DNA from: Gammaproteobacteria bacterium
GTDB lineage: Bacteria > Pseudomonadota > Gammaproteobacteria > VBWC01
Reading direction: 5' to 3'
DNA: 64,000 bases
Assembly (NCBI GenBank): GCA_006218035.1
Contig: VBWC01000010.1
Location: 139,572-203,571, forward strand
In this document: positions 1 to 64,000 of the stretch, piece after piece
Layout of the letters: each line of letters starts with the position of its first letter
Position numbering within the stretch: position 1 is the stretch's first letter
The notes under the pieces: generated by a model
Told to the model about the DNA's origin: nothing
What the model saw: only the letters and a program-made list of their open reading frames with translations
Databases searched by the model: none
Made by a program: the position numbers and the translations under genes

Positions 1-96
1 GGATGCCGAATCTTCGATTAGCGTCTTGTTACGGCCACGAGCGGTCACTGCGCCGCAACAATGGGCGCGACACACGGAACTACGGAACTATCGTCG

Positions 97-612
97 CTAT
101 GACACCTTGCGATGCGGCAACCGCCAGTCTGCGCGTACAAAGTGGCAAGTGTATCCACCCGGATAGCGCTCCAGGTAATCCTGGTGTTCCGGCTCGGCCT
201 CCCAGAAAGGGCCTGCCGGCGCGACCTCGGTCACCACTTTTCCCGGCCATAGCCCCGACGCGTCGACATCGGCAATAGTGTCCTTTGCGACACGCAGCTG
301 CTCTTCACTGGTGTAGTAGATGCCGGAACGGTAAGCGCTGCCGCGATCATTGCCTTGACGATTCAGGGTGCTTGGATCATGGATCTGAAAAAAGAACTCC
401 AACAGGCGGCGGTAACTCAGAATGTTTGGATCGAAAATGATTTCGATGGCTTCGGCATGCGTACCATGATGGCGATAGGTCGCGTTGGGCACGTCACCGC
501 CACTGTAGCCGACCCGCGTCGATGTGACGCCCGGCATCTTACGGAGCAACTCCTGCATGCCCCAGAAACAACCGCCCGCCAACACAGCGCGTTCGTGTAC
601 GGAATCAGTCAT
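97..612 (-). CDS. msrA: Peptide methionine (S)-S-oxide reductase MsrA
   Basis: This enzyme reduces methionine-S-sulfoxide in oxidised proteins back to methionine, using thioredoxin-supplied electrons, in the cytoplasm. The family signature GGCFWG lies at residues 13-18, so Cys15 is the catalytic cysteine. The later [17 protein letters not shown] and HDPST stretches and a C-terminal Cys in YTCHF are typical of MsrA. The 171-residue length is normal for a stand-alone MsrA, and there is no MsrB domain. The ATG at 612 follows a strong AGGAGG ribosome-binding site, which fixes the start. It is transcribed away from the next gene block and appears monocistronic. Identification is very secure. Confidence 0.96.
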
Positions 613-908
613 ATAACCTCCTGGTTTGCGTTACAGCCAGCGGCAACGATCGCATGAGGCACTGGTCCGGCGATGGCCCGCGCTTCACGTTTCACTCTCG
701 AAAGATCGACGATGCATATGGCACGAGACCGCCGCGCTCGTCCCGCAATGGGTCGCGTTCTGCCTGATCGCTTACCGGCCAGGAACGGACTTATAATATG
801 GTAATAACCTGCGCTTGTGCGACAGCCTTGTATCCCAAATCGCCCGTATCATTTTCCCGCCGATCAGGTTGAACAGTTGGCGACCCGGCGCAACGATAAC
901 CGACCCGC

Positions 909-1169
909 TTACCAATACCGCGTCGGTCGGTCGCGCCAGGTTTTGTTTTTGAAGGTGCCGGTGTTGTCGGTTAACAGCTGCACGCCGGTGAACATAACGG
1001 CACAGGCGCCGCCGATGAACAACAGTGTGCCGAGAAACCATAGCGGCACGATATTGGCTTGCAGCGCAACCAGTCCGCACGCGACGCCGCCCGCTAGCAG
1101 CCAGGTACCGATGCGGGTTCTCGCTTTATGCAGCGGCGTGTCGTCGGAAATAAATGGCTTGGTTGGCAT
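909..1169 (-). CDS. Small two-helix membrane protein, function unknown
   Basis: This is an 86-residue protein from the ATG at 1169; an in-frame GTG at 1193 would add eight residues. After a polar N-terminus (MPTKPFISDDTPLHKAR) there are two adjacent hydrophobic segments, at about residues 19-38 and 44-65, separated by a short hinge. A charged C-terminal tail follows (NKTWRDRPTRYW). It is probably an inner-membrane protein with both ends on the same side. No ribosome-binding site clearly decides between the two starts. I recognise no family. The hydrophobic profile and the lack of a better gene on either strand support it being coding. Confidence 0.6.
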   Translation of the reverse strand: MPTKPFISDDTPLHKARTRIGTWLLAGGVACGLVALQANIVPLWFLGTLLFIGGACAVMFTGVQLLTDNTGTFKNKTWRDRPTRYW

Positions 1170-1314
1170 GGTTCTTTGTCGTGCGGTCTTCACACCGGGC
1201 CGGCTGTACTAAATGGCGTCTGGCACAGAACCGGTCGGGCGCCCTGCGGTTACCAGGCTGGGCAATCGCGGACCGGTGCGGTGCGGTTCGTTCCTCACCG
1301 CACCTGCCGCATCG

Positions 1315-2586
1315 TCACGCGCCGTAGACGCCTTCTTGCCAGAACGAGAACAGCAGTTCTTCGATATTCGGCTCGCCGATGGTGACCGTGCTGACCACGG
1401 TGTCGCTTTTGCCATCGACAATCGACAAGGTGCCATCGGTCGGGTTCGGGAAAAACACATAGGGCCTGGCGCCGTTCAGTTTGGTGAACGCCAGCGGCCG
1501 CCGGCCGCAGTCGGCGCGGCCGACGCGGATTTCCTTGAGTTGCCGCAGCTCGGGCAGTACCGTCGCATCGAAGACCAGCACGCTTTCCTTTTTCAGATTA
1601 TCCCGCTGCGTACCCTTGCCGGTGGCCGCGGTCGTGATGTAGAGCCGGGTGCCGTCGGGGCTGAAACGGTAAACGCTCGGATAAACATCCGGCAGGTCCA
1701 GCGTCTTGACGACGGCGTTCTTCTGCAGATCGACAACGGACAACTGGCCGATGACGTGCTCGGGGTCTTCTTTGCGGTCCGCGCCCTTGCCGATCAGGAA
1801 ACGGCCGCAGGGGCTTAGCAACAGGTTGCTGCTTTTCTCTAACGGGATGGTCGTTTCTATCTTGTTGGTGACCGGGTCGATGACGCTGATCGAGCCATAG
1901 CCATTGCAGAGGTTATAGATCTTGCCCGTCACCGGCGAGAACTCCATGCCGTGCGGATAGGCGCTGTTCGGCACGGTCATCTTGCCGCCCTCTTCCTTGT
2001 CCGGCTGGCACAGATTGATGGTATCGAGAATCTTCAGATAGCTGGCGGCGTCGGCATCGTCGTTGCCGATCACCGACACGGTGCCGTCTTCCAGATTACT
2101 GACAAACGCCCGCTTAGGAATCCCGTGCGCCTTGTCGGTCGGCCGGGCAAACACCGTGACGTGATGGCCACGGCCGACGCACAGCGTCTTGATGATGCTG
2201 GCGGCCTTCTTGTTGTTGTTGACGATCATCACCGACGCGCCCTTGTCGCCGCAATTCAGCGCATCGCAGCCGGTGTCCTCGTCGCCGTCATTCATGAACC
2301 AGATACGCTGATGGTCGGGATCGCGGTAGGCGTATGGCACGAACGCGTCTTCCGGCAGGCCGTCCTGCTGACTGACCGCCTTGGTTGCGGCGTCCATGAC
2401 TACCGCCGAGTCATCCGCGGCGATGCCGAGAAACACCGGCCGGCGCGCCGCCTCCAGCCCGCTGGCCGGGTAGCGATCGAGGCGCTCCACACTGGCGGCC
2501 TTGCCGTCGTAACGCACGATCGAAATACTGCCGTGACTCGTATAGTCCAGATGACAGACCACGGCCCAACTGTTCGACTGCTGCAT
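1315..2586 (-). CDS. YncE-like beta-propeller repeat protein
   Basis: This is a 423-residue protein built of repeats such as GTVSVIG, GSISVIDP, GQLSVVDL and GTLSIVDG, each followed by a charged turn. That pattern is typical of the seven-bladed YncE/surface-layer beta-propeller (YVTN) family. Such proteins bind partners or ligands and have no common enzymatic activity. The N-terminus (MQQSNSWAVVCHLDY) has no signal peptide, so a cytoplasmic location is predicted, unlike E. coli YncE, which is exported. A purine-rich GAGGGGG stretch sits just before the ATG at 2586. Blade three contains several cysteines (DTGCDALNCGDKG) that might bind metal or form disulfides. The precise role cannot be told from sequence or neighbours. 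Confidence 0.8.
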   Translation of the reverse strand: MQQSNSWAVVCHLDYTSHGSISIVRYDGKAASVERLDRYPASGLEAARRPVFLGIAADDSAVVMDAATKAVSQQDGLPEDAFVPYAYRDPDHQRIWFMNDGDEDTGCDALNCGDKGASVMIVNNNKKAASIIKTLCVGRGHHVTVFARPTDKAHGIPKRAFVSNLEDGTVSVIGNDDADAASYLKILDTINLCQPDKEEGGKMTVPNSAYPHGMEFSPVTGKIYNLCNGYGSISVIDPVTNKIETTIPLEKSSNLLLSPCGRFLIGKGADRKEDPEHVIGQLSVVDLQKNAVVKTLDLPDVYPSVYRFSPDGTRLYITTAATGKGTQRDNLKKESVLVFDATVLPELRQLKEIRVGRADCGRRPLAFTKLNGARPYVFFPNPTDGTLSIVDGKSDTVVSTVTIGEPNIEELLFSFWQEGVYGA

Positions 2587-2940
2587 GAAGCCCCCTCAAG
2601 GTACCTGAATCCCGTTACAAGGCCGTTATCTTAAACCAAATCACCGGTTTATTGGCGTGATTTGGCAAACGCCGCGGTCATCGCCGCGACAACGGCAAGC
2701 GGATAAACGCGCTTTCGCCTGCTTTAACGGCAGTGCTTGATCCGCCACGATAGCGGACAATCGCCCGGCGATCACGGGGGCGCACCTGCGAGAAACCGGA
2801 AGCTACTCGATTTTTCGCAAATTTTTCCGATAACGGGACTGGCGGTGCGATAATCGGCCCCAGCCTAAAACGCCTGATTATCGAGCGATTTTCCGGCATC
2901 AAAGGCGAAAGCAACTGCTGCCGGTAGCGGAGTCGAGTGT
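2587..2940. other. Intergenic region between divergent genes
   Basis: This 354-base gap separates the divergently transcribed beta-propeller and CBS genes, so it must carry both promoters. I see short AT-rich stretches (around 2630-2660 and 2810-2835) but no convincing -35/-10 pair and no open reading frame with coding character. Confidence 0.5.
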
Positions 2941-3354
2941 ATGGCGGTCAAAAATTTCATGGCGAAAAAGGTCGTCACCGCACCATCGGATGCGACCGTG
3001 AAAGAGCTCAGGGACTACTTCAATAATCTGAAGATCCACCATATCGTTGTCGTCGATCAGGGCAAGGTCAAGGGTGTGATCTCGGATCGCGATATCCTCA
3101 AGTGCACCAGCCCGTTTCTTGGCACGCCATCCGAAAACGAGCGCGACCGGTACACGCTGACGAAGAAGGCGCATCAGATCATGGCACGGGAGGTCATCTC
3201 CGTAAAACCGGACGCGCAGGTCCGCGAGGCGGCAATGCTGATGCTGGATAAACACATCAGTTGTCTGCCGGTGATCGACTGGTATGGCAAGCTGGTTGGC
3301 ATTCTGACCTGGAAAGACATTCTTGGTGCGATCTTTCACAAGGACGACAAGTAA
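2941..3354 (+). CDS. Tandem CBS-domain protein
   Basis: This 137-residue protein consists almost entirely of two CBS domains (about residues 7-60 and 78-134). The motifs HIVVVDQGKVKGVISDRDIL and CLPVIDWYGKLVGILTWKDI are the characteristic sheet-helix endings. Paired CBS domains form a Bateman module that binds adenosine nucleotides and normally regulates a partner enzyme or transporter. No catalytic or membrane domain is attached, so it probably acts in trans or as a free energy sensor. A GGAG ribosome-binding site lies about 9 bases before the ATG. Neighbours give no clue to the partner. Confidence 0.9.
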   Translation: MAVKNFMAKKVVTAPSDATVKELRDYFNNLKIHHIVVVDQGKVKGVISDRDILKCTSPFLGTPSENERDRYTLTKKAHQIMAREVISVKPDAQVREAAMLMLDKHISCLPVIDWYGKLVGILTWKDILGAIFHKDDK

Positions 3355-3359
3355 GTACC

Positions 3360-3815
3360 AGGCGTGTCTGCTCCGTTACGAAACACCGTTATAGCCTCTG
3401 CCCTGAAATGCCGCTTCTGTCCGCGACCGCCATGCCGGGAAAAAACGGCAAGAACGCCTGCGTCGATACACACGCTATCCGACGCGCGGGCCGGATTCCG
3501 GCAACGATCAGCCATTCCACGCTTGTCAGCCACAGGCAAGAAAGCGGGCCATAACGCGTAATGAATGAACAGGCACTCGACGCGCAGAGCCTGATCGCCG
3601 CATGGATCAGAATCAGGTGCGTAAAAATCAGCGATCCCATCCGGTACTTTGTTCCGGCCCCAGGCAGCCCCGAAACGGGCAATAAGCGTAGCGAATTGCT
3701 CGCAACGACTGTGCGAGTAAACCGGACCATTATCGCGCAAAACGGGCGCTTGACGCTACGCGGATACGACATGGTAACCTGCACTTGAAGCGATAGATAA
3801 CGCAAGCGAAAGGGA
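3360..3815. other. Unassigned region, possible decayed gene
   Basis: About 450 bases lie between the CBS gene and the HPF-like gene. On the minus strand two overlapping frames stay open through most of it. One reads as fairly hydrophobic (for example SLIFTHLILIHAAIRLC near 3600 and SCLWLTSVEWLIVAGI near 3540). Neither has a credible start, ribosome-binding site or recognisable domain. It could be a remnant of a membrane-protein gene or plain intergenic DNA. I do not call a gene. Confidence 0.3.
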
Positions 3816-3827
3816 GTGACAAAGCTG

Positions 3828-4394
3828 ATGCAAATCCCTCTGCAAATTACATTTCGTGACATGGAACATTCTGCCGCGGTCGAGGCGAGAATCCGCGAGA
3901 AGATGACGTCGCTGGAGCGGTTCTACGACCGCATCACACGGTGCGATGTCACGGTCGAGATGCCCCACCAGCATCATCACAAGGGCAAGTTGTACCGTGT
4001 GCGTATTCATGTCACGGTACCGAATGGTGAGCTTACCGCCAGCCGCGAACCGCACGACAACCATGCCCACGAGGATGTCTATGTCGCGATACGCGATGCA
4101 TTCCGCGCGGTGCGGCGTCAACTTGAGGACCTGTCGCGGCGCCGCCGCGGCGATGTAAAAAACCACGAAGCACCGCCGCACGGACGCATCACAAAGCTGG
4201 TGCCGGAACAGGATTATGGCATGATCGCCACCGCCGACGGGCGCGAGGTCTACTTTCACCGCAACAGCGTGATAGACGAGGACTTCGACAGGCTGGCGAT
4301 CGATAACGAGGTACGTTTTATCGAGGAGAGCGGCGAGCAGGGACCGCAGGCGAGTACGGTCAGGGCCGTCGGAAAACATCATATCGCCAGCTAG
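3828..4394 (+). CDS. HPF/RaiA-type ribosome-associated protein fused to a cold-shock domain
   Basis: The N-terminal ~105 residues match the ribosome hibernation/S30EA fold (MQIPLQITFRDMEHS start, then the central VRIHVTVPNGEL strand and HEDVYVAIRDAF helix). Such proteins bind the 30S decoding centre and silence ribosomes under stress. The C-terminal ~70 residues form an OB-fold cold-shock domain (HGRITKLVPEQDYGMI, then EVYFHRNSV and VRFIEESGEQGPQA), a single-strand nucleic-acid binder. This resembles light/dark-induced HPF homologues carrying an extra RNA-binding module. The AGGGAG at 3811-3816 sits 11 bases before the ATG at 3828 but overlaps an upstream in-frame GTG at 3816, so 3828 is the better start. 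Confidence 0.88.
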   Translation: MQIPLQITFRDMEHSAAVEARIREKMTSLERFYDRITRCDVTVEMPHQHHHKGKLYRVRIHVTVPNGELTASREPHDNHAHEDVYVAIRDAFRAVRRQLEDLSRRRRGDVKNHEAPPHGRITKLVPEQDYGMIATADGREVYFHRNSVIDEDFDRLAIDNEVRFIEESGEQGPQASTVRAVGKHHIAS

Positions 4395-4506
4395 GCGGGC
4401 AACAGGATGTGCGGCCATTAGTCCATCGGCCGTGTGGCGCGGCAGACCGTGAAAACAGCATGAGCGGCTTGATCCAGGCCGCGGGACGGGGTGACGCCAG
4501 CCGAGA

Positions 4507-4821
4507 CTAATCGCGCTTTTCACCGCCGAGGCACGGCGGAGATGCCGGCGCTGCGGTCTTTTCATGCCATTCCTGCGCGGTATACGTATGCAACGCCAGC
4601 GCGTGAACACCGCCGCGCAGCTCTGCTGCGAGCAACCGGTAGACACGCTGATGACGCTTCACCGCTGTCAGGCCGGAAAATTCGTCGGATACGACGATCA
4701 CCTTGAAGTGGCTTTCCGAGCCCGGCGGCACATTGTGCCGATGGCTTTCATTGATGACCTCAATATGAGACGCGCCGATACCGTCGGCGAGCCGGGATTC
4801 GATAGTGGATTGCATGTTCAT
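4507..4821 (-). CDS. BolA family protein
   Basis: This 104-residue protein has the BolA/IbaG fold. It begins QSTIESRL and has the VINESHRHNVPPGSESHFKV core, including the conserved His, followed by FSGLTAVKRHQRVYRLL and the conserved ALALHTYTAQEW near the C-terminus. BolA proteins partner with monothiol glutaredoxins around [2Fe-2S] clusters and affect morphology and stress responses. Two in-frame ATGs (4821 and 4815) are possible starts. The SHRH residues are typical of the BolA rather than the IbaG branch. It converges with the HPF-like gene; no glutaredoxin gene is adjacent. Confidence 0.9.
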   Translation of the reverse strand: MNMQSTIESRLADGIGASHIEVINESHRHNVPPGSESHFKVIVVSDEFSGLTAVKRHQRVYRLLAAELRGGVHALALHTYTAQEWHEKTAAPASPPCLGGEKRD

Positions 4822-4937
4822 AGTATCGATACTCCGACGTTGGACGTACCATTATACGGAATGACCGGTCGCGTCCCTTGCCTGTCACAGACTTTGCCGG
4901 ATTCTTTTCGGACGTTTAGATTACAGGAGTTATCGCC

Positions 4938-5987
<1,050 letters not shown>

Positions 5988-5999
5988 CACCCACCATGG

Positions 6000-6365
6000 C
6001 TACGGTTTTTTGGTGTAATACGCGCCGTTCTCGTAGATCAGGCGGGTATGGTCCGGCGATACCGCGAACCGGACATCGACGATTTTCTGGTTGGACACCA
6101 GCGTCAGCGCCAGTTCCTGATCCAGCACTGCGTACTTGCCTATGACGCCATGGCCGTCGACGGTGGCTATGGTCACCGTACCGTCGCTGTTGAACGTGAT
6201 TACGTCGGCGTCGTCTTTTTGCGGATTGAAGGTCAGCTCCCAGCTACCGTGCAACCAGGAATGGCTGGCGGGATCGCCGTTGGAACAGCCGGGCACCAGC
6301 AGAATAGCCAGCGCCAGCCACAGGGCCGGGTATACGTTATAACCGTACTTTTTCACCTGAAGCAT
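6000..6365 (-). CDS. Small lipoprotein, function unknown
   Basis: This is a 121-residue protein with a signal peptide (WLALAILLVPGC) ending in a lipobox, so lipidation on the Cys at about residue 27 is predicted. The mature part has the pattern of a small beta-barrel or lipocalin-like fold: LHGSWELTFNP, ITFNSDGTVTI, GKYAVLDQELALTLV and TRLIYENGAYY. This is a common layout in bacterial proteins where a weight/threshold strand is followed by a TITFNSDGT strand. It starts three bases after the stop of the upstream lipoprotein gene at 6369-6566, so the two are probably co-transcribed. No specific function can be given. Confidence 0.75.
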   Translation of the reverse strand: MLQVKKYGYNVYPALWLALAILLVPGCSNGDPASHSWLHGSWELTFNPQKDDADVITFNSDGTVTIATVDGHGVIGKYAVLDQELALTLVSNQKIVDVRFAVSPDHTRLIYENGAYYTKKP

Positions 6366-6368
6366 CGC

Positions 6369-6566
6369 TTATTTCTGCTGATCATCTATTTTCTGTTTCA
6401 TCGAATCGACGTGCTCCTGCATGACGTTCTCGACCTGTTTGGCCTTTTCCATCGCCTGAACCTGCCCTTTAAGAACATGGTCTTTCGCGGTCGGCTTTTC
6501 GGATGTGCATCCCATCAGCGCGATTGAGGCCAATAACGTCGTAACTCCCAGCCGGAATATCCTCAT
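6369..6566 (-). CDS. Small coiled-coil lipoprotein
   Basis: This 65-residue protein has a classic lipoprotein signal (LLASIALMGC), with Cys20 predicted to be lipidated. The mature 46 residues are highly charged and helical (QVQAMEKAKQVENVMQEHVDSMKQKIDDQQK), with heptad-like spacing that suggests a coiled coil. A GGGAGG ribosome-binding site precedes the ATG at 6566. It is the first gene of a likely two-gene unit with the lipoprotein downstream. It may be an Lpp-like or scaffold lipoprotein, but no family is assigned. Confidence 0.78.
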   Translation of the reverse strand: MRIFRLGVTTLLASIALMGCTSEKPTAKDHVLKGQVQAMEKAKQVENVMQEHVDSMKQKIDDQQK

Positions 6567-6755
6567 TTCGTGCCTCCCGTATGCGTTGAAGCGTTGTCGT
6601 ATTCGTCAATATTACCGCCAGCGTTGCCGTCAGCGGATGGTTACTGAAATCAGCTGCCGCGTCCAGCTATCTGTTACCGCCGCCGCTCCCGTCGCCCGCC
6701 CCTTGACGATAGGTTTATAATCATTCGACACATTATAAACAATGGATATCACTTG

Positions 6756-9722
6756 ATGACATCAGCCTCTGTCAACCGCACGGTTTCCGCCACCGCCCGA
6801 CCCGGAACCCTGCACCCGGCCTTTGAGCTTCGGCACCGCACACCGGTCGACTCGCTGCATCTGGTGGTCGAGGAATACCGCCACCGGAAAACCGGCGCAC
6901 TGCATTTTCACCTGGCCGCCGACAACACGGAAAACGCCTTCCTGGTGGCGTTGCGTACCATACCGACCGATTCCACCGGAGTTGCACACATCCTCGAACA
7001 TACCGCATTGTGCGGCAGCGAGCGCTACCCGGTGCGCGATCCGTTTTTCATGATGATACGCCGCTCGCTGAACACCTTCATGAACGCGATGACGTCGTCC
7101 GACTGGACGGCCTACCCGTTCGCCAGCCAGAACCGCAAGGACTTCTGGAATCTGACGGACGTTTATCTGGACGCGGTATTCTTTTCGCGGCTGGAAGAAC
7201 TCGATTTTGCCCAGGAGGGCCACCGTATCGAGTTTGAAAAACCGGACGATTCAGACAGCAACCTGGTGTTCAAGGGTATTGTATTCAATGAAATGAAAGG
7301 CGCGATGAGCTCGCCGGTCAGCACCTTGTGGCAGGAACTGTCGAAACACCTGTTTCCGACCACGACGTACCATTTCAACAGCGGCGGCGATCCGCGCCAT
7401 ATACCCGATCTGAGCTACGCCCAGTTGAAGGAATTTTATCGCGTTCACTACCATCCTTCGAACGCGGTGTTCATGACCTACGGTGATATCCCGGCGTACG
7501 AGCATCAGGAAAAATTCGAGAATCTGGCGCTGTCACGTTTTGAGGCGCTCGATCGGGTCATCAATGTCAGCGATGAACAGCGGTTTTCGGCGCCGCTCAA
7601 TGTCGAAGAACGCTATGCGCTGGATGAAAGCGAAGCAACCGGAGACAAAACGCACATCGTGATCGGCTGGCTGCTCGGCCGCAGCATCAGTCTTGAAGAG
7701 CAATTAAAGGCCCATTTGATGTCGGGCATCCTGTTGAACGACAGCGCCTCGCCGTTGCGTCATGCGCTGGAAACCACCAAGCTCGGCGCCGCACCGTCGC
7801 CCTTGTGTGGCCTGGAGGACTCCAGCCGCGAGATGGTGTTTGTTTGCGGCCTGGAGGGGTCGAAACCGGAACACGCCGCAAAGCTTGAAAAACTGATATT
7901 CGAGGTGTTGCACGACGTCGCGACGAACGGCGTGCCGCAGGAACGGATCGAAGCGATACTGCATCAGCTGGAGCTGGATCAGCGCGAGATCGGCGGCGAC
8001 AGTTACCCCTATGGGCTGCAACTGATTCTGGACGCACTGCCGACCGCGATCCACCGTGGCGATCCGGTCGCCACGCTGAATCTCGATCCGATCCTGGAGC
8101 AGCTGCGCGAAGATATCCGCGACCCGAATTACATTAAAAATGTGGTACGCGACTATCTGATCAAGAATACCCACCGCGTGCGCCTGACACTGGCGCCGGA
8201 CACCGGACTCGCCGACGAGCGGGCGCGCGAGGAGGCCGCGCGGCTGGCGGCCATACGCGGGCAACTCAACGCCGCGGAAAAAAAGCAGCTGATCCAGCGC
8301 GCGCAAGCATTACAGGCGCGCCAGCAACGCCAGGATGATCCCGACGTACTGCCGAAGGTCGGGCTCAACGACATCCCGCCGCACATGCACATTCCGGCCG
8401 GCGAAACGGAACAGATCGGCGCGACACCGGTGACCTTCTTCGACCAGGGCACCAACGGGCTGGTGTATCAGCAGATCGTCGTCGACCTGCCGGATCTTGA
8501 GGATGACCTGCTGGAGGTCGCCGGACTGTATACCGCCTGCCTGACCGAGGTCGGTGTCGGTGATCGCGACTATCTGGCAACGCAGGCCTGGCAATCCAGC
8601 GTCAGCGGCGGCGTCTACGCCTATAGCACGGTACGCGGCATGATGGACGACGAACAGAAGGTCGCCGGCTATTTCGTGCTGTCGGGCAAGGCGCTGGCGC
8701 GTAACCATGACCGTCTCACCGACCTGCTACGGCAGACATTCGAGCGCGTCCGCTTCGACGAAGGCGATCGTATTCGGGAAATCATCGCGCAGATGCGCAC
8801 GCGCCGCGAGGCCAGCGTGACCGGCCACGGTCAGAGCCTGGCGATGCTGGCGGCAACCAGCGGCATGAGTCCGTCGGCGGCGCTGGCCCACCAGCTGCGC
8901 GGCCTGACCGGCATCCAGGCGCTGAAGAAACTGGATGACGGGATCCGGCAGCCGACCGCGCTGAAGGATCTGATCGCCAGATTCGGCCGCATCCATCAGC
9001 GTATCGTGGCGGCGAAACGCCAGTTTCTGATGATCGGCGAGGCCGAACGTCATGCGCAGTTTCGCACCGATCTGGCCGATGGCTGGCGCGGGATGGAACC
9101 CGCCGCGACCGACTTCCTGCCGTTCAGCCTGCCGACGGCGCGCGCGCGCGTGTTGCAGGCGTGGCTCACCAGCACCCAGGTGAATTTTTCCGCCCGGGCA
9201 TTTCCGGCGGTTCCCGCTGCGCATCCGGACGCTGCCGCACTGACCGTGCTCGGCGGTTTTCTGCGCAACGGTTACCTGCATCGCGCGATACGCGAACAGG
9301 GCGGCGCCTACGGCGGCGGCGCCAGTTATGACAGCGAATCCGCATCTTTCCGGTTTTACTCCTACCGCGATCCGCGCCTGATCGAAACACTGGCGGATTT
9401 TGACCGGTCGATCGACTGGCTGCGGGATACCACCCACGAGTGGCGTCAGCTGGAGGAAGCGATCCTCGGCGTGATCAGCAGCATCGACAAACCGGGTTCG
9501 CCGGCCGGCGAGGCGAAGGAGGCGTTTCACAATACCTTGATCGGCCGCACGCCGGAACTGCGCGAGCGCTTCCGGGAACGCATCACCAACGTCACGCTTG
9601 ACGACCTGAAGCGCGTCGCCGCCACCTATCTGAAACCGGAAAACGCCAGCACCGCGATTATTACCAGCGCCGCGACACTGAAAAAGACCGGCGATCTGGG
9701 CCTGCAGGTACATCATATCTGA
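6756..9722 (+). CDS. M16C-family zinc protease (presequence-protease-like)
   Basis: This is a large, 988-residue metalloprotease. The inverted zinc motif HILEH is at residues 78-82 and the third ligand Glu is expected in the following helix (FKGIVFNEMKGAMSSP). The order of four M16 half-domains with a helical hinge (LDQREIGGDSYPYGLQL and RVRLTLAPD) fits the PreP/CymP clade. The late GGAYGGGASYDS stretch is the substrate-binding R/Y region. In mitochondria PreP degrades targeting peptides; bacterial homologues are thought to clear short peptides in the cytoplasm or periplasm. No signal peptide is seen. The ATG at 6756 is preferred over the TTG just before it, though the ribosome-binding site is weak. 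A perfect hairpin follows the stop codon. Confidence 0.92.
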   Translation: MTSASVNRTVSATARPGTLHPAFELRHRTPVDSLHLVVEEYRHRKTGALHFHLAADNTENAFLVALRTIPTDSTGVAHILEHTALCGSERYPVRDPFFMMIRRSLNTFMNAMTSSDWTAYPFASQNRKDFWNLTDVYLDAVFFSRLEELDFAQEGHRIEFEKPDDSDSNLVFKGIVFNEMKGAMSSPVSTLWQELSKHLFPTTTYHFNSGGDPRHIPDLSYAQLKEFYRVHYHPSNAVFMTYGDIPAYEHQEKFENLALSRFEALDRVINVSDEQRFSAPLNVEERYALDESEATGDKTHIVIGWLLGRSISLEEQLKAHLMSGILLNDSASPLRHALETTKLGAAPSPLCGLEDSSREMVFVCGLEGSKPEHAAKLEKLIFEVLHDVATNGVPQERIEAILHQLELDQREIGGDSYPYGLQLILDALPTAIHRGDPVATLNLDPILEQLREDIRDPNYIKNVVRDYLIKNTHRVRLTLAPDTGLADERAREEAARLAAIRGQLNAAEKKQLIQRAQALQARQQRQDDPDVLPKVGLNDIPPHMHIPAGETEQIGATPVTFFDQGTNGLVYQQIVVDLPDLEDDLLEVAGLYTACLTEVGVGDRDYLATQAWQSSVSGGVYAYSTVRGMMDDEQKVAGYFVLSGKALARNHDRLTDLLRQTFERVRFDEGDRIREIIAQMRTRREASVTGHGQSLAMLAATSGMSPSAALAHQLRGLTGIQALKKLDDGIRQPTALKDLIARFGRIHQRIVAAKRQFLMIGEAERHAQFRTDLADGWRGMEPAATDFLPFSLPTARARVLQAWLTSTQVNFSARAFPAVPAAHPDAAALTVLGGFLRNGYLHRAIREQGGAYGGGASYDSESASFRFYSYRDPRLIETLADFDRSIDWLRDTTHEWRQLEEAILGVISSIDKPGSPAGEAKEAFHNTLIGRTPELRERFRERITNVTLDDLKRVAATYLKPENASTAIITSAATLKKTGDLGLQVHHI

Positions 9723-9726
9723 CCTT

Positions 9727-9745
9727 GACCGGCCGTCGGCCGGTC
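9727..9745. terminator. Perfect 8-bp hairpin between convergent genes
   Basis: The sequence GACCGGCC-GTC-GGCCGGTC is a perfect inverted repeat beginning five bases after the M16 protease stop codon. It overlaps the stop codon of the gluQ remnant on the other strand. No T-tract follows on either strand, so it is a terminator-like or transcript-end-stabilising hairpin rather than a canonical intrinsic terminator. Confidence 0.55.
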
Positions 9746-10189
9746 AGTCGACGGCGACGGACCTCACCTTCGGCACGGCATCCAGCAACCAGTGCGCGAT
9801 CGCCCAGCGTACGATCTCGCCGGGCGTTGCACGCGCAATTCAAGCGGCGGCCGCTGCCCGAGAAACCTCAGCGCTGCGAGCAGTGCATCGGCCGGATCAC
9901 GCCGCGATACCGGCCGGCGGCGAGCGCGTCTTCATAGTGCGCCTGACGATCGCTCTGCCGGATGACTTCACCGTCCCATTCCAGGCCCGGCGCCTCGAGT
10001 GTACGCAGGATGTCGTCTGCGGCCCCCGGCTGTAACACGCGGCGGATCGATATCCTCGATGCGCACATGCCAAGCACCACCCTGATGGCGCGCGTTCAGC
10101 AGACTGCCGGGCGCCGCAACCAGCGAGCCGAAGTGCAACGGACCGGTCGGCGACGGGGAAAACCGGCCGCGTACCGTCGTGACGGTCAT
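9744..10189 (-). pseudogene. gluQ: Decayed glutamyl-Q tRNA(Asp) synthetase gene
   Basis: The N-terminus is unmistakable Glu[24 protein letters not shown] with the HxGS nucleotide-binding signature, then [12 protein letters not shown]. After that the frame shifts once, near 10035, and continues as [21 protein letters not shown] and [14 protein letters not shown]. At about 9905 the reading jumps directly to the C-terminal end of the family ([19 protein letters not shown]), and after another shift to IVRWAIAHWLLDAVPKV and a TGA at 9744-9746. About half of the usual ~290 residues are missing, including the KMSKS-like loop region. GluQRS places glutamate on the queuosine of tRNA-Asp; this copy cannot. 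The combination of an internal deletion and frameshifts argues against sequencing error alone. Confidence 0.88.
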
Positions 10190-10213
10190 CGCACCCGGCC
10201 CGCGCGGGCGGCG

Positions 10214-10621
10214 TTACTGGCCGTGATCGTCTTCCGATTCCTTGCAGCCAAAGCGCAGCAGAAAAACGGCTAGCGCCAGGATCAATATCGCCGTCGATAT
10301 CGACAGCACCATCTCGCTGGTGATCTGCTTGACATCGATGGTCAGCACCCGGGTCAGCGCGGTAATCGCGATATAAATCAGAAACCGCACCGGCAGGCGG
10401 CTCGTCTTGAAGTAGATGCCGATCATCGCGCCGATTTCCAGGTAGAGAAACAGCAACAGGATATCGGTCAGGGTCGCATGGCCACGGTCGACCATATCGA
10501 GGAATTCATATGCGGCCGACCAGACCACGGTGGCACCGATGGCGAACAGCGCCACCAGATGAAACACCTCGACCAGGTAGGTGCCAAACTTTTCGACAAA
10601 AGCGAATTCCTTGAGATTCAT
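10214..10621 (-). CDS. psiE: PsiE-family phosphate-starvation-inducible membrane protein
   Basis: This 135-residue integral membrane protein has four hydrophobic segments (about residues 16-38, 53-72, 79-98 and 106-126) and the PsiE pattern LLLFLYLEIGAMIGIYF followed by LPVRFLIYIAITALTR. PsiE is induced by phosphate starvation in E. coli; its biochemical role is unknown. A GAGGGG ribosome-binding site lies before the ATG at 10621. The remnant of gluQ lies downstream, 24 bases away. No Pho box was recognised upstream. The family assignment is secure, while the gene symbol rests on family membership only. Confidence 0.88.
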   Translation of the reverse strand: MNLKEFAFVEKFGTYLVEVFHLVALFAIGATVVWSAAYEFLDMVDRGHATLTDILLLFLYLEIGAMIGIYFKTSRLPVRFLIYIAITALTRVLTIDVKQITSEMVLSISTAILILALAVFLLRFGCKESEDDHGQ

Positions 10622-10659
10622 GTCAGCCCCTCTTCAGGCATCAAGTAACCGGGACGGGA

Positions 10660-10854
10660 TCAGCGAACCAGCGCAATCAGCAATATCACCACCAGCACCA
10701 CCAGCCCGAGCGGGATCAGCACGCCGCGCCAGTTCCGGGGCCCGGCCTGCCGGCTGCGTGTGCCGGCGGCCTTGATGCCGGGCATGAACCAGACGAGCAC
10801 CAGCAGCGCAGCCGCTCCCAACAGAATTTTTTCCCACGTCGACGGCTCTTCCAT
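10660..10854 (-). CDS. Small two-helix membrane protein
   Basis: This 64-residue protein is composed of two transmembrane helices (about residues 9-28, ILLGAAALLVLVWFMPGI, and 44-63, GVLIPLGLVVLVVILLIALV) joined by a basic loop (TRSRQAGPRNWR). The positive loop predicts that it faces the cytoplasm. There is no strong ribosome-binding site. Similar short proteins are common next to regulatory genes in gammaproteobacteria, but I know no function. It lies 38 bases upstream of psiE and may be co-transcribed with it. Confidence 0.65.
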   Translation of the reverse strand: MEEPSTWEKILLGAAALLVLVWFMPGIKAAGTRSRQAGPRNWRGVLIPLGLVVLVVILLIALVR

Positions 10855-10900
10855 CGTCTGACAACCGGAGGATCGATGTGACAGGGGCGGCCAGTTGTCG

Positions 10901-11224
10901 CTAGCGCGGCAACCAGATTACCGCATACTTCTTGGCCAACCGTTCTTCCAGACGGCCATAGGGAAACAGCTCTTCGATGATTTCCCTGCCTATCGTCTTG
11001 CCCCGCCCGTCTTCACCCTCGAATATCCATTCGTCGTGCAGGCACAACTGCGCCAGTGTCGCCATGATGTCATCGAAACGGATCTTGTAATCCGTGCCGA
11101 GCCGCTGAAAATCCTCGACGCCCAGCGGGCGTCCCAGCTTGCTGTATTCTTCATTGATCAGGCTCTCAATGGCGACATCCCACTGCGGCATTTCTTCCTT
11201 TTCGTCGATAATACGGTTGGTCAT
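10901..11224 (-). CDS. Conserved hypothetical cytoplasmic protein
   Basis: This 107-residue acidic protein starts MTNRIIDEKEEMPQW. A strong GGAGGA ribosome-binding site sits just before the ATG at 11224, which rules out the longer upstream frame. It looks helical, with the segments IESLINEEYSKLGRPLG, DYKIRFDDIMATLAQL and GREIIEELFPYGRLEER. There is no signal or membrane segment. No family is recognised. It is followed by the small membrane gene and psiE in the same orientation. Confidence 0.75.
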   Translation of the reverse strand: MTNRIIDEKEEMPQWDVAIESLINEEYSKLGRPLGVEDFQRLGTDYKIRFDDIMATLAQLCLHDEWIFEGEDGRGKTIGREIIEELFPYGRLEERLAKKYAVIWLPR

Positions 11225-11324
11225 TCCGTCCTCCGGGCTACGGCTGTTTGGCTGGGAATAATGAACCGGACAGCGCGGTCCGGCAAGTGCCCGGCACAAA
11301 AAGAACCGGCAATCGCGCCAATGA

Positions 11325-14300
11325 TCACTGGACATCCTGCCATTGAATACGTTCCGTGCGGTCGCGACGCAGCAGTGCGGTCATCCCGTCGACCGGCAGC
11401 GGCCGGCTGAACAGGTAGCCCTGCAGGCAGACACATTGCCGTTCTTTCAGGAAGTCGAGCTGCGCCCGGGTCTCGACACCCTCGGCGATGACATCGAGCT
11501 TGAGCGACGTCGCCATCGCAATGATGGCCGTGACGATCGCCGCGTCATCCGGGTCAGTGGTGATATCGCGCACAAACGATCGGTCGATCTTCAGCGTGTC
11601 GATCGGGAAACGTTTCAGATAACCCAGCGACGAATAGCCGGTGCCGAAATCATCGATCGACAGACGGATACCGGCATCGCTCAGCGCCTGCAGCATTTCC
11701 AGCGTCAGACGCTCGTTGTTCATTAGCAGGCTCTCGGTGATTTCCAGTTCCAGCCAGCGCGTCTCCAGCCCGGTTTCCTTCACCAGGTTCAATACCGTGT
11801 CCAGCAGCTGCCTGCCGTCAAACTGGCGGCTGGACAGGTTGATGGCGACGCGAATCGGATCAAGGCCGACGGCCTGCCATGCCACCGCCTGATTCATCGC
11901 CGTACGCAACACCCACTCGCCGACCGGGACGATCAGGCCGGTCTCCTCGAGCAGCGGAATGAACTCACCGGGCTGAACCAGCCCGAAATCGGGATGCTGC
12001 CAGCGCAGCAACGCCTCGACACCGATGATGCGTCCAGTATCCAGACAGATCTGCGGCTGATAGTGGATCAGAAACTCGTCCCGCTCCAGCGCATGACGCA
12101 GGCTGGTCTCCAGCGTCAGGCGTTCAAAGGCCCTGGCGCTCATATCGGCGGAATAAAACTGGAAATTGTTACGACCAAGTTCCTTGGCGCGGTACATCGC
12201 GACGTCCGCATTGCGCATCAATATCGATGCGTCGGTCCCGTCCGATGGATACAGGCTGATGCCGATGCTGCTGGTCATATAAAGTTCGTTGCCGTTGACC
12301 ACAAACGGCCGCGACAGCGCATCGAGAATCTTGCGGCAGATCGGCGCAACGTCGCCGGCGGCATCCACTTCCTCGAGCAGAATCACGAATTCGTCTCCGG
12401 CCAGCCGCGCGACGGTATCGCTGTCTCGCAGGCTCTCCAGCAGGCGCTCGGACAACATCTGCAACAACCGGTCACCGATATCATGGCCCAGCGTATCGTT
12501 GATGTTCTTGAACCGGTCGAGATCCATGAACAATACCGCCATGCACCTGCCGCCGTCCCGCTGGCGGGCCAGCGCATGATCGAGCCGGTCGACAAACAGT
12601 GCCCGGTTCGGCAGGTCGGTCAGGATATCGTGATAGGCAAGACGGTACAGGCGCTCCTGGATCTGCATGCGTTCGGTGATGTCCTTGCCGGTGGAAATAA
12701 AGTGCGTGATGTTGCCTGTCCCGTCCTTTAATGGCGTGATGGTTTTTTCCTCGTAGAAGATGTCGCCGCTCTTCTTGCGATTGATGACAACGTCCTGGAA
12801 TACGTCACCCCGGGTAATGGTGTCCCAGAGCCCTTGATAAAAGGCGTCGTCATGCTTGCCGGAGCGCACGACGTTGCTCTTCTTTCCCTTGACCTCGGCC
12901 AGTGTGTATCCGGTAGCGGCCTCGAACGCCGGATTGACGTATTCGACCCGGCCTTCCCGGTCCGAGATCAGCACGATATCGGCCGTCTGCTCGATGGCGC
13001 CGGACAGCTTCTTCATCTGCGCATCGGCGATCGCATGTTCGTTTATGTGCCGCTGCCGCTCGATTTCCATGCCGATGCGCTGACCGAAGATACGCAGCAG
13101 GCCGAGATCCTCTTCGGTAAACTCGCGCCGTTGATCGTCGATCAGGCAGGTAATGGCGACCACGTTGCCGTGCTGGTCCAGCGCCGGGAATCCGCAATAG
13201 GTACTGGCGTTATATCTCTCCAGCATCTCCAGCCCGGGAAACTTCTCGGTAACGTCCTGGTAAACGTGCACCTCGCCTGTCTCGACCTCGGCCGCACACG
13301 GCGTCCCCGCCAGCGGCAAGGACCCGGCGTCGACGGTGACCTCGCCGTGCGCGTACACGGCGACGAAATACACCTGTTCGTCCGCGATCTCGGACAGGCA
13401 AACGACGGGCACGCCGAGCAACTCGCCGATCATCCGCGAAACCTGGCGGAATACCTCTTTCGGATCGCCGGACAGTGTCAGACCCAGTTCGGACAGGCGC
13501 TGCAGCCGCAGATTGCGCTCCGCTGCCTTTTGTTCCATCTCCCTTTGCCCGGTGACGTCCTCGTACGTGCCCAGCACGCCGATGATGCCGCCATGGCTGT
13601 CGGTCAGCGGCACCTTGCTGGTACGCAACCAGATATGCCGGCCATCCGGCGTCGTCTGCGGCTCCTCGTAGTCGAACTTCGGCACGCCCGTCGTCATTAC
13701 CTGATGATCGTCGGCGAGATAGCGCTCGGCCTGCTCACGCCAGCCGAGATCGAAATCGCTGGCGCCGTGAATTCCCGCCGGCGACATCAGGCCCGCATCC
13801 AGGGCGAACAGCCGGTTGCAACCCAGATAGCGCGACTCGCGGTCCTTCCAGAACACGCGCACCGGGATCGCATCGAGCACCAGTTGCAACAAACGCCGGG
13901 ACTCCACCAGCGCCGCATCCGCGGCCTTGGTTTCGGTGACGTCGTGGCCCATCGCGACGACGCCGGCCGGCTGACCGTCGGTACTCAATACCCGGTTGAC
14001 GTACCACGCCAGTATCCGGCGTTTGCCGTCGGCGGCCAGGACCTCGTTTTCGTAACCTCGCGTTGGCGTGCCGGCCATGACCTGGCGCATGTCCGCAATG
14101 ACCGCGTCGCGCACCGGCTCCGGCACAAATAACTGGAAGTAATTCCTGCCCAGCACGTCCCGGCGCCGCGCGCCATAAAGCCGTTCGGCCGCCGGATTGA
14201 ATTCGAGAATATCGCCGTCCGGTGACAGATACAGAATGACACTTTCCGCGTTCTCGACCAGCGAGCGGAACTTTTCTTCGCGGTCCTGCAACGCGATCTC

Positions 14301-15704
14301 GGCCTTCTTGCGCACGGTGACATCGAAGATCGCGCCATCCAGCCAGTCGGGCGTGCCGGACGCGCTATAGTGTGCCTGGCCGCGCTCATACAGCCAGCGC
14401 ACAGCGCCATTGGCGTCGATGATCCGGTACTCGAGCTCATAAGGCCGGCGCCGGTCTATCGCGTGACGAATGCGCTGCTCCACACCGGCAAGATCGTCGG
14501 GATGAACCAGTTGCGCATACGATTTGATACTGCCGCCGGTAAACTCACTCGCCGGATAGCCAGTGACCAGCGTCATCGCTTCGCTGACGTAGGTCATCGA
14601 CCAGTCTTTACCGATCACGCACCGGCTGCGGTAGATCGCACCGGGTATGTTACGGACCAGCGACTCCAGCCTGTCGCCGGATTCCCGGGCGGCCGCGACC
14701 AGGCCCTGCTCGACACGGTACTTTGCCCACTCCCAGAGCAGCAGAAACGCCAGCAGACCGATCCCGGCGGGGATCAGATAGGGAAATTCCTGACGGGTCA
14801 CCGCATGACCGAACGTCGCCGCGACAACGACAATCAACACCAGCGCGACCGCCGGCAGGAGGCCTTCAACCAGCGCTGCGTCGCGCGGCATACCGCGCGA
14901 CGCACGTGTCGGCATACCACCCGCCGCCTGCCTGCGTTTCTCCAGCGCGGCCCAGAAGAAGAAAGCGAATCCCAGCAACCAGAACACATCGAGATAGTGT
15001 CCGGCAAGGTACTTATGCGTCAGCAATTCATGCGCGTAAATCGTATTGGTAATGCCATGAACCGCCATGCCGGCAACCAGTAACAGCATGGCTGGTCGCT
15101 GCGCGCCCCAGCGGTGGGAATAAAGCAGATAGAGCCCGAAGATCAACAATCCCAGATAAAGCACCGGCATCGCGAGGGTGACCGCAATGTACCACGGGCC
15201 GTCCGGACTCTCCTGAATACGCTCTGACAGAACCAGGACGAAGACAATGATCAGGGCGCACAGGACGAATCCGAGATTGCTGACGTGTTTCAATGTCAGC
15301 ACCGCCGACGGCGCCGACTGTCGCCAATAGATCAGCCCCGCCATAAACAACGGTGGCAGCAGCAAAAAGCCGAAATCGGACACCGACGGGAACGGCGTGG
15401 CCCGCCCGGCCACCAGTTCCAGATAATCCCATGCCAGCATGCCCAGAAACCAGGCGAGACATCCAGCCGCGAACAACAGCCAGGCCGCACGTTCATGACC
15501 CGACAACTTGCGGGCGGCGCCGTAACACATCAACGCCGTCACACCGGACGCGAGAGTCCACGCCATGTCCGCCCACCAGTGGACAATCCATTGGTTGAAC
15601 CCGAGCGCGTAGTCCCCAATCGAGAACACGACCAGAAATACGGCCAGTCCAGTCGGCGCTAATGCACGGTGGTAATCCATAACCCCTAGCCGAGACTCCT
15701 CCAC
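11325..15704 (-). CDS. Membrane PAS/GAF sensor with GGDEF and EAL domains
   Basis: This 1459-residue protein predicts c-di-GMP synthesis and/or hydrolysis under multi-input control. Residues 1-340 carry about nine membrane helices. They are followed by PAS domains at about 349-470, 480-600 and 606-735, a GAF domain at about 735-885, a fourth PAS at about 895-1010, GGDEF at about 1020-1185 and EAL at about 1200-1445. The cyclase loop reads AGDEF rather than GGDEF, a tolerated variant. The EAL domain keeps EALLRW, NLSSRQF, EITESLL, DDFGTGYSS, AEGVET and QGYLFS, so phosphodiesterase activity is likely. The GTG at 15704 and the ATG at 15680 are both possible starts. It is a single gene, divergent from rnd. 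Confidence 0.93.
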   Translation of the reverse strand: MEESRLGVMDYHRALAPTGLAVFLVVFSIGDYALGFNQWIVHWWADMAWTLASGVTALMCYGAARKLSGHERAAWLLFAAGCLAWFLGMLAWDYLELVAGRATPFPSVSDFGFLLLPPLFMAGLIYWRQSAPSAVLTLKHVSNLGFVLCALIIVFVLVLSERIQESPDGPWYIAVTLAMPVLYLGLLIFGLYLLYSHRWGAQRPAMLLLVAGMAVHGITNTIYAHELLTHKYLAGHYLDVFWLLGFAFFFWAALEKRRQAAGGMPTRASRGMPRDAALVEGLLPAVALVLIVVVAATFGHAVTRQEFPYLIPAGIGLLAFLLLWEWAKYRVEQGLVAAARESGDRLESLVRNIPGAIYRSRCVIGKDWSMTYVSEAMTLVTGYPASEFTGGSIKSYAQLVHPDDLAGVEQRIRHAIDRRRPYELEYRIIDANGAVRWLYERGQAHYSASGTPDWLDGAIFDVTVRKKAEIALQDREEKFRSLVENAESVILYLSPDGDILEFNPAAERLYGARRRDVLGRNYFQLFVPEPVRDAVIADMRQVMAGTPTRGYENEVLAADGKRRILAWYVNRVLSTDGQPAGVVAMGHDVTETKAADAALVESRRLLQLVLDAIPVRVFWKDRESRYLGCNRLFALDAGLMSPAGIHGASDFDLGWREQAERYLADDHQVMTTGVPKFDYEEPQTTPDGRHIWLRTSKVPLTDSHGGIIGVLGTYEDVTGQREMEQKAAERNLRLQRLSELGLTLSGDPKEVFRQVSRMIGELLGVPVVCLSEIADEQVYFVAVYAHGEVTVDAGSLPLAGTPCAAEVETGEVHVYQDVTEKFPGLEMLERYNASTYCGFPALDQHGNVVAITCLIDDQRREFTEEDLGLLRIFGQRIGMEIERQRHINEHAIADAQMKKLSGAIEQTADIVLISDREGRVEYVNPAFEAATGYTLAEVKGKKSNVVRSGKHDDAFYQGLWDTITRGDVFQDVVINRKKSGDIFYEEKTITPLKDGTGNITHFISTGKDITERMQIQERLYRLAYHDILTDLPNRALFVDRLDHALARQRDGGRCMAVLFMDLDRFKNINDTLGHDIGDRLLQMLSERLLESLRDSDTVARLAGDEFVILLEEVDAAGDVAPICRKILDALSRPFVVNGNELYMTSSIGISLYPSDGTDASILMRNADVAMYRAKELGRNNFQFYSADMSARAFERLTLETSLRHALERDEFLIHYQPQICLDTGRIIGVEALLRWQHPDFGLVQPGEFIPLLEETGLIVPVGEWVLRTAMNQAVAWQAVGLDPIRVAINLSSRQFDGRQLLDTVLNLVKETGLETRWLELEITESLLMNNERLTLEMLQALSDAGIRLSIDDFGTGYSSLGYLKRFPIDTLKIDRSFVRDITTDPDDAAIVTAIIAMATSLKLDVIAEGVETRAQLDFLKERQCVCLQGYLFSRPLPVDGMTALLRRDRTERIQWQDVQ

Positions 15705-15798
15705 TCCCCTATATTCGATACTTTATCGACATTCATTCATCGGGATTCCAGTTTCCGGCCATTTTTATCCGCCATAAAATATTAGGTACATAAATACA

Positions 15799-16965
15799 AT
15801 GGCTTACAAGAATTCGTCCGAATATATTGCAACGCCCGAGCAACTGGCCGCCGCATGCCGGCGCATCAGCACGTGCGCATGGCTCGCGATCGATACCGAA
15901 TTTATCCGTGAAAAAACCTATTTTCCGCAACTTTGCCTGATCCAGGTGGGGACCCCGGAGGCCGTCTTCTGCATCGATCCGCTGGCGCTAGCCAGTCTCG
16001 GCCCGTTGCTCGAGGTGTTTTACGATACGCGCATCACCAAGGTCTTTCATGCGGCGCGCCAGGACCTGGAAATTTTTTACCATTTGACCGGCGATCTGCC
16101 GCGCCCGGTGTTTGACACCCAGCTGGCGGCGATGCTGCTCGGCTATCCCGATCAGGCCGGCTACGCGACGCTGGTCACCGAGGTGCTCGGCGTCACGCTC
16201 GACAAGGCGTACAGCCGCACCGACTGGGCACGGCGGCCGCTACCGGATGATCAACTGCAATACGCCGCCGATGACGTGCGTTATCTGGTACCGCTTTACC
16301 AGCACCTGCACCGTGAACTCGCGGCGCGCGGCCGCCTGGCCTGGCTGGATGACGACTTCGCCAAACTGACGGACACCGCCACCTATCGCAACGAACCGGC
16401 CGACGCCTGGCAACGCATACGCGGTGCCGACCGGCTGCAGCCGAAATCGCTCGCGGTACTGGAGGCGCTGGCCGCGTGGCGCGAAACGGCGGCCGTTGTA
16501 CAGGACCGGCCGCGCGGCTGGATACTGCGTGATGAGGTGCTGATCGATCTGGCGCGCCTGATGCCTGGCAGCATGGCCGAACTGGAACAGATACGCGGCC
16601 TGCGCCGCGAAAACCTGCAGCGCGACAGCAACACGCTACTCGATCTTATCCGGTCAGCGAAATCGCGCGCGGCGCCGGCTACCCCCGTCGCCGCGGCGGC
16701 GCGACTGACGGCGGATCAGCAGGCGCTCGCCGATGTGTTGATGGCGGTGGTGCGACTGCGTGGTGCGCGCGAGTCGCTGAGTCCCGCGACGCTGGCATCG
16801 CGCAAGGATATTGAACAATTGTTGCTCGACAGCGGCGAGAGCCGGGTATTGCAGGGCTGGCGCAAAAGCGTCGTCGGCAATGAGCTGTTGGCCTTTCTGC
16901 ACGGCGAGCGGCGTCTGCGCTTTGCCGACGGTGCGTTGCAGCTCGACGTCTCCACCGACCCGTAA
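15799..16965 (+). CDS. rnd: Ribonuclease D
   Basis: RNase D is a 3'-to-5' exoribonuclease that trims the 3' ends of tRNA precursors and other small RNAs. The DEDDy active site is visible: Asp32 and Glu34 in IDTEFIRE, Asp89 in HAARQDLEIF, and Tyr155/Asp159 in YAADDVRYL. HRDC-type helical domains follow (about residues 210-290, LQPKSLAVLEALAAWRE, and the final ~90 residues). The 388-residue length is typical. The start codon lies within a run of A/T bases and no strong ribosome-binding site is seen. It is followed by slyX in convergent orientation. Confidence 0.95.
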   Translation: MAYKNSSEYIATPEQLAAACRRISTCAWLAIDTEFIREKTYFPQLCLIQVGTPEAVFCIDPLALASLGPLLEVFYDTRITKVFHAARQDLEIFYHLTGDLPRPVFDTQLAAMLLGYPDQAGYATLVTEVLGVTLDKAYSRTDWARRPLPDDQLQYAADDVRYLVPLYQHLHRELAARGRLAWLDDDFAKLTDTATYRNEPADAWQRIRGADRLQPKSLAVLEALAAWRETAAVVQDRPRGWILRDEVLIDLARLMPGSMAELEQIRGLRRENLQRDSNTLLDLIRSAKSRAAPATPVAAAARLTADQQALADVLMAVVRLRGARESLSPATLASRKDIEQLLLDSGESRVLQGWRKSVVGNELLAFLHGERRLRFADGALQLDVSTDP

Positions 16966-16992
16966 CCGGGCACCCGAAACACCCGACAGGGA

Positions 16993-17226
16993 TCAGTAGT
17001 GCGGTGGCGGTGTCTCATCCGCCGCATCCGCGACGGGCGCTGCCGTGTTATCACGCAACTGCCGGATCACCAGATTAACGGTCTGGCGCAGCGTATCCAT
17101 CTGTCGCTGCTGTGTGGCGACAATATCGTTGAGCCGGTTAATCGTATCTTCCTGAAACGCGGTACGCGATTCCAGTTCGATCAGCCGCTCTTCCAGCCTC
17201 TGACGTGCGACGCCGGGTTCGTTCAT
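16993..17226 (-). CDS. slyX: SlyX family protein
   Basis: This 77-residue coiled-coil protein matches SlyX: ERLIELESRTAFQEDTI, then INRLNDIVATQQRQMDTL, ending in the typical PPPHY. The role of SlyX is unknown; in E. coli it is linked to lysis by phage phiX174 only by genetic neighbourhood. A strong AGGAGG precedes the ATG at 17226. The ATG overlaps the TGA of the upstream broken membrane gene (ATGA), so the two were translationally coupled before that gene was disrupted. Confidence 0.93.
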   Translation of the reverse strand: MNEPGVARQRLEERLIELESRTAFQEDTINRLNDIVATQQRQMDTLRQTVNLVIRQLRDNTAAPVADAADETPPPHY

Positions 17227-17762
17227 GGGTTGTCCTCCTGGTCAGGCGTTGCACTGGCTGCGAAGTATCCCCCGACATCCTTGGCATCAAAAATCAGCGA
17301 GATCATCATAAACACCAACAGCAACACCCGATATATCTGAAATTCGCCTGCCGCCGGATCTACTGCCCGTAGATGACCATCGGCAGCGGCAGCCACGGCA
17401 AATGTCCCGCGCCGGGTATTCTGGCGAAACCGAACCGCGCGTACAACGCCATTATCAGCATGGCGGATACGATAAAGGAAACTCCGATCAAGTGTCATTT
17501 CGAGCCCTGTCCCGAGCATCGCTAGGGAGCTGGCGAGAAATCTTTCTGGTCAAAGATGCAAGCTATGCAATCACATCGAGATTTCTCCCGGCAACTGCTC
17601 CTGCGTTGCTCTACCTTCCGCCATCCCTGCGGTCGAAATGACAAGAAACCTCTTATTCAGAGCCTCCTAAAGGTAAAAAAGGATCAACGGGGCGGGACCG
17701 TCATCCCGGCATAAGACGCTGACCATATCGACGGCCATCAAGGCGAAGACCCGCAGCAGCAT
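17223..17762 (-). pseudogene. Membrane-protein gene interrupted by a small repeat element
   Basis: The 3' part (17223-17340) encodes RVLLLVFMMISLIFDAKDV and ends in a TGA overlapping the slyX start. The preceding stretch in another frame reads ALYARFGFARIPGAGHLPW and LPLPMVIYG before a stop at about 17360, so a frameshift separates the two. On the far side of the inserted repeat (17476-17668) a third stretch reads MLLRVFALMAVDMVSVL, then RDDGPAPLILFYL, from an ATG at 17762. Joined together these make a plausible small protein with three or four membrane helices. I infer one ancestral gene broken by an insertion and a frameshift. The C-terminal part is well supported, while the link to the N-terminal part is inference. 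Confidence 0.6.
17476..17668. repeat. MITE-like inverted-repeat element, copy 1
   Basis: The element is about 190 bp long. It starts AGGAAACTCCGATC and ends ATTCAGAGCCTCCT, imperfect inverted copies of the family terminus AGGAAGCTCTGAT. Inside lies a second inverted pair, CATTTCGA near the left and TCGAAATG near the right. The left half reads, in reverse, almost identically to 62590-62653. It carries no gene. It lies inside a disrupted membrane-protein gene. Confidence 0.75.
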
Positions 17763-17962
17763 GGGCTGGCGCAGCAGCTCGGCAGTAAATCCGCAATGAT
17801 GATGCCCGGGTGCTTGTTTGCCTGTGTCGCTTCTGACAGCTGTCGGGCATCCCGGTCAGCACCTGGGTCGCTATCACCACCGCGGACTTACTGCACGTTT
17901 TTCCCGGACAGGCCGATATGGGATGATGGCGTCTACCAACACCTGCCAGGAAACGGATCGAC

Positions 17963-18742
17963 ATGTGTCAACTGCTGGGCATGAACTGTAACATCCCGAC
18001 GGACATCCTGTTTTCGTTCGAGGGATTCTGCGCGCGCGGTGGTCACACCGACGAACACAGCGACGGCTGGGGTATCGCGTTTTTCGAGGATACCGGCTGC
18101 CGGCTGTTCATCGACTCGAAGGCATCGACCTCCTCGCCGGTCGCGGAGATGGTGCGCAACTACCCGATACGTTCCAGGAACGTGATCGCGCATATCCGCA
18201 AGGCGACGATAGGCGAGGTCTCGCTCGTCAATACCCATCCGTTCATGCGCGAGCTGTGGGGACGCTACTGGATCTTCGCCCATAACGGCGATCTCGAGGG
18301 CGAACTACCGCCGTTGGCCGGCCGCTTCCGGCCGGTCGGGTCGACCGACAGCGAGCATGCGTTCTGCCTGATACTGGAGACGCTGGTTGAGCGCTTCGGT
18401 TACACGGAGCCGGACAAGCCGCAGCTGACCCGGGCGCTGGGCGAGATCAGCGCGACACTCGCGTCATACGGCGTGTTCAATTTTCTGTTATCGGATGGCC
18501 GCTATTTGTTCGCGCACTGCTCGACGGATCTGTATTACGTCGTGCGCCAGGCGCCGTTTTCCACGGCCCATCTGATCGATCAGGATGTCACCGTCGATTT
18601 CCGCGAGGTCACTTCGCCCGACGACCGCGTCGCGGTGATCGCGACAAAACCGCTGACGGACAACGAAGCCTGGACGACGATGACAGCCGGCCAGCTGCTG
18701 GTATTCGAGAACGGCCTGCCGCAACCCTGCCACACCACGTAA
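17963..18742 (+). CDS. Class II glutamine amidotransferase (YafJ-like)
   Basis: This 259-residue protein begins MCQLLGMN, so after removal of Met the N-terminal Cys2 is the glutamine-hydrolysing nucleophile of a class II (Ntn) amidotransferase domain. Further family motifs are the HSDGWGIAFFED loop, the VIAHIRKATIG strand, NTHPFMREL and WIFAHNGDLEG. The length and sequence match the YafJ/Gat-II stand-alone family, whose acceptor substrate is unknown. A CAGGAAA ribosome-binding site lies before the ATG. It stands between the slyX region and metG and seems monocistronic. Confidence 0.92.
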   Translation: MCQLLGMNCNIPTDILFSFEGFCARGGHTDEHSDGWGIAFFEDTGCRLFIDSKASTSSPVAEMVRNYPIRSRNVIAHIRKATIGEVSLVNTHPFMRELWGRYWIFAHNGDLEGELPPLAGRFRPVGSTDSEHAFCLILETLVERFGYTEPDKPQLTRALGEISATLASYGVFNFLLSDGRYLFAHCSTDLYYVVRQAPFSTAHLIDQDVTVDFREVTSPDDRVAVIATKPLTDNEAWTTMTAGQLLVFENGLPQPCHTT

Positions 18743-18780
18743 CCACATCGACGGCAACCCAACCGCCGCGGGGAATCGGC

Positions 18781-18786
18781 TATAAT
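18781..18786 (+). promoter_or_regulatory. Consensus -10 element of metG
   Basis: A perfect TATAAT lies 29 bases before the metG start codon. Its last bases form a spurious in-frame ATG (18785). No good -35 hexamer is found at 16-18 bases upstream, so the promoter may rely on the strong -10. Confidence 0.55.
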
Positions 18787-18814
18787 GCGGCGTTTCCCGA
18801 TTTTCTGTCCGACG

Positions 18815-20863
18815 ATGCCCGATACGCAGCGAAAAATCCTCGTCACCAGCGCGTTGCCCTACGCCAACGGGCCGATCCATATCGGCCATCTGGTCGAGTA
18901 TATCCAGACCGACATCTGGGTGCGCTTCCAGAAAATGCGCGGGCACCGGTGCGTCTATGTCTGCGCCGACGACGCGCACGGCACGCCGATCATGTTGCGT
19001 GCGCAACAGGAAGGTATTGCGCCGGAAGTGTTGATCGAGCGCGTCGGCGCCGAACACCGCGCGGATTTTGCCGCGTTCGCCATCGCATTCGATAACTATC
19101 ACTCGACCCACTCGAACGAAAACCGCGAGCTGGCCGAGCTGATCTACCGGCGGCTGGACGCGGCCGGCCATATCACGTCGCGCACCATCCGGCAGGCGTA
19201 TGATCCGGAAAAGAACATGTTTCTGCCGGACCGGTTCATCAAGGGCGACTGTCCGCGCTGCGGCTCGCCGGATCAGTACGGCGACAGTTGCGAAGTATGC
19301 GGCGCGACTTATTCACCGACCGATCTGAAGAACGCCGTGTCGGCGCTATCGGGCGCGAAGCCCGTCGAAAAGGAATCCGACCATTATTTCTTCAAACTGG
19401 CGGATTTTGCCCCGATGCTCAAGCAGTGGACGCACGGCAAGCATCTGCAGGAGCAGGTCGCGAACAAGCTGGATGAATGGTTTGCCGTCGGCCTGCAGGA
19501 GTGGGATATCTCGCGCGACGCACCGTACTTCGGTTTCGAGATACCGGAGCGGCCCGGCAAATATTTCTATGTCTGGCTGGACGCGCCGATCGGCTATCTG
19601 GCCAGCCTGAAAAATCTCTGCGACCGCAGCGGCATGGACTTCGACGCGTACACGCGCCGGGACAGTGACATCGAGCTGTATCACTTCATCGGCAAGGACA
19701 TCATCTATTTCCACGCGCTGTTCTGGCCGGCGATGCTCGAGGGCGCGGGCCTGCGTAAACCGACGGCGATCTTCGCGCATGGCTTCCTGACGGTGAACGG
19801 TCAGAAGATGTCGAAGTCGCGCGGCACGTTCATCAAGGCACGCACCTATCTCGATCACCTGAATCCGGAATATCTGCGCTATTACTTTGCAACCAAACTG
19901 TCGGGGCGTATCGACGACCTGGATCTGAATTTCGACGATTTCACGCAGCGCATCAACGCGGATCTGGTCGGCAAGCTGGTCAATATCGCCAGCCGCTGCG
20001 CGGGCTTCATCAGCAAGCGCTGCGCCGGCAAACTGGCCCCCGCTTTGGATGACAAGGCGCTGTGGGATTTCTGCGTGGCCGGTGGCACTGCCATCGCCGA
20101 GTATTACGAAACCCGCGAATACGGGCGTGCGGTGCGCGACGTCATGGCCATGGCCGATCGCGCCAACCAGTACATCGACGACAAGCAGCCGTGGATGGTC
20201 GCCAAGGACACTGGCCGTAATGCAGAGCTTCAGGCCATCTGCACGATGGGCCTCAATCTGTTTCGCCTGCTGATGATTTATCTGAAGCCGGTATTGCCAA
20301 CGCTGGCGGTGAAGGCCGAGGCGTTCCTGAATGTCGCGCCGCTCGCCTGGACGGACAGCAGCAAGCCGTTATTGAATCACACGATCGAGGCTTTCACGCC
20401 TTTAATGACGCGCGTCGAGCCGGAAAAAGTAGCCGCCATGCTAGCCGCATCGACCGAGGAACTTAAACAGGTGACGACCATGCAACCCTCCAATACCGCG
20501 ACCGCCGCCGGGCCGTTGACCGACGATCCGGTCCGGCCGCCGGTGTCCTACGATGACTTCGCCAGGCTGGATCTGCGCATCGCGCGGATCATCAAGGCAC
20601 AGCACGTGGCAGGCGCCGACAAGCTGTTGCAACTGACGCTCGATATCGGCGGTGAAACCCGGAATGTATTTGCGGGCATCAAGTCCGCTTACGCACCGGA
20701 ATCGCTGGAGGGCAGGCTGACCGTGATGGTGGCGAATCTTGAACCGCGTAAAATGCGCTTCGGCGTATCCGAGGGCATGGTGCTGGCGGCCGGTCCGGGC
20801 GGCAACGATCTGTGGCTGCTTCAACCGGATGCCGGCGCGCAGCCGGGAATGCGGGTAAAATAG
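18815..20863 (+). CDS. metG: Methionyl-tRNA synthetase
   Basis: MetG charges tRNA-Met with methionine in the cytoplasm. Class I signatures are present: HIGH at residues 22-25 and KMSKS near residue 330. The zinc-binding knuckle with four cysteines reads CPRCGSP and CEVCGAT (about residues 146-164). The anticodon-binding helical domain follows, and the last ~110 residues are a Trbp111-type tRNA-binding domain ([14 protein letters not shown]), as in dimeric MetG. The start at 18815 ([10 protein letters not shown]) is chosen because the upstream in-frame ATG at 18785 lies inside the -10 box TATAATG and would be at or before the transcription start. Length from this start is 682 residues, normal for the family. 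Confidence 0.97.
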
Positions 20864-21015
20864 CGCCATAACAATGGTTCGATGCGCCGTCGACATGCAC
20901 GTCTGTTGTAGCGATGCACGCATTCAGATAGTATTTGACCTCAACTTTTTCCTTATAAACCCGATAGATAAGCTTATATCGTAGCGTTCTAAGTCGGCGG
21001 CAGGAGGCAGACTCG

Positions 21016-21597
21016 GTGCAAGATTACTTACTGATTCTGGTGAGCACGGTGCTGGTCAATAACTTCGTACTGGTGAAGTTTCTTGGCCTGTGCCCGTTCA
21101 TGGGCGTTTCAAAAAAACTGGAAACCGCCACCGGCATGGGACTCGCCACAACCTTCGTACTAACGCTGTCGTCGGTATGCAGTTACCTCGCGAACGAGTA
21201 TCTGCTCGCGCCGCTGGGGCTCGAATACCTGCGCACGATCACGTTTATTCTGGTCATCGCGTTCGTCGTCCAGTTCACGGAAATGGTCATCCATAAAACC
21301 AGCCCGCTGCTGTACCAGGTGCTCGGTATTTTTCTGCCGCTGATCACCACTAATTGCGCGGTGCTCGGCGTCGCCTTGCTGAACGTGCAGCAACAGCACG
21401 GCTTTCTTGAGTCCGCCTTCTACGGCTTCGGTGCCGCCGTGGGCTTCTCGATGGTGCTGATATTGTTCGCTGCGATGCGCGAACGCATTACCACCTCGGA
21501 TGTACCGGTCGTGTTTCGCGGACCGGCCATCGCGCTGATCACCGCCGGGCTGATGTCGATGGCCTTCATGGGTTTCGCGGGTCTGGTCCGGGGCTGA
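21016..21597 (+). CDS. rsxA: Electron transport complex subunit RsxA
   Basis: RsxA (RnfA) is an inner-membrane subunit of the Rnf/Rsx complex, which couples ferredoxin:NAD electron transfer to ion movement. In E. coli the complex keeps SoxR reduced. The 193-residue protein has six membrane helices and the family pattern [21 protein letters not shown] and [13 protein letters not shown], with the conserved Cys residues that hold a membrane [2Fe-2S] cluster between RsxA and RsxE. The start is a GTG preceded by CAGGAGG at 21001-21007. It is first in a six-gene operon with tight spacing (four bases to rsxB). Confidence 0.96.
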
Positions 21598-21601
21598 TTC
21601 A

Positions 21602-22159
21602 ATGCTCGCGGCCGTACTCTCACTGGGCGTCTTGTCGGTCGTGTTCGGCCTGTTGCTCGGCTTTGCCGCCGTGCGCTTCAAGGTCGAGGGCGATCCGCTA
21701 GTCGACAAGATCGACGCGATTCTGCCCCAGACACAGTGCGGACAGTGCGGCTATCCCGGATGCCGTCCGTATGCGACGGCGATCGCGAGCGGCGAGGCCG
21801 ATATCAACCAGTGCCCGCCGGGCGGTGAGGCCGGCATACTCGCGCTCGCCGATCTGCTCGGCCGCGACCCGAAGCCGCTGAATCCGGAGAACGGCCAGGT
21901 CACGGAAAAAATGGTCGCGGTGATCGACGAGCCGCGTTGCATCGGCTGCACGCTGTGCATACAGGCGTGCCCGGTCGACGCCATACTCGGCGCGGCGAAA
22001 CAGATGCACACGGTGATCGAGAAAGAATGTACAGGCTGCGATCTGTGTGTTGCGCCGTGCCCGGTGGATTGCATCAGCATGGCGCCGATTACACAAACGA
22101 TCGATAGCTGGCGTTGGCCGGCTCCGGAAAAAGCCAGGATGGCGGGGAGCTACCGTTGA
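21602..22159 (+). CDS. rsxB: Electron transport complex subunit RsxB
   Basis: RsxB (RnfB) is the ferredoxin-like subunit that receives electrons. It has an N-terminal membrane anchor (residues 3-25), then a [4Fe-4S]-binding region with the CGQCGYPGC motif. Two classical [4Fe-4S] ferredoxin motifs follow, [12 protein letters not shown] and [12 protein letters not shown]. The length of 185 residues is normal for the gammaproteobacterial form, which lacks the extra clusters seen in anaerobes. The stop codon overlaps the TTG start of rsxC, implying translational coupling. Confidence 0.96.
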
Positions 22160-23688
22160 GCGCCAACCTATTCCACGACGGCGTCGATATCCTGCATGGG
22201 CAACGGCGTCTCTGGTCATTTCATGGCGGCGTCCATCCACCGCAACACAAGCATGAGTCGACCAACCTGCCGGTGATCCGCGCCGAGCTGCCGGAGCGAT
22301 TGATATTGCCGCTGCACCAGCATATCGGCGAACCGGCCGAGCCGATTGTGCAGGTGGGTGACAAGGTGCTCAAGGGACAGATGATCGGGCGCGCCCACGA
22401 GTTCCTCAGCGCGCCGGTGCACGCCTCCACCTCCGGCACCATCGTCGATATCGGTGAATACGCGGTGCCGCACCCGTCGGGCCTGAACGCCACCTGCATC
22501 GTCATCGAACCGGACGGCGAAGATCGCGGGCTTGAGCATCCGCGCGTCGGCGATTACCTGCAACTGGCGCCCAGCGCCTTGCGCAACCTGATTCGCGAGG
22601 CCGGCATCGTCGGGCTCGGCGGCGCGGGCTTTCCGTCGTACATCAAACTGAATCCCGGCAAGCTCGACGGCATCGACACACTGATCCTGAACGGTATCGA
22701 GTGCGAACCCTATATCACCTGCGACGACATGCTGATGCGTGAATATCCGCGCGAGATCATCGCCGGGCTGCGCGTAATGCAGCATGCCTTACAGGCGCGT
22801 GTATGTGTCCTCGCGATCGAGGACAACAAACCGGAGGCCTTCCGGGCGCTGCACGATGCGGCGCTGCACGAGGCCGGAATCGAGGTAATACTCTGCCCGA
22901 CGATCTACCCGCAAGGCAGCGAGAAGCAGTTGATCAAGGTGATCACTGGCAAGGAGGTTCCGGCGAACGGCCTGGCGATCCATATCGGCATCGTCTGTCA
23001 CAACGTCGCGACCGCGCTGGCAGTGCATCACGCGGTGGAACACGGGCGTCCGCTGGTGTCACGTTACGTCACGGTCACCGGCGCCGGCGTCAGCCAGCCG
23101 CGCAATCTCGACGTGGCGTTCGGCACGCCGGTCCGTGACCTGATCATTCAGTGCGGCGGTGATCCGGCGGCGGTCAAACGGCTGATTATGGGCGGCCCGA
23201 TGATGGGCTATGCGCTGCATTCCCACGCAGTGCCGGTCATCAAAACCACCAATTGCATCATCGCTGCCACGGAGGCCGATATCGTGCCGCCGCGGCCGGT
23301 GATGCCGTGCATACGCTGCGGCGCCTGTGCCGACGCCTGCCCGGTGATGCTGCTGCCGCAACAACTGTACTGGTACGCGCATACCAACGATCTGGACAAG
23401 GTACAGGAGTACAATCTGTTCGACTGCATCGAGTGCGGCTGTTGCTCCTATGTCTGCCCCAGCAATATCCCGCTCGTGCAATACTATCGCTATGCCAAAG
23501 GCGCGATCTGGACCAAAGAGCGCGAACATGAACAGGCCGACATCGCCCGGCAACGCCACGAGTTCCGTCTGGACCGCCTGGCCCGGGAAAAGGCCGAGCG
23601 CGAGGCCAGGCGTCGGCTGAAGAAGGCCTCGCTGGCAAAGAACCAGGACAAGACGCCGCACACCGAAGAAGCCGTCGACAACGACTGA
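22156..23688 (+). CDS. rsxC: Electron transport complex subunit RsxC
   Basis: RsxC (RnfC) is the peripheral NADH- and FMN-binding subunit with two [4Fe-4S] clusters. It shows the [15 protein letters not shown] opening, a barrel-sandwich lipoyl-like segment ([16 protein letters not shown]) and the glycine-rich nucleotide site [13 protein letters not shown]. The cluster motifs are [12 protein letters not shown] and [13 protein letters not shown] short charged tail follows, lacking the long alanine-rich extension of E. coli RsxC. I choose the TTG at 22156: it overlaps the rsxB stop and has GGGGAG seven bases upstream. Length is 510 residues. Confidence 0.95.
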
Positions 23689-23697
23689 GTACCCGTT

Positions 23698-24735
23698 ATG
23701 CAATTTGACTCCCCCACCTCGCCGCACGGTCACGCACGCACGTCGGTCACGCGTGTCATGCTGCGCGTGATCTACGCGCTGATCCCGGGGATTGCGGCCT
23801 ATATCTATTTCTTCGGCTGGGGTGTGGCCATCAATATCCTGCTGGCATGCGTGGTTGCGCTGGTTTGTGAAGGCACGGTGCTGCGTGCGCGCTCCCGCCC
23901 GGTCTGGCCGTTCATTACCGACGGCAGTGCGGTGGTAACGGCCATGTTGCTGGCACTGGCGTTGCCGCCGCTGTCGCCATGGTGGCTCACGTTATGCGGC
24001 ACCGCATTCGCCATCGTCGTCGGCAAACAGTTGTACGGCGGCCTCGGCTACAACCCGTTCAATCCGGCGATGCTCGGTTACGTCATGCTGCTGATCTCCT
24101 TTCCGCTGGAAATGACCTCATGGACCGCGCCGCAAATGCTGCTCGATGTCAAGCTGGGGCTTATTGACGCAGCTACCGCGATCTTTGCGGGCCGCCTGCC
24201 CGAGGGCCTGCCGATAGACGCGTTCACCATGGCCTCGCCGCTGGATACGCTGAAAACGCAGCTATTGCTCGATCAAACCGTGAGCAACGTCATTGCCACG
24301 AGCCCGATATTCGGCAATATCGGCGGCAAGGGCTGGGAGTGGATCAGCGGCGGATTCCTTGTTGGCGGACTGTGGCTGATCTACATGAAGGTCATCAGCT
24401 GGCACATTCCGGCCGCCATGCTCGGGGCGCTGTTTGCTGTCGCCGCGATTTTTTATCTGATCGATGCCAATACCCACGCGACACCGTGGTTTCATCTCGT
24501 CAGCGGCGCGACGATGCTCGGCGCATTCTTTATCGCGACCGACCCGGTCAGCGCCGCGACCACCAATCCCGGCCGGCTCGTCTACGCCGCCGGCATCGGC
24601 ATACTGGTGTACGTGATCCGCGCCTGGGGCGGCTACCCGGACGGCGTGGCATTCGCGGTGCTGCTGATGAACATGACCGCGCCAACCATCGACTACTACT
24701 TCAGGCCGCGTGTTTTCGGTCACGACCGGAAGTAG
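23698..24735 (+). CDS. rsxD: Electron transport complex subunit RsxD
   Basis: RsxD (RnfD) is an integral membrane subunit carrying covalently bound FMN. The 345-residue protein has about ten membrane helices. The flavinylation site is the Thr in SGATMLGAFFIATDP, followed by the conserved DPVSAATT. An earlier GYNPFNPAMLGYV segment is also typical. It starts with ATG nine bases after rsxC stops. The complete A-B-C-D-G-E order supports a functional complex. Confidence 0.95.
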   Translation: MQFDSPTSPHGHARTSVTRVMLRVIYALIPGIAAYIYFFGWGVAINILLACVVALVCEGTVLRARSRPVWPFITDGSAVVTAMLLALALPPLSPWWLTLCGTAFAIVVGKQLYGGLGYNPFNPAMLGYVMLLISFPLEMTSWTAPQMLLDVKLGLIDAATAIFAGRLPEGLPIDAFTMASPLDTLKTQLLLDQTVSNVIATSPIFGNIGGKGWEWISGGFLVGGLWLIYMKVISWHIPAAMLGALFAVAAIFYLIDANTHATPWFHLVSGATMLGAFFIATDPVSAATTNPGRLVYAAGIGILVYVIRAWGGYPDGVAFAVLLMNMTAPTIDYYFRPRVFGHDRK

Positions 24736-24739
24736 TGCC

Positions 24740-25399
24740 GTGCTACGCAAATCCATGATGATCGCAGGGTTGGCGCTGGGGCTGTTCGGGATCGCCGGAA
24801 CGGCCATTGTTGCCATCACCTTCGGGAATACCAAAGATCTCATCCTGCTGAAAGAGCGCGAGGACTTGCTGAAAACCCTCAATGTTCTGGTTCCGCCGTC
24901 GCTTTATAACAATGAACTTGTGACGGATACGTTACTGGTACGGTCTGAAGCGCTGCTCGGCACCAGTACACCGGTAACCGTATACCGCGCGCGCATGGAC
25001 GGTGTCCCGGTAGCGGCCGTGATGACTCCATCGGCACCGGACGGTTACAGCGGCGAAATCAGGTTGCTGGTCGCGATCAATTACGACGGTACCGTCATGG
25101 GCGCACGCGTGGTTTCCCACAAGGAAACACCGGGATTGGGCGACAAGATCGAAATAAGGCGCAGCACCTGGATCAATAGTTTTGCAGGCCATTCGCTGTA
25201 TACGACCGACGGTCGCGAATGGGCGGTTAAACGCGACGGCGGCGTTTTCGACCAGTTTACCGGCGCGACCATCACGCCGCGCGCTATAGTCAAGGCGGTC
25301 TATAAATGTTTACAATACTTCATCATCAATCGCGATGGGTTGTTCAATCCGCGCGTCGCGACAATCCTCGAAGACACGGTGGACAACGAAAGTGAGTAA
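24740..25399 (+). CDS. rsxG: Electron transport complex subunit RsxG
   Basis: RsxG (RnfG) is a single-span membrane protein with a periplasmic FMN-binding domain. The anchor is at about residues 5-27. The flavinylation motif TGATIT lies near the C-terminus ([17 protein letters not shown]), where the second Thr carries FMN. Upstream are the expected [12 protein letters not shown] and WAVKRDGG stretches. The GTG at 24740 is the likely start because CGGAAG sits eight bases before it and it lies just after the rsxD stop at 24733-24735. The stop codon overlaps the GTG start of rsxE. Confidence 0.94.
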
Positions 25400-26090
25400 T
25401 ACCGACCTCGCCCAGATTACCCGCGACGGACTGTGGCACAACAATGCCGCGCTGGTCCAGATACTGGGTCTGTGCCCGCTGCTTGCAGTCACGTCGTCAG
25501 TGGTCAACGGTCTCGGCCTCGGGATCGCGACATTAATGACGCTCGTGCTGTCCAATGTCGCCGTGTCGCTGATCAGGCATCAAACGCGGCCGGAAATACG
25601 GATTCCCATATTCGTGCTGGTCATCGCATCCATTGTCACCGCTATCGAACTGGCGATGAACGCGTATTTTCACGAGCTATACAGTGTCCTGGGTATTTTT
25701 ATCGCGCTGATCGTGACCAACTGCAATATAATTGCGCGTGCCGAAGCATTCGCGTTCAAGAACAGCGTGGTGCCGTCAGCCATTGACGGTCTCGCGATAG
25801 GCTCGGGATTTCTCGCGGTGCTGGTGGTACTGGGGGCCATGCGCGAGGTACTGGGCCAGGGAACACTGTTTGCGCAGGCAGAAATGATGTTCGGTGAATC
25901 GGCTAGCTGGCTCACGGTCACGGTCATCGATGACTACCACGGCTTTCTGCTGGCGATACTGCCGCCCGGCGCGTTCATCGGCCTTGGCCTGCTGGTCGCG
26001 CTGAAGAACTTCATCGACGCACGCGGCAAGAAGCAGCCGGCGACGGTGATTGGCCGCGCTCATCCGGGCGCGGTCCCGGCCCCGATCTGA
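25392..26090 (+). CDS. rsxE: Electron transport complex subunit RsxE
   Basis: RsxE (RnfE) is the RsxA homologue that completes the membrane core. The 232-residue protein shows [19 protein letters not shown] and the [13 protein letters not shown] motif with the conserved Cys. The C-terminal stretch [17 protein letters not shown] is also typical. The GTG at 25392 overlaps the end of rsxG and marks the start, indicating translational coupling. nth follows 45 bases or so later, as in many gammaproteobacteria. Confidence 0.95.
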
Positions 26091-26141
26091 ACCCACGCGG
26101 TACCTGCCCGGGTGCCGGCACATCATTAATGATTGATGGCC

Positions 26142-26831
26142 ATGAACAGGCAGAAGCGGATCGAAATATTCACGCGCTGGCGCCAGGCAAACGCCAGGCC
26201 GACCACGGAACTTCATTACCGCACGCCGTTTCAACTGCTGGTGGCCGTCATCCTGTCAGCGCAGGCAACCGACAAGGGCGTTAACAAGGCCACGGATAAA
26301 CTGTTCCGCGCCGCCGCTACGCCGCGGGCCATCGCGGCGCTCGGTGTAAGCGGATTAACACAATATATCAAGACAATCGGCCTGTTTAACACCAAGGCCA
26401 ACAACATCATCCGTACCTGCGAGATCCTACTGCAGCAACATCACGGCAAGGTGCCGGAAGACCGGGCGGCGCTGGAAGCACTGCCCGGCGTCGGCCGAAA
26501 AACCGCCAACGTCATACTGAACACTGTATTCGGTCATCCGACGATCGCGGTCGATACGCATATTTTCCGTCTCGCCAATCGCACCGGCCTGGCGCCGGGC
26601 AAGACCGTCGCCGAAGTGGAAAGAAAACTGCTGAAGTTCGTGCCCGATGAATTCAAACCTGACGCACACCACTGGCTGATACTGCATGGCCGTTACGTCT
26701 GCACGGCACGCAACCCCCGCTGCGGGGAATGTCTGATCAACGATCTGTGCGAATACCGCGGCAAACGTATTTCCGAACCGGCGTCCACAGGCAAACGGCG
26801 CATCACCGGCGATGTACGGGCGCAATCGTAA
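26142..26831 (+). CDS. nth: Endonuclease III
   Basis: Nth removes oxidised pyrimidines from DNA and nicks the abasic site. The helix-hairpin-helix LPGVGRKTANVIL carries the catalytic Lys, and the VDTHIFRLANR segment carries the catalytic Asp. The C-terminal [4Fe-4S] cluster motif is C-X6-C-X2-C-X5-C (CTARNPRCGECLINDLC). Three nearby in-frame starts exist (TTG 26133, ATG 26136, ATG 26142); the last gives the usual MNRQKRIEIF beginning. A basic tail of about 20 residues extends past the cluster. It probably shares the rsx transcript. Its 3' end overlaps the next gene by 20 bases. Confidence 0.96.
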   Translation: MNRQKRIEIFTRWRQANARPTTELHYRTPFQLLVAVILSAQATDKGVNKATDKLFRAAATPRAIAALGVSGLTQYIKTIGLFNTKANNIIRTCEILLQQHHGKVPEDRAALEALPGVGRKTANVILNTVFGHPTIAVDTHIFRLANRTGLAPGKTVAEVERKLLKFVPDEFKPDAHHWLILHGRYVCTARNPRCGECLINDLCEYRGKRISEPASTGKRRITGDVRAQS

Positions 26832-27237
26832 CGAACTGCGGCAGTTCTATCTGGATGCGTGGCGCAAGCATCGTGACGCGCAGCCGCTCGAACCGCTTGA
26901 GCGGCTGGTGGCCGCCGTCATCGCACGGCACCCTGAGTACCACTACATCCTTGCGCGCCCTGACGATGCGATCGGCCGCGACTACACGCCCGAATTGGGC
27001 GAATCGAATCCCTTCCTGCATATGGGCATGCACATTACGCTGCACGAGCAGATAACCACGGACCGGCCCGCGGGGATCGGCGCGGTTTACCGTCGACTGG
27101 TCATGCGCGCTGGTAACGAGCACGACGCCGAGCACCTGATGATGGAGTGCCTGGGTGAAACTTTATGGGAAGCAAACTGCGGCGGAACTGCGCCGGACGA
27201 GGGACGTTATCTGGAAGGTTTAAAGCGCCTGCTGTAA
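26812..27237 (+). CDS. DUF1841 family protein
   Basis: This 141-residue protein fits the DUF1841 family: an N-terminal NRNELRQFYLDAWRKH, a central ARHPEYHYIL, then NPFLHMGMHITLHEQI and a C-terminal HLMMECLGETLWEA. Family members are cytoplasmic, mostly helical and of unknown function. The conserved His residues (MGMHITLHEQ and HDAEHLMMEC) could bind metal. It overlaps nth by 20 bases, so it is probably translated from the same mRNA. It is followed by a convergent lipoprotein gene. Confidence 0.88.
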   Translation: MYGRNRNELRQFYLDAWRKHRDAQPLEPLERLVAAVIARHPEYHYILARPDDAIGRDYTPELGESNPFLHMGMHITLHEQITTDRPAGIGAVYRRLVMRAGNEHDAEHLMMECLGETLWEANCGGTAPDEGRYLEGLKRLL

Positions 27238-27269
27238 TCAAGCGGTCCACTCACTGCCAGGACGATTAC

Positions 27270-27689
27270 TTACTCGGGCCACTCAAGGGTATAGCGAAAC
27301 GCAGCCTTTCGGGTAACCTCGCCGCATTCAATCGCGAATTCGAGCTCCCAGTCACCGCCCATAGAAAACTCGCCGGTCGTCGCGCGGAATTTCCCGGCTG
27401 AGCGGTCGGGTTCCATCGTATGCCACGCCGCATCGGCACCCATCTCCATACCCGGCATATACTGCCGCACGCGCAAACTGCAGTCGCCTGCCGGTTTACC
27501 GTTGCGCTGCAATGTTGCGGTAATCTCCGCATTGCTTCCTACCTCGAATACCGCTGGCCGGGAAAACACCGATAAACTCATGCCATCAACCTCGCGCTGC
27601 TGTCCCTTGTCGGAACAGGCCAACGACAGCATGCCGGCCGTCATCACCACGAAAATACCGGATACGTTTCGTCTCATCGCTGTCGTCAC
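27270..27689 (-). CDS. FixH/YtkA-like lipoprotein
   Basis: This 139-residue protein has a lipoprotein signal (GIFVVMTAGMLSLAC), with Cys25 the predicted lipid site. The mature domain is an Ig-like beta-sandwich of the YtkA/FixH type: LSVFSRPAVFEVGSNAEI, the short CSLRVRQYMPGMEMG loop and FSMGGDWELEF near the end. The MPGMEMG methionine-rich loop is often associated with copper handling in this superfamily. It lies head to tail with gloA, ten bases downstream, but their roles seem unrelated. The copper role is inference. Confidence 0.75.
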   Translation of the reverse strand: MTTAMRRNVSGIFVVMTAGMLSLACSDKGQQREVDGMSLSVFSRPAVFEVGSNAEITATLQRNGKPAGDCSLRVRQYMPGMEMGADAAWHTMEPDRSAGKFRATTGEFSMGGDWELEFAIECGEVTRKAAFRYTLEWPE

Positions 27690-27698
27690 TCGGTTGCG

Positions 27699-28082
27699 TC
27701 AGGTCCGGCCAATGAATTCGATTTTGTAGCCATCGGGATCTTCGACGAAGGCGATCACGGTCGTGCCGTTTTTCATCGGCCCGGCCTCACGGACCACCTT
27801 GCCGCCGCGCCGTTTGATATCGTCACAGGCGGCGTAAACATCGTCGACGCCTATCGCGATGTGGCCGAACGCATCGCCCATCTGGTAGTCCGACACGTCC
27901 CAGTTGTGCGTCAATTCAATCACCGCGGTGGCAGCCTCCTCGCCGTAGCCGACAAAGGCCAGCGTGAATCTGCCACCCGGGTATTCCTGGCGACGCAGTA
28001 ACCGCATGCCCAGCACGTCGGTATAAAATTCGAGCGAACGTTCAAGGTCGCGCACGCGCAGCATGGTATGGAGAATACGCAC
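27699..28082 (-). CDS. gloA: Lactoylglutathione lyase (glyoxalase I)
   Basis: GloA converts the hemithioacetal of methylglyoxal and glutathione to S-lactoylglutathione. The 127-residue protein shows [19 protein letters not shown] with the first metal His and [20 protein letters not shown]. The [11 protein letters not shown] segment carries a metal Glu and [12 protein letters not shown] the second His. [12 protein letters not shown] at the end carries the last Glu. The start is set at the GTG 28082: a GGAG sits six bases before it and protein homology begins there, although an in-frame ATG exists at 28115. It is likely nickel-dependent, judging by the short E. coli-like length. Confidence 0.95.
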
Positions 28083-28187
28083 TACTACTCCTTTTTCGGC
28101 TGATGGATTCGACAAAAGCAGTGTGCGGGTATTATACCGCCGACAGCGGCCCGGAACACGACGACCAGCGCTGGAACATCCCGGCCG

Positions 28188-31160
28188 TCAGCGCTTGATC
28201 AGCGTCAGCCCGCGTCGCTTCTTCTTTTGCAGATACTCTTCGAGGGGTTCCGGCCTGTCGATGTGGTAACCCTGGGCGAAATCGACGCCGATCTCGGCCA
28301 GCTTGTCGAGCGTCATTTTCTTCTCGACACTTTCGGCGATGGTCTGTATCCCCATGACATGCCCGATCTGGTTGATCGAGGCGACCATCGCGTAGTCAAT
28401 GGAATCCTTGACCATCTCCTTGACGAAACAGCCGTCAATCTTCAGGTAATCGACCGGCAGGTTTTTCAGATACTCGAATGACGACAGACCGCTGCCGAAA
28501 TCGTCCAGTGCAAACCGGCAACCCTTGGCGCGCAACTCCTTCATGAACGCGGTTGCCTTGGTCAGATTCGAGATCGTGACGGTCTCGGTGATCTCGAAAC
28601 ACAGCACGTGCGGCGGCACGGAGTGGTGGCTGATCAGATCAAACAGAAAGTCCAGGAACTTGTCGTCGTTCAACGAGGCGCCGGACAGATTCAGCGCAAC
28701 GGTATCGTGGCGGCTGATCGCGCTGTTGCCATAGGTAGCCTCGTACATCGCAAAGAAGGCACGGATAATCCAGCGATCAATCGCCGGCATCAGGTCATAC
28801 CGCTCCGCCGCCGGCAGGAAGTCGTCGGGCTGCACGAGTTTGCCCTGCTCGTCGACCATACGCACCAGCACCTCGTAGTGATCGCCTTCATCGGTATCAC
28901 CATTCACGGGCAGAATGCTCTGTGCAAACAACCTGAAACGGCCTTCCGACAGCGCGAGCACGATACGCGGCACCCACAGCATCTCACCGTGGCGCCGCTG
29001 TACCTCTGCGTCGTTCTCCTGGTAGACATGCACGCGGTTGCGGCCGCGATCTTTCGCCGCATAGCAGGCCGCGTCCGCCGCGCCCAGCAGTTGCGCCAGA
29101 CTGTCGCTGTCGCGCGTGATCGGGACCATGCCGATGCTTGCGCCGATCTCGCAGATCTGGTCTTTCCAGACATAACGGAATTCGTTGACCGCGCGGCATA
29201 TCTCTTCGGCGATTTCCTTGGCGCGCTGAATAGAACACTCGCCGAGCAATATTCCGAACTCGTCACCGCCCAGGCGCGCGAGCGTATCGCGTTCGCGTAC
29301 CTTGCCTTTCAACACAGTCGCCAGCTGGCGCAATAATTCATCGCCGGCCATATGGCCGCAGGTATCGTTGACGACCTTGAACTGGTCGAGGTCGACGTAA
29401 CAGAGTGCATGCTGAACATCACGTTCCTTGGCGCTCTTCAGCAGCTGGCCAAGACGGCGCTCGAACTCACGGCGGTTGACCAGGCCGGTCAATGCATCGT
29501 GTGCCGCCTGATGACTCATCTGCCTCGCCATGCCGCGCATCTCCGTTACATCGCGAAACGCCAGCACACCGCCGATAAACAGGGTATTGCGGTCCCGGAT
29601 CGGCGCCGCCGTCAACTCGATGGCGTACTCCTTGCCATGCCGTCCGGTGAGCAACAGATCGCCGGCAAACCGGATAATCTCCTTTTTCTCGACGATCGTC
29701 CTGATCGGGTCCTCGACCGGCACCCTGGTCGCTTCGTCTACGATCGGGAAAATCACCGACAACGGCTGCCCCCGCGCTTCGCCGCTGGACCATCCGGTCA
29801 GCATCTCCGCGATCGGATTAAGATATTCGACGTGACCGGTCTTGTCCGTGGCGATGACTCCGTCGCCCAGCGACTGCAACGTTGTCTGCGCGCGTTCCTT
29901 TGCCTCGAACAACGCCTCCTCGGCCAGCTTGCGCTCGGTCACGTCATAACGGATCGACACGTACTGGTACGGACGCCCCGTATTGTCGACAAACGGCACG
30001 ATCGTGGTATCGGTCCAGTAGTGACCGCCATCCTTTTTATGGCTCTTGATCTCGCCCCGCCACACCCGGCCCCCGGCGATCGTGTCCGAGATCTCCTTGA
30101 AGAAGCCACCCGCCAGGTCTTCAGGCGTATGATGACCCGCATTCAGAATACGGTGATCCTGGCCGAGCAGCTCGTCACGCGGATATTGGCTCATTTCGCT
30201 GTAGATATTGTTCACGTACACCACCCGGCCGCGCGCGTCGGCGACGCTGACGGCCGCATGCTGATCCAGCGCAAACTTCTGGTAATTCAGCTCCTGTACG
30301 GTAAATTGCAACTCGGCGGCCTTGCGCCGCAGCTGAACCATGACGTAACAGATATAAAGCACCAGAAATACCGAAAACACATAGAGATACAACCGGAAGA
30401 CATCCGTGCGCCGTACTACCGCCTCGTGATACCTGCCATACGCGGCACCGAGCTGGTTAAAACGATGTACTGTCGGCATCGTCACCAGCCGGTTGATCAA
30501 ATCATCGACCAGCGGCTTTTCGATAACGATACGCTCGGCATGCTCGCCGATATGCTGAATCTCGCGGACAAATTCATTCGGGAAACGCGTGATATTCGCA
30601 CGCAACGCCTCGATATCGGCGGTGACTTCCGCAGCGAACTCGGGCGTCGACAGGATGCTGAAGCTTAGCGTATCGTTCAAGGCATCCGACAGCATGGTCA
30701 CCAGCGGCGTCGGGATATTCCGCGCGGAAAGCTTCTTCAGCAAACGCCCCCCGGCGGCCGGCAGATAGTGCAGCGAGTTGCGCAATATCGCGTTGTGCGA
30801 CTTGAATTCCTCGAGCAAACGCTCCTTGTCGAGCAGCAGACGACTAATCTCGTCGATTTCCACATCGATCTCGGCCGAACTGTTGCCGTAGATCGCATGC
30901 CGGCCGGAACGGATTTCGCCGAGCAGTCCTTTCAGTTGATTGATATCCGCGACCAGCGGATCGTAATGCAGCAGCAATTCGTTACGCGATTTAAGCATGT
31001 TCCCATTCAGGCTCGCATCGACCTGCTTGAGCTGACCGAGCAACTGTGTCTTGCGGTTATGCTCATGCATGTCGACGGCCTGGGTCTTGACATAGAGAAA
31101 CGTCAGAATCACCGCAAGCATCAGCCCGAATATCGTCTGGGTCACGACCGGCCACCTCAT
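28188..31160 (-). CDS. Membrane sensor with PAS, GGDEF and EAL domains
   Basis: This 990-residue c-di-GMP protein has one membrane helix at about residues 7-25, an all-helical periplasmic domain of about 230 residues resembling DAHL-type sensors, and a second helix at about 258-280. Two PAS domains follow (about 295-410 and 423-545), then GGDEF (about 560-715) and EAL (about 735-985). The cyclase loop GGDEF is intact near residue 630. The EAL domain reads EVLVRM in the first motif but keeps NLSGASL, EITETV, DDFGSGLSS, AESVEK and QGYHID, so both activities are possible. The ATG overlaps the stop of the upstream cytochrome gene (ATGA), which indicates they are made together. Confidence 0.93.
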   Translation of the reverse strand: MRWPVVTQTIFGLMLAVILTFLYVKTQAVDMHEHNRKTQLLGQLKQVDASLNGNMLKSRNELLLHYDPLVADINQLKGLLGEIRSGRHAIYGNSSAEIDVEIDEISRLLLDKERLLEEFKSHNAILRNSLHYLPAAGGRLLKKLSARNIPTPLVTMLSDALNDTLSFSILSTPEFAAEVTADIEALRANITRFPNEFVREIQHIGEHAERIVIEKPLVDDLINRLVTMPTVHRFNQLGAAYGRYHEAVVRRTDVFRLYLYVFSVFLVLYICYVMVQLRRKAAELQFTVQELNYQKFALDQHAAVSVADARGRVVYVNNIYSEMSQYPRDELLGQDHRILNAGHHTPEDLAGGFFKEISDTIAGGRVWRGEIKSHKKDGGHYWTDTTIVPFVDNTGRPYQYVSIRYDVTERKLAEEALFEAKERAQTTLQSLGDGVIATDKTGHVEYLNPIAEMLTGWSSGEARGQPLSVIFPIVDEATRVPVEDPIRTIVEKKEIIRFAGDLLLTGRHGKEYAIELTAAPIRDRNTLFIGGVLAFRDVTEMRGMARQMSHQAAHDALTGLVNRREFERRLGQLLKSAKERDVQHALCYVDLDQFKVVNDTCGHMAGDELLRQLATVLKGKVRERDTLARLGGDEFGILLGECSIQRAKEIAEEICRAVNEFRYVWKDQICEIGASIGMVPITRDSDSLAQLLGAADAACYAAKDRGRNRVHVYQENDAEVQRRHGEMLWVPRIVLALSEGRFRLFAQSILPVNGDTDEGDHYEVLVRMVDEQGKLVQPDDFLPAAERYDLMPAIDRWIIRAFFAMYEATYGNSAISRHDTVALNLSGASLNDDKFLDFLFDLISHHSVPPHVLCFEITETVTISNLTKATAFMKELRAKGCRFALDDFGSGLSSFEYLKNLPVDYLKIDGCFVKEMVKDSIDYAMVASINQIGHVMGIQTIAESVEKKMTLDKLAEIGVDFAQGYHIDRPEPLEEYLQKKKRRGLTLIKR

Positions 31161-32242
31161 AACGGCTCTCCGCGGTATTGTCCGGTCAACGTGCCGAGAA
31201 ACTTGACGATCAATTCGAGGTCCTCCATCGGCATGACGACGCCGAGCTGGTATTGCGCCATTACCATCACGGCCTGATCCAGCGTCTGCGCGGTACCATC
31301 GTGGAAATACGGCGCCGTCAACGCAACATTACGCAGGCTGGGCACGCGAAAACTGTGGCGATCCTCTTCCCGGCCGGTGACATTGAATCGGCCGTTATCG
31401 ACCTCTGTCACATTACCGCGTTCGGCAAAGTAATCCCGCATGACGCCAAAAATCTGGAACATGTTCCCACCAACATTGGCGCCCTGATGGCAGGCGATGC
31501 ACCCGTACGATTTGAACAGATCATAGCCCGTTTTTTCGTCCGCGCTGATCGCCGACAAATCGCCTTTCAGGTAGCGGTCGAAGCGCCCGTCGGGCGTTGC
31601 CAGCGAACGGACGAACTCCGCCAGTGCGGCGGTGACGGTTTCGCGGGTGACATAAATCCGGCAACTTGCGCTGTCCTTGCCGCACGAGGGTGCGGCCGCG
31701 CGGTCGCTGAAGACCAGGGCAAACTCCCGTACATACGCATCATCGTGCTGCAGTTTGTCGACAATTTCCGACCAGGACGAGCCCATCTCCGTCGGGCTGG
31801 TCAGCGGCCCGTCCAGCTGTTCGGTGAACGTTTCCGCGCGGCCATCCCAGAAAAGACGGAAATTGAACGCGCTGTTGAATACGGTCAAGGCGTTGATGCG
31901 ACCGACCGCGCCGCCGACACCGATCGAATAGGCGCGGTGATCGGTACCGCCGCGCGTCAGGTCATGGCAGGAAACACAGGAAATACTATTGTCGAGGGAC
32001 AGACTCGGATCGTGAAACAGCCGCTCGCCCAGCACAACCTTTGCATGATCGAGCCCCGTCGGTAGCGCTATCGGCTGTATCGGTTCGTTGACGGAAAACG
32101 CTTCGTCTATCCGCGCGGTATCAACGGAGGCGACCGCCGGGGAAACGACATACGGCGGCTCAAAGGACAACGCCCAGATCAATCCTGCCCCGATTGCGAG
32201 CAATGCAACGGCCAGTAACGGATAGGCCAGCGGCCTGTTCAT
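31157..32242 (-). CDS. Di-haem cytochrome c peroxidase family protein
   Basis: This 361-residue protein belongs to the CcpA/MauG family, which reduces hydrogen peroxide or carries out related oxidations in the periplasm. An N-terminal hydrophobic segment (residues 8-26, LLAVALLAIGAGLIWAL) exports or anchors it. The two c-type haem sites are CVSCH at 89-93 and CIACH at 248-252. Typical segments LGERLFHDPSLSLDNSISC, VFNSAFNFRLFWDGR and FRVPSLRNVALTAPYFHDG are present. It is first in a two-gene unit with a membrane GGDEF-EAL sensor, an unusual partner. No copper or methylamine genes are nearby, so a peroxidase-like role is favoured over MauG. Confidence 0.92.
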   Translation of the reverse strand: MNRPLAYPLLAVALLAIGAGLIWALSFEPPYVVSPAVASVDTARIDEAFSVNEPIQPIALPTGLDHAKVVLGERLFHDPSLSLDNSISCVSCHDLTRGGTDHRAYSIGVGGAVGRINALTVFNSAFNFRLFWDGRAETFTEQLDGPLTSPTEMGSSWSEIVDKLQHDDAYVREFALVFSDRAAAPSCGKDSASCRIYVTRETVTAALAEFVRSLATPDGRFDRYLKGDLSAISADEKTGYDLFKSYGCIACHQGANVGGNMFQIFGVMRDYFAERGNVTEVDNGRFNVTGREEDRHSFRVPSLRNVALTAPYFHDGTAQTLDQAVMVMAQYQLGVVMPMEDLELIVKFLGTLTGQYRGEPL

Positions 32243-32415
32243 GCGATCACCCGTCTAACCAACTACCCGACCGTCGATCGATCAAAGCGGCAAATGCCGG
32301 CGACAGGCTTGCCTTGCCCCCGGTATCGTCGACGGTTCGGCTACCACCCGGGCTCTCGACGATACCATATCGGGGTATCGGGAGAAACCGGGGGGCGTTT
32401 CGGGTTGATTCGGGG

Positions 32416-33645
32416 CTATTTTCCGCGCTTTTTTGTCGCCAGCGCGAGCCTGAGCGCGTTCAGCTTGATAAAACCCTCGGCGTCCTTCTGCGAATAGGCC
32501 CCCGCATCGTCCTCAAAGGTCGCGATACCAGGGTCGAACAGGCTGTCGCTGGCGGACTCTCGGCCAATGACGGTCACGTTGCCCTTGTAAAGTTTCACGC
32601 GTACCCGCCCGTTCACATGCTGCTGGGAAGCATCGATCATCTGCTGCAGCATGCGCCGTTCCGGCGTCCACCAGAAGCCGTTGTAGATCATAGCGGCGTA
32701 GCGTGGCATCAGTTCGTCCTTCAGATGCGCGACCTCGCGGTCCAGCGTGATCGACTCGATCGCGCGATGCGCCCTCAACATGATCGTGCCGCCCGGCGTT
32801 TCATAACAGCCGCGCGACTTCATGCCGACGAAACGGTTCTCGACGATATCCAGCCGGCCGATGCCGTGCGCACCGCCGATACGGTTCAGCGTGGCCAGCA
32901 CCGTTGCCGCTGACATGGCCTTGCCGTCGAGCGCGACGATATCGCCTTTCGCATAGGTCAGCTCGACTACCTGTGGCGCATCCGGCGCATCTTCGGGCGA
33001 CTTCGTCCAGCGCCACATCGACTCCTCCGGCTCCTGCCACGGATCTTCCAGCACGGCGCCTTCATACGAGATATGCAGCAGGTTGGCGTCCATCGAGTAC
33101 GGCGACTTCTTGCCGCGCTTCATCTCGACCGGGATATGGTGCTTTTCGGCGTAGGCCAGCAGCGTCTCGCGCGAGGTCAGATCCCACTCGCGCCACGGCG
33201 CGATCACGCGTACCTCGGGCTTCAGCGCGTAATAGCCGAGCTCGAACCGCACCTGGTCGTTACCCTTGCCGGTCGCGCCATGCGACACCGCATCGGCGCC
33301 GGTCTGGTTGGCGATCTCGATCTGGCGCTTGGCGATCAGCGGCCGCGCGATCGACGTGCCAAGCAGATACTCGCCTTCGTAGATCGCATTGGCACGGAAC
33401 ATCGGAAACACGAAATCCCGCACGAACTCCTCGCGCAGATCATCGATATAGATCTCCTTGACGCCCATCGCCTGCGCCTTTGCCCGTGCCGGCTCGACCT
33501 CCTCGCCCTGGCCAATGTCCGCCGTGAACGTCACGACCTCGCAATCGTAGGTTTCGACCAGCCACTTCAGGATGACCGACGTGTCCAGCCCGCCCGAATA
33601 GGCCAGCACGACTTTTTTGACCGATTTTGCCGATGATTTTGCCAT
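32416..33645 (-). CDS. argG: Argininosuccinate synthase
   Basis: ArgG joins citrulline and aspartate with ATP to form argininosuccinate, the penultimate step of arginine synthesis. The 409-residue protein carries the N-type ATP pyrophosphatase loop YSGGLDTS (residues 14-21), the [17 protein letters not shown] substrate loop and [19 protein letters not shown] near residue 280. Length and sequence are typical of the bacterial short form. It starts [11 protein letters not shown] with a lysine-rich lead. No strong ribosome-binding site is seen. It appears monocistronic, with no other arg genes in the window. Confidence 0.97.
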
Positions 33646-33988
33646 GACAGGAGTCCCGACGCGTTAACCAGAAAGGGCGCCATTATAGACAAACAAACGG
33701 CCTCGGCGCGACAAATCAGCGAGCAACTCCCCGGTGCCTGTCCGGGCGCAGACGAACACCGCAGCCCGGCAGCCACCGGATAAAACGTCAATCTTGCGCG
33801 AGAGGGAATCCGGTCAGACGCACGACGGGCGCAGCGGCGGAGCCCGACAATCCATTGCGGCGCCAGCGCCTCAACGATCCTGCGATCCCGCCCCGGAGTA
33901 GGCCCGAATATGAACAGAAACGAATGCACGCGACCGATGACCGGTCGGTAGCGGGTAACCCACGCGACTAACGCCGCACTGGCTATCG
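33646..33988. other. Gene-free stretch upstream of argG
   Basis: This stretch of about 340 bases lies upstream of argG and downstream of the FadL-type porin gene on the same strand. It should contain the argG promoter. I see no convincing ArgR box pair, no hairpin with a T-tract and no coding frame that resembles a protein. Confidence 0.4.
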
Positions 33989-35272
33989 TCAGTAGGTGTA
34001 GGACGCGGCGAGGCTGACGCCCAGGTTTTCCATCTCGGCATCTTGCAGGGCCGGCGAACCGGAGAATATCTGCGACTTGCCGCTGCCAACGCTGTATGTC
34101 ACACCGAGACTAAGCGATGAGTTGCGGTTGAAGTGGGCGATACCGAGGCTCACACCAACAAGATCGACGTGTTCGGCCTGGTTGTAGCTGGTGACGTTGG
34201 GCTGCAAATCCGGGGTACTGGCAAGATCGGTGAAAAACCCGCCGCGCAGCGCCCAGCGGGAAGACAGATAGTACTCACTGCCGACCGCAACATTGATCAC
34301 GCTGTCGCGACTGTTAACTCCGGCGTCGACGCCGTCGTAATAAGTCACGTCAGCGGACACCAGCAGCCGGCTACTGGGAAACCACGTGGCGCCCAGCGCC
34401 AGCTTCAACGGGTAAGCCCTTTCGGTATTGTCCGTGACCACCTGATGGATCACGACACCACCCGGCTGACATGCCGCCGTTGCCGGCGAGGCATTGTCAC
34501 CGAGGCAGCTGATGTGAAAGTTCGAATCCGAGCCGATGATACTGACCTTGGTCAGCGTCGCGCCCAGTGACCACTGCGCGACAGGCGACCACATGACGCC
34601 GAGCACCGGCTTGATGCCGTATTCCTCGACTTCATAGTATTCGTTGGTCCACAGGCGGTCACTGGGATACAACAACAGGATGTTATTAATGCGCTGCTTG
34701 TGCCGGTAGTGATAATAGAGCGTGCCGCCAACGGCAAGATGATCGTTGATCTGGTAGGCGTAGGATGGCCCGATGTTATAGGTGTTATCGGTATTGTTGT
34801 AGTTAATGATCAATTCCTGCGCGGTACCGATGGTGGTCGCCACATTCGCGATCACCTGATCCTGATCTTCATTGATCGCATCGGGTACGGCATAGGAAAA
34901 ACCGAACACCCCCTTACCCAGCGGCTGCACAACGCCGAAGAAATTCGGCAACAGCGTGCTGGAACTGCGCACCCAGTTACTTTGGCCGCCAATCACATTT
35001 TTGTATGTGGTGCTGCCGGTTTGCAGGGTGTTCATACTGGCCGACAGGTTCGATCCGGCGGCGTAGACCACCCCTGCCGGATTGTAAAACAGGCCGGTCG
35101 GATCATCCGACAACGCCGTGTAGGCGCCGCCCAGATCGGCCGCCCGATTGCCGACCGGCGTATTCACGTAGTGATACTCGTCGGCGTGCACGGTGGAGGC
35201 CAGCATCAGCAGCAACAACGACATGTTTCCGGCGATCCCCTTGTCCATACGTTTATTCACGATGGCTGACAT
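33989..35272 (-). CDS. FadL/OmpP1-type outer-membrane protein
   Basis: This 427-residue outer-membrane beta-barrel belongs to the FadL/TodX family, which moves hydrophobic compounds such as long-chain fatty acids across the outer membrane. After a signal peptide (NMSLLLLMLASTVHA) the family start appears: NRAADLGGAYTALSDDPTGLFYNPAGV, with the AAALGGA-like hatch and NPAG motif. Amphipathic strands follow to a terminal aromatic (ASYTY). The start at 35272 overlaps the upstream M48 gene by 20 bases. It is the last gene of a four-gene operon starting with a CHASE2 cyclase. Confidence 0.88.
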   Translation of the reverse strand: MSAIVNKRMDKGIAGNMSLLLLMLASTVHADEYHYVNTPVGNRAADLGGAYTALSDDPTGLFYNPAGVVYAAGSNLSASMNTLQTGSTTYKNVIGGQSNWVRSSSTLLPNFFGVVQPLGKGVFGFSYAVPDAINEDQDQVIANVATTIGTAQELIINYNNTDNTYNIGPSYAYQINDHLAVGGTLYYHYRHKQRINNILLLYPSDRLWTNEYYEVEEYGIKPVLGVMWSPVAQWSLGATLTKVSIIGSDSNFHISCLGDNASPATAACQPGGVVIHQVVTDNTERAYPLKLALGATWFPSSRLLVSADVTYYDGVDAGVNSRDSVINVAVGSEYYLSSRWALRGGFFTDLASTPDLQPNVTSYNQAEHVDLVGVSLGIAHFNRNSSLSLGVTYSVGSGKSQIFSGSPALQDAEMENLGVSLAASYTY

Positions 35273-36092
35273 GCTGGTCAAACCTCGTTTTGATTCTGGC
35301 AAGACGCGCGGAATCCATCCCTTCTTCCTTGACCAGCTGATCGATGCTGCGTAAACGCTGCCGCGACGGCGGATGCGTCGCGTTCATCGCGCGGCTGTTT
35401 TCATCATCGATCGCCTGCGCACGTTCCAGGTAACGCCGCAGCGCCAGCGGATCGTAACCGGCGGTGCTCAGCAACAACGTGGCGACACGATCGGCGTCCA
35501 GCTCGTCCTGCTGCTGGTAGCCCTTGGTGAAGAGGATCTCGACCGCTTGATCGACGACCTGGGTAAACGCCACCTGTGTCGTGCTGTTGCCTGCGCCGAT
35601 CAGACGGCTGAAGCCGCCGCCGACACTGTTGTCAGTCGCGCGAATGTTCAAGGCATTGACGATATGGCGCTCACTGACGTGAGCGATTTCATGGGCGAGC
35701 ACGGCGGCCAGTTCCGCCTCGTCCTCCATCAGCGCAAGTGCGCCATGCGTGATAAATATGTAGCCGCCGGGGGTGGAATAGGCATTGACGCTATCGCTCT
35801 CCAGCACAGCGAAATGAAACGTCAATTCGCCACGCCCGGAATTGGCGGCGAGCGCGGTACCGACGAGATTGATGTAGCGATTCAGCGCTGCGTCATCATG
35901 GATTTTGAAGCGCCCGAGCACGCGCGCCGCGACATTCTGGCCGAAACTGATTTCCGCCTTGATATCATCGCCGGTGGTAACCGTCAGTGCATCACTGTGA
36001 ATACGATCGCGAAACGCCTGCCCGGCGCAGACGGCGCCAGTGACACACAGCGCGCCCAATAACAGGCCAAGCGTGGAGATTCTTGTTAGCAT
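35253..36092 (-). CDS. M48-family periplasmic metalloprotease
   Basis: This 279-residue exported protease has a signal peptide (TLGLLLGALCVTGAVCAG) and the zinc motif HEIAH in VLAHEIAHVSERHI. The third-ligand segment is ELDADRVATLLLSTAGY. It resembles the catalytic part of BepA/LoiP-type proteases without the TPR region. Such enzymes degrade misfolded outer-membrane proteins in the periplasm. It is co-transcribed with the SH3 protein upstream and a FadL-type barrel downstream, which fits a role in barrel quality control. The stop overlaps the start of the porin gene. Confidence 0.9.
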   Translation of the reverse strand: MLTRISTLGLLLGALCVTGAVCAGQAFRDRIHSDALTVTTGDDIKAEISFGQNVAARVLGRFKIHDDAALNRYINLVGTALAANSGRGELTFHFAVLESDSVNAYSTPGGYIFITHGALALMEDEAELAAVLAHEIAHVSERHIVNALNIRATDNSVGGGFSRLIGAGNSTTQVAFTQVVDQAVEILFTKGYQQQDELDADRVATLLLSTAGYDPLALRRYLERAQAIDDENSRAMNATHPPSRQRLRSIDQLVKEEGMDSARLARIKTRFDQHVSHRE

Positions 36093-36118
36093 GTAGACTC
36101 CGTCCCTGGCGATCCGAT

Positions 36119-36622
36119 TTACTGCATCCCCTGCTCGAGAAATTTATTGGCTTCGTCGTCGCTGACCGCAAAGCCTTCCATCTCGGTCAACGCGCTGTAA
36201 TCGGCCACCGAATCATCGCTCTGCCGCGCGCGGTCGTCATTGCGCAGGCCGCGTGCCGCTGCAGTTGACGCGGTCGCAGACGCGCGACGTCGCGCATTCT
36301 GCTTCAGGTCGGCCGCACCGTCGTCAATCACGGACTCCCTGGCTAACGGCGGCCGCGGCCCCACCAGCAGTTGCGACACCCAACCCTGTTGATCGCCATG
36401 GCTCACCTTGACCCAACGCCCCTGTAGCGCGAGCTTCTCGAGCGCGGCCCCCTTTTCAACCGTGGCGACCAGCGCGCCATCGAACGCCGGTATGCTGAGT
36501 AATTTGGCCTGCTTGCTTTGCACATAGACAAGTTCCCCGGCGTGGGCGACAGCGCTCAGGGCCAGCACCAGTATCGGTACTGTCACCAGGTTTAGGTAGC
36601 GAGCACGCAGGAAGTCAGCCAT
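36119..36622 (-). CDS. Exported bacterial SH3-domain protein
   Basis: This 167-residue protein has a signal peptide (LVTVPILVLALSAVAHA) and then a bacterial SH3 domain (about residues 30-85: VYVQSKQAKLLSIPAF, ATVEKGAALEKLAL, then WVKVSHGDQQGWVSQLLV). The C-terminal half is low in structure, rich in Ala and Arg, and ends in an acidic helix (SALTEMEGFAVSDDEANKFLEQG). SH3b domains often bind peptidoglycan or protein partners. It sits between the CHASE2 cyclase and the M48 protease and may be an adaptor for the protease. Confidence 0.85.
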   Translation of the reverse strand: MADFLRARYLNLVTVPILVLALSAVAHAGELVYVQSKQAKLLSIPAFDGALVATVEKGAALEKLALQGRWVKVSHGDQQGWVSQLLVGPRPPLARESVIDDGAADLKQNARRRASATASTAAARGLRNDDRARQSDDSVADYSALTEMEGFAVSDDEANKFLEQGMQ

Positions 36623-36736
36623 ACCGCCCTGTATCGGCGCTCCCGGGTGAGTCTTTACAAGGGGTGGGGACGAACGTCCGGCCTTTTTGCGGCTGCGTCG
36701 TTAACAACGTTTCCGCCAGGGCGATCCGCCGTTCGG

Positions 36737-38905
36737 CTATTTGCCGGCGAGCGTGTGTACGCCATCCCAGTCGGCTGGCGGGGGTGTCTGTTTATAGGTC
36801 TGGCAGCGCTGTGCAAAGGTCTGTTTTAGAACGTCGGCCGGCAGGCTGGCATATAGCGCAATCGCCTGGTCCCAGTCCTGCTGCATATAATGCGCAAACG
36901 CGAGCTGACTGAGCTGAGCGAGCCTGTCCGCAGCGGCACCGTCATGATCGAGAATCGGCGCGTAGATACAGATAGGCTCCTGCTTGCCTTTGACGCGCAC
37001 CATATCCACCACATAACAGGCAAGCGGGTCACGGAGGCGTTTACGCAGATTCTCCGAGATAACGATCGGCATTCCGTACTGCTTGGTCAGCCCTTCGAGC
37101 CGGGAGGCGAGATTCACGTTATCGCCGATTATCGTATAGTCGAGCTTCTGCTCCGAACCGATATTACCCAGAATAACGTTGCCGCTGTGGATACCGATAC
37201 CGATCTCAATCTCCGGCAACGATCGCTCGCGCAACCATCGATTAACCGTTGCCATGCGCTGATGCATGCCGAGTGCCGCGCGCAGCGCCTTGTCGGCGTG
37301 CGCGTCATCGTGTACCGGCGCGCCCCAGAACGCCATAATCGCATCGCCGATAAACTTGTCGATCGTGCCATCGTGACTGAAAATAACCTCGGTCATGTTC
37401 GAGAAGTAATAGTTAAGAATCTCCACCACTGTTCGCGCCGGCAGTGATTCGGAAAGATGGGTAAACCCGCGAATGTCGGAAAACAGAATACTCAAATCCT
37501 CCTCGCTGCCGACTTCCGCATCGAGATGGTCCGCGTAGCGCTCGACGACCGCATTGAGCATCGCCGGAGAAACATATTGCGCCAGCATGGTACGCACGCG
37601 GCGCTTGTCACGGCCTTCGGTAAACACCAGATAGAGAAAGCACAACGCGCTGCCTACGATAATCGCGAGCAACGGCGCTGTCATCTGCAGCACCAGGTTC
37701 AATTGAAAAGCCGCGATGCCAACACCCGCATAGACCAGCCCCAATACCAGCGGCACTGCGAGCTGCAACCAAAGCCGCTTCTGCTTCAGAATACCCGCCA
37801 CGGTGAATACGGTGAGTGCGATAATCAGCAGCGCATTGACAGAGCGCGCAACGGGCCACAGCACATCGCCGGCCAGCAGGTTAGCCGCCACGCCGGCATG
37901 CAGCAGCACGCCGGGCACGCTGCTGCCCAGCGGCGTCGTTTTCAGATCTTCCAGCCCGGCGGCGCTCGCGCCTATAAATACGATCTTGTCGTGAAACTCC
38001 CGGGGATCAATCAGCAGATGCTCGACATCGCCTGCCCGTAGCTGCTGCGCCGACGCGAGTACGCCGCTCATGGACCAGGTATTGACTCGACCATAATGAT
38101 TAATCAGATAGCGGCCATCGGTATCCACCGGCACGTCGGTATCGCCGATTCGATATTGTGCGCCACCACTTTCCGATGACCGTGCGCGGATGCCTGGTAA
38201 CGGCGCTATACCCAGCGCCGGAAAGATGGCCTGCCGGTAGCCGTGCAGCAGCTTGATGCGGCGGTAAACGCCATCCGCGTCGGGCTCCGTATTGACCACG
38301 CCGAGACCAGCGGCCGCCTGATACAGGCCGGGGAACGGCAGATAATAATTGTTGTTACCAGACGCATGATCGCCCCGCAACACCGCCGACGCGTCAGCGG
38401 TCGCGAGTCGCGGCAGACCGTCGGGTAGCGGTCTGTCGAGGAGCGCGCTATTCGTGTCATCGGCGGTATCGCGAAATACCTGCATTGCATGAATCACCAC
38501 GCCGGCCTCCCGGCTTGCATCGATCAAGCGCTGATCGGGCGGCGAAGTCACCTCGGCTGACTGTCCGTCCTGACGCTCATTCTCGGTAAACAGAATGTCG
38601 AATAGCACCGCGCGCGGCTGTCCGAGCGCCAGATAATCGATAACGTCAGCATGCACAGAGCGCGGCCACGGCCACCGCCCGACGATCGGATTCATCGCGT
38701 TGATCGATGTCTCGTCGATCAGGATCACCGCGATATCCTCCGGCGCGCTTACTGGCGTTCGCAGCATCTGGCTGCGCCAGTCGAAGGTCATCCACTCGAG
38801 TCGTTGCAGGCCGCCGGCGATATCCAGCCCGAAAACCACTGTCATCGCCAACACGCCGATGACGATCTGATGTTTTCGACTCTGGTCATGTTTTGCGGGC
38901 ATCAA
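36737..38905 (-). CDS. CHASE2-domain adenylate/guanylate cyclase
   Basis: This 722-residue membrane protein has an N-terminal helix (about 13-30) and a periplasmic CHASE2 sensor (about 35-335). Three membrane helices follow (about 340-440), with a cytoplasmic class III nucleotidyl cyclase domain (about 465-650). The metal-binding Asp residues lie in FSDIRGFTHLSE and DKFIGDAIMAFWGAP, and the transition-state region is IIGDNVNLASRLEGL. It should make cAMP (or cGMP) in response to an extracytoplasmic signal. The tail of ~70 residues contains a short TPR-like helix pair. It heads an operon with SH3, M48 and FadL-type genes. Confidence 0.92.
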   Translation of the reverse strand: MMPAKHDQSRKHQIVIGVLAMTVVFGLDIAGGLQRLEWMTFDWRSQMLRTPVSAPEDIAVILIDETSINAMNPIVGRWPWPRSVHADVIDYLALGQPRAVLFDILFTENERQDGQSAEVTSPPDQRLIDASREAGVVIHAMQVFRDTADDTNSALLDRPLPDGLPRLATADASAVLRGDHASGNNNYYLPFPGLYQAAAGLGVVNTEPDADGVYRRIKLLHGYRQAIFPALGIAPLPGIRARSSESGGAQYRIGDTDVPVDTDGRYLINHYGRVNTWSMSGVLASAQQLRAGDVEHLLIDPREFHDKIVFIGASAAGLEDLKTTPLGSSVPGVLLHAGVAANLLAGDVLWPVARSVNALLIIALTVFTVAGILKQKRLWLQLAVPLVLGLVYAGVGIAAFQLNLVLQMTAPLLAIIVGSALCFLYLVFTEGRDKRRVRTMLAQYVSPAMLNAVVERYADHLDAEVGSEEDLSILFSDIRGFTHLSESLPARTVVEILNYYFSNMTEVIFSHDGTIDKFIGDAIMAFWGAPVHDDAHADKALRAALGMHQRMATVNRWLRERSLPEIEIGIGIHSGNVILGNIGSEQKLDYTIIGDNVNLASRLEGLTKQYGMPIVISENLRKRLRDPLACYVVDMVRVKGKQEPICIYAPILDHDGAAADRLAQLSQLAFAHYMQQDWDQAIALYASLPADVLKQTFAQRCQTYKQTPPPADWDGVHTLAGK

Positions 38906-38987
38906 GATCCTTTTAATGCGCAGGGAAGGCGTAGATCTTGTTTACGTGGACAACCTATCGGCAGATCGCATAATGACCTGAATAACC

Positions 38988-39184
38988 AGGGAAGCTCTGA
39001 CGAATCACCTTGTTGTCATTCCTGCCCCCTCCGGGTGTGAACTTCGCGGGAAGCCAGTAACACACTGCTTCGAAAGCGCTGGATTCCGGGGCTCGACCAC
39101 GGGTTCCGGACGTGGTCTACCTCGCCCATCCATGGGCTCGTCCGCGACGCTCCGCCCGGAATGACGACACATCAGAGCTTCCCT
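38988..39184. repeat. MITE-like inverted-repeat element, copy 2
   Basis: This 197-bp element is bounded by a perfect 13-bp terminal inverted repeat, AGGGAAGCTCTGA at 38988-39000 and TCAGAGCTTCCCT at 39172-39184. Inside are REP-like stretches (GTCATTCC ... GGAATGAC). The 22-base stretch at 39117-39138 recurs with one mismatch at 61061-61082. It has no coding capacity and lies between the cyclase operon and the matrixin gene. The flank CCTAAAGGTAAA is shared with copy 1. Confidence 0.82.
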
Positions 39185-39374
39185 AAAGGTAAACAGCACA
39201 ACGGCGGACGGAACGAGCCCGATAAGATCGGCAATCGCATCGTTGACGCCGCCGGGAGAACTGATTGTTTTCCACCAAGCGGCGCCGTTTCCGCCTGTCC
39301 TGGACGTTACGGGCAGTCCGGAACGTAACACCGGCACTCCAGCCGCCCACCGGCGGACTCAGGACCGATATCGA

Positions 39375-40046
39375 TCACGGGCCGTATATCGCGCGGATGC
39401 CGGCAGCGTCGTCGGGCTCGAGAGTGCCGGCGTCAAAGCCGGTCGAGAACGGGTACATCGTCGGTCGCTTGCTGTTGGGCAATGGCGCGAGACCGCCAAA
39501 ACCCACCGGCGTATGCGTCAATCCGAGCACATGACCGAATTCATGGACGATGGTGCCCAGCAGGTCGCCCGATCCGCTGACGGAGGCGTGTCCGTTGATC
39601 AGCACGATCCCGCCCAGCGCAGCACCGGTGCTGACCGCCGCTGTAGTACTGCCCAGGCCAAGCACGCCGCCCGCCGGGTCCAGTCCAACGGCCGAGAAGA
39701 TCTCGCCGCCCTCATCGAACACCACCCGGATCTTGCCGTCGTCAACGTCCCACGATGCAAAATTCGCCAACGCAAAATCGTCGGCCGATTGCGCCGGCGG
39801 CCGCAACATCAACTGTGGTACGCCGTCCACACTGTTCCAGGCATCGACCGCCTGCTGCACCAGCGCAAGACCGTTGCTGTTACCGAACAGCGTGCCGCCA
39901 TCGACGATGACCTCGACCGGCAATGTCTGCCAGCGCGATGCAATGCCATCCAGCGCCGCGTCAAACTGACCATAACCCATGCCTGCCGCGGGCAGCGCGC
40001 TCGCCGCAATCAGCGCCGACACCAAAAAGCGGTGTAACGCTGTCAC
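39375..40046 (-). CDS. Secreted matrixin-like zinc metalloprotease
   Basis: This 223-residue protein has a signal peptide (FLVSALIAASALPAAG) and a complete metzincin zinc site, HEFGHVLGLTH, at residues 168-178. The Met-turn follows in PTMYPF, and the domain ends DDAAGIRAIYGP as in peptidase family M10A. It is close to a bare catalytic domain with no pro-domain cysteine switch or haemopexin repeats. It should be secreted to the periplasm or beyond. Its ATG overlaps the stop of the upstream gene (ATGA), and it is the last of three coupled genes. Confidence 0.9.
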   Translation of the reverse strand: MTALHRFLVSALIAASALPAAGMGYGQFDAALDGIASRWQTLPVEVIVDGGTLFGNSNGLALVQQAVDAWNSVDGVPQLMLRPPAQSADDFALANFASWDVDDGKIRVVFDEGGEIFSAVGLDPAGGVLGLGSTTAAVSTGAALGGIVLINGHASVSGSGDLLGTIVHEFGHVLGLTHTPVGFGGLAPLPNSKRPTMYPFSTGFDAGTLEPDDAAGIRAIYGP

Positions 40047-40600
40047 TGACCAGACCTCTTGGATGCCGCCACGCGAGCGCGGGCCTCCGTCAGAAACGCA
40101 TCAAGGGATATCGCTTTGGCAGCTGCCGGGTCGGCGGGCGCGCCGGCGATGCCGGTCACGCCATTCTTGATGACCCATTGGTGCTGGCCCTGCAGCGCCG
40201 GATGTGGAAACTCCCGCGCAGCCTCGATCACCCGGAGTACGGTATTCTGCGAGCCATACAGCGTCGGATAGCCGTCCTGGTTTTTTTTGCCGAGAAACAG
40301 CACCACCCGTTCGCCTGCCACAAACGGTGCGTTCGGCGCGGTCACGCCGCCCAGCCTTAGCACCAGTTCGCTATTCCGCAGCGGCGGCGCGCCCTTGATG
40401 ACTTCCTCGATATCAAAATAGAAATAACCCGCCTTGCCCAAAAACACGCCCTGACCGGTGTCGAACTGCACGCGGCTGCACCGCGCAAGCACGACGTGCT
40501 CGGCATTATCGAGCATATCCGCTGTCGTGAAGCTCACCTGAGTCATGGCGCAGGCCACGGTACTGATCATGATCGATAGTGCCAGAACACCAATACGGAT
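40043..40600 (-). CDS. Exported protein of unknown function
   Basis: This protein is about 185 residues long from the MLIRIGVLAL start; an in-frame ATG ten residues upstream at 40630 overlaps the previous gene. A signal peptide (LSIMISTVACA) is followed by a beta-rich domain: VLARCSRVQFDTGQGVFLG, YFYFDIEEVIKGA, LVLRLGG and GERVVLFLGKKN. This layout is seen in small exported proteins found beside matrixin-type proteases. The middle gene of three, it is coupled on both sides by start/stop overlap. A role as inhibitor, chaperone or partner of the downstream protease is possible but unproven. Confidence 0.72.
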   Translation of the reverse strand: MRIGVLALSIMISTVACAMTQVSFTTADMLDNAEHVVLARCSRVQFDTGQGVFLGKAGYFYFDIEEVIKGAPPLRNSELVLRLGGVTAPNAPFVAGERVVLFLGKKNQDGYPTLYGSQNTVLRVIEAAREFPHPALQGQHQWVIKNGVTGIAGAPADPAAAKAISLDAFLTEARARVAASKRSGQ

Positions 40601-40626
40601 AAGCATGTTGATTTCCTCGTCTGCTT

Positions 40627-41829
40627 TCATGGACTGGTCAGTGTTAACTGGTAGGCGCCGGTCTCTCCCTGACCTATAGACGACACGATGACGTACCAGG
40701 TCCCCGTCTCGGCTAACGTTCCCGACAGCCGCGCGTCCGGCGACGGCGGATTGGCATCGTCATTGAAGGTCAACAGATTGGTCGGACTCAGCAGGATCAG
40801 AAACGAATCAAACGCGGCCGACGATAACGACAGCGTATACGCCGTCCCCGCCGTCGCATCGAACCTGTAGGTATCCTCGAAAAACCCTGACGTCACGGTG
40901 TCACTGGTCGCCAGCGCACCGTTGATGGTGGCACCGAACGCGATGACCGGCGTGTTATCCGGCGCCGCCTCCTGTAACGACAGCGTATAGGCGCCTTTCT
41001 GGTCCTTCGCGTAACTGGTGACCCCGATAATATACGTGCCGACCTCGGGCAGTGCGAAAGTCATCAGTGAGTTGGTACCGGCGCCGGAATCGTCATCGAC
41101 GGGATTAAATCCGTTCGGTCCCCACACAATCACTACTGAATCAAAGGCCGTGGAATCCAGGCTCACGGTCACGCGCCTGCCAGCGGCGCCGGTGAACGAA
41201 AAGTAATCGATGAAGACGCCCAGTCCGACATCATCGGTAAAATCGCCCGGCTCTCCCAACGTCCCATTGACGGTATCGCCGATCGCGATGGCGGTAATAC
41301 TCTCAGCGCCGGGCAACACAACGCCCCCCGGCGTGCCGGAATCGTTCAATATAAAGTTGATGCCATCCGTCAGCTGGTTGGCGGTGACGGTAATCGCGGT
41401 CGATAGCGCCGGATCATCGGCGACGTTTTCCGCAGCGGCGGAATAGTACTCATCGGGAAACTGCGGCGTCGATTCGGTAACGCTGTTACTGATCCGGTTG
41501 CGCGTTACCGCCGGCGTGCCGCGACCATCGATATTCTCGACCACCACCTGGTACGAGCCGGGCGGCAAACCGTCGATCCGGTAACCACCGTCGCCATCGG
41601 TAAACCTCCCGACCTGAACCAGTGGATCGCTTTCGAATATCGCTCGCACATGCACCGCCGGTTGCGGCGACCCGCTCGCCGCCAGCACGGTTCCGGAAAT
41701 ACTGCCAAATGAGCCTGCGGCCGGAGTACCGGCAGCCGCACCGCTATCGTCGCCACCACCGCATGCGGTGAGCAGGGTAACCATCGTCACCGCGACGAAA
41801 ACAATTATCTGATGAACACCCTGCTTCAT
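40627..41829 (-). CDS. Lipoprotein with carboxypeptidase-regulatory-like and PPC domains
   Basis: This is a 400-residue surface lipoprotein. The lipobox is LLTAC in VTMVTLLTACGGGDDSG, followed by a Gly/Ala linker. A carboxypeptidase-regulatory-like (transthyretin-type) domain comes next (SISGTVLAASGSPQPAV to GSYQVVVENIDG). Two pre-peptidase C-terminal (PPC) beta-sandwich domains follow, each with DYFSF or DTYRF and Asp-rich turns (DDDSGAGTNS, FNDDANPPSPD) likely to bind calcium. PPC domains usually accompany secreted peptidases. Here the peptidase is a separate gene two places downstream in the same overlapping unit. Start chosen at MKQGVHQ; an alternative start lies at 41865. Confidence 0.82.
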   Translation of the reverse strand: MKQGVHQIIVFVAVTMVTLLTACGGGDDSGAAAGTPAAGSFGSISGTVLAASGSPQPAVHVRAIFESDPLVQVGRFTDGDGGYRIDGLPPGSYQVVVENIDGRGTPAVTRNRISNSVTESTPQFPDEYYSAAAENVADDPALSTAITVTANQLTDGINFILNDSGTPGGVVLPGAESITAIAIGDTVNGTLGEPGDFTDDVGLGVFIDYFSFTGAAGRRVTVSLDSTAFDSVVIVWGPNGFNPVDDDSGAGTNSLMTFALPEVGTYIIGVTSYAKDQKGAYTLSLQEAAPDNTPVIAFGATINGALATSDTVTSGFFEDTYRFDATAGTAYTLSLSSAAFDSFLILLSPTNLLTFNDDANPPSPDARLSGTLAETGTWYVIVSSIGQGETGAYQLTLTSP

Positions 41830-41865
41830 AACAGCCTGCGACACGGTAAACACCAGCAAACACAC

Positions 41866-42360
41866 CGCGATTTATTCAGCGACATCCATCAAACCTCCAC
41901 CAGAATCCGGGGATGCGCGACGATCACCGGCACTGATTTTCCCACAAATCCTCGGCTGCATCGCGCCAGTCTGCTTCGGAATCCGGAAAAGAACGCCGGC
42001 GGCTATTGTCCAAGCCTTTGCTCCATAGCTACCGACCGTTTCCCTGTTTTGCTGATATCGGCAGATAGACCCGGTATCGAGAACAACTACGCGGGTTCTT
42101 GACCAGAGGCGGGCGGGAAACCCGCGCTTTCGCCGGAAACGCCCCTGCCGCCAGCAACTTGCCAGTCACCGCGCGGCCACCGGCCGAACCGGTTGGAAGA
42201 CGCTATTGGTGTCGTCCATCAACCGCCCGTGGAGGGCCACACCGATTAACGGAACGTACCGATAGAGGGTAGAAATATTGGCACTGCGAATTACATTGGT
42301 TCAATCAGCGTGGTCGATGGTGAACCACTACGCTGAACTTCTTTCGTCTTTTGTATCCCA
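41866..42360. other. Gene-free stretch downstream of the cold-shock gene
   Basis: About 500 bases lie between the lipoprotein operon start and the cold-shock gene terminator. They should hold the promoter of the lipoprotein-protease operon. I see no convincing coding frame, no close match to the repeat families elsewhere in the window, and no clear promoter. Confidence 0.4.
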
Positions 42361-42392
42361 CAAAAAAGAAACCCCGCCAATGGCGGGGTTCC
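42361..42392 (-). terminator. Intrinsic terminator of the cold-shock gene
   Basis: On the minus strand the arm AACCCCGCC, the loop ATT and the arm GGCGGGGTT make a nine-pair GC-rich hairpin followed by TCTTTTTTG. This is a canonical Rho-independent terminator about 30 bases after the cold-shock gene stop codon. Confidence 0.92.
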
Positions 42393-42421
42393 GTACTACA
42401 CCTTGCTAATGTTGGCGCGCT

Positions 42422-42625
42422 TTAGACAGCGACAACATTGGCAGCGGCCGGGCCCTTCGCGCCGTTCTGGACGTCGAAGCATACCCGCTGACCTTCATCG
42501 AGGCTTTTGTATCCATCGCCGGTGATAGCGGAGTGATGTACGAACACATCCTTGTCACCATCTTCGGGAGAAATAAAACCAAAGCCTTTTGAAGCGTCAA
42601 ACCACTTTACAATACCAGTCTTCAT
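42422..42625 (-). CDS. CspA-family cold-shock protein
   Basis: This 67-residue OB-fold protein binds single-stranded RNA and DNA and melts RNA structure. The RNP1 motif [11 protein letters not shown] and RNP2 motif DVFVHHSAI are intact, and [20 protein letters not shown] is the usual ending. It has a complete transcription unit in view: a promoter at 42811-42839, a leader of about 180 bases, and an intrinsic terminator. The long leader is typical of cold-inducible csp genes whose mRNA refolds at low temperature. An AAGGAA ribosome-binding site precedes the ATG. Confidence 0.96.
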
Positions 42626-42804
42626 TAAAAAATATTCCTTGAACTAATTACAAAAAAGTCTGCGTGAGAGTCATGAAGGAAGGATGACAGGAGGACACCA
42701 CAGGGGGTATTCCGCTACTAACCGACAAACAACAACAATACGGCAAACTGCAAATTGTCCGCGCTTCTTATCCGTGTTGACGTGATATAGACCCGCGAAC
42801 ACCA
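42626..42804 (-). promoter_or_regulatory. Long 5' leader of the cold-shock gene
   Basis: The predicted transcript leader of about 180 bases contains no reading frame. It includes a T-rich stretch just before the ribosome-binding site (ACTTTTTTGTAATTAG) and a purine/pyrimidine-biased central part. A long structured leader is established for cspA-type mRNAs as a cold-responsive switch. I could not fold it here. Confidence 0.5.
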
Positions 42805-42810
42805 AATCAG

Positions 42811-42839
42811 ACTATGCCGTTATGGTTTAGTTCCGTCAA
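42811..42839 (-). promoter_or_regulatory. Sigma-70 promoter of the cold-shock gene
   Basis: On the minus strand TTGACG (42839-42834) and CATAGT (42816-42811) are separated by exactly 17 bases. Transcription would begin near 42804, giving an untranslated leader of about 180 bases before the ATG at 42625, close in size to the E. coli cspA leader. Confidence 0.65.
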
Positions 42840-42968
42840 GGAGGGAATCGCGGCCGTCAGGCGCGCGGCATGGCTGCAGGCTGTCGCGCGGCGTCGCAAA
42901 CTCCGACCCGGTGAGCGCACACCGAAAGCCGGGGCAGCGGCCTGTTGCGGTGCCCCGGCGACGCACGC

Positions 42969-44045
42969 CTAGGTCAGCGCAGGATAGTCGGTATATCCCT
43001 TTTCCCCCGGCGTATAAAAGGTACTGGTGTCGGGGACGTTCAACGGTGCGTGCGTCCGCCAGCGGGCGGGCAAATCCGGATTGGCGAGGAACGGGCGCCC
43101 CACCGCGATGAGGTCCGCCTTGCCGGCGGCCAGATCGCTCTCGGCGCGCGCGGCATCATATCCACCCGACAGGATCAAACTGCCGCGGAACTGGGTGCGA
43201 AAGATCGCTTTGATCGACGCGGGCACCTCCGGCGCGCCCTGCGCGGAATGGTCGACCAGATGCACATACACCAGGCCGCGCGCATTGAGCTGCCGCGCCA
43301 GGTAAGTGTAGTCCGCCTCCATCGCGTCATAGAGCGGCATGTCATTGAACACCCCATAAGGCGAGAGCCGTATCCCCACCCTGTCCTTGCCGATGGCATT
43401 GATCGCCGCCTCCGCTACCTCCAGCACGAAGCGCGCGCGATGCTCGATCGACCCGCCGTAACCGTCGCGCCTCTGGTTGGAATTGGGGCGAATAAACTGT
43501 TCGAGCAGATAACCATTGGCGGAGTGCAACTCGATTCCGTCAAAGCCCGCCTTTACCGCATTGCGGGCCGCCTGCTCATACTCGCCGATCGCAACCTTGA
43601 TATCCGCCTCGGTCATCGCCTCAGGTACAGGTTGCGGTTTCATGCCCTCGGCATCGGTATACATCTCGCCGGCCGCCGCCACCGCCGACGGCGCCAGCAC
43701 CCGCGCCCCGGCTGGCAAATTCAATGGATGTGTCACGCGACCCGTATGCATCAATTGCATGAAGAACTTCGCGCCGCCCTGATGCACGGCGGCGGTGACG
43801 GGCTTCCAGCCTTCCACCTGCACCTCGGAAAAAATCCCCGGTATGCGCGGATATCCCAGGCCATTGGGCGATGGCGACGTGCCTTCGGTAACGATCAGCC
43901 CCGCTGAAGCGCGCTGCTGGTAATACTGCACCATCAGCGCAACTGGAACATTGTTGACGGCGCGGTTGCGCGTCATCGGCGACATAACCAGACGATTCTG
44001 CAACTCCACGGAACCCAGCTTATATTTCGAGAACAACAGCGACAT
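42969..44045 (-). CDS. Old-yellow-enzyme family alkene reductase
   Basis: This 358-residue FMN-dependent ene-reductase resembles NemA: LFSKYKLGSVELQNRLVMSPMTRNRA at the start, and substrate ligands His/Asn in GIELHSANGYLLEQFI. The RRDGYGGSIEHRARF signature follows, and DLIAVGRPFLANPDLP binds the FMN phosphate. It reduces electrophilic alkenes, N-ethylmaleimide or nitrate esters with NADPH; the physiological substrate is uncertain. It lies alone between the cold-shock gene and a methyltransferase gene. No TetR/NemR regulator is adjacent. Confidence 0.94.
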   Translation of the reverse strand: MSLLFSKYKLGSVELQNRLVMSPMTRNRAVNNVPVALMVQYYQQRASAGLIVTEGTSPSPNGLGYPRIPGIFSEVQVEGWKPVTAAVHQGGAKFFMQLMHTGRVTHPLNLPAGARVLAPSAVAAAGEMYTDAEGMKPQPVPEAMTEADIKVAIGEYEQAARNAVKAGFDGIELHSANGYLLEQFIRPNSNQRRDGYGGSIEHRARFVLEVAEAAINAIGKDRVGIRLSPYGVFNDMPLYDAMEADYTYLARQLNARGLVYVHLVDHSAQGAPEVPASIKAIFRTQFRGSLILSGGYDAARAESDLAAGKADLIAVGRPFLANPDLPARWRTHAPLNVPDTSTFYTPGEKGYTDYPALT

Positions 44046-44110
44046 ACCTATCTCCTTTCAGGATTACATCCTTTGTCAGCTAACAGGCTGCTAAGAAATT
44101 CCGACAGTCC

Positions 44111-44980
44111 CTAGCCCCTTACCGCCAGCACACCATCACCGCGCAGCTCCGCCACAAAACCCGCGCGGCGCAAGCGTTTCGCCACTTCATTGGGTACGTC
44201 GCGGCCGCTGGTTAACTTGTTCGGGGTGCCGGTGTAGTGAAACAGCTTGCCCTTGCGCTTCATCACCCGGGCAAGCTGGTCATAAAACACCTGCGAGTAG
44301 AGTTCGCCGGCGATACCGAAGCGCGGCGGGTCGTGCAAGATGGCATCGACCGAACCACCGGGCAGCGCCACAATCTGCTCGACGATATCACCCCGCGTCA
44401 GGCTCAACACATCATCTGCGCCGGGCGACCAGGGATTCAAACTGCGCAACCAGATCACGTCGGGATTCTTTTCATAAGAAAGCACCTGTTTGGCCATGCC
44501 CTGCACACACCACGCGGCGAAATAGCCCAGCCCGCCGCAGGTATCCAGAATCACCTTGCCGCGCGGTTGAATCAACGCGACCTTGCGTCGGGCGTCGTCA
44601 TAGGGCGAGGTCTGCGCGGTCGGCAGCATCTTGATGCCGTCGATTTCAAAGGTCGGCGGTCCCCACTCGGTCGGCACCAGTTTGATCAGCGACGTCGTAT
44701 AGCGCGACACCGGCGCAAACGTTCCGTCCACCCGGTAGTAGATGGTTCTGTCCTTGCAGATATCGAGGTACGGATATAACCGGCCTTGCCAGACCCAGCC
44801 GTCAACGCCTACCGCAACGATCGTCGTCGACCGGCCGAGATCCAGCGAACACTCGACATGCGGCGCGCCGGCCTGTACGGCCGCGAGCAAAGCCGCGTGT
44901 TCTTTCAAGGTTAACAGCGGACCTGTCGCCACATCCTCTTGCACGTCGGCGCTGGCGTGCTGCGACGCATTGCCCGTCAA
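44111..44980 (-). CDS. Predicted SAM-dependent methyltransferase
   Basis: This is a 289-residue protein. The N-terminal ~130 residues form an unfamiliar beta-rich domain (STTIVAVGVDGWVWQGRLYP). From about residue 135 a Rossmann methyltransferase fold follows: VILDTCGGLGYFAAW is the SAM loop, LSYEKNPDVIWL carries the acidic residue after strand 2, and DAILHDPPRFG is a DPP(R/Y)-type motif as in N6/N4 methylases or spermidine-synthase-like enzymes. The substrate is unknown. Its start overlaps the end of the small thiamine-binding-type gene upstream (ATGA), so they are co-translated. Confidence 0.85.
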   Translation of the reverse strand: MTGNASQHASADVQEDVATGPLLTLKEHAALLAAVQAGAPHVECSLDLGRSTTIVAVGVDGWVWQGRLYPYLDICKDRTIYYRVDGTFAPVSRYTTSLIKLVPTEWGPPTFEIDGIKMLPTAQTSPYDDARRKVALIQPRGKVILDTCGGLGYFAAWCVQGMAKQVLSYEKNPDVIWLRSLNPWSPGADDVLSLTRGDIVEQIVALPGGSVDAILHDPPRFGIAGELYSQVFYDQLARVMKRKGKLFHYTGTPNKLTSGRDVPNEVAKRLRRAGFVAELRGDGVLAVRG

Positions 44981-45255
44981 AGCCGTTTGCCTGTCAATGT
45001 CGGCGTCTTATCGGTGCGGGTTTCCAGTTTAAGATAACTCAGCAGACGCACGCTGCCCTGCTGATGCAGCGTCTCGTGTATTTTCTCGACCGCGGCGAGG
45101 ATATCGGCGAGCTCCCCTTCGATATTGGTGCCGGACGCATGGGTCTCGATAATAAAGTCGTACTGCTTCAGCAGCTCGACCACCTGCAGCACCTCCTGCC
45201 GGACGGACGCGCCACTGCCAACCGGGATGACCTGTAATTCAGCGGTAGCTTTCAT
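44977..45255 (-). CDS. MTH1187/YkoF-type thiamine-binding-like protein
   Basis: This is a 92-residue protein of the MTH1187 family: ATAELQVIPVGSGASVRQEV, VVELLKQYDFIIETHASGTNIEGE, and LSYLKLETRTDK at the end. Members are small ferredoxin-like homotetramers, some shown to bind thiamine or related compounds. The start at 45255 (MKATAEL) is preferred over 45270. It overlaps the methyltransferase gene by four bases, so the pair forms an operon. No TPP riboswitch was seen upstream. Confidence 0.88.
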   Translation of the reverse strand: MKATAELQVIPVGSGASVRQEVLQVVELLKQYDFIIETHASGTNIEGELADILAAVEKIHETLHQQGSVRLLSYLKLETRTDKTPTLTGKRL

Positions 45256-45456
45256 TTCGATACCCTCCAATCAATAAAGCGGGCCAACTTACGTTAGAAA
45301 ACGGCGGCGACCTGAAGAGCATCCGCACCTCGTCAGTCCCGCGCAAGCGAGACTCCATGGATGGAAGAGGCTCGAGCCCTGGAACGGACGAGGCAGCGTC
45401 CTGCCGGGAGCAGCGCGCGAGAAATCCGGCATTCCCCGCACCGACAAACGCGGCAC

Positions 45457-45936
45457 TTAGTCGGGTGCCAACCCCTTTGTCCTTTTGAACTCGTCCAGCC
45501 ATTGATCCGCCCACCAGTTGGCGTTCGCCTCGGTATTCTTGTGCGTCAACTGCCGCGTGTGGCTGAGAAAATGAAAACACTCGTGCGCCAGGGTATGCAG
45601 CGCGCATTCCTCCAGGTCATCAAACACAAAGGTTTGTTCACCCGAATACCAGCCCTGTTTATGGCTGAGCGACGGCACGCGGCCCCAGTGTTGAAACACA
45701 ATCGGTGGCGCCACCTCGACATTGACGCTGGCGCGTATCCGGTAGCCTTTAACCAACTCATCCTTCCGGGCCCTGGAATAGACAGGATAGGCACAACAGC
45801 CATGCATCGGCGCTTTTTTATTTAATGGCAATAACTTGATCCACTCCATCAACGAGTGGTCGTACGCCGCAAGTTTATGCAAAATAAACCCCATGACATG
45901 CGGCATGCCCACCTTGTCGATGACTTTAAGGTTCAT
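45457..45936 (-). CDS. Putative HExxH metallopeptidase-like protein
   Basis: This 159-residue cytoplasmic protein has the zinc-binding motif HECFH in TLAHECFHFLSH at about residues 118-129. The C-terminal helix includes EANANWWADQWLDEF, which may supply a third ligand Glu. The N-terminal half (PHVMGFILHKLAAYDHSLM) has no recognised domain. No signal peptide is visible. The sequence resembles the minimal gluzincin/SprT-like folds in length, but I cannot assign a family. It is divergent from the RRM gene at 46061. Confidence 0.68.
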   Translation of the reverse strand: MNLKVIDKVGMPHVMGFILHKLAAYDHSLMEWIKLLPLNKKAPMHGCCAYPVYSRARKDELVKGYRIRASVNVEVAPPIVFQHWGRVPSLSHKQGWYSGEQTFVFDDLEECALHTLAHECFHFLSHTRQLTHKNTEANANWWADQWLDEFKRTKGLAPD

Positions 45937-46060
45937 AGCGAATAATCTGCCGGCTTTAATGGATGTAATCGGGGCATCGGGTTACCGGGCAATGAATATC
46001 GATTCCGCTACCCGCCACAGACGGTATAATTCCGGCTCTTCAAGTTAACACGGTGATACC

Positions 46061-46342
46061 ATGAAACTACTGATACGCAACCTCGCCCGGACCACCACCG
46101 AGGCCGAACTCCGCAACCTGTTCGAGCCCTACGGCACCGTGCAGTCCTGCACGCTGATCATAGACAAAGTGACGGGTACGTCCAAGGGTTTTGGATTTGT
46201 CGAGATGCCCAAGCCCGGCGATGCCAAGGCAGCGATGAAGAATCTCAACGCCACAGATGTCGCCGGTAGCAAGATCCGGGTTAAAAGGGCCGAAACGAAA
46301 CCGGAAGCGGACGACAGCCGTGGCACCGCAACAAAAGAGTAA
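46061..46342 (+). CDS. RRM-type RNA-binding protein
   Basis: This is a 93-residue protein with a single RNA recognition motif. RNP2 is LLIRNLA at residues 3-9 and RNP1 is KGFGFVEM near residue 45, with aromatic residues in place for RNA stacking. A short basic, acidic tail (RVKRAETKPEADDSRG) follows. Bacterial single-RRM proteins are often cold-induced in cyanobacteria and some proteobacteria. The ATG follows AACACGGTGATACC with no strong ribosome-binding site. Its end overlaps the likely start of the VF530-type gene by about 20 bases. Confidence 0.92.
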   Translation: MKLLIRNLARTTTEAELRNLFEPYGTVQSCTLIIDKVTGTSKGFGFVEMPKPGDAKAAMKNLNATDVAGSKIRVKRAETKPEADDSRGTATKE

Positions 46343-46568
46343 ATCCACTACACAGGACCCGCTACACGGCGTGACGCTGAAAATGGTGGTGACCCGGCTG
46401 GTGGAAAACTACGGTTGGGAAGCGCTGGGACGACAGATCAAGATCAAGTGTTTCACCAGCAATCCCAGCATTACGTCCAGTCTCAAATTCCTGCGCCGGA
46501 CACCGTGGGCGCGGCAACAGGTTGAGACGCTTTATCTAAACACCGACTGGCCGGCCAACGACGCCTGA
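46320..46568 (+). CDS. VF530-type DNA-binding protein
   Basis: This is an 82-residue protein of the VF530 family: DPLHGVTLKMVVTRLVENYGW, IKIKCFTSNPSITSSLKFL and RRTPWARQQVETLYL. The family has a helical fold related to a double-stranded-DNA-binding SAP-like module. The start is uncertain. The GTG at 46320 is preferred because homology begins near DPLHG; an upstream TTG would run back to 46257. It overlaps the RRM gene by 23 bases and is likely translated with it, joining two nucleic-acid-binding proteins in one mRNA. Confidence 0.85.
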   Translation: MAPQQKSKSTTQDPLHGVTLKMVVTRLVENYGWEALGRQIKIKCFTSNPSITSSLKFLRRTPWARQQVETLYLNTDWPANDA

Positions 46569-46599
46569 AACTATTCCTCGCATAAAGCGAAGAAGTGGT

Positions 46600-46654
46600 C
46601 AGAACACTCGATTCGGTTCACCACCAATGGTTGCCCGGTGCCTCAAGTGTTCTG
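46600..46654. repeat. Imperfect inverted repeat downstream of the VF530 gene
   Basis: CAGAACACTCGA at 46600 and TCAAGTGTTCTG at 46643-46654 are complementary in 11 of 12 positions and separated by about 31 bases. It could form an end hairpin for the RRM-VF530 transcript, though no T-tract follows. Confidence 0.45.
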
Positions 46655-46732
46655 CCCATCGATCTCGCAGCGGCCCAGCCACCGCAAGACGTTGACAAGA
46701 TGTAGCGGGACAAGACGCCCCGCTATTCGTCA

Positions 46733-46834
46733 CTACTTGGAGGCCTTCTTGGCCTTCTTCGCTGCCTTCTTTTCTTTTTGCGTCAAGGCCGGTTTCTTCT
46801 TGGTCTCTTTATTGCTTTTTTGTTCTTTGCTCAT
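46733..46834 (-). CDS. 33-residue lysine-rich protein
   Basis: A very short gene encodes MSKEQKSNKETKKKPAL followed by TQKEKKAAKKAKKASK and a stop. Nearly half of the residues are lysine. The ATG at 46834 is preceded by CAGGAG at a normal distance, which is the main support for it being real. Similar short Lys-rich proteins starting MSKEQK are found in other gammaproteobacteria, usually unannotated or called hypothetical. The composition suggests nucleic-acid or ribosome binding, but nothing is proven. Confidence 0.65.
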   Translation of the reverse strand: MSKEQKSNKETKKKPALTQKEKKAAKKAKKASK

Positions 46835-46859
46835 GATGTTCGCTCCTGATCATTGACGG

Positions 46860-47293
46860 AAAATCGTTCGATCAACCACGGCCGTCCCATCCGCCCGATG
46901 GCTGTCTGTTAATGTACTGAATATCGACGCAAGAAAAAAGAGGTCAGCCCCATTGCCGCCAACACAAACAGCGATGTTTCCCGGAGGCAACCCCGCCCTC
47001 CGAACAAAACTTTCCCGAGCATCCCCTCGACCTACGAACGAAACTTTCCTGAAAATCCCCCTCTCCGCCTGTGTACAGCCCAGGGTAAGGGTGAGGGTGA
47101 GGGTGAGGGGAGAAAATTAATGCTGCAGTTATGCATGGATTACATCAGCAGATCCCCTCATCCTGACCTTCTACCCTCCGGGCATACATCCCGGAGAGCG
47201 AAGGGAAGTTAATAGCACGCTCATATCCGGAACCAACGCGAATACTGTCATATCACTATTCGTACGCGCCCTATACCACATCCAATTAGCACG
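46860..47293. other. Gene-free region with repeat debris
   Basis: No gene is seen. It holds two related stretches (GAACAAAACTTTCC near 46999 and GAACGAAACTTTCC near 47036), each followed by CCCCTC, and a microsatellite at 47083-47108. Degenerate REP-like sequence lies around 47150-47200 (CCTCCGGGCATACATCCCGG). Confidence 0.55.
47083..47108. repeat. GGGTGA hexamer microsatellite
   Basis: About four tandem units of GGGTRA (one GGGTAA followed by three GGGTGA) sit in intergenic DNA. On the opposite strand this reads TCACCC. It is too short to be functional with confidence, but could be slippage-prone. Confidence 0.7.
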
Positions 47294-47379
47294 TAGCCTG
47301 GATGTAGCGCAGCGGGAATCCGGGGCAGCCGAACCACGACCCGAATTCCGGCGCTACGCGCCTGCTTCCAGGCTACGGG
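47294..47379. repeat. Interspersed inverted repeat ending yajD
   Basis: The left arm begins GTAGCCTGGATGTAGCGCAG and the right arm, ending near 47379, reads CTACGCGCCTGCTTCCAGG, then CTAC. Both halves contain the GGGAATCCGGG / CCCGAATTCCGG pair. The layout is that of a common gammaproteobacterial dispersed repeat. The stop codon of yajD lies inside the right arm, so the repeat supplies the end of that gene. Confidence 0.7.
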
Positions 47380-47741
47380 GGCTTCTTGCCCAGCTTCGCC
47401 TTGAGATCGGCAAACGGATTAAACGTGGCAGTCGCCCCCTTGGCGCTGCCGGTGGCGGTATTGCCCTGTTGCGCCTCCACCTGCCGCTGGTGTTCGTTGT
47501 CATGGCAGTACATGCACAACAACTCCCAGTTACTGCCATCGGCAGGATTATTGCTGTGATTGTGATCGCGGTGGTGCACGGTCAGCTCATGCAGATTCTT
47601 GCGCGTAAACTCGCGGCAGCAGCGCCCGCAAACCGGCGGGTACATTTTCAGCGCCTGCTCGCGGTAATCCTGTTCGCGGCTATCACGGGCGCGCCGCGCG
47701 TCGGCCACCACCTTGTGCAACTTGTCGTTATCCGATGCCAC
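47373..47741 (-). CDS. yajD: YajD-family HNH nuclease
   Basis: This 122-residue protein matches YajD: KVVADARRARDSREQDYREQ, then PVCGRCCREF with a metal-binding CxxC pair, HELTVHHRDHNHSNNP with the HNH His-His, and LLCMYCHDNEH with the second CxxC/H group. HNH proteins are metal-dependent nucleases; YajD's natural substrate is unknown. The C-terminal ~30 residues (QQGNTATGSAKGATATFNP to KLGKKPP) are low complexity, and the stop codon lies within a dispersed inverted repeat. Confidence 0.92.
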   Translation of the reverse strand: MASDNDKLHKVVADARRARDSREQDYREQALKMYPPVCGRCCREFTRKNLHELTVHHRDHNHSNNPADGSNWELLCMYCHDNEHQRQVEAQQGNTATGSAKGATATFNPFADLKAKLGKKPP

Positions 47742-47807
47742 TTTACCGATTCCTCGCCGCCGGATAGTTGAAAAACAGGCTGATCTTACCGCTGATTGCT
47801 TTACAAA

Positions 47808-48485
47808 TTAACCCCCACGCCTGGCGAACCAGATGACGTGCCGCGCACCCTTGCCGCCATGCGCACGCACGCGCATCTCATCGACGTCGAACCCCACCTT
47901 GCGCAGCCGTTCCACAAAATCCCGGTCGGGACCGGCCGACCACACGGCCAGCACACCCCCCGGGCGTAGCGCCGCGTAGGCAGCGCTCAAGCCGCTGAAG
48001 TTATACAGCCAGTCGTTCTCCGTGCGCGTGAGGCCCTCGGGGCCGTTGTCCACATCCAGCAAAATCGCATCATAGACCTGCTGCCCGGCCTTGATCACGC
48101 GGGCGACATCGCCCTCGTGCACGGTCACGCGCGGGTCCAGCAACGGATGGCCGGCACACTCCCCCAACGGCCCCCGGTTCCACGTCACCACGGCCGGCAC
48201 CAGTTCCGCCACCACTACCCGCGCTTGCTCTCCGATGTGGCGCAGCGCCGCGGCGAGCGTAAAACCCATACCCAGCCCGCCGACCAGCAAGCGCGGATTC
48301 ACGCAACCCGTCAGCCTGGCGCAGGTCTGCTCGGCCAACGCATCCTCTGAGCCATGGACCCGGCTGTTCATCAGTTCGCCACGGCCTGCAATATTAATCG
48401 CGAACTCATCACCGCGCCGGTACAGCCGCAACTCAACGCCCTCGCCAGGCACGGGCGCGGTATCGAGCAATTCCCAGGGTGTCAT
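47808..48485 (-). CDS. Spermidine-synthase-like methyltransferase-fold protein
   Basis: This is a 225-residue protein from the ATG at 48485 (MTPWELLDTAPVPGEGVEL). The Rossmann core includes LLVGGLGMGFTLAAALRHI, the nucleotide-binding glycine loop, and VVVAELVPAVVTWNRG, then YDAILLDVDNGPEGLT, which matches the DxDxG motif near the active site of spermidine-synthase-like enzymes. Such stand-alone homologues often lack aminopropyltransferase activity, so the reaction is uncertain. It stands alone between yajD and a plus-strand gene. Confidence 0.85.
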   Translation of the reverse strand: MTPWELLDTAPVPGEGVELRLYRRGDEFAINIAGRGELMNSRVHGSEDALAEQTCARLTGCVNPRLLVGGLGMGFTLAAALRHIGEQARVVVAELVPAVVTWNRGPLGECAGHPLLDPRVTVHEGDVARVIKAGQQVYDAILLDVDNGPEGLTRTENDWLYNFSGLSAAYAALRPGGVLAVWSAGPDRDFVERLRKVGFDVDEMRVRAHGGKGARHVIWFARRGG

Positions 48486-48779
48486 CCATACCTCATGGCG
48501 TCGCGATGACCGGTGCACGGCAGCACCCGGCCGGCAGAAAATAGCGTCGTATCATACTAGCATCGATTGCCCGCTGCCCGGGCGCCGGCAACGGCAACTG
48601 GAACATCAGGCAGGCCGCGAATCCTGAGGGTGCCTGAACAGGAAAAAACTGCTGATTCCCAAACGGCGGCCGCTGACATCGGAGCGAGGATCGTTCCGGT
48701 TATATGCCTGCAGAGCTCCCGACGGCGGGTGTTTCATGGCTGGCGTTTTTCCAGGCAGGGGCGACAAGGAGTAGCGGCG

Positions 48780-49187
48780 GTGGAAGGTATCAGTGATATC
48801 AGAATCATCGGCATAGACGAAAAACGACCGCCGATAATCCGGAAAGAACCCTATATTGATATCGTCTTCAAGCTGTCACACCAGGCGCCCACCGACTGGT
48901 GTAACGTCTTTAATACCCTGCTGTCAAAGCACCCTTCCAAACCGAAGATAAAAGAGAAAGAAGGCATTTATATCGAGGCATGGGTGAAAAATTCTGATGA
49001 GATAGTCGCGCTCCTGACGCTGCTAAAAGCCAAGGTCACCGAATGCACCCGCGTGTACATCGAACGCATTGAGCTCATCACCCGCAACGCCGGAGATGCA
49101 AACTCGGCGCTTGCGCAGGAAACCGGCGAGCAGGGCCGCTTGAATAGAATTATCGCGGCGCTCGATTTTGAGGAGCCCGAGAAATAG
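48780..49187 (+). CDS. Hypothetical cytoplasmic protein
   Basis: This is a 135-residue protein from a GTG at 48780 (VEGISDIRIIGID), chosen because AAGGAG at 48766-48771 sits nine bases upstream. The frame is open further upstream but without homology-like sequence. The N-terminus alternates strands (IRIIGIDEKRPPIIR, YIDIVFKLSHQAP). A helical part follows (DWCNVFNTLLSKHPSK), then EGIYIEAWVKNSDEIVALL and a C-terminal helix pair ending EEPEK. Family unknown. It is transcribed alone and is followed by repeat-like debris. Confidence 0.72.
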   Translation: MEGISDIRIIGIDEKRPPIIRKEPYIDIVFKLSHQAPTDWCNVFNTLLSKHPSKPKIKEKEGIYIEAWVKNSDEIVALLTLLKAKVTECTRVYIERIELITRNAGDANSALAQETGEQGRLNRIIAALDFEEPEK

Positions 49188-49448
49188 CGGGGCGGCAACC
49201 CGGCAACACAAACCTCGACATCTATCCTGAAGCAACGCTATCCACCACTGGACTCCGGTTCCGCGCTGCGCGCCGCCCGGAATGGCGAAGGCATTAGTGT
49301 CGTTCCTGCTCCCGGCGGACACAAAGTTCGCGCGCGTCCCACTTCGTCAATCCCATAAACGCGGCAACCCGGTCTCCTCGCGACCCGCTGCTACGGGATT
49401 CCGGCGCTGCGCGCTGCCCGCCCCTGTGAACACCGAGGCCCGGGAGAC
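49188..49448. other. Gene-free stretch with degenerate repeat sequence
   Basis: This region holds fragments resembling the dispersed repeats elsewhere (CGGAATGGCG near 49278, GGGATTCCGGCGCTGCGCGC near 49396). I see no gene. The reading frames crossing it lack a ribosome-binding site and protein-like composition. Confidence 0.4.
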
Positions 49449-49520
49449 GACCCATGCGATTCCACGCCGCCTGCCGCTGACCTGCTCAGGCGATCGGTCT
49501 CGGGTCCGAAAACGGCGCGT

Positions 49521-49925
49521 TTGCGCGCCCATCTGAATGTGCATGAAACCCTGGACTCCGCGGTACAGCGCCTGTTCATTGCCACCGAACCGCCTACCTA
49601 CATGCGCCCGCATCGCCACCCTGAATCCCACAAGTGGGAATTATTTATCGTGCTGGAAGGGCAGATCGATCTGCTGATCTTCAATGATGCCGGCCACGTT
49701 ATCCAGCGCCCACCGATGTCGCGCACCGCCACCCGCGCCGTCGAGATCCCGCCGAACACCTGGCACGCCTGCGTATGCATGCAATCCGGCACCGTCGCGC
49801 TGGAGGTGAAGGAGGGCGCGTACATACCCACAACCGAACGCGACTTCGCGCCGTGGTCACCGCCGGAGAATACGACGGAGGTTGCTGCGTACTTGTCCTG
49901 GATGCGGCAGGCGCAACCGGCATAG
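49521..49925 (+). CDS. WbuC-family cupin protein, possibly short at the N-terminus
   Basis: This is a 134-residue cupin of the WbuC family: QRLFIATEPPTYMRPHRHPE with metal-ligand histidines, WELFIVLEGQIDLLIF, and the second cupin motif VEIPPNTWHACVCM. WbuC is found in O-antigen clusters, but no other polysaccharide genes are near. The only start in frame is a TTG at 49521 with no ribosome-binding site. Protein-like sequence in the same frame continues upstream (ADLLRRSVSGPKTARLR from about 49474) and resembles the usual WbuC N-terminus, so the gene may have lost its start through a small indel. Confidence 0.78.
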   Translation: MRAHLNVHETLDSAVQRLFIATEPPTYMRPHRHPESHKWELFIVLEGQIDLLIFNDAGHVIQRPPMSRTATRAVEIPPNTWHACVCMQSGTVALEVKEGAYIPTTERDFAPWSPPENTTEVAAYLSWMRQAQPA

Positions 49926-49984
49926 CGCCAAGCTTTGGCGTTAAATTGCATCCTGACTGCAGACATCCCGGACCAACTCACGCA

Positions 49985-50527
49985 TCAAAACCCCACGCTG
50001 ACGCCAAACCGAATGGACCACGGGCTATCGTAAGGGCTGTCATCGTCATGCAGTACGTTGTATAGCCCGGTCGCGTACATGGACGCGTTGCCGCTCAGCG
50101 GCGAGCTGACCCCGCCACCGACAAAAATGCTGTCGGCGGTGTCGCGGCCGGTGCTCACGTTGGTGCGGATAAATTCATAGTCGAGATACTCGTATTCGGC
50201 CTGGGCGAAAATAATGGGTGTCACACGATACCGGCCAAAGATGCTGGCACCATAGTCGTCCGTCGTCAGCGTTTGCGCATACCGGTCGTCTTTTCGGTAG
50301 CGGTATATCAGCGTGCCGCCCACCGATACCTGCGGGCCGAGGTGCATGCCGACCATCGGCGCGAACGCGTAGTAATCCACAGCGCCGAGACTCACGCTAA
50401 TGGTGCCGCCATAAAACACATCGCTGCCGCCCCGCGTGTTGCCGAAGAACGCGCCGCCCTGCGCCAGCGCAGCCGTTGTGCATAGCCACATCACGCCAAC
50501 GGCGGCCAGGCGTATCCATGTCATCAC
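49985..50527 (-). CDS. Predicted outer-membrane beta-barrel protein
   Basis: This 180-residue exported protein has a signal peptide (RLAAVGVMWLCTTAALA) and then alternating strands ending in a terminal Phe (IRFGVSVGF), typical of small eight-stranded outer-membrane barrels. Examples are FYGGTISVSLGAVDYYAF, VSVGGTLIYRYRKDDRYAQ, IIFAQAEYEYLDYEFI and DSIFVGGGVSSPL. It may be a lipid-A-type or ail/OmpX-like barrel, or a structural one. No family is recognised with confidence. The start ATG at 50527 is preceded by GGGAGT. A REP pair follows upstream at 50610-50695. Confidence 0.78.
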   Translation of the reverse strand: MMTWIRLAAVGVMWLCTTAALAQGGAFFGNTRGGSDVFYGGTISVSLGAVDYYAFAPMVGMHLGPQVSVGGTLIYRYRKDDRYAQTLTTDDYGASIFGRYRVTPIIFAQAEYEYLDYEFIRTNVSTGRDTADSIFVGGGVSSPLSGNASMYATGLYNVLHDDDSPYDSPWSIRFGVSVGF

Positions 50528-50609
50528 GTTGTGACTCCCGTTTAATCCGGTCTATGTTCAGCAAACCACGTATGACAACGGGCGCGACCCACGGCTGTCC
50601 CACGTATAC

Positions 50610-50695
50610 GTCATTCCCGTGGAAACGGGAATCCAGGAATTTTAGTACGTATGCTAATTAGCCGGTTACTGGATACCCGTCTACGCGGGTATGAC
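50610..50695. repeat. Pair of inverted REP-type units
   Basis: A unit at 50610-50636 (GTCATTCCCGTGG, then AAACGGGAATCCAG) faces a second unit at 50669-50695 (CTGGATACCCG, then TCTACGCGGGTATGAC). Each can form its own hairpin, and the two are in opposite orientation, like a BIME. It lies between the divergent barrel gene and yaeQ downstream region. Confidence 0.8.
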
Positions 50696-50719
50696 ACCAT
50701 TCTCGACAGAACGCCCATC

Positions 50720-51262
50720 TTATTGCCCGGCTAACAGCGCCTTCATCGCCACCTCGATCCGGTCATCGTTATCCACCAGCCACACCTGGCCGTCCTGGAC
50801 GGTGCATTGCAAATGCATGGTGCGCTGCGCCAGCCTGGCGAGTGACGCACTGGCGTCGGTCGGCAGATTAAACACGCTGAGATTCCCGGCGCGGGCCAGC
50901 GCGCTGCGGTTTTTCTCCCACCACACGTCCGCGCCACGGCCGTAGCTGTAGATAACGACGTGCTTCGCGCGACCGCAGGCCTTGCGTATCCGCTTATCGT
51001 CGGGCTGGCCGACGTCTATCCACAGGTCGATTGCGCCGGTGAGATCCTTTAGCCACATATCCGGTTCGTCCTCTGTGCTCAGCCCCTTGCCGAAGGTAAG
51101 GTGCTCATGGGCGTGCAGCGCAAAGGCCAATAAGCGCACCATCAAACGCTCGTCGGTTTCCGACGGATGCCGGGCAATGGTCAGCGTGTGATCGTGGTAA
51201 TAGTGCCGGTCCATGTCGGCGATGCCGAGCTCGGCTTTGTATATGGTTGCTTTGAGGGCCAT
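50720..51262 (-). CDS. yaeQ: YaeQ family protein
   Basis: This 180-residue cytoplasmic protein matches YaeQ: MALKATIYKAELGIADMDRHYY, then LTIARHPSETDERLMVRLL and DLWIDVGQPDDKRIRKACG, with a PD-(D/E)XK-like arrangement. The C-terminal part is TMHLQCTVQDGQVWLVD. The function of YaeQ is unsettled; it was first seen as a suppressor related to the RfaH antiterminator. It is a single gene. The assignment is secure at family level. Confidence 0.93.
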   Translation of the reverse strand: MALKATIYKAELGIADMDRHYYHDHTLTIARHPSETDERLMVRLLAFALHAHEHLTFGKGLSTEDEPDMWLKDLTGAIDLWIDVGQPDDKRIRKACGRAKHVVIYSYGRGADVWWEKNRSALARAGNLSVFNLPTDASASLARLAQRTMHLQCTVQDGQVWLVDNDDRIEVAMKALLAGQ

Positions 51263-51431
51263 GGGGTTTCTATTCGGTTTACGGTGCGGGCAAAGTGGCC
51301 AGGGAAAGCGGAATAGGCCATGATTCCAAGTAATGCGCTAGTGTAACGCAGGCCCGACGCCGTCGTTTTTTTAATTAGCGCGAGCGGTGATTCGACGCCG
51401 GCTGGCTTGTATCGAAAATGAAGAGTGATTG

Positions 51432-51725
51432 ATGAGCATAGACGTCACTACCCCGCCCGAAACCGACGTGAGCTGTGCCAACTGCGAGGCCTGCTGTTGC
51501 CGTTTGGAAGTCATGCTGATTTCCGACACCGGCGTACCCGGGCATTTTATTGCGACCGACCAGTGGGGCGGCAGAAGCATGGCGCGGCTGGATGACGGCT
51601 GGTGCGCGGCCCTGGACCGCAATACCATGAAATGCAGGATCTACGAGCGGCGGCCACAGGTTTGCCGTGACCTTAAGATGGGCGGACACGAGTGCATTAC
51701 CGAGCGAATCGCCTGGTTTAAATAG
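51432..51725 (+). CDS. YkgJ-family cysteine-cluster protein
   Basis: This 97-residue protein is rich in Cys: CANCEACCCRLEV at the N-terminus, WCAALD and MKCRIYERRPQVCRDL further on, then HECI. The spacing fits the YkgJ (CxxCxxCC) putative zinc- or iron-chelating family. Function unknown. Start at ATG 51432; a TTG lies directly before. It is a single gene with a hypothetical neighbour that is broken (DUF3187). Confidence 0.85.
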   Translation: MSIDVTTPPETDVSCANCEACCCRLEVMLISDTGVPGHFIATDQWGGRSMARLDDGWCAALDRNTMKCRIYERRPQVCRDLKMGGHECITERIAWFK

Positions 51726-51823
51726 CATCAGGCCCCGTTGACGCCCCGGGTCCCTGCCTCTATGCGGCGTATCAAACGAGCCCCGGCCTGGTGATCTGCT
51801 ACCGATGGCGGAGTATGGGATCC

Positions 51824-51851
51824 GCGTCAAGTTTCACGCCGTTCATTCGAC
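51824..51851. repeat. 28-bp direct repeat, copy A
   Basis: The 28-base stretch beginning GCGTCAAGTTTCACGCC recurs at 54955-54982 with a single A/G difference. Copy A lies directly before the DUF3187 remnant. Confidence 0.75.
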
Positions 51852-52361
51852 CCATTACCCGCAGGCCCGCGACAATACCTCGCCAACAGATCATCTATAA
51901 TCGTCCATTCGACCTGGCTTCAGCGCAGGAGCAGGCCTATTACATCGACGGGGAATCCAGCCTGCTCGAGTTCTTCGTGCACTGGGGACTGACGGATCGC
52001 ATCGACATTGGCCTGGGCGCCAGTGACTCGATCAGACCATCTATACAGTTTTCACGATGCCGCCAGCCTCGCCCAGGGAGGACGGAGCTACGTCGAAAAC
52101 AACCGGGCACAAGTGGTGCTCGGCCGGGGTAGCGGACAGGGTGTCGTCCTGCTCGATCGCCCGTCGAGCGGCAGCCTGAGCGATCTCAGCCTGTTCCTGC
52201 GTTACGCACTGCCGGAGCTGGTAAGCGACTGGTACGGCAATCTGGAAATCGGACTGAAGATCCCGCTGATGGACGAGGACGAATTCCTGTCGACCGGCAA
52301 CTGGGATGAGGGTTATCAGATGACGGTTGAACGGTGCTTCACCCGGGGGCTGCTGAAGTAA
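51852..52361 (+). pseudogene. Fragmented DUF3187-type outer-membrane protein gene
   Basis: Two frames together give a protein that resembles DUF3187: PFDLASAQEQAYYIDGESS and LLEFFVHWGLTDRIDIGLG in one frame up to about 52028. It then continues in another as HLYSFHDAAS, VENNRAQVVLGRGSGQGVVLL, SLSDLSLFLRYAL and LEIGLKIPLMDEDEFLSTG. It ends at a stop near 52361 inside a run of non-homologous sequence, and the usual C-terminal half is absent. No start codon with a ribosome-binding site is seen. The family comprises outer-membrane-like exported proteins of unknown role. Confidence 0.78.
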
Positions 52362-52482
52362 ACCTGCTCGTTGCCGCCGGGGCGGGCGTTTATACTTCGT
52401 CAGCAATGGACGCCGCGGACGTCGGTGCGGCGTTCCTGAAATCATATCGGCAGGATCGCCGGTCAGCGAAAAGGAGCTTCCG

Positions 52483-54447
52483 ATGCACGAACTCACCACC
52501 ACTCCGGCGACGGGGCAGGACAGTTTTCTCACGCTCGATCATATTACCGACGCCACGCCGATGGGCGGCAAGCTGTTGCCCTCGGGCGCGGGTGCTACGT
52601 TCCAGGTGTGGGCGCCGGCGGCGCGCGAGGTGCGCGTGCTGTGGGATTACCGCAAGTCCGCCGGCAACTGGTTGCATCACAGGCAGGCCAGACTGGTTGC
52701 GATTGCGAACGGCCGCCGGGCCGGCTTCGTGCCGGGGCTCAAGGCCGGTGATCGTTATATGCTCCATGTCACCGGCCCGGTCGGCGGTACCGAGGGACTC
52801 AAGCGCGATCCGTATGCCCGTGATCTCACCGAAACACCCATGTGGCCCGAGTGTCAGTGCCTGTTGGTCGATCCCGCCGCGTTTCCGTGGCATGACCAGG
52901 GCTGGCGCCCGCCGGCGTTTCATGAACTGATCATCTACCAGTTACACGTCGGCACCTGGTATATCCCGCCCGGCCGCCGCCACGGCACGTTTCTCGATGT
53001 CGTCGCCAAACTGCCCTATCTCAAGGCGCTTGGCATCACCGCCATCCAGCCGCTGCCGATCAGTGAATTTCCGACCCAGTTCAGCCTGGGCTACAACAAC
53101 GTCGATCCGTTCTCGCCGGAAACCGATTACGGCGTGCACGACGACGATCCGGCGCTGAATGATTACCTGACCGTGGTCAATGCGCGCCTGCACGACGCGG
53201 CGCCGGGACTCGCGCCGTACCAGCGCAAGGATATCACCGGCACCGCCAGTCAGTTCCGCATCCTGGTCGATATGTGCCATGTCTACCGCATCGCCGTGTT
53301 GATGGACGTCGTCTATAACCACGCCGGCGGCGACTTCGGCGATCGCAGTATTTATTTCTTCGATCGCAAGCCCTACGGTAATCACAACGACAGCCTCTAC
53401 TTCACCGATCGCGGCTGGGCCGGCGGCCTGGTCTACGCGTACTGGAACAACGACGTCACACAGTATCTGATCGACAACGCCGTCATGTTCCTCACCGAAT
53501 GCCATTGCGACGGCTTCCGCTACGACGAGGTCAGCGTCATTCGAAACGAAGGCGGCGAGCACGGCTGGCGCTTCTGCCAATGGCTGACCGACACCTGCCG
53601 CTACGTCAAACCGGAGGCCATCCAGATCGCCGAGCACTGGCCGGTGGATGGCGCCGTCGTCGAACCCGCCGCGACGGGCGGCGCGGGTTTTGACGCCGCG
53701 TCGCTGCGCGGAGCCGTGGCGCAGGCTGCCAGCGGGCGCGATGCCGTCGTCGACATGGCCGCCGTCGCCGCGCAACTGCGCTCGCCGGCCGTGCGCGATC
53801 ACTGGCGCGCGGTGCAGGCCATTGAGGATCACGACCTCGTCTATCAGGGCCGCAAGCCCCGCATCGCGCGCCTCGCTGACGGCGCCGACGCGCGCTCTTG
53901 GTACGCGCGCAGCCGCTCGCGCGTTGCGCTTGGCCTGGTGCTGACCGCCGCCGGCATCCCGCATCTGTTCATGGGCCAGGAATTTCTCGAAGACAAACCG
54001 TGGCACGATGATCCGGAAAGCGCGGACCGCATCGGGTGGAGCGGACTCGACACCGACCGTCACATGAGCGATTTTCTGCGCTACACGCGCGAACTGATCG
54101 CATTGCGGCGTTCGTTACCGGCGCTGACCGCCAGCGGCATCCACATCTTCCATGTCCATAATGCAAACCGCGTACTCGCGTTCCATCGCTGGGTGCCTGA
54201 CGTGGGCGAGGATGTGGTCATCGTCGCCAGCCTCGCCGAAACCACCTGGCATGATTACACGCTCGGCTTTCCCGGCGCGGGTGACTGGCGCGAGGTCTTC
54301 AACGCCGACGTCTACGACCACTGGGTCAATCCCTGGGTGACGGGCAACGGCAGCGGTGTGCATGCCGACGGCGCCCCGCTGCACGGCCTGCCGGCCTCGG
54401 CACGCATCACCATACCGGCCAACGGCATCGTGGTATTTGCGCGCTGA
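52483..54447 (+). CDS. GH13-family alpha-glucan enzyme with N-terminal CBM48
   Basis: This is a 654-residue enzyme of the alpha-amylase superfamily. An N-terminal CBM48-type module (about residues 25-135, ATFQVWAPAAREVRVLWDY) precedes a catalytic barrel. Catalytic residues are visible: nucleophile Asp in DGFRYDEVS (about 347), acid/base Glu in AEHWP (about 384) and transition-state Asp in EDHD (about 449), plus VVYNHAGGDFG. The layout resembles GlgB and maltooligosyltrehalose trehalohydrolase families, but I cannot choose one. A C-terminal beta-domain ends IPANGIVVFAR. It stands alone with no other glycogen or trehalose genes. GGAG lies before the ATG. Confidence 0.9.
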   Translation: MHELTTTPATGQDSFLTLDHITDATPMGGKLLPSGAGATFQVWAPAAREVRVLWDYRKSAGNWLHHRQARLVAIANGRRAGFVPGLKAGDRYMLHVTGPVGGTEGLKRDPYARDLTETPMWPECQCLLVDPAAFPWHDQGWRPPAFHELIIYQLHVGTWYIPPGRRHGTFLDVVAKLPYLKALGITAIQPLPISEFPTQFSLGYNNVDPFSPETDYGVHDDDPALNDYLTVVNARLHDAAPGLAPYQRKDITGTASQFRILVDMCHVYRIAVLMDVVYNHAGGDFGDRSIYFFDRKPYGNHNDSLYFTDRGWAGGLVYAYWNNDVTQYLIDNAVMFLTECHCDGFRYDEVSVIRNEGGEHGWRFCQWLTDTCRYVKPEAIQIAEHWPVDGAVVEPAATGGAGFDAASLRGAVAQAASGRDAVVDMAAVAAQLRSPAVRDHWRAVQAIEDHDLVYQGRKPRIARLADGADARSWYARSRSRVALGLVLTAAGIPHLFMGQEFLEDKPWHDDPESADRIGWSGLDTDRHMSDFLRYTRELIALRRSLPALTASGIHIFHVHNANRVLAFHRWVPDVGEDVVIVASLAETTWHDYTLGFPGAGDWREVFNADVYDHWVNPWVTGNGSGVHADGAPLHGLPASARITIPANGIVVFAR

Positions 54448-54810
54448 ACCCGTAGCGTATGAACAAACCACGCCGCAAGGCGCAATAAGCAAAGCGCATT
54501 ACGCCGGATGCAATCCCGCGCGCACCCTCGGCAACACCATTGCGAATAGTCCGCAGATACCGTCTTTCCCGTCAACGGATTTTTCAGACACATTGAGCGA
54601 CATAGACGGTTTCAGGGTGGGCTCAGGCTCTTTCCGTCTCGGGCAATGGTCGCTAACCATTACAATGGGCAAGATACGAGGGCGGGTTACGGCGCGTTCC
54701 GCGCGCCGTAACCCGCCAACCGTGTCGTTAGGCACTCATTAAAAAACAGTTTGTATGCTTCGCACACTTGGTGGGTTATGCAAAAAACGCTCACCCACCC
54801 TACCTTCTGC
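54448..54810. other. Gene-free region with several repeat units
   Basis: About 360 bases hold degenerate dispersed repeats: GGCGCAATAAGC near 54479 with GCGCATTACGCCGGATG, a strong palindrome at 54681-54717, and a TGGTGGGTTATG/CTCACCCACCCTAC pair near 54771-54804. No gene is seen. Confidence 0.6.
54681..54717. repeat. Perfect 16-bp hairpin
   Basis: The left arm GGCGGGTTACGGCGCG, the loop TTCC and the matching right arm form a perfect, very GC-rich inverted repeat. No T-tract follows, so it is not a classical terminator. Confidence 0.85.
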
Positions 54811-54947
54811 CTTAAGGAACCTCTGATTTATTCGTCATTCCGGGCGGAGCGTAGCGGAGACCCGGAATCCATTGCTGGATTCCCGCGAAGTTTATGCCCG
54901 GAGGGTACGGGAATGACGAATAGGTGATTAATCAGAGGTTCCTTAAG
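54811..54947. repeat. MITE-like inverted-repeat element, copy 3
   Basis: This 137-bp element has a perfect 18-bp terminal inverted repeat: CTTAAGGAACCTCTGATT at 54811-54828 and its complement AATCAGAGGTTCCTTAAG at 54930-54947. Internal inverted REP-like sequence runs CGTCATTCC to GGAATGACG. This is the best-preserved copy in the window. It carries no gene and lies between the GH13 gene and the small exported protein gene. Confidence 0.9.
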
Positions 54948-54954
54948 CAGTACA

Positions 54955-54982
54955 GCGTCGAGTTTCACGCCGTTCATTCGAC
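54955..54982. repeat. 28-bp direct repeat, copy B
   Basis: It is nearly identical to 51824-51851, with one G for A. It lies seven bases after the right end of MITE-like copy 3, suggesting past movement or duplication around that element. Confidence 0.75.
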
Positions 54983-55023
54983 TCTGGCCCCCATCCTCCG
55001 CGCCTCAGAACTACTGCAGAACG

Positions 55024-55332
55024 TTACAGGCAGGGATCGGTCACCGGGTCAAGATTGGAACCGAAAACCTGTGTCATGGAATTTCCCTGGATGATTTGAA
55101 TAATTTGCGTCAAGCCGAATGAATAGCTGAAGAACTGGCAGAACGAATCGGCACCGCTGCCAGTAAGCTGCGAAATGGTCATATTGTTGCTGGTTTGCGA
55201 AAACGAGCTGTTACCAAAGCTGCCGCCGAAGTTGCTGGTGTTATTGCTATTCGACCAATTGTTTTGCGCCCAACTATTCCCGGTGGCGAAAAGCGAGATG
55301 GCGGCGACCAGTGCGATCTGAGGTAATTTCAT
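55024..55332 (-). CDS. Small exported Asn/Ser-rich protein
   Basis: This is a 102-residue protein from the ATG at 55332, placed by a GGAGG ribosome-binding site. A signal peptide (IALVAAISLFATGNSWA) is cleaved before AQNNWSNSNNTSNFGGS. The mature part is dominated by Asn, Ser, Phe and Gly (SFGNSSFSQTSNNMT), then a hydrophobic core (FCQFFSYSFGLTQIIQIIQG). Two cysteines (Cys in SFCQFF and in DPCL) may pair. The composition resembles curli-like or secreted low-complexity proteins, but no family is recognised. Confidence 0.72.
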   Translation of the reverse strand: MKLPQIALVAAISLFATGNSWAQNNWSNSNNTSNFGGSFGNSSFSQTSNNMTISQLTGSGADSFCQFFSYSFGLTQIIQIIQGNSMTQVFGSNLDPVTDPCL

Positions 55333-55449
55333 CGGTGTAACCTCCGTGTTATTTTTTAGAAATGAACGCGTACAACTAGTAAACGCAATATACCCGGGTT
55401 CGTCAATAAAGAAATTATTTTCTATTGCTTGGTCGGAAATCGGCATCAC

Positions 55450-55865
55450 CCTAATGCGGGTATGTAACAGGCGATGTGAAATCTTGAATTTTTCATAACA
55501 TTATTATTTCGGGAGAAAAATCGGACGCCAAGCCCCGCAGGTTGGCCGAGCCCGCGCAGCCCAACATTCGAACCCGATCCGTATTCCGCCACCCCGTTAA
55601 CCTCCGCCCCGCCACCACAAACTCATTCGTCGCCACCCGGAACCAAACCGCCATAACGCGTGTCTGATTCTCACTGATCGTGTGTTAGATCCCGGGTCAC
55701 CACCAGCGTCGCACGAATTCCACGAATTCATCACGGTTCCTGCTACTTCGATACGCATACTAAAGATTGGACAGGGTCGGCCGTTAGATTCGCCTCTACG
55801 GGTTACAGGAAGACCCGTATCTATTACACAACCCCTGGTTTATTTGATTCATCTGGAGCTTTAGT
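55450..55865. other. Gene-free region upstream of the cNMP-binding gene
   Basis: About 415 bases with no gene. It starts AT-rich (CTTGAATTTTTCATAACATTATTATTTCG near 55485-55512, a possible promoter region) and contains a CGAATTC-rich stretch near 55713-55728. No convincing promoter pair was found for the downstream gene. Confidence 0.35.
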
Positions 55866-56411
55866 GTGAAAAGTTTTCAACATAATAACGACGCGCGCCC
55901 AGTGGCGTGCAACGAAGACCACCCGGCGATCAACGATCGACCAGACCCTGAAGTCATAGGGGCCTCTTCTATCGGTGCGGAACTGAATGACACGGAATGT
56001 CAGGTGCTGGCGCGCGCCATGGTCGCGCGTGTTTTAACCGACGGCGAGATACTGGTATCAGAAGGCGATCAAAACAATGCGCTGTTTCTGCTGGCCAGCG
56101 GCAAGCTCGCGGTCATCCGAGCGCGGGAAGATCAGGAGATCAAGCTGTACATCATGAAAGCCGGCGAATGCGCAGGTACCCGCGCCTTCGTCGACCGTAC
56201 ACCGCGCACTGCCAAGCTGCGCGCGGCCGGTGACGCCGTTGTCTATTCCATAAAACCCGATGCTTTCGAAGCCCTGCTGGAGACCAATCCCGGTGTCGTC
56301 TACAAGGTGATGCGCGCCTTGTTCCGTAACACGCACACCAACCTGATGCGCATGAACCACGAAAGCCAACAGCTGAGTAACTACATCAGCAAGACGAACG
56401 GCAGGTATTAG
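55866..56411 (+). CDS. cNMP-binding (Crp-like) protein without DNA-binding domain
   Basis: This 181-residue protein carries one cyclic-nucleotide-binding domain (about residues 45-160): MVARVLTDGEILVSEGDQNN, ALFLLASGKLAVIRA and the phosphate-binding-cassette region MKAGECAGTRAFVDRTPRTAKLRA. There is no helix-turn-helix, since the C-terminal 25 residues (NHESQQLSNYISKTNGRY) are too short. It may be a stand-alone regulatory subunit. The start is a GTG. A CHASE2 cyclase at 36.7-38.9 kb is the only cyclase seen, which makes it a possible source of ligand, not proof. Confidence 0.85.
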   Translation: MKSFQHNNDARPVACNEDHPAINDRPDPEVIGASSIGAELNDTECQVLARAMVARVLTDGEILVSEGDQNNALFLLASGKLAVIRAREDQEIKLYIMKAGECAGTRAFVDRTPRTAKLRAAGDAVVYSIKPDAFEALLETNPGVVYKVMRALFRNTHTNLMRMNHESQQLSNYISKTNGRY

Positions 56412-56442
56412 CGTAGCTGTCGGGCGGGAATCCACCATTCTG

Positions 56443-56961
56443 TCATTCCCCTGCCAGCGGCGTACCCAACGTCGCCAGCATGCCGGCCATATCCTCCGCG
56501 GATGTGGCCGGTTTTACATTGCTGTCGATCGCCAGTATCTTCCCGTCGATGCCAATATAAAAGGTATGGCGCACGGCATAACCGGCCTCGCTCAATACCT
56601 CATAGGCGCGCGCGGTCTGTTTGGTGGGATCGCTCAGCAACGGGAAATCCGCCTTTTGCTCCTTCGCGAAACCGACGTTGTCATCAATGGGATCGACACT
56701 CGCCATAAAATACGTGGCAGCGAATTTCTTGATCAAGTGACCGTTCTCGGCCAGCGATTTACACTCGATGGTGCAGCCCTTCGAGAAGGCCCGGGGGAAC
56801 CACGCCAGCACCACGATTTCCTTGCCACGGTAATCCGCCAGGCGATGCACCTTGCCATCCGACCCTTGCAACGAAAAATCCGGCGCGATGTCGCCCACTT
56901 CCAACGCCTGCGACGGCATCGCCCACATCACCAACAGAACGAGCGCAATGGCGTGTTTCAT
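56443..56961 (-). CDS. Exported peroxiredoxin (AhpC/TSA family)
   Basis: This 172-residue protein has a signal peptide (IALVLLVMWAMPSQALEVG) and a thioredoxin fold. The peroxidatic Cys is in FSKGCTIECKSLAENG, where the second Cys five residues on is like the resolving Cys of Bcp-type enzymes. DFSLQGSDGKVHRLADYRG, VVLAWFPRAF, and QKADFPLLSDPT are also typical. It should reduce peroxides in the periplasm. It is followed by a SelW-like gene 32 bases upstream in the same direction, so they may be one unit. The start ATG lies near a GGAGGG. Confidence 0.92.
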   Translation of the reverse strand: MKHAIALVLLVMWAMPSQALEVGDIAPDFSLQGSDGKVHRLADYRGKEIVVLAWFPRAFSKGCTIECKSLAENGHLIKKFAATYFMASVDPIDDNVGFAKEQKADFPLLSDPTKQTARAYEVLSEAGYAVRHTFYIGIDGKILAIDSNVKPATSAEDMAGMLATLGTPLAGE

Positions 56962-56993
56962 CGGTGTCCCTCCTCTTCTACCAACGGTAACGA

Positions 56994-57275
56994 CTACGAA
57001 CCTTTCGTGTCCGCATGCCCGAGGTCCTTGTCCGCGGCAATCTCATCGCGCACCCGTTGCTTGAGCTCGGTAATGTCCGGAAAACGGCCCGCCTCTTTTC
57101 TCGACCACACCCGCTTGCCGTTGGCGAAGACCTCGAAAATCCCCCCGGTGCCGGGCCGCAGCGTCAGTTCAGTGATTTCCTGATCAAACGTCGTCAATAA
57201 CTCCTGCGCCATCCAGGAAGCCCGGAGCAACCAGCGGCATTGCGTACAGTAATGGATTTCGACGGCGTTCTTCAC
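56994..57275 (-). CDS. SelW/Rdx-type thioredoxin-like protein
   Basis: This is a 93-residue protein of the SelT/SelW/SelH (Rdx) family: YCTQCRWLLRASWMAQELL with a CxxC redox motif (CTQC at residues 10-13), then TGGIFEVFANGKRVWSRKE. It is Cys-based, not a selenoprotein. It may reduce partners using glutathione or thioredoxin. It precedes the exported peroxiredoxin in the same orientation, a plausible functional pairing. Confidence 0.9.
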   Translation of the reverse strand: MKNAVEIHYCTQCRWLLRASWMAQELLTTFDQEITELTLRPGTGGIFEVFANGKRVWSRKEAGRFPDITELKQRVRDEIAADKDLGHADTKGS

Positions 57276-57364
57276 GATGCCACAGCATAGAACTGACGCG
57301 CGATAAAGAAAACCATCTATACGAGAATATCGGGGTTAGCGATGATGATAGCTGGCAAAACAAA

Positions 57365-57490
57365 TTAAGGAAGCTCTGATTAATCGTCTTATTGTCATTC
57401 CCGCACCCTCCGGGTATAAACTTCGCGGGAATCCAGTAACGCACTGTTTTAAAAGCGCTGGATTCCGGGTCTCCGCTGCGCTCTGGGAAA
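57365..57490. repeat. Truncated MITE-like element, copy 4
   Basis: The left terminus TTAAGGAAGCTCTGATTAAT matches the family, followed by the same internal stretches seen in copy 2 (GTCATTCC, CTCCGGGT, CTTCGCGGGAA, CAGTAAC, AAGCGCTGGATTCCGGG). The right terminus is missing and the match fades near CGCTGCGCTCTGG. The sequence is about half an element. Confidence 0.7.
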
Positions 57491-57734
57491 ATTTTGCATA
57501 TTGCCTGCTTCGCCCTGCCCCCCGTTCAATATATTCCTTAAGCGCCCGGCAATAACCGGCAACTCGCGGCCGGACGGTCCGGGCGATGCAGTAACGAACG
57601 TTAGAGTTGCTGTTGAACCACCGAGTAATCCCCGGTAGTTGATGACATTCGTGAATAGCGAACAGCAAGATCCCGGCCGTCAAACAATTGCAGGTTGGGC
57701 TGGGCCCGTATAGCCAACCACTCGAGCCCAGCCC

Positions 57735-58298
57735 TCACTGCCCCTCCAACACCCCGACCGCCTCACCCCTTCCCAACCGCCGCGCCGTGTCCAGCGCGGT
57801 CTCCCCGTTACGCGCTCTCGCATTCACATCCGCCCCCGCCTCGATCAAGCGCCGCACCATCCCCGCTTGCCCGAACTGCGCCGCGACATGCAACGGCATC
57901 ACGCCGCGCCGGTTACGGTTGGCATTCACGTCCGCGCCATGCGCAAGCAACACCTCGACTACCTCCGCCCGCCCCTGCCATACCGCCAGATGCAACGCGG
58001 TAAACCCGAGCCCGTCCCCGCCATTCACATCCGCGCCGCGCGCCAATAAAACCTCCACCACCTCGACATGCCCGCCCTTCGCCGCCGTGTGTAACGCCGT
58101 GCGGCCGTAGCGTTTTTCGCGTTCATCAATCGCTGCGCCGTGTTCGATCAAGCGCTCGACTTCGGCCAGATCGCCGGTGGCAGCGATGTCGGGCAGGCGT
58201 GGGGTGGTAGCGCAAGCGCCAACCAGACCGAATATCAACACGACCAACCAGCATTCAGCCCTTCGACTTACCCGCCCGCCGCTCCCAATCGACCACAT
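57735..58298 (-). CDS. Ankyrin-repeat lipoprotein-like protein
   Basis: This 187-residue protein has an N-terminal signal-like segment (CWLVVLIFGLVGACATT) with a lipobox-like GAC at about residues 27-29. About four ankyrin repeats follow: GDLAEVERLIEHGAAID, GRTALHTAAKGGHVEVVEVLL, LGFTALHLAVWQGRAEVVEVL and GVMPLHVAAQFGQAGMVRRL. Ankyrin repeats mediate protein contacts. The gene is divergent from the XRE regulator; its start codon directly abuts a CTAAGGATTCCTTAG palindrome, so the two are likely co-regulated. It belongs to the accessory island. Confidence 0.85.
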   Translation of the reverse strand: MWSIGSGGRVSRRAECWLVVLIFGLVGACATTPRLPDIAATGDLAEVERLIEHGAAIDEREKRYGRTALHTAAKGGHVEVVEVLLARGADVNGGDGLGFTALHLAVWQGRAEVVEVLLAHGADVNANRNRRGVMPLHVAAQFGQAGMVRRLIEAGADVNARARNGETALDTARRLGRGEAVGVLEGQ

Positions 58299-58313
58299 CT
58301 AAGGATTCCTTAG
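58299..58313. promoter_or_regulatory. Palindromic operator 1 (CTAAGGATTCCTTAG)
   Basis: This is a 15-bp palindrome with 6-bp arms and a 3-bp centre. It overlaps the ribosome-binding site of the ankyrin gene (its start codon ends at 58298). It has the same arms and spacing as operator 2 at 58334-58348, 35 bases away. Confidence 0.7.
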
Positions 58314-58333
58314 TATCCAAAACACAAAAAATA

Positions 58334-58348
58334 CTAAGAATCTCTTAG
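58334..58348. promoter_or_regulatory. Palindromic operator 2 (CTAAGAATCTCTTAG)
   Basis: This palindrome with arms CTAAGA/TCTTAG and centre ATC lies 32 bases before the XRE start at 58380. It shares 12 of 15 positions with operator 1. Together they are good candidates for binding sites of the XRE regulator that the downstream gene encodes. Confidence 0.7.
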
Positions 58349-58379
58349 CTGGTCAACGATATATCGGTTGAGAGATGTT

Positions 58380-58685
58380 ATGGCTGGCGATACCCCCATA
58401 CCCGAACGACTGCGGCAGGCCCGCGAGAGGGCCGGCCTTTCCCAAAAGGCACTAGGGATTAAAGCCGGTATCGATGAATTTTCCGCCAGCCCGCGGATAA
58501 ACCAATACGAAACCGGCAAACACACGCCGGACTTCCAGACCATGGAAAGACTCGCGGGAGCCTTAGGCATACCAACACCTTTCTTCTATTGCCGGGACGA
58601 CGTGCTGGCAGAGCTGGCGCTGGCGCTGGGCGAGATGTCCAAGACGCAGCGGAAAGACCTGCTCAAAGAATTGAAAGGCGCGTAG
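58380..58685 (+). CDS. XRE-family transcriptional regulator
   Basis: This is a 101-residue protein starting at MAGDTPIPERL. Helix-turn-helix segments occupy about residues 8-65: RLRQARERAGLSQKALGIKAG and SPRINQYETGKHTPDFQTMERL, ending at GIPTPFFYCRDD. A C-terminal helix (ELALALGEMSKTQRKDLLKEL) may mediate dimers. It probably controls itself and the divergent ankyrin gene through the two 15-bp palindromes between them. It resembles phage-repressor-like regulators of mobile islands. The nuclease-like gene follows 47 bases later on the same strand. Confidence 0.9.
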   Translation: MAGDTPIPERLRQARERAGLSQKALGIKAGIDEFSASPRINQYETGKHTPDFQTMERLAGALGIPTPFFYCRDDVLAELALALGEMSKTQRKDLLKELKGA

Positions 58686-58732
58686 AGATGACCTACCTCG
58701 CGCGCTCTGCTGTTCGTTTCTGACGCACTCCG

Positions 58733-59182
58733 ATGAGTACAAGCGACAAACACCAACGTATAGCCGCCATCCAGCATCTACTCGCCAGCATATTCGCTTC
58801 CCAGAAAGCCTTAAAAGAGCTTGCCCCGGATTACAACTGGAGCGGTCTCGGCAATTTGCTTGGCGATTTTGGTGAACTGATCGCGATTGATCACTACGAC
58901 CTAACGAAAGCCCCGTCCGGCGCCAGTAGTTACGACGCACTCACGCAAGATGGCAAGACAGTTCAAATAAAAACTAACCGCGCAGCAGGTCAAATAGGGT
59001 TCCGTGGTGACGCAGATCTTCTGCTTGTTATCGGAGTTTCCAACGACGGGCAATGGAAGGAAATCTACTACGGTGATTTTAAAGCCGTCAAAAATCTGTC
59101 TCGATACTCAGCGAGAGATAACAAACACATGATAGCCGTCTCTAAACTTGAGGCCCTATCTACTTCGACGCGATATAAATAG
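58733..59182 (+). CDS. PD-(D/E)XK-like nuclease of unknown family
   Basis: This 149-residue protein appears to be a restriction-endonuclease-fold nuclease. A helix with a Glu (LLGDFGELIAIDHYDL) is followed by SSYDALTQDGKTVQIKTNR. In that stretch the Asp and the Q-x-K pair match the D-(X)n-(E/Q)XK active-site pattern. A strand pair (DLLLVIGVSNDGQW, IYYGDFKAV) follows. It resembles DUF6998-like nuclease folds. It lies between the XRE regulator and the RT with its structured repeats and looks AT-richer than the core genes, which supports island membership. A role in cleaving foreign or host DNA is inference. Confidence 0.7.
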   Translation: MSTSDKHQRIAAIQHLLASIFASQKALKELAPDYNWSGLGNLLGDFGELIAIDHYDLTKAPSGASSYDALTQDGKTVQIKTNRAAGQIGFRGDADLLLVIGVSNDGQWKEIYYGDFKAVKNLSRYSARDNKHMIAVSKLEALSTSTRYK

Positions 59183-59261
59183 AGAGTATTTGTGGCCTGT
59201 CCCCCATTATTCTCCTGCCCTTGTTTTTTATTGACCCTGCACCCAATATAGATCGGTATCT

Positions 59262-59355
59262 TTGCATGCTCAACGTTCGGGCCGCATGGCGGTGCCGCGA
59301 CGGGACGAGCATGCGCGGTGACTCCTGTAACGAGGAGCCCCGAAGGATGCAACCA
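59262..59355 (+). ncRNA. Structured repeat element, copy A
   Basis: This 94-base element has nested complementary arms: TTGCAT/ATGCAA outermost, TTCGGG/CCCGAA inside it, and GCATG/CATGC and GCGG/CCGC in the core. The first 59 bases are identical to copy B. The two copies differ after GCGCGGTG, where copy A has a longer stretch (ACTCCTGTAACGAG), and match again in GAGCCCCGAAGGATGCAACCA. The arms are kept while the length between them varies, which is what a folded RNA would show. Whether it is transcribed is unknown. Confidence 0.5.
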
Positions 59356-59511
59356 ATGCCCAGTCGTTCTGCAAATGACCGTAACTTGGCCCTTAATTGG
59401 TCCTCACCGGACGGTCGCAGAACTTGTTTTCAGGGCGGAGGTGGTCGTGGCCGGCGCGGAATTGACAAAAAGCTCAAAAAGGTAGACTTGAGCGAGGAGA
59501 TAACGCGATGA
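59356..59511 (+). CDS. Possible small basic protein upstream of the RT
   Basis: A 51-residue frame starts MPSRSANDRNLALNWSS with AAGGA about nine bases upstream. It has a Gly/Arg-rich middle (CFQGGGGRGRRG) and a Lys-rich end (DKKLKKVDLSEEITR). Its TGA overlaps the ATG of the next frame (ATGA). It might be an RNA-binding accessory, or might not be translated, since the sequence may serve as structural RNA. Confidence 0.35.
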   Translation: MPSRSANDRNLALNWSSPDGRRTCFQGGGGRGRRGIDKKLKKVDLSEEITR

Positions 59512-59680
59512 CCAGGGCGAGATGCAAAAACGTGCCAGTTTGGTGCGGGGTTGGTGGCTCGGCTGTGCTACCACCATCATTCTTGCATGCTCAACGTTCG
59601 GGCCGCATGGCGGTGCCGCGACGGGACGAGCATGCGCGGTGGGAGCCCCGAAGGATGCAACCACTGTTAAGCGACTGGGC
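59358..59680 (+). ncRNA. Candidate RT-associated non-coding RNA region
   Basis: The region is bounded by a 9-bp inverted repeat, GCCCAGTCG at 59358-59366 and CGACTGGGC at 59672-59680. It ends 40 bases before the reverse transcriptase start. It holds a GACCGT...ACGGTC stem near 59377-59417 and the whole of structured element copy B. Its position and closing stem are like those of ncRNAs that serve as RT templates. Its length, 323 bases, is larger than typical retron ncRNAs. The call is inference. Confidence 0.4.
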
Positions 59681-59687
59681 AAAGTGA
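59508..59687 (+). CDS. Possible small protein spanning structured element B
   Basis: A 59-residue frame starts MTRARCKNVPVWCGVGG with GAGGAGA seven bases upstream, a strong ribosome-binding site. It reads through copy B (HAQRSGRMAVPRRDEHARW) and ends LLSDWAK before the RT. It is basic and has two cysteines. No family is recognised. The ribosome-binding site and the ATGA overlap with the frame before support translation. The RNA structure within it argues for caution. Confidence 0.4.
   Translation: MTRARCKNVPVWCGVGGSAVLPPSFLHAQRSGRMAVPRRDEHARWEPRRMQPLLSDWAK
59584..59664 (+). ncRNA. Structured repeat element, copy B
   Basis: An 81-base element starts TTGCATGCTCAACG and ends GCCCCGAAGGATGCAACCA, with the same nested arms as copy A but without the 13-14-base stretch after GCGCGGTG. 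It lies about 55 bases before the RT start codon. Being kept in two copies next to an RT makes it a candidate template or primer RNA. Confidence 0.5.
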
Positions 59688-59720
59688 ACCGGTGAGGCCC
59701 AGCTCATACACAGACCAAAG

Positions 59721-60974
59721 ATGGCCAACAATCTATACGATCGAGCTCGAAAACGGAGATCACTCGATAGCGCGTGGCGTATAGTTCTCGCGAATGGCCT
59801 CGCCTCAAAATCGGACATCACACGTAGAGAAGTAAAAGAGTTCGCTGTAGATGCCGACCGTCATATAGGTCGAATCAGCAGACAACTTTTAAAGCGTCGG
59901 TTCGAATTCGCTCCCTCCGAAGGAATCCTCATACAGAAACAGGGGAAGTCTTCAAAGCGCCCTATTGTAAAGGCCCCAATAACAAATCGAATCGTACAAC
60001 GAGCAATTCTCGACACGCTCCAATCGTTCCAACCACTCGCGCCCTTTTTCCAGGTTGAAACCAGTTTCGGAGGACTCAAAGGAAAAGGCGTACCCGATGC
60101 GTTGAAAGCTTGTTATCAGAAAATACAATCTGGCGCAAGAAACTACATTAGATCCGACATCGAATCATTTTTTACTCTAATCCCTAAACCGACGATCGTT
60201 TCAACGATCAGAAAGATAGTTGCCGATGAAGAATTCCTTAAGCTGTTTGAATCCGCAATAACAACCGAGCTCGCAAATCTTGCCGATCTTGGAAAAGAAA
60301 AAGAAGCGTTCCCGATTTACGACATTGGCGTAGCGCAGGGCTCGTGCCTATCTCCACTGCTAGGTAATATCCTGTTAAGTGAGTTCGACCGCGAAATGAA
60401 CGTCGGCGACATTTCCTGTTACCGCTACATCGATGACTTCATTATTCTCGCGCCAACTGAACGCGCGGCGAACGCGGCGTTCAAGCGCGGCTTAAAGTTG
60501 CTAAACAGCCACGGGCTAACCGCATACGACCCGAAGACTAACAACGACAAAGCGGAACTAGGTAAAACTAGCGGGATGTTTACCTTTCTTGGTTGCGACA
60601 TCCGACCAGGAATGATACGTCCCAACAAGAAATCGAAACGGCGACTGATCGACAACATCGACCAAGTATTCGGTGAAAGCATAGCGCTTATGCGTGACCC
60701 GGTAAACCTAATAGCCGCCCATCGAACCGTAGCGGAAACACTGAGCGACGTAAGCAATATATTGCAAGGCTGGGGGAATCAATATTCATTCTGTAATGAT
60801 GCCATTTTTATGCGGCAAATAGATGAGACTGTCGACAAGAAAATCGCGACGTACTTAAGCAAGTATTCTAATCGGAAGGATGAGTTTGAAAAGAGCGGAC
60901 AGCCGGAAAACACACGGCGCTTGCTGGGCGTCCACTTGTTATGCGATAGCAAGAAAGCACCAATTGTTGTCTAG
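59721..60974 (+). CDS. Reverse transcriptase without endonuclease domain
   Basis: This 417-residue RT has the expected blocks: SSKRPIVKAPITNRIVQRAIL (RT1), SDIESFF with catalytic Asp146 (motif A), AQGSCLSPLLGNILL at 205-219 (motif B) and the YIDD active site at 236-239 (motif C, YRYIDDFIIL). FTFLGCDI follows at 287-294. A thumb-like stretch ILQGWGNQYSF resembles group II intron RTs, but no HNH endonuclease follows. The NAxxH and VTG motifs of retron RTs are not seen, nor are DGR features. The region is AT-richer than the core genes, a sign of transfer. It is preceded by the structured repeats and a 9-bp inverted repeat. Confidence 0.9.
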   Translation: MANNLYDRARKRRSLDSAWRIVLANGLASKSDITRREVKEFAVDADRHIGRISRQLLKRRFEFAPSEGILIQKQGKSSKRPIVKAPITNRIVQRAILDTLQSFQPLAPFFQVETSFGGLKGKGVPDALKACYQKIQSGARNYIRSDIESFFTLIPKPTIVSTIRKIVADEEFLKLFESAITTELANLADLGKEKEAFPIYDIGVAQGSCLSPLLGNILLSEFDREMNVGDISCYRYIDDFIILAPTERAANAAFKRGLKLLNSHGLTAYDPKTNNDKAELGKTSGMFTFLGCDIRPGMIRPNKKSKRRLIDNIDQVFGESIALMRDPVNLIAAHRTVAETLSDVSNILQGWGNQYSFCNDAIFMRQIDETVDKKIATYLSKYSNRKDEFEKSGQPENTRRLLGVHLLCDSKKAPIVV

Positions 60975-61169
60975 CCCCTGCCGTCAAATACAATCCATAA
61001 TGACGGGTTACTGGCGCAGATTGTTTTCTGGATTCTTCGGTCCTTGCTCCCGGCAGGACTCTACCTCGCCCGTCCATGGGCTTATGTCTGCGTTTCTTCC
61101 GGAGTGATGTGCGATCGGAGGGACTGGATTCCCGCTTTCGCGGGAATGACGAACGTCGCAATGACTGCG
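60975..61169. repeat. REP-like and MITE-derived sequence downstream of the RT
   Basis: This 195-bp gap contains a stretch at 61061-61082 (CTACCTCGCCCGTCCATGGG, then CT) found with one mismatch inside MITE-like copy 2. A REP-type hairpin lies at 61124-61152 (CTGGATTCCCG, CTTTCG, CGGGAATGACGA). No gene is seen. Confidence 0.7.
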
Positions 61170-61997
61170 TTATTCCCCCGGCTTCACAAACTTCAGCGTA
61201 AACCGGTCGCTTTCGCCGATGGCGAGGTAGACGTCCCGGTCTTTGTCTTTCAGTGCGAGGGTCGGGGGGAGTGTCCAGACGCCTTTTTTGTAGTTCTTGG
61301 TGTCTTTGGGGTTGGCGTTGATTTCGCTGCTGGCCACAAATTTGAAGCCGGCTTTTTCGGCGAGCTTGATGGCGTAGTCCTGGTTGACATAGCCCGAGCC
61401 TGCCTTGGGGTCTTGTGCAACATTCGGGTCGCCGCGGTGTTCTACCACGCCGAGTATGCCGCCGGGTTTGAGTGCCTTGTACATGGCGGCGAATACTTCA
61501 TCGGCGGTGCCGGCGTTCATCCAGTTATGGATGTTACGAAACGTCAGCACTCTGTCGGCGCTACCTGCCGGGGCGATGGTGGTCTGTTTGGGTAGCTCCA
61601 GCACGGTGATGTTGACCTTGCTGTAGATGGCGCTGGATGCCATTTTCTTTTTGAAACTTTCAGCGCTTTCTCGGGAAAATTTGCTGTGCGATTCCGGATC
61701 GTTACCGGCGGCATAGTAGGTGCCTTTGTCTTTTAAAAACGGCGCGAGGATTTCGGTATACCAGCCGCCGCCGGGGACGATTTCGACGACGGTCATGTCG
61801 CCTTTGACTTCGAAGAACTCCAGCGTTTCGATCGGGTGGCGGTATTGGTCGCGCGCCTTGTTTTCGGCGGAGCGATGGTCGCCGGCCAGTATTTTGGCAA
61901 GTGCGACAGCGGTGTCGTCGGCGGCGCTGGCCGGGGTGGTGACGAGTGTTAACGCTGAAAAGATGGCGGCGGACAAAACGGCGGTGAGATTTTTCAT
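61170..61997 (-). CDS. Periplasmic SAM-dependent methyltransferase-like protein
   Basis: This is a 275-residue protein from the ATG at 61997 (MKNLTAVLSAAIFSAL). A signal peptide (SALTLVTTPASAADD) predicts export. The mature part is a Rossmann fold: MTVVEIVPGGGWYTEILAPFL (motif I), KVNITVLELPK, ADRVLTFRNIHNWM and LKPGGILGVVEHRG. A C-terminal part (AGFKFVASSEINANPKD) follows. Exported SAM-dependent enzymes are odd because SAM is cytoplasmic, but this family is widespread and its ligand may differ. The longer upstream frame is rejected, as it lacks a ribosome-binding site and crosses repeat sequence. Confidence 0.85.
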   Translation of the reverse strand: MKNLTAVLSAAIFSALTLVTTPASAADDTAVALAKILAGDHRSAENKARDQYRHPIETLEFFEVKGDMTVVEIVPGGGWYTEILAPFLKDKGTYYAAGNDPESHSKFSRESAESFKKKMASSAIYSKVNITVLELPKQTTIAPAGSADRVLTFRNIHNWMNAGTADEVFAAMYKALKPGGILGVVEHRGDPNVAQDPKAGSGYVNQDYAIKLAEKAGFKFVASSEINANPKDTKNYKKGVWTLPPTLALKDKDRDVYLAIGESDRFTLKFVKPGE

Positions 61998-62089
61998 GTG
62001 ACGTCCTTGGTTGGTGCTGGGGTCCAATGAGGGGGAAATGATAGCACGGCGGGATTGGGGCTCAGCGCAAAGGGTGCAATTGACGGGGC

Positions 62090-62245
62090 TGTCATTTCGA
62101 CCAACGGGAGAAATCTTTATCCCGAACGAACGAGAGGGACCTTTCCGAACGAAAGTGAGGAATCTTTTCCAGACATCAGGATTTCTCGCTGCGCCAGGAT
62201 TTCTCGCTAGATCCCTCGCTCCGCTCGGGACAGGGCTCGAAATGA
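62090..62245. repeat. Repeat with inverted CATTTCGA/TCGAAATG ends
   Basis: GTCATTTCGA at 62091 faces TCGAAATGAC at about 62236-62245. Between them the GAGAAATC/GATTTCTC motif recurs, as do several CCGAACGA units. The right part (CTCCGCTCGGGACAGGGCTC) matches 17505-17520 in reverse and 62608-62627. This repeat holds the end of the GIY-YIG gene. Confidence 0.72.
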
Positions 62246-62568
62246 CAGGGAGGTTCGAGATGACGGGCAGGGACACCGATCTCACCCCCAAGGTCGCGCC
62301 ATTCCGGATTGGTCTGCATGACCAATGCATTTTTCTTTTCCCGCCGCCATTTCTTGATTTCCTTTTCGCGTCCGATGGCGGCAGCCACGTCTGAGGTTTC
62401 CTCGAAGTAGACGAGCTTGTGCACGTTGTATTTTTCTGTGAAGCCTTTGACGGTTTTGGTCTTATGCTCGTAGACGCGGCGAATGATGTCGTTGGTCATG
62501 CCCACATACATCACCTCGTTGCTCCAGTTGGTGAGGAGGTAGACGAAGTAACGGCGCTCCTTCACCAC
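62176..62568 (-). CDS. GIY-YIG domain protein with a repeat-derived C-terminus
   Basis: This is a 130-residue protein. The GIY-YIG nuclease domain fills residues 1-90: YFVYLLTN, MYVGMTNDIIRRVYEHK, then YFEETSDVAAAIGREKEIK. The conserved Tyr, Arg and Glu are present. Small stand-alone GIY-YIG proteins (UPF0213-like) are common and of unclear function. The last ~30 residues (HFEPCPERSEGSSEKSW) are encoded by the dispersed repeat at 62090-62245, showing that the gene's original end was replaced. The ribosome-binding site is weak. Confidence 0.85.
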   Translation of the reverse strand: MVKERRYFVYLLTNWSNEVMYVGMTNDIIRRVYEHKTKTVKGFTEKYNVHKLVYFEETSDVAAAIGREKEIKKWRREKKNALVMQTNPEWRDLGGEIGVPARHLEPPCHFEPCPERSEGSSEKSWRSEKS

Positions 62569-62589
62569 AGGATTGCTCCTTTCGGTAAG

Positions 62590-62653
62590 ATTTCTCGCAA
62601 GCTCCCTCGCTCCGCTCGGGACAGGGCTCGAAGTGACACTTGATCAGAGCTTC
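62590..62653. repeat. MITE-like element end, copy 5 (partial)
   Basis: This stretch, from AGATTTCTCGC near 62590 to the terminus GATCAGAGCTTCCCT at 62639-62653, matches the reverse of the left half of copy 1. A second terminus was not found. It lies directly upstream of the GIY-YIG gene start and downstream of the MscS-like gene. Confidence 0.7.
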
Positions 62654-62739
62654 CCTGGATTGATTTCTGGATTCCCGATCTGCGTTTCACAGGCTTGGCG
62701 CCGCGCAGGCAAAGACCTGGATGACGAACCTGCATTTCT

Positions 62740-64000
62740 TCACGTTGCGGTGTTCTCCAAGGCCTGATGCACGGTGATCTGATTGAAGGGTATTACCCAC
62801 TGGTGTTTGTTGCAGGCTTCAACCGCCAGACGTTGCAGCAGGCGCTGGATTCTAAAGTACTGGCCGGCGGCTTCGCCGGTGAAGACAGCGATGATGACGA
62901 AGTCCAGTGACGACGCGCCGGCCGCGCTGAATTCCACGGACAGACTCGTCAGGTGCGGCGCGATATCGGTCTGGCGCAGTCCGGCGGTGAGTTCCTGTTC
63001 GAAGGTGTCGCGTATCGCGGTGGTGATGTGTTGCTGGTGCTGATAGTCCAAGCCGAAGATCACGGCCAGCGAAAAGCCCTGTTGTGACAGGTTGCGCGGG
63101 CTCTGTTCAAGAAACGCGGCGGTGCGGTAGGTTCTGGTGGCGCCGAGCGCTTTCAACTGCACCTGTTCCGGCGTTTGCGCGATAACTTGCCCGAAGCTGC
63201 CGTCGGCGAGCATGACGAAGTCGCCGGTTTTGGTCGGAAACCACGACTCGCCGGGGTCGCTCTCGCGCGAGTTGTAGCTGACGAGTTCGCGCACCGGTAT
63301 TTTCAATTGCCCGCCGTCCAGCAGCGGATTGACCAGCGTGGTGAAAAAATTCAGTGTCTTGACCTGCCACGGCAGGTCGCGATAGATCAGCCGCTCGCCT
63401 TCGCGCACCGATCCCATGTTGAGCATCAGCTTGGCTTCGACGATGTAGTGCGGCAACGAGCGTTGTATCGCCCACGCGGCGCCGACCAGCAGGATAATAA
63501 ACAGCCCGAGCAACAGCCAGTCACCCTGCATGTACAACACGGCCATGCCGGCGAACAATACCAGCAGCGTGGTGGCCAGGTTTAGCAACAGGCCCGTGGC
63601 GCGCGCCATCACACTGCGGCGGCGCGGTTGGCGGGCGCGGATTTTGTTGTAGAGATGCGCCGCGCCGCGCAACAGCAGATAGACCAGCAACATCGCCGCA
63701 GCGGCAATCAGCAGATTTAATATGCGCCCCGACAACAGCTCCTTGAGCGCAGCTATCGGATCGCGCCGCGATTGTTTGCCGGGCGCGAACATCTCCTGCA
63801 GTTCAAAGTTGACGAGCTGGACGCGGCTTTGCAGATCGTCGCGGCGCTTGCGCCAGCGTTCTTCCAGCGTGGCGAAGGCCGTTCTCAACACGGGCGACGG
63901 CGCGCTTTCGCGGTATTGCGTGATGCTTTGCAGCGCGGTTTCGGCGGTATCCAGGCGTTGTTGATAATAGTTCTGCTCGCTACGCAACCGCTCGATCTTG
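62740..64000 (-). CDS. MscS-like mechanosensitive channel, 5' end outside the window
   Basis: At least 420 residues are visible, and the frame stays open to the window edge with coiled-coil sequence (KIERLRSEQNYYQQRLDTAE), so the start lies outside. A coiled-coil region (about 90 visible residues) precedes three or four membrane helices (ILNLLIAAAAMLLVYLLL, LLNLATTLLVLFAGMAVLY, LLLGLFIILLVGAAWAI). An MscS-type beta-domain follows (TGDFVMLADGSFGQVIAQT, VQLKALGATRTYRT) and then an alpha/beta domain. The layout fits MscS/MscK-type channels that release solutes on osmotic down-shock. Confidence 0.82.
   Translation of the reverse strand, partial: KIERLRSEQNYYQQRLDTAETALQSITQYRESAPSPVLRTAFATLEERWRKRRDDLQSRVQLVNFELQEMFAPGKQSRRDPIAALKELLSGRILNLLIAAAAMLLVYLLLRGAAHLYNKIRARQPRRRSVMARATGLLLNLATTLLVLFAGMAVLYMQGDWLLLGLFIILLVGAAWAIQRSLPHYIVEAKLMLNMGSVREGERLIYRDLPWQVKTLNFFTTLVNPLLDGGQLKIPVRELVSYNSRESDPGESWFPTKTGDFVMLADGSFGQVIAQTPEQVQLKALGATRTYRTAAFLEQSPRNLSQQGFSLAVIFGLDYQHQQHITTAIRDTFEQELTAGLRQTDIAPHLTSLSVEFSAAGASSLDFVIIAVFTGEAAGQYFRIQRLLQRLAVEACNKHQWVIPFNQITVHQALENTAT

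Follow-up and report, generated by a model that had tools for sequence, protein, structure and literature searches.

A reverse transcriptase of the G2L4 clade is preceded by a repeat-flanked unit that probably stores a small membrane protein gene in permuted order

The locus described here raises the question of why two copies of one short sequence lie directly in front of a reverse transcriptase (RT) gene, and what the enzyme might make of them. It is found in a stretch of 64,000 nucleotides of bacterial DNA, which is called the window below. An initial annotation, made from the letters of the window, had proposed that the RT has an RNA element of its own lying upstream, fits neither the retron nor the DGR rules, and had left the RT itself unplaced. 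The 417-residue RT with intact YIDD on which this proposal was built is indeed present:

59721–60974, plus strand: G2L4-clade reverse transcriptase, 417 aa (phmmer and tree)
60426–60437, plus strand: YIDD active-site motif (from sequence)

By sequence search and tree, this RT can now be placed in the G2L4 (group II intron-like 4) clade. Among solved structures, phmmer matched it to the G2L4 RT of PDB 9d5x at 2.9e-75 and to the next group II RT at 1.3e-17, and it shares about 39% identity over its full length with the G2L4 RT of Pseudomonas aeruginosa. In a tree of 90 RTs, built by a quick method with midpoint root while a thorough search was incomplete, 85 sequences including the window RT and 9d5x fell on one side and five group II RTs apart (SH-aLRT 100); the PDB sequence was sister to that of L038, a locus that has the repeat module described below. 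The active site reads YIDD in most of the clade, and YVDD or otherwise in some. Alignment of the RT3a plug (D182/R190/R191 salt bridges) placed E at the acidic position of the window RT, G at R190 and K at R191, with a plug insertion two residues shorter than in the PDB protein.

Several known kinds of RT system were considered and rejected. A mobile group II intron is ruled out by the failure of an Rfam search to find intron RNA (domains V–VI), with no group II family matched over 58690–61170 even at E 5. The retron St85 model reached 36 bits against a cut-off of 235, msr/msd having been sought through Rfam only, and the Drt2 model NF041746 reached 30 bits against 390. DRT10 was rejected because its UG17 profile, the next-best named RT profile in PADLOC, scored 133 bits against 257 for G2L4 RT, and because the window showed no SLATT partner: neither the HTH protein nor the DUF6998 protein upstream is a SLATT, and the ORF downstream has no Pfam match. 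A DGR is likewise ruled out, as the two repeat copies of the window differ by a 13-nt indel and one base and not in an adenine-directed manner. Thus, the initial annotation was right that the RT comes with an RNA element upstream and is neither retron nor DGR, while its unplaced RT has found a clade.

The repeats themselves are as follows:

59262–59358, plus strand: direct repeat copy 1 (R1), its first 59 nt identical to copy 2; it would provide the middle of the split ORF described below
59583–59666, plus strand: direct repeat copy 2 (R2)

The identical 59-base first part noted in the initial annotation is followed by 13 extra nt in copy 1 and by a final 25 nt with one mismatch, giving 86% identity with the indel included. 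The repeat is not due to chance, since 59 nt are exact and the same arrangement occurs in relatives with other sequences. The 3.01-Mb genome holds no further copy beyond R1 and R2, which rules out a dispersed repeat of the REP kind. RNA folding of the repeat was only moderately better than that of shuffles (z of -2.4 for copy 1 and -1.45 for copy 2; mean z of -1.9 in 49 relatives).

Homologues were collected from plasmids, viral contigs, a phylum draw and 80 species-genome loci; a one-protein query scan of genome contigs gave no match, and a search of two whole families of genomes added few new loci. In 54 loci there are two near-identical direct repeats of ~100–160 nt, the second starting 320–485 nt after the first and ending ~45–80 nt before the RT. 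The copies are 88–100% identical within a locus, and the R sequence differs between loci. At the same loci, such repeats were almost never seen downstream or further upstream of the module, and no repeat pair was found upstream of five group II intron RTs. The repeat pair is a general and apparently undescribed feature of the G2L4 clade, and the module keeps company with RTs of this clade over several phyla.

The ends of the two copies are joined by long-range complementarity:

59357–59368, plus strand: 5' arm of helix P1, following R1; 12 bp with 59670–59681, unequalled in 100 shuffles
59670–59681, plus strand: 3' arm of helix P1, following R2; pairs with 59357–59368
59398–59410, plus strand: 5' side of a second long-range arm, TGGTCCTCACCGG; pairs with 59689–59701
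59689–59701, plus strand: 3' side of the second long-range arm, CCGGTGAGGCCCA; pairs with 59398–59410

P1 contains the 9-bp inverted repeat GCCCAGTCG/CGACTGGGC (59358–59366 / 59672–59680), which had been taken as a bracket around the spacer and the second copy; it can be extended to 12 bp, and comparison of loci identifies it as a conserved helix between the sequences after R1 and after R2. Such complementarity reached p<=0.01 in a shuffle test in 40 of 50 loci, and the arms vary in sequence: they read GCCCAGTCG/CGACTGGGC in the window, CCTGACCGTTG/CAACGGTCGGG in the alphaproteobacterial group, CCTGTCCGATCAG/CTGGTCGGACGGG in L023, TACCTCTGTA/TACAGAGGTA in L055 and CCCCAGCCAG/CTGGCTGGGG in L060. 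The shuffle test was used in place of a comparison of P1 energy with foreign partners, which is a weak test because clades share arm sequences. The initial annotation had made its reading depend on what homologues carry upstream, and it survives its own test because these have both the repeat pair and the inverted repeat at corresponding upstream positions; nor does intron RNA lie near the RT.

Two promoter-like sites accompany the repeats:

59222–59252, plus strand: outer promoter-like site, TTGTTT N19 TATAGA, about 9 nt before copy 1
59462–59488, plus strand: inner promoter-like site, TTGACA N15 TAGACT, conserved including its A-tract spacer

Over 48 loci, the best sigma70-like -10 element fell 22–9 nt before copy 1 in 23 (2.8 expected), with the mean score peaking by 4–6 sd at -18..-12; the outer site of the window is not the best-scoring one in the window itself. 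From this position, the outer site is predicted to set the start of a template RNA at copy 1. The inner site (TTGACn, A-tract, TAnnnT) lies about 90–107 nt before R2, and the best promoter-like site of the unit was 135–60 nt before R in 35 of 50 units, where 10.4 were expected. Most spacers (34/50 two-R loci) also contain the motif AAAAA[CG] twice, in the window once in the inner promoter spacer and once in TGCAAAAACGTGCC at the start of the N-part (see below). A protein motif is ruled out for the conserved TGCAAAAACGTGCC, which can be read in more than one frame and for that reason appears to be partly conserved as nucleic acid; the second AAAAA[CG], read in different frames, may be a contact for RNA or RT.

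The spacer between the repeats holds two pieces of what appears to be one gene:

59359–59485, plus strand: C-part, the putative 3' portion of the split ORF, ending at TAG 59483–59485
59522–59582, plus strand: N-part, the putative 5' portion, ATGCAAAAACGTGCC (MQKRA...), start of the hydrophobic segment

When the N-part, R and the C-part are joined, the window yields a product of 94 aa, MQKRASLVRGWWLGCATTIILACSTFGPHGGAATGRACAVTPVTRSPEGCNQCPVVLQMTVTWPLIGPHRTVAELVFRAEVVVAGAELTKSSKR, that starts at 59522 and stops at 59483–59485, the TAG overlapping the inner -10 box; an in-frame MQK[RH]A start is common to about 16 loci. The openness of this frame was tested on the plus strand with 45 nt before and 90 nt after R, the expectation being taken from dinucleotide shuffles. 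The joined frame (spacer 3' end, R, spacer 5' part) was open in 48 of 50 loci against 13.7+-2.9 expected, although z-scores overstate such results because the loci are related. In its own genomic context, copy 2 gave open frames in 12 loci (10.3 expected) and copy 1 in 26 (9.2 expected), the latter exceeding chance because R-C is shared with the joined frame; the opposite strand gave 21 against 18.1. In the two remaining loci, R1 has small indels at its left end; placing the switch from R2 to R1 inside R rescued both (50/51 loci open), whereas the reciprocal product was open in 6/51.

The joined proteins also resemble each other. A hydrophobic stretch (17 residues, KD >= 1.6) was found in the joined frame of 39/49 loci against 5/245 other frames, and in most cases it crosses from N into R; in the window, the joined frame scored 1.45. 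The joined protein of the window matched those of L018 (41% over 91 aa, 9e-8) and L004 (32% over 111 aa, 7e-7) through both borders, and, outside the largest alphaproteobacterial group, each of the 16 strongest pairs covers N, R and C in the joined frame. Codon-level signals were more modest: the third-codon-position excess was clear in R of the large alphaproteobacterial group and weaker elsewhere, and pN/pS outside R was only moderately below 1, the joined frame not always being the lowest. In that largest group the opposite strand is likewise open and similar, and the joined frame is without the MQK start, so that the start codon is not uniform. No family in Pfam, PADLOC or PHROG matched the joined proteins, and a single-sequence AlphaFold model of the contiguous joined ORF of L079 was set aside at pLDDT 43. 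An endless, neo-like ORF is ruled out, as stops are present and unit lengths are mostly not multiples of 3. Overall, we hold it very likely that the joined ORF is a real coding sequence. A split gene is probably stored in the wrong order between the repeats, its product being probably a small membrane protein, and a gene stored in this permuted way would be readable only after head-to-tail copying of its pieces. The copies, for which a duplicated template or primer structure was initially suggested, are better read as terminal direct repeats of a split-gene unit.

How could such copying come about? The repeats, the helix, the promoter positions, the joined frame and the homology are read from sequence, and they suggest a retroelement-like module in the order outer promoter, R1, C-part, inner promoter, N-part, R2, RT. 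Judging from the position of the outer promoter, a template RNA would run from R1 through R2, these ends being predicted. The sequence after R1 would then pair with that after R2 and close the RNA, a step supported by the conserved pairing. The RT would copy R2, the spacer and R1, whereupon the R1 cDNA could re-anneal to R2 and copying continue, resulting in a tandem cDNA of the unit, as in strand transfer at the retroviral R region. If a second strand were made, the unit would read inner promoter, ATG, N-part, R, C-part and stop, an intact gene absent in that form from the chromosome. The protein expressed from it, about 90–145 aa long with a hydrophobic segment at its N-terminal end, would probably be an effector that acts on membranes and is produced on demand.

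Strand transfer between R1 and R2 by the RT, giving tandem cDNA that assembles the hidden gene, is in our judgement the best explanation and a reasonably likely one; we give the same fair measure of confidence to the narrower claim that the RT itself joins the split ORF. Strand transfer is preferred because R1 starts at the promoter, the helix ties the ends of R together and the inner promoter precedes the split ORF, and also because the G2L4 RT is known for strong strand annealing, along with snap-back activity (PMC12337344). The tandem units present at two loci are a further point in its favour. Counted against it are that no RNase H is encoded to release the R cDNA, that the G2L4 RT has been published as a DNA-repair enzyme with no RNA partner reported (PMC12337344), and that single-R, spacer-less loci, a weak pN/pS and an open opposite strand in the largest group exist.

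The main rival is recombination between the repeats at the DNA level, in which R1 x R2 crossovers amplify or excise the unit, the intact gene arises in tandem arrays or circles, and the RT does other work, such as end-joining repair. Copy number does vary as this would require: L013 and L079 (the latter again as L097) each carry two tandem units with three R, an arrangement in which the assembled chromosome already holds the joined ORF uninterrupted, and loci lacking the pair mostly have a single R at the R2 position, without a spacer. Such single-R loci make up about a quarter to a third of those with enough upstream sequence. A crossover anywhere within R would, moreover, yield an open frame. 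In L029/L030 (CP051228), the two ends of one MAG contig cover the same RT region, one end with two R and the other with one; a difference of exactly one unit makes assembly collapse likely for many single-R loci, the alternative being true loss. These loci are indeed mostly draft assemblies, in which many contigs break at R. Contigs starting ~80–245 nt upstream of the RT, in or near R, were observed at L016, L025, L028, L041, L053, L063, L066, L067, L070, L073, L074, L087 and L094; assemblies break at the repeat, which could also mean that the DNA sequenced contained additional copies of the unit. Recombination would leave unexplained why R1 starts at the promoter start site, why the ends of the two R are tied by a helix of RNA type and why the association with this RT clade is constant over several phyla, and we regard it as unlikely.

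Considerably less probable is a DGR- or retron-like use, in which R2-templated cDNA overwrites R1, or R is made into structural cDNA, and the joined ORF is a by-product left by an ordinary small gene that was duplicated in tandem in an ancestor. A template repeat and a target repeat next to an RT do resemble TR/VR, some copying must keep the copies identical, and the excess of open R-C frames in copy-1 context would fit; nonetheless, the differences between R1 and R2 are few, clustered at the left end and often indels, the order is R-C-N-R in all two-copy loci and never N-R-C, and nothing would hold the inner promoter and N-part in frame with C. A circular or spliced RNA, cut at the R/P1 borders and ligated into a circular mRNA with the joined ORF, is a little less probable still: P1 draws both R ends together and the RT descends from group II intron maturases, but R1 and R2 would have no need to remain identical, and Rfam yielded no ribozyme or intron family match. 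Least probable of all is that there is no gene, and that relatedness and G+C-rich composition open the joined frame of a conserved structured RNA with repeats, for while the opposite strand is open too in many loci and pN/pS is weak in several groups, shuffles fall far short of the joined context, copy 2 in its genomic context stays at chance, the hydrophobic segment is limited to the joined frame and protein homology across clades runs through the junction.

If strand transfer does assemble the gene, its product may perhaps act in phage defence. The neighbours of 41 loci (a raw list, without background rate) include restriction-modification, PD-T7, DrmMI, MADS-type and toxin-antitoxin genes, resolvases and integrases, and some module copies are in viral contigs; on these grounds we lean to a defence role. 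Directly upstream of the module in the window, 58368–59182 encodes an HTH protein that closely resembles restriction control (C) proteins and, in addition, a DUF6998 protein weakly similar to methyl-directed restriction enzymes; this region is a possible defence island. Elsewhere in the window, a cspA thermoregulator RNA (Rfam RF01766) lies at 42364–42747 on the minus strand. At L004, L005/L089, L006/L090 and L086/L091 the module is situated in phage-like regions (inovirus-type Gp2, integrase, terminase-like ORF).

To our knowledge, and in the literature searched, DRT2 is the only known case of a hidden gene made by reverse transcription. We are inclined, by a narrow balance, to regard G2L4 RTs as a second, independently evolved class of gene-assembling RT, with a permuted gene for a small membrane protein that standard annotation would miss, kept between terminal repeats and made whole by strand-transfer reverse transcription, and their DNA repair as a side of strand annealing. 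If true, a second case in another RT clade would make hidden-gene assembly a recurring mode of gene storage in several phyla, a natural template RNA would be at hand for the solved RT structure, and the DNA-repair role now accepted for G2L4 RTs could be tested directly. Genomes could be searched by a simple rule, namely direct repeats before an RT and a unit that contains an ORF once its ends are joined.

Retroviral and LTR-element R regions allow strand transfer between RNA ends, and the module is like them in that a repeat is predicted at the start of its RNA and occurs again near the 3' side; it differs in having no integrase, RNase H or gag, and is not homologous. Like DGRs, it has a ~130-nt repeat that is present twice next to the RT gene, but it is without adenine-directed variation and a separate target gene. 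The P. aeruginosa G2L4 RT (PDB 9d4s/9d5x), of the same clade and with the same YIDD, acts in microhomology-mediated end joining and has been described as free-standing (PMC12337344; PMC13015716), and it differs from the window RT in the plug as detailed above; no upstream RNA, repeats or hidden gene for G2L4 RTs were found in the literature searched, a 2022 Cell paper lying outside that search. DRT10 (UG17) makes ncRNA-templated tandem-repeat cDNA (PMC12632851), as is predicted for the module; its repeats are, however, short and telomerase-like and it has a SLATT partner, whereas the module has long units with an ORF. The closest parallel in operation is DRT2 (neo), where an RT with an upstream RNA creates, from head-to-tail units, an ORF with a promoter in front (PMC11100668, PMC12039810). 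The Drt2 RT belongs to another clade, its RNA relies on 3-nt ACA motifs instead of terminal repeats of about 130 nt, its promoter is formed across the junction and not inside the unit, and its ORF is never-ending, while that of the module is finite, with a stop and a unit usually not a multiple of 3, and its product hydrophobic. On this comparison, the module would work like DRT2 but is not DRT2.
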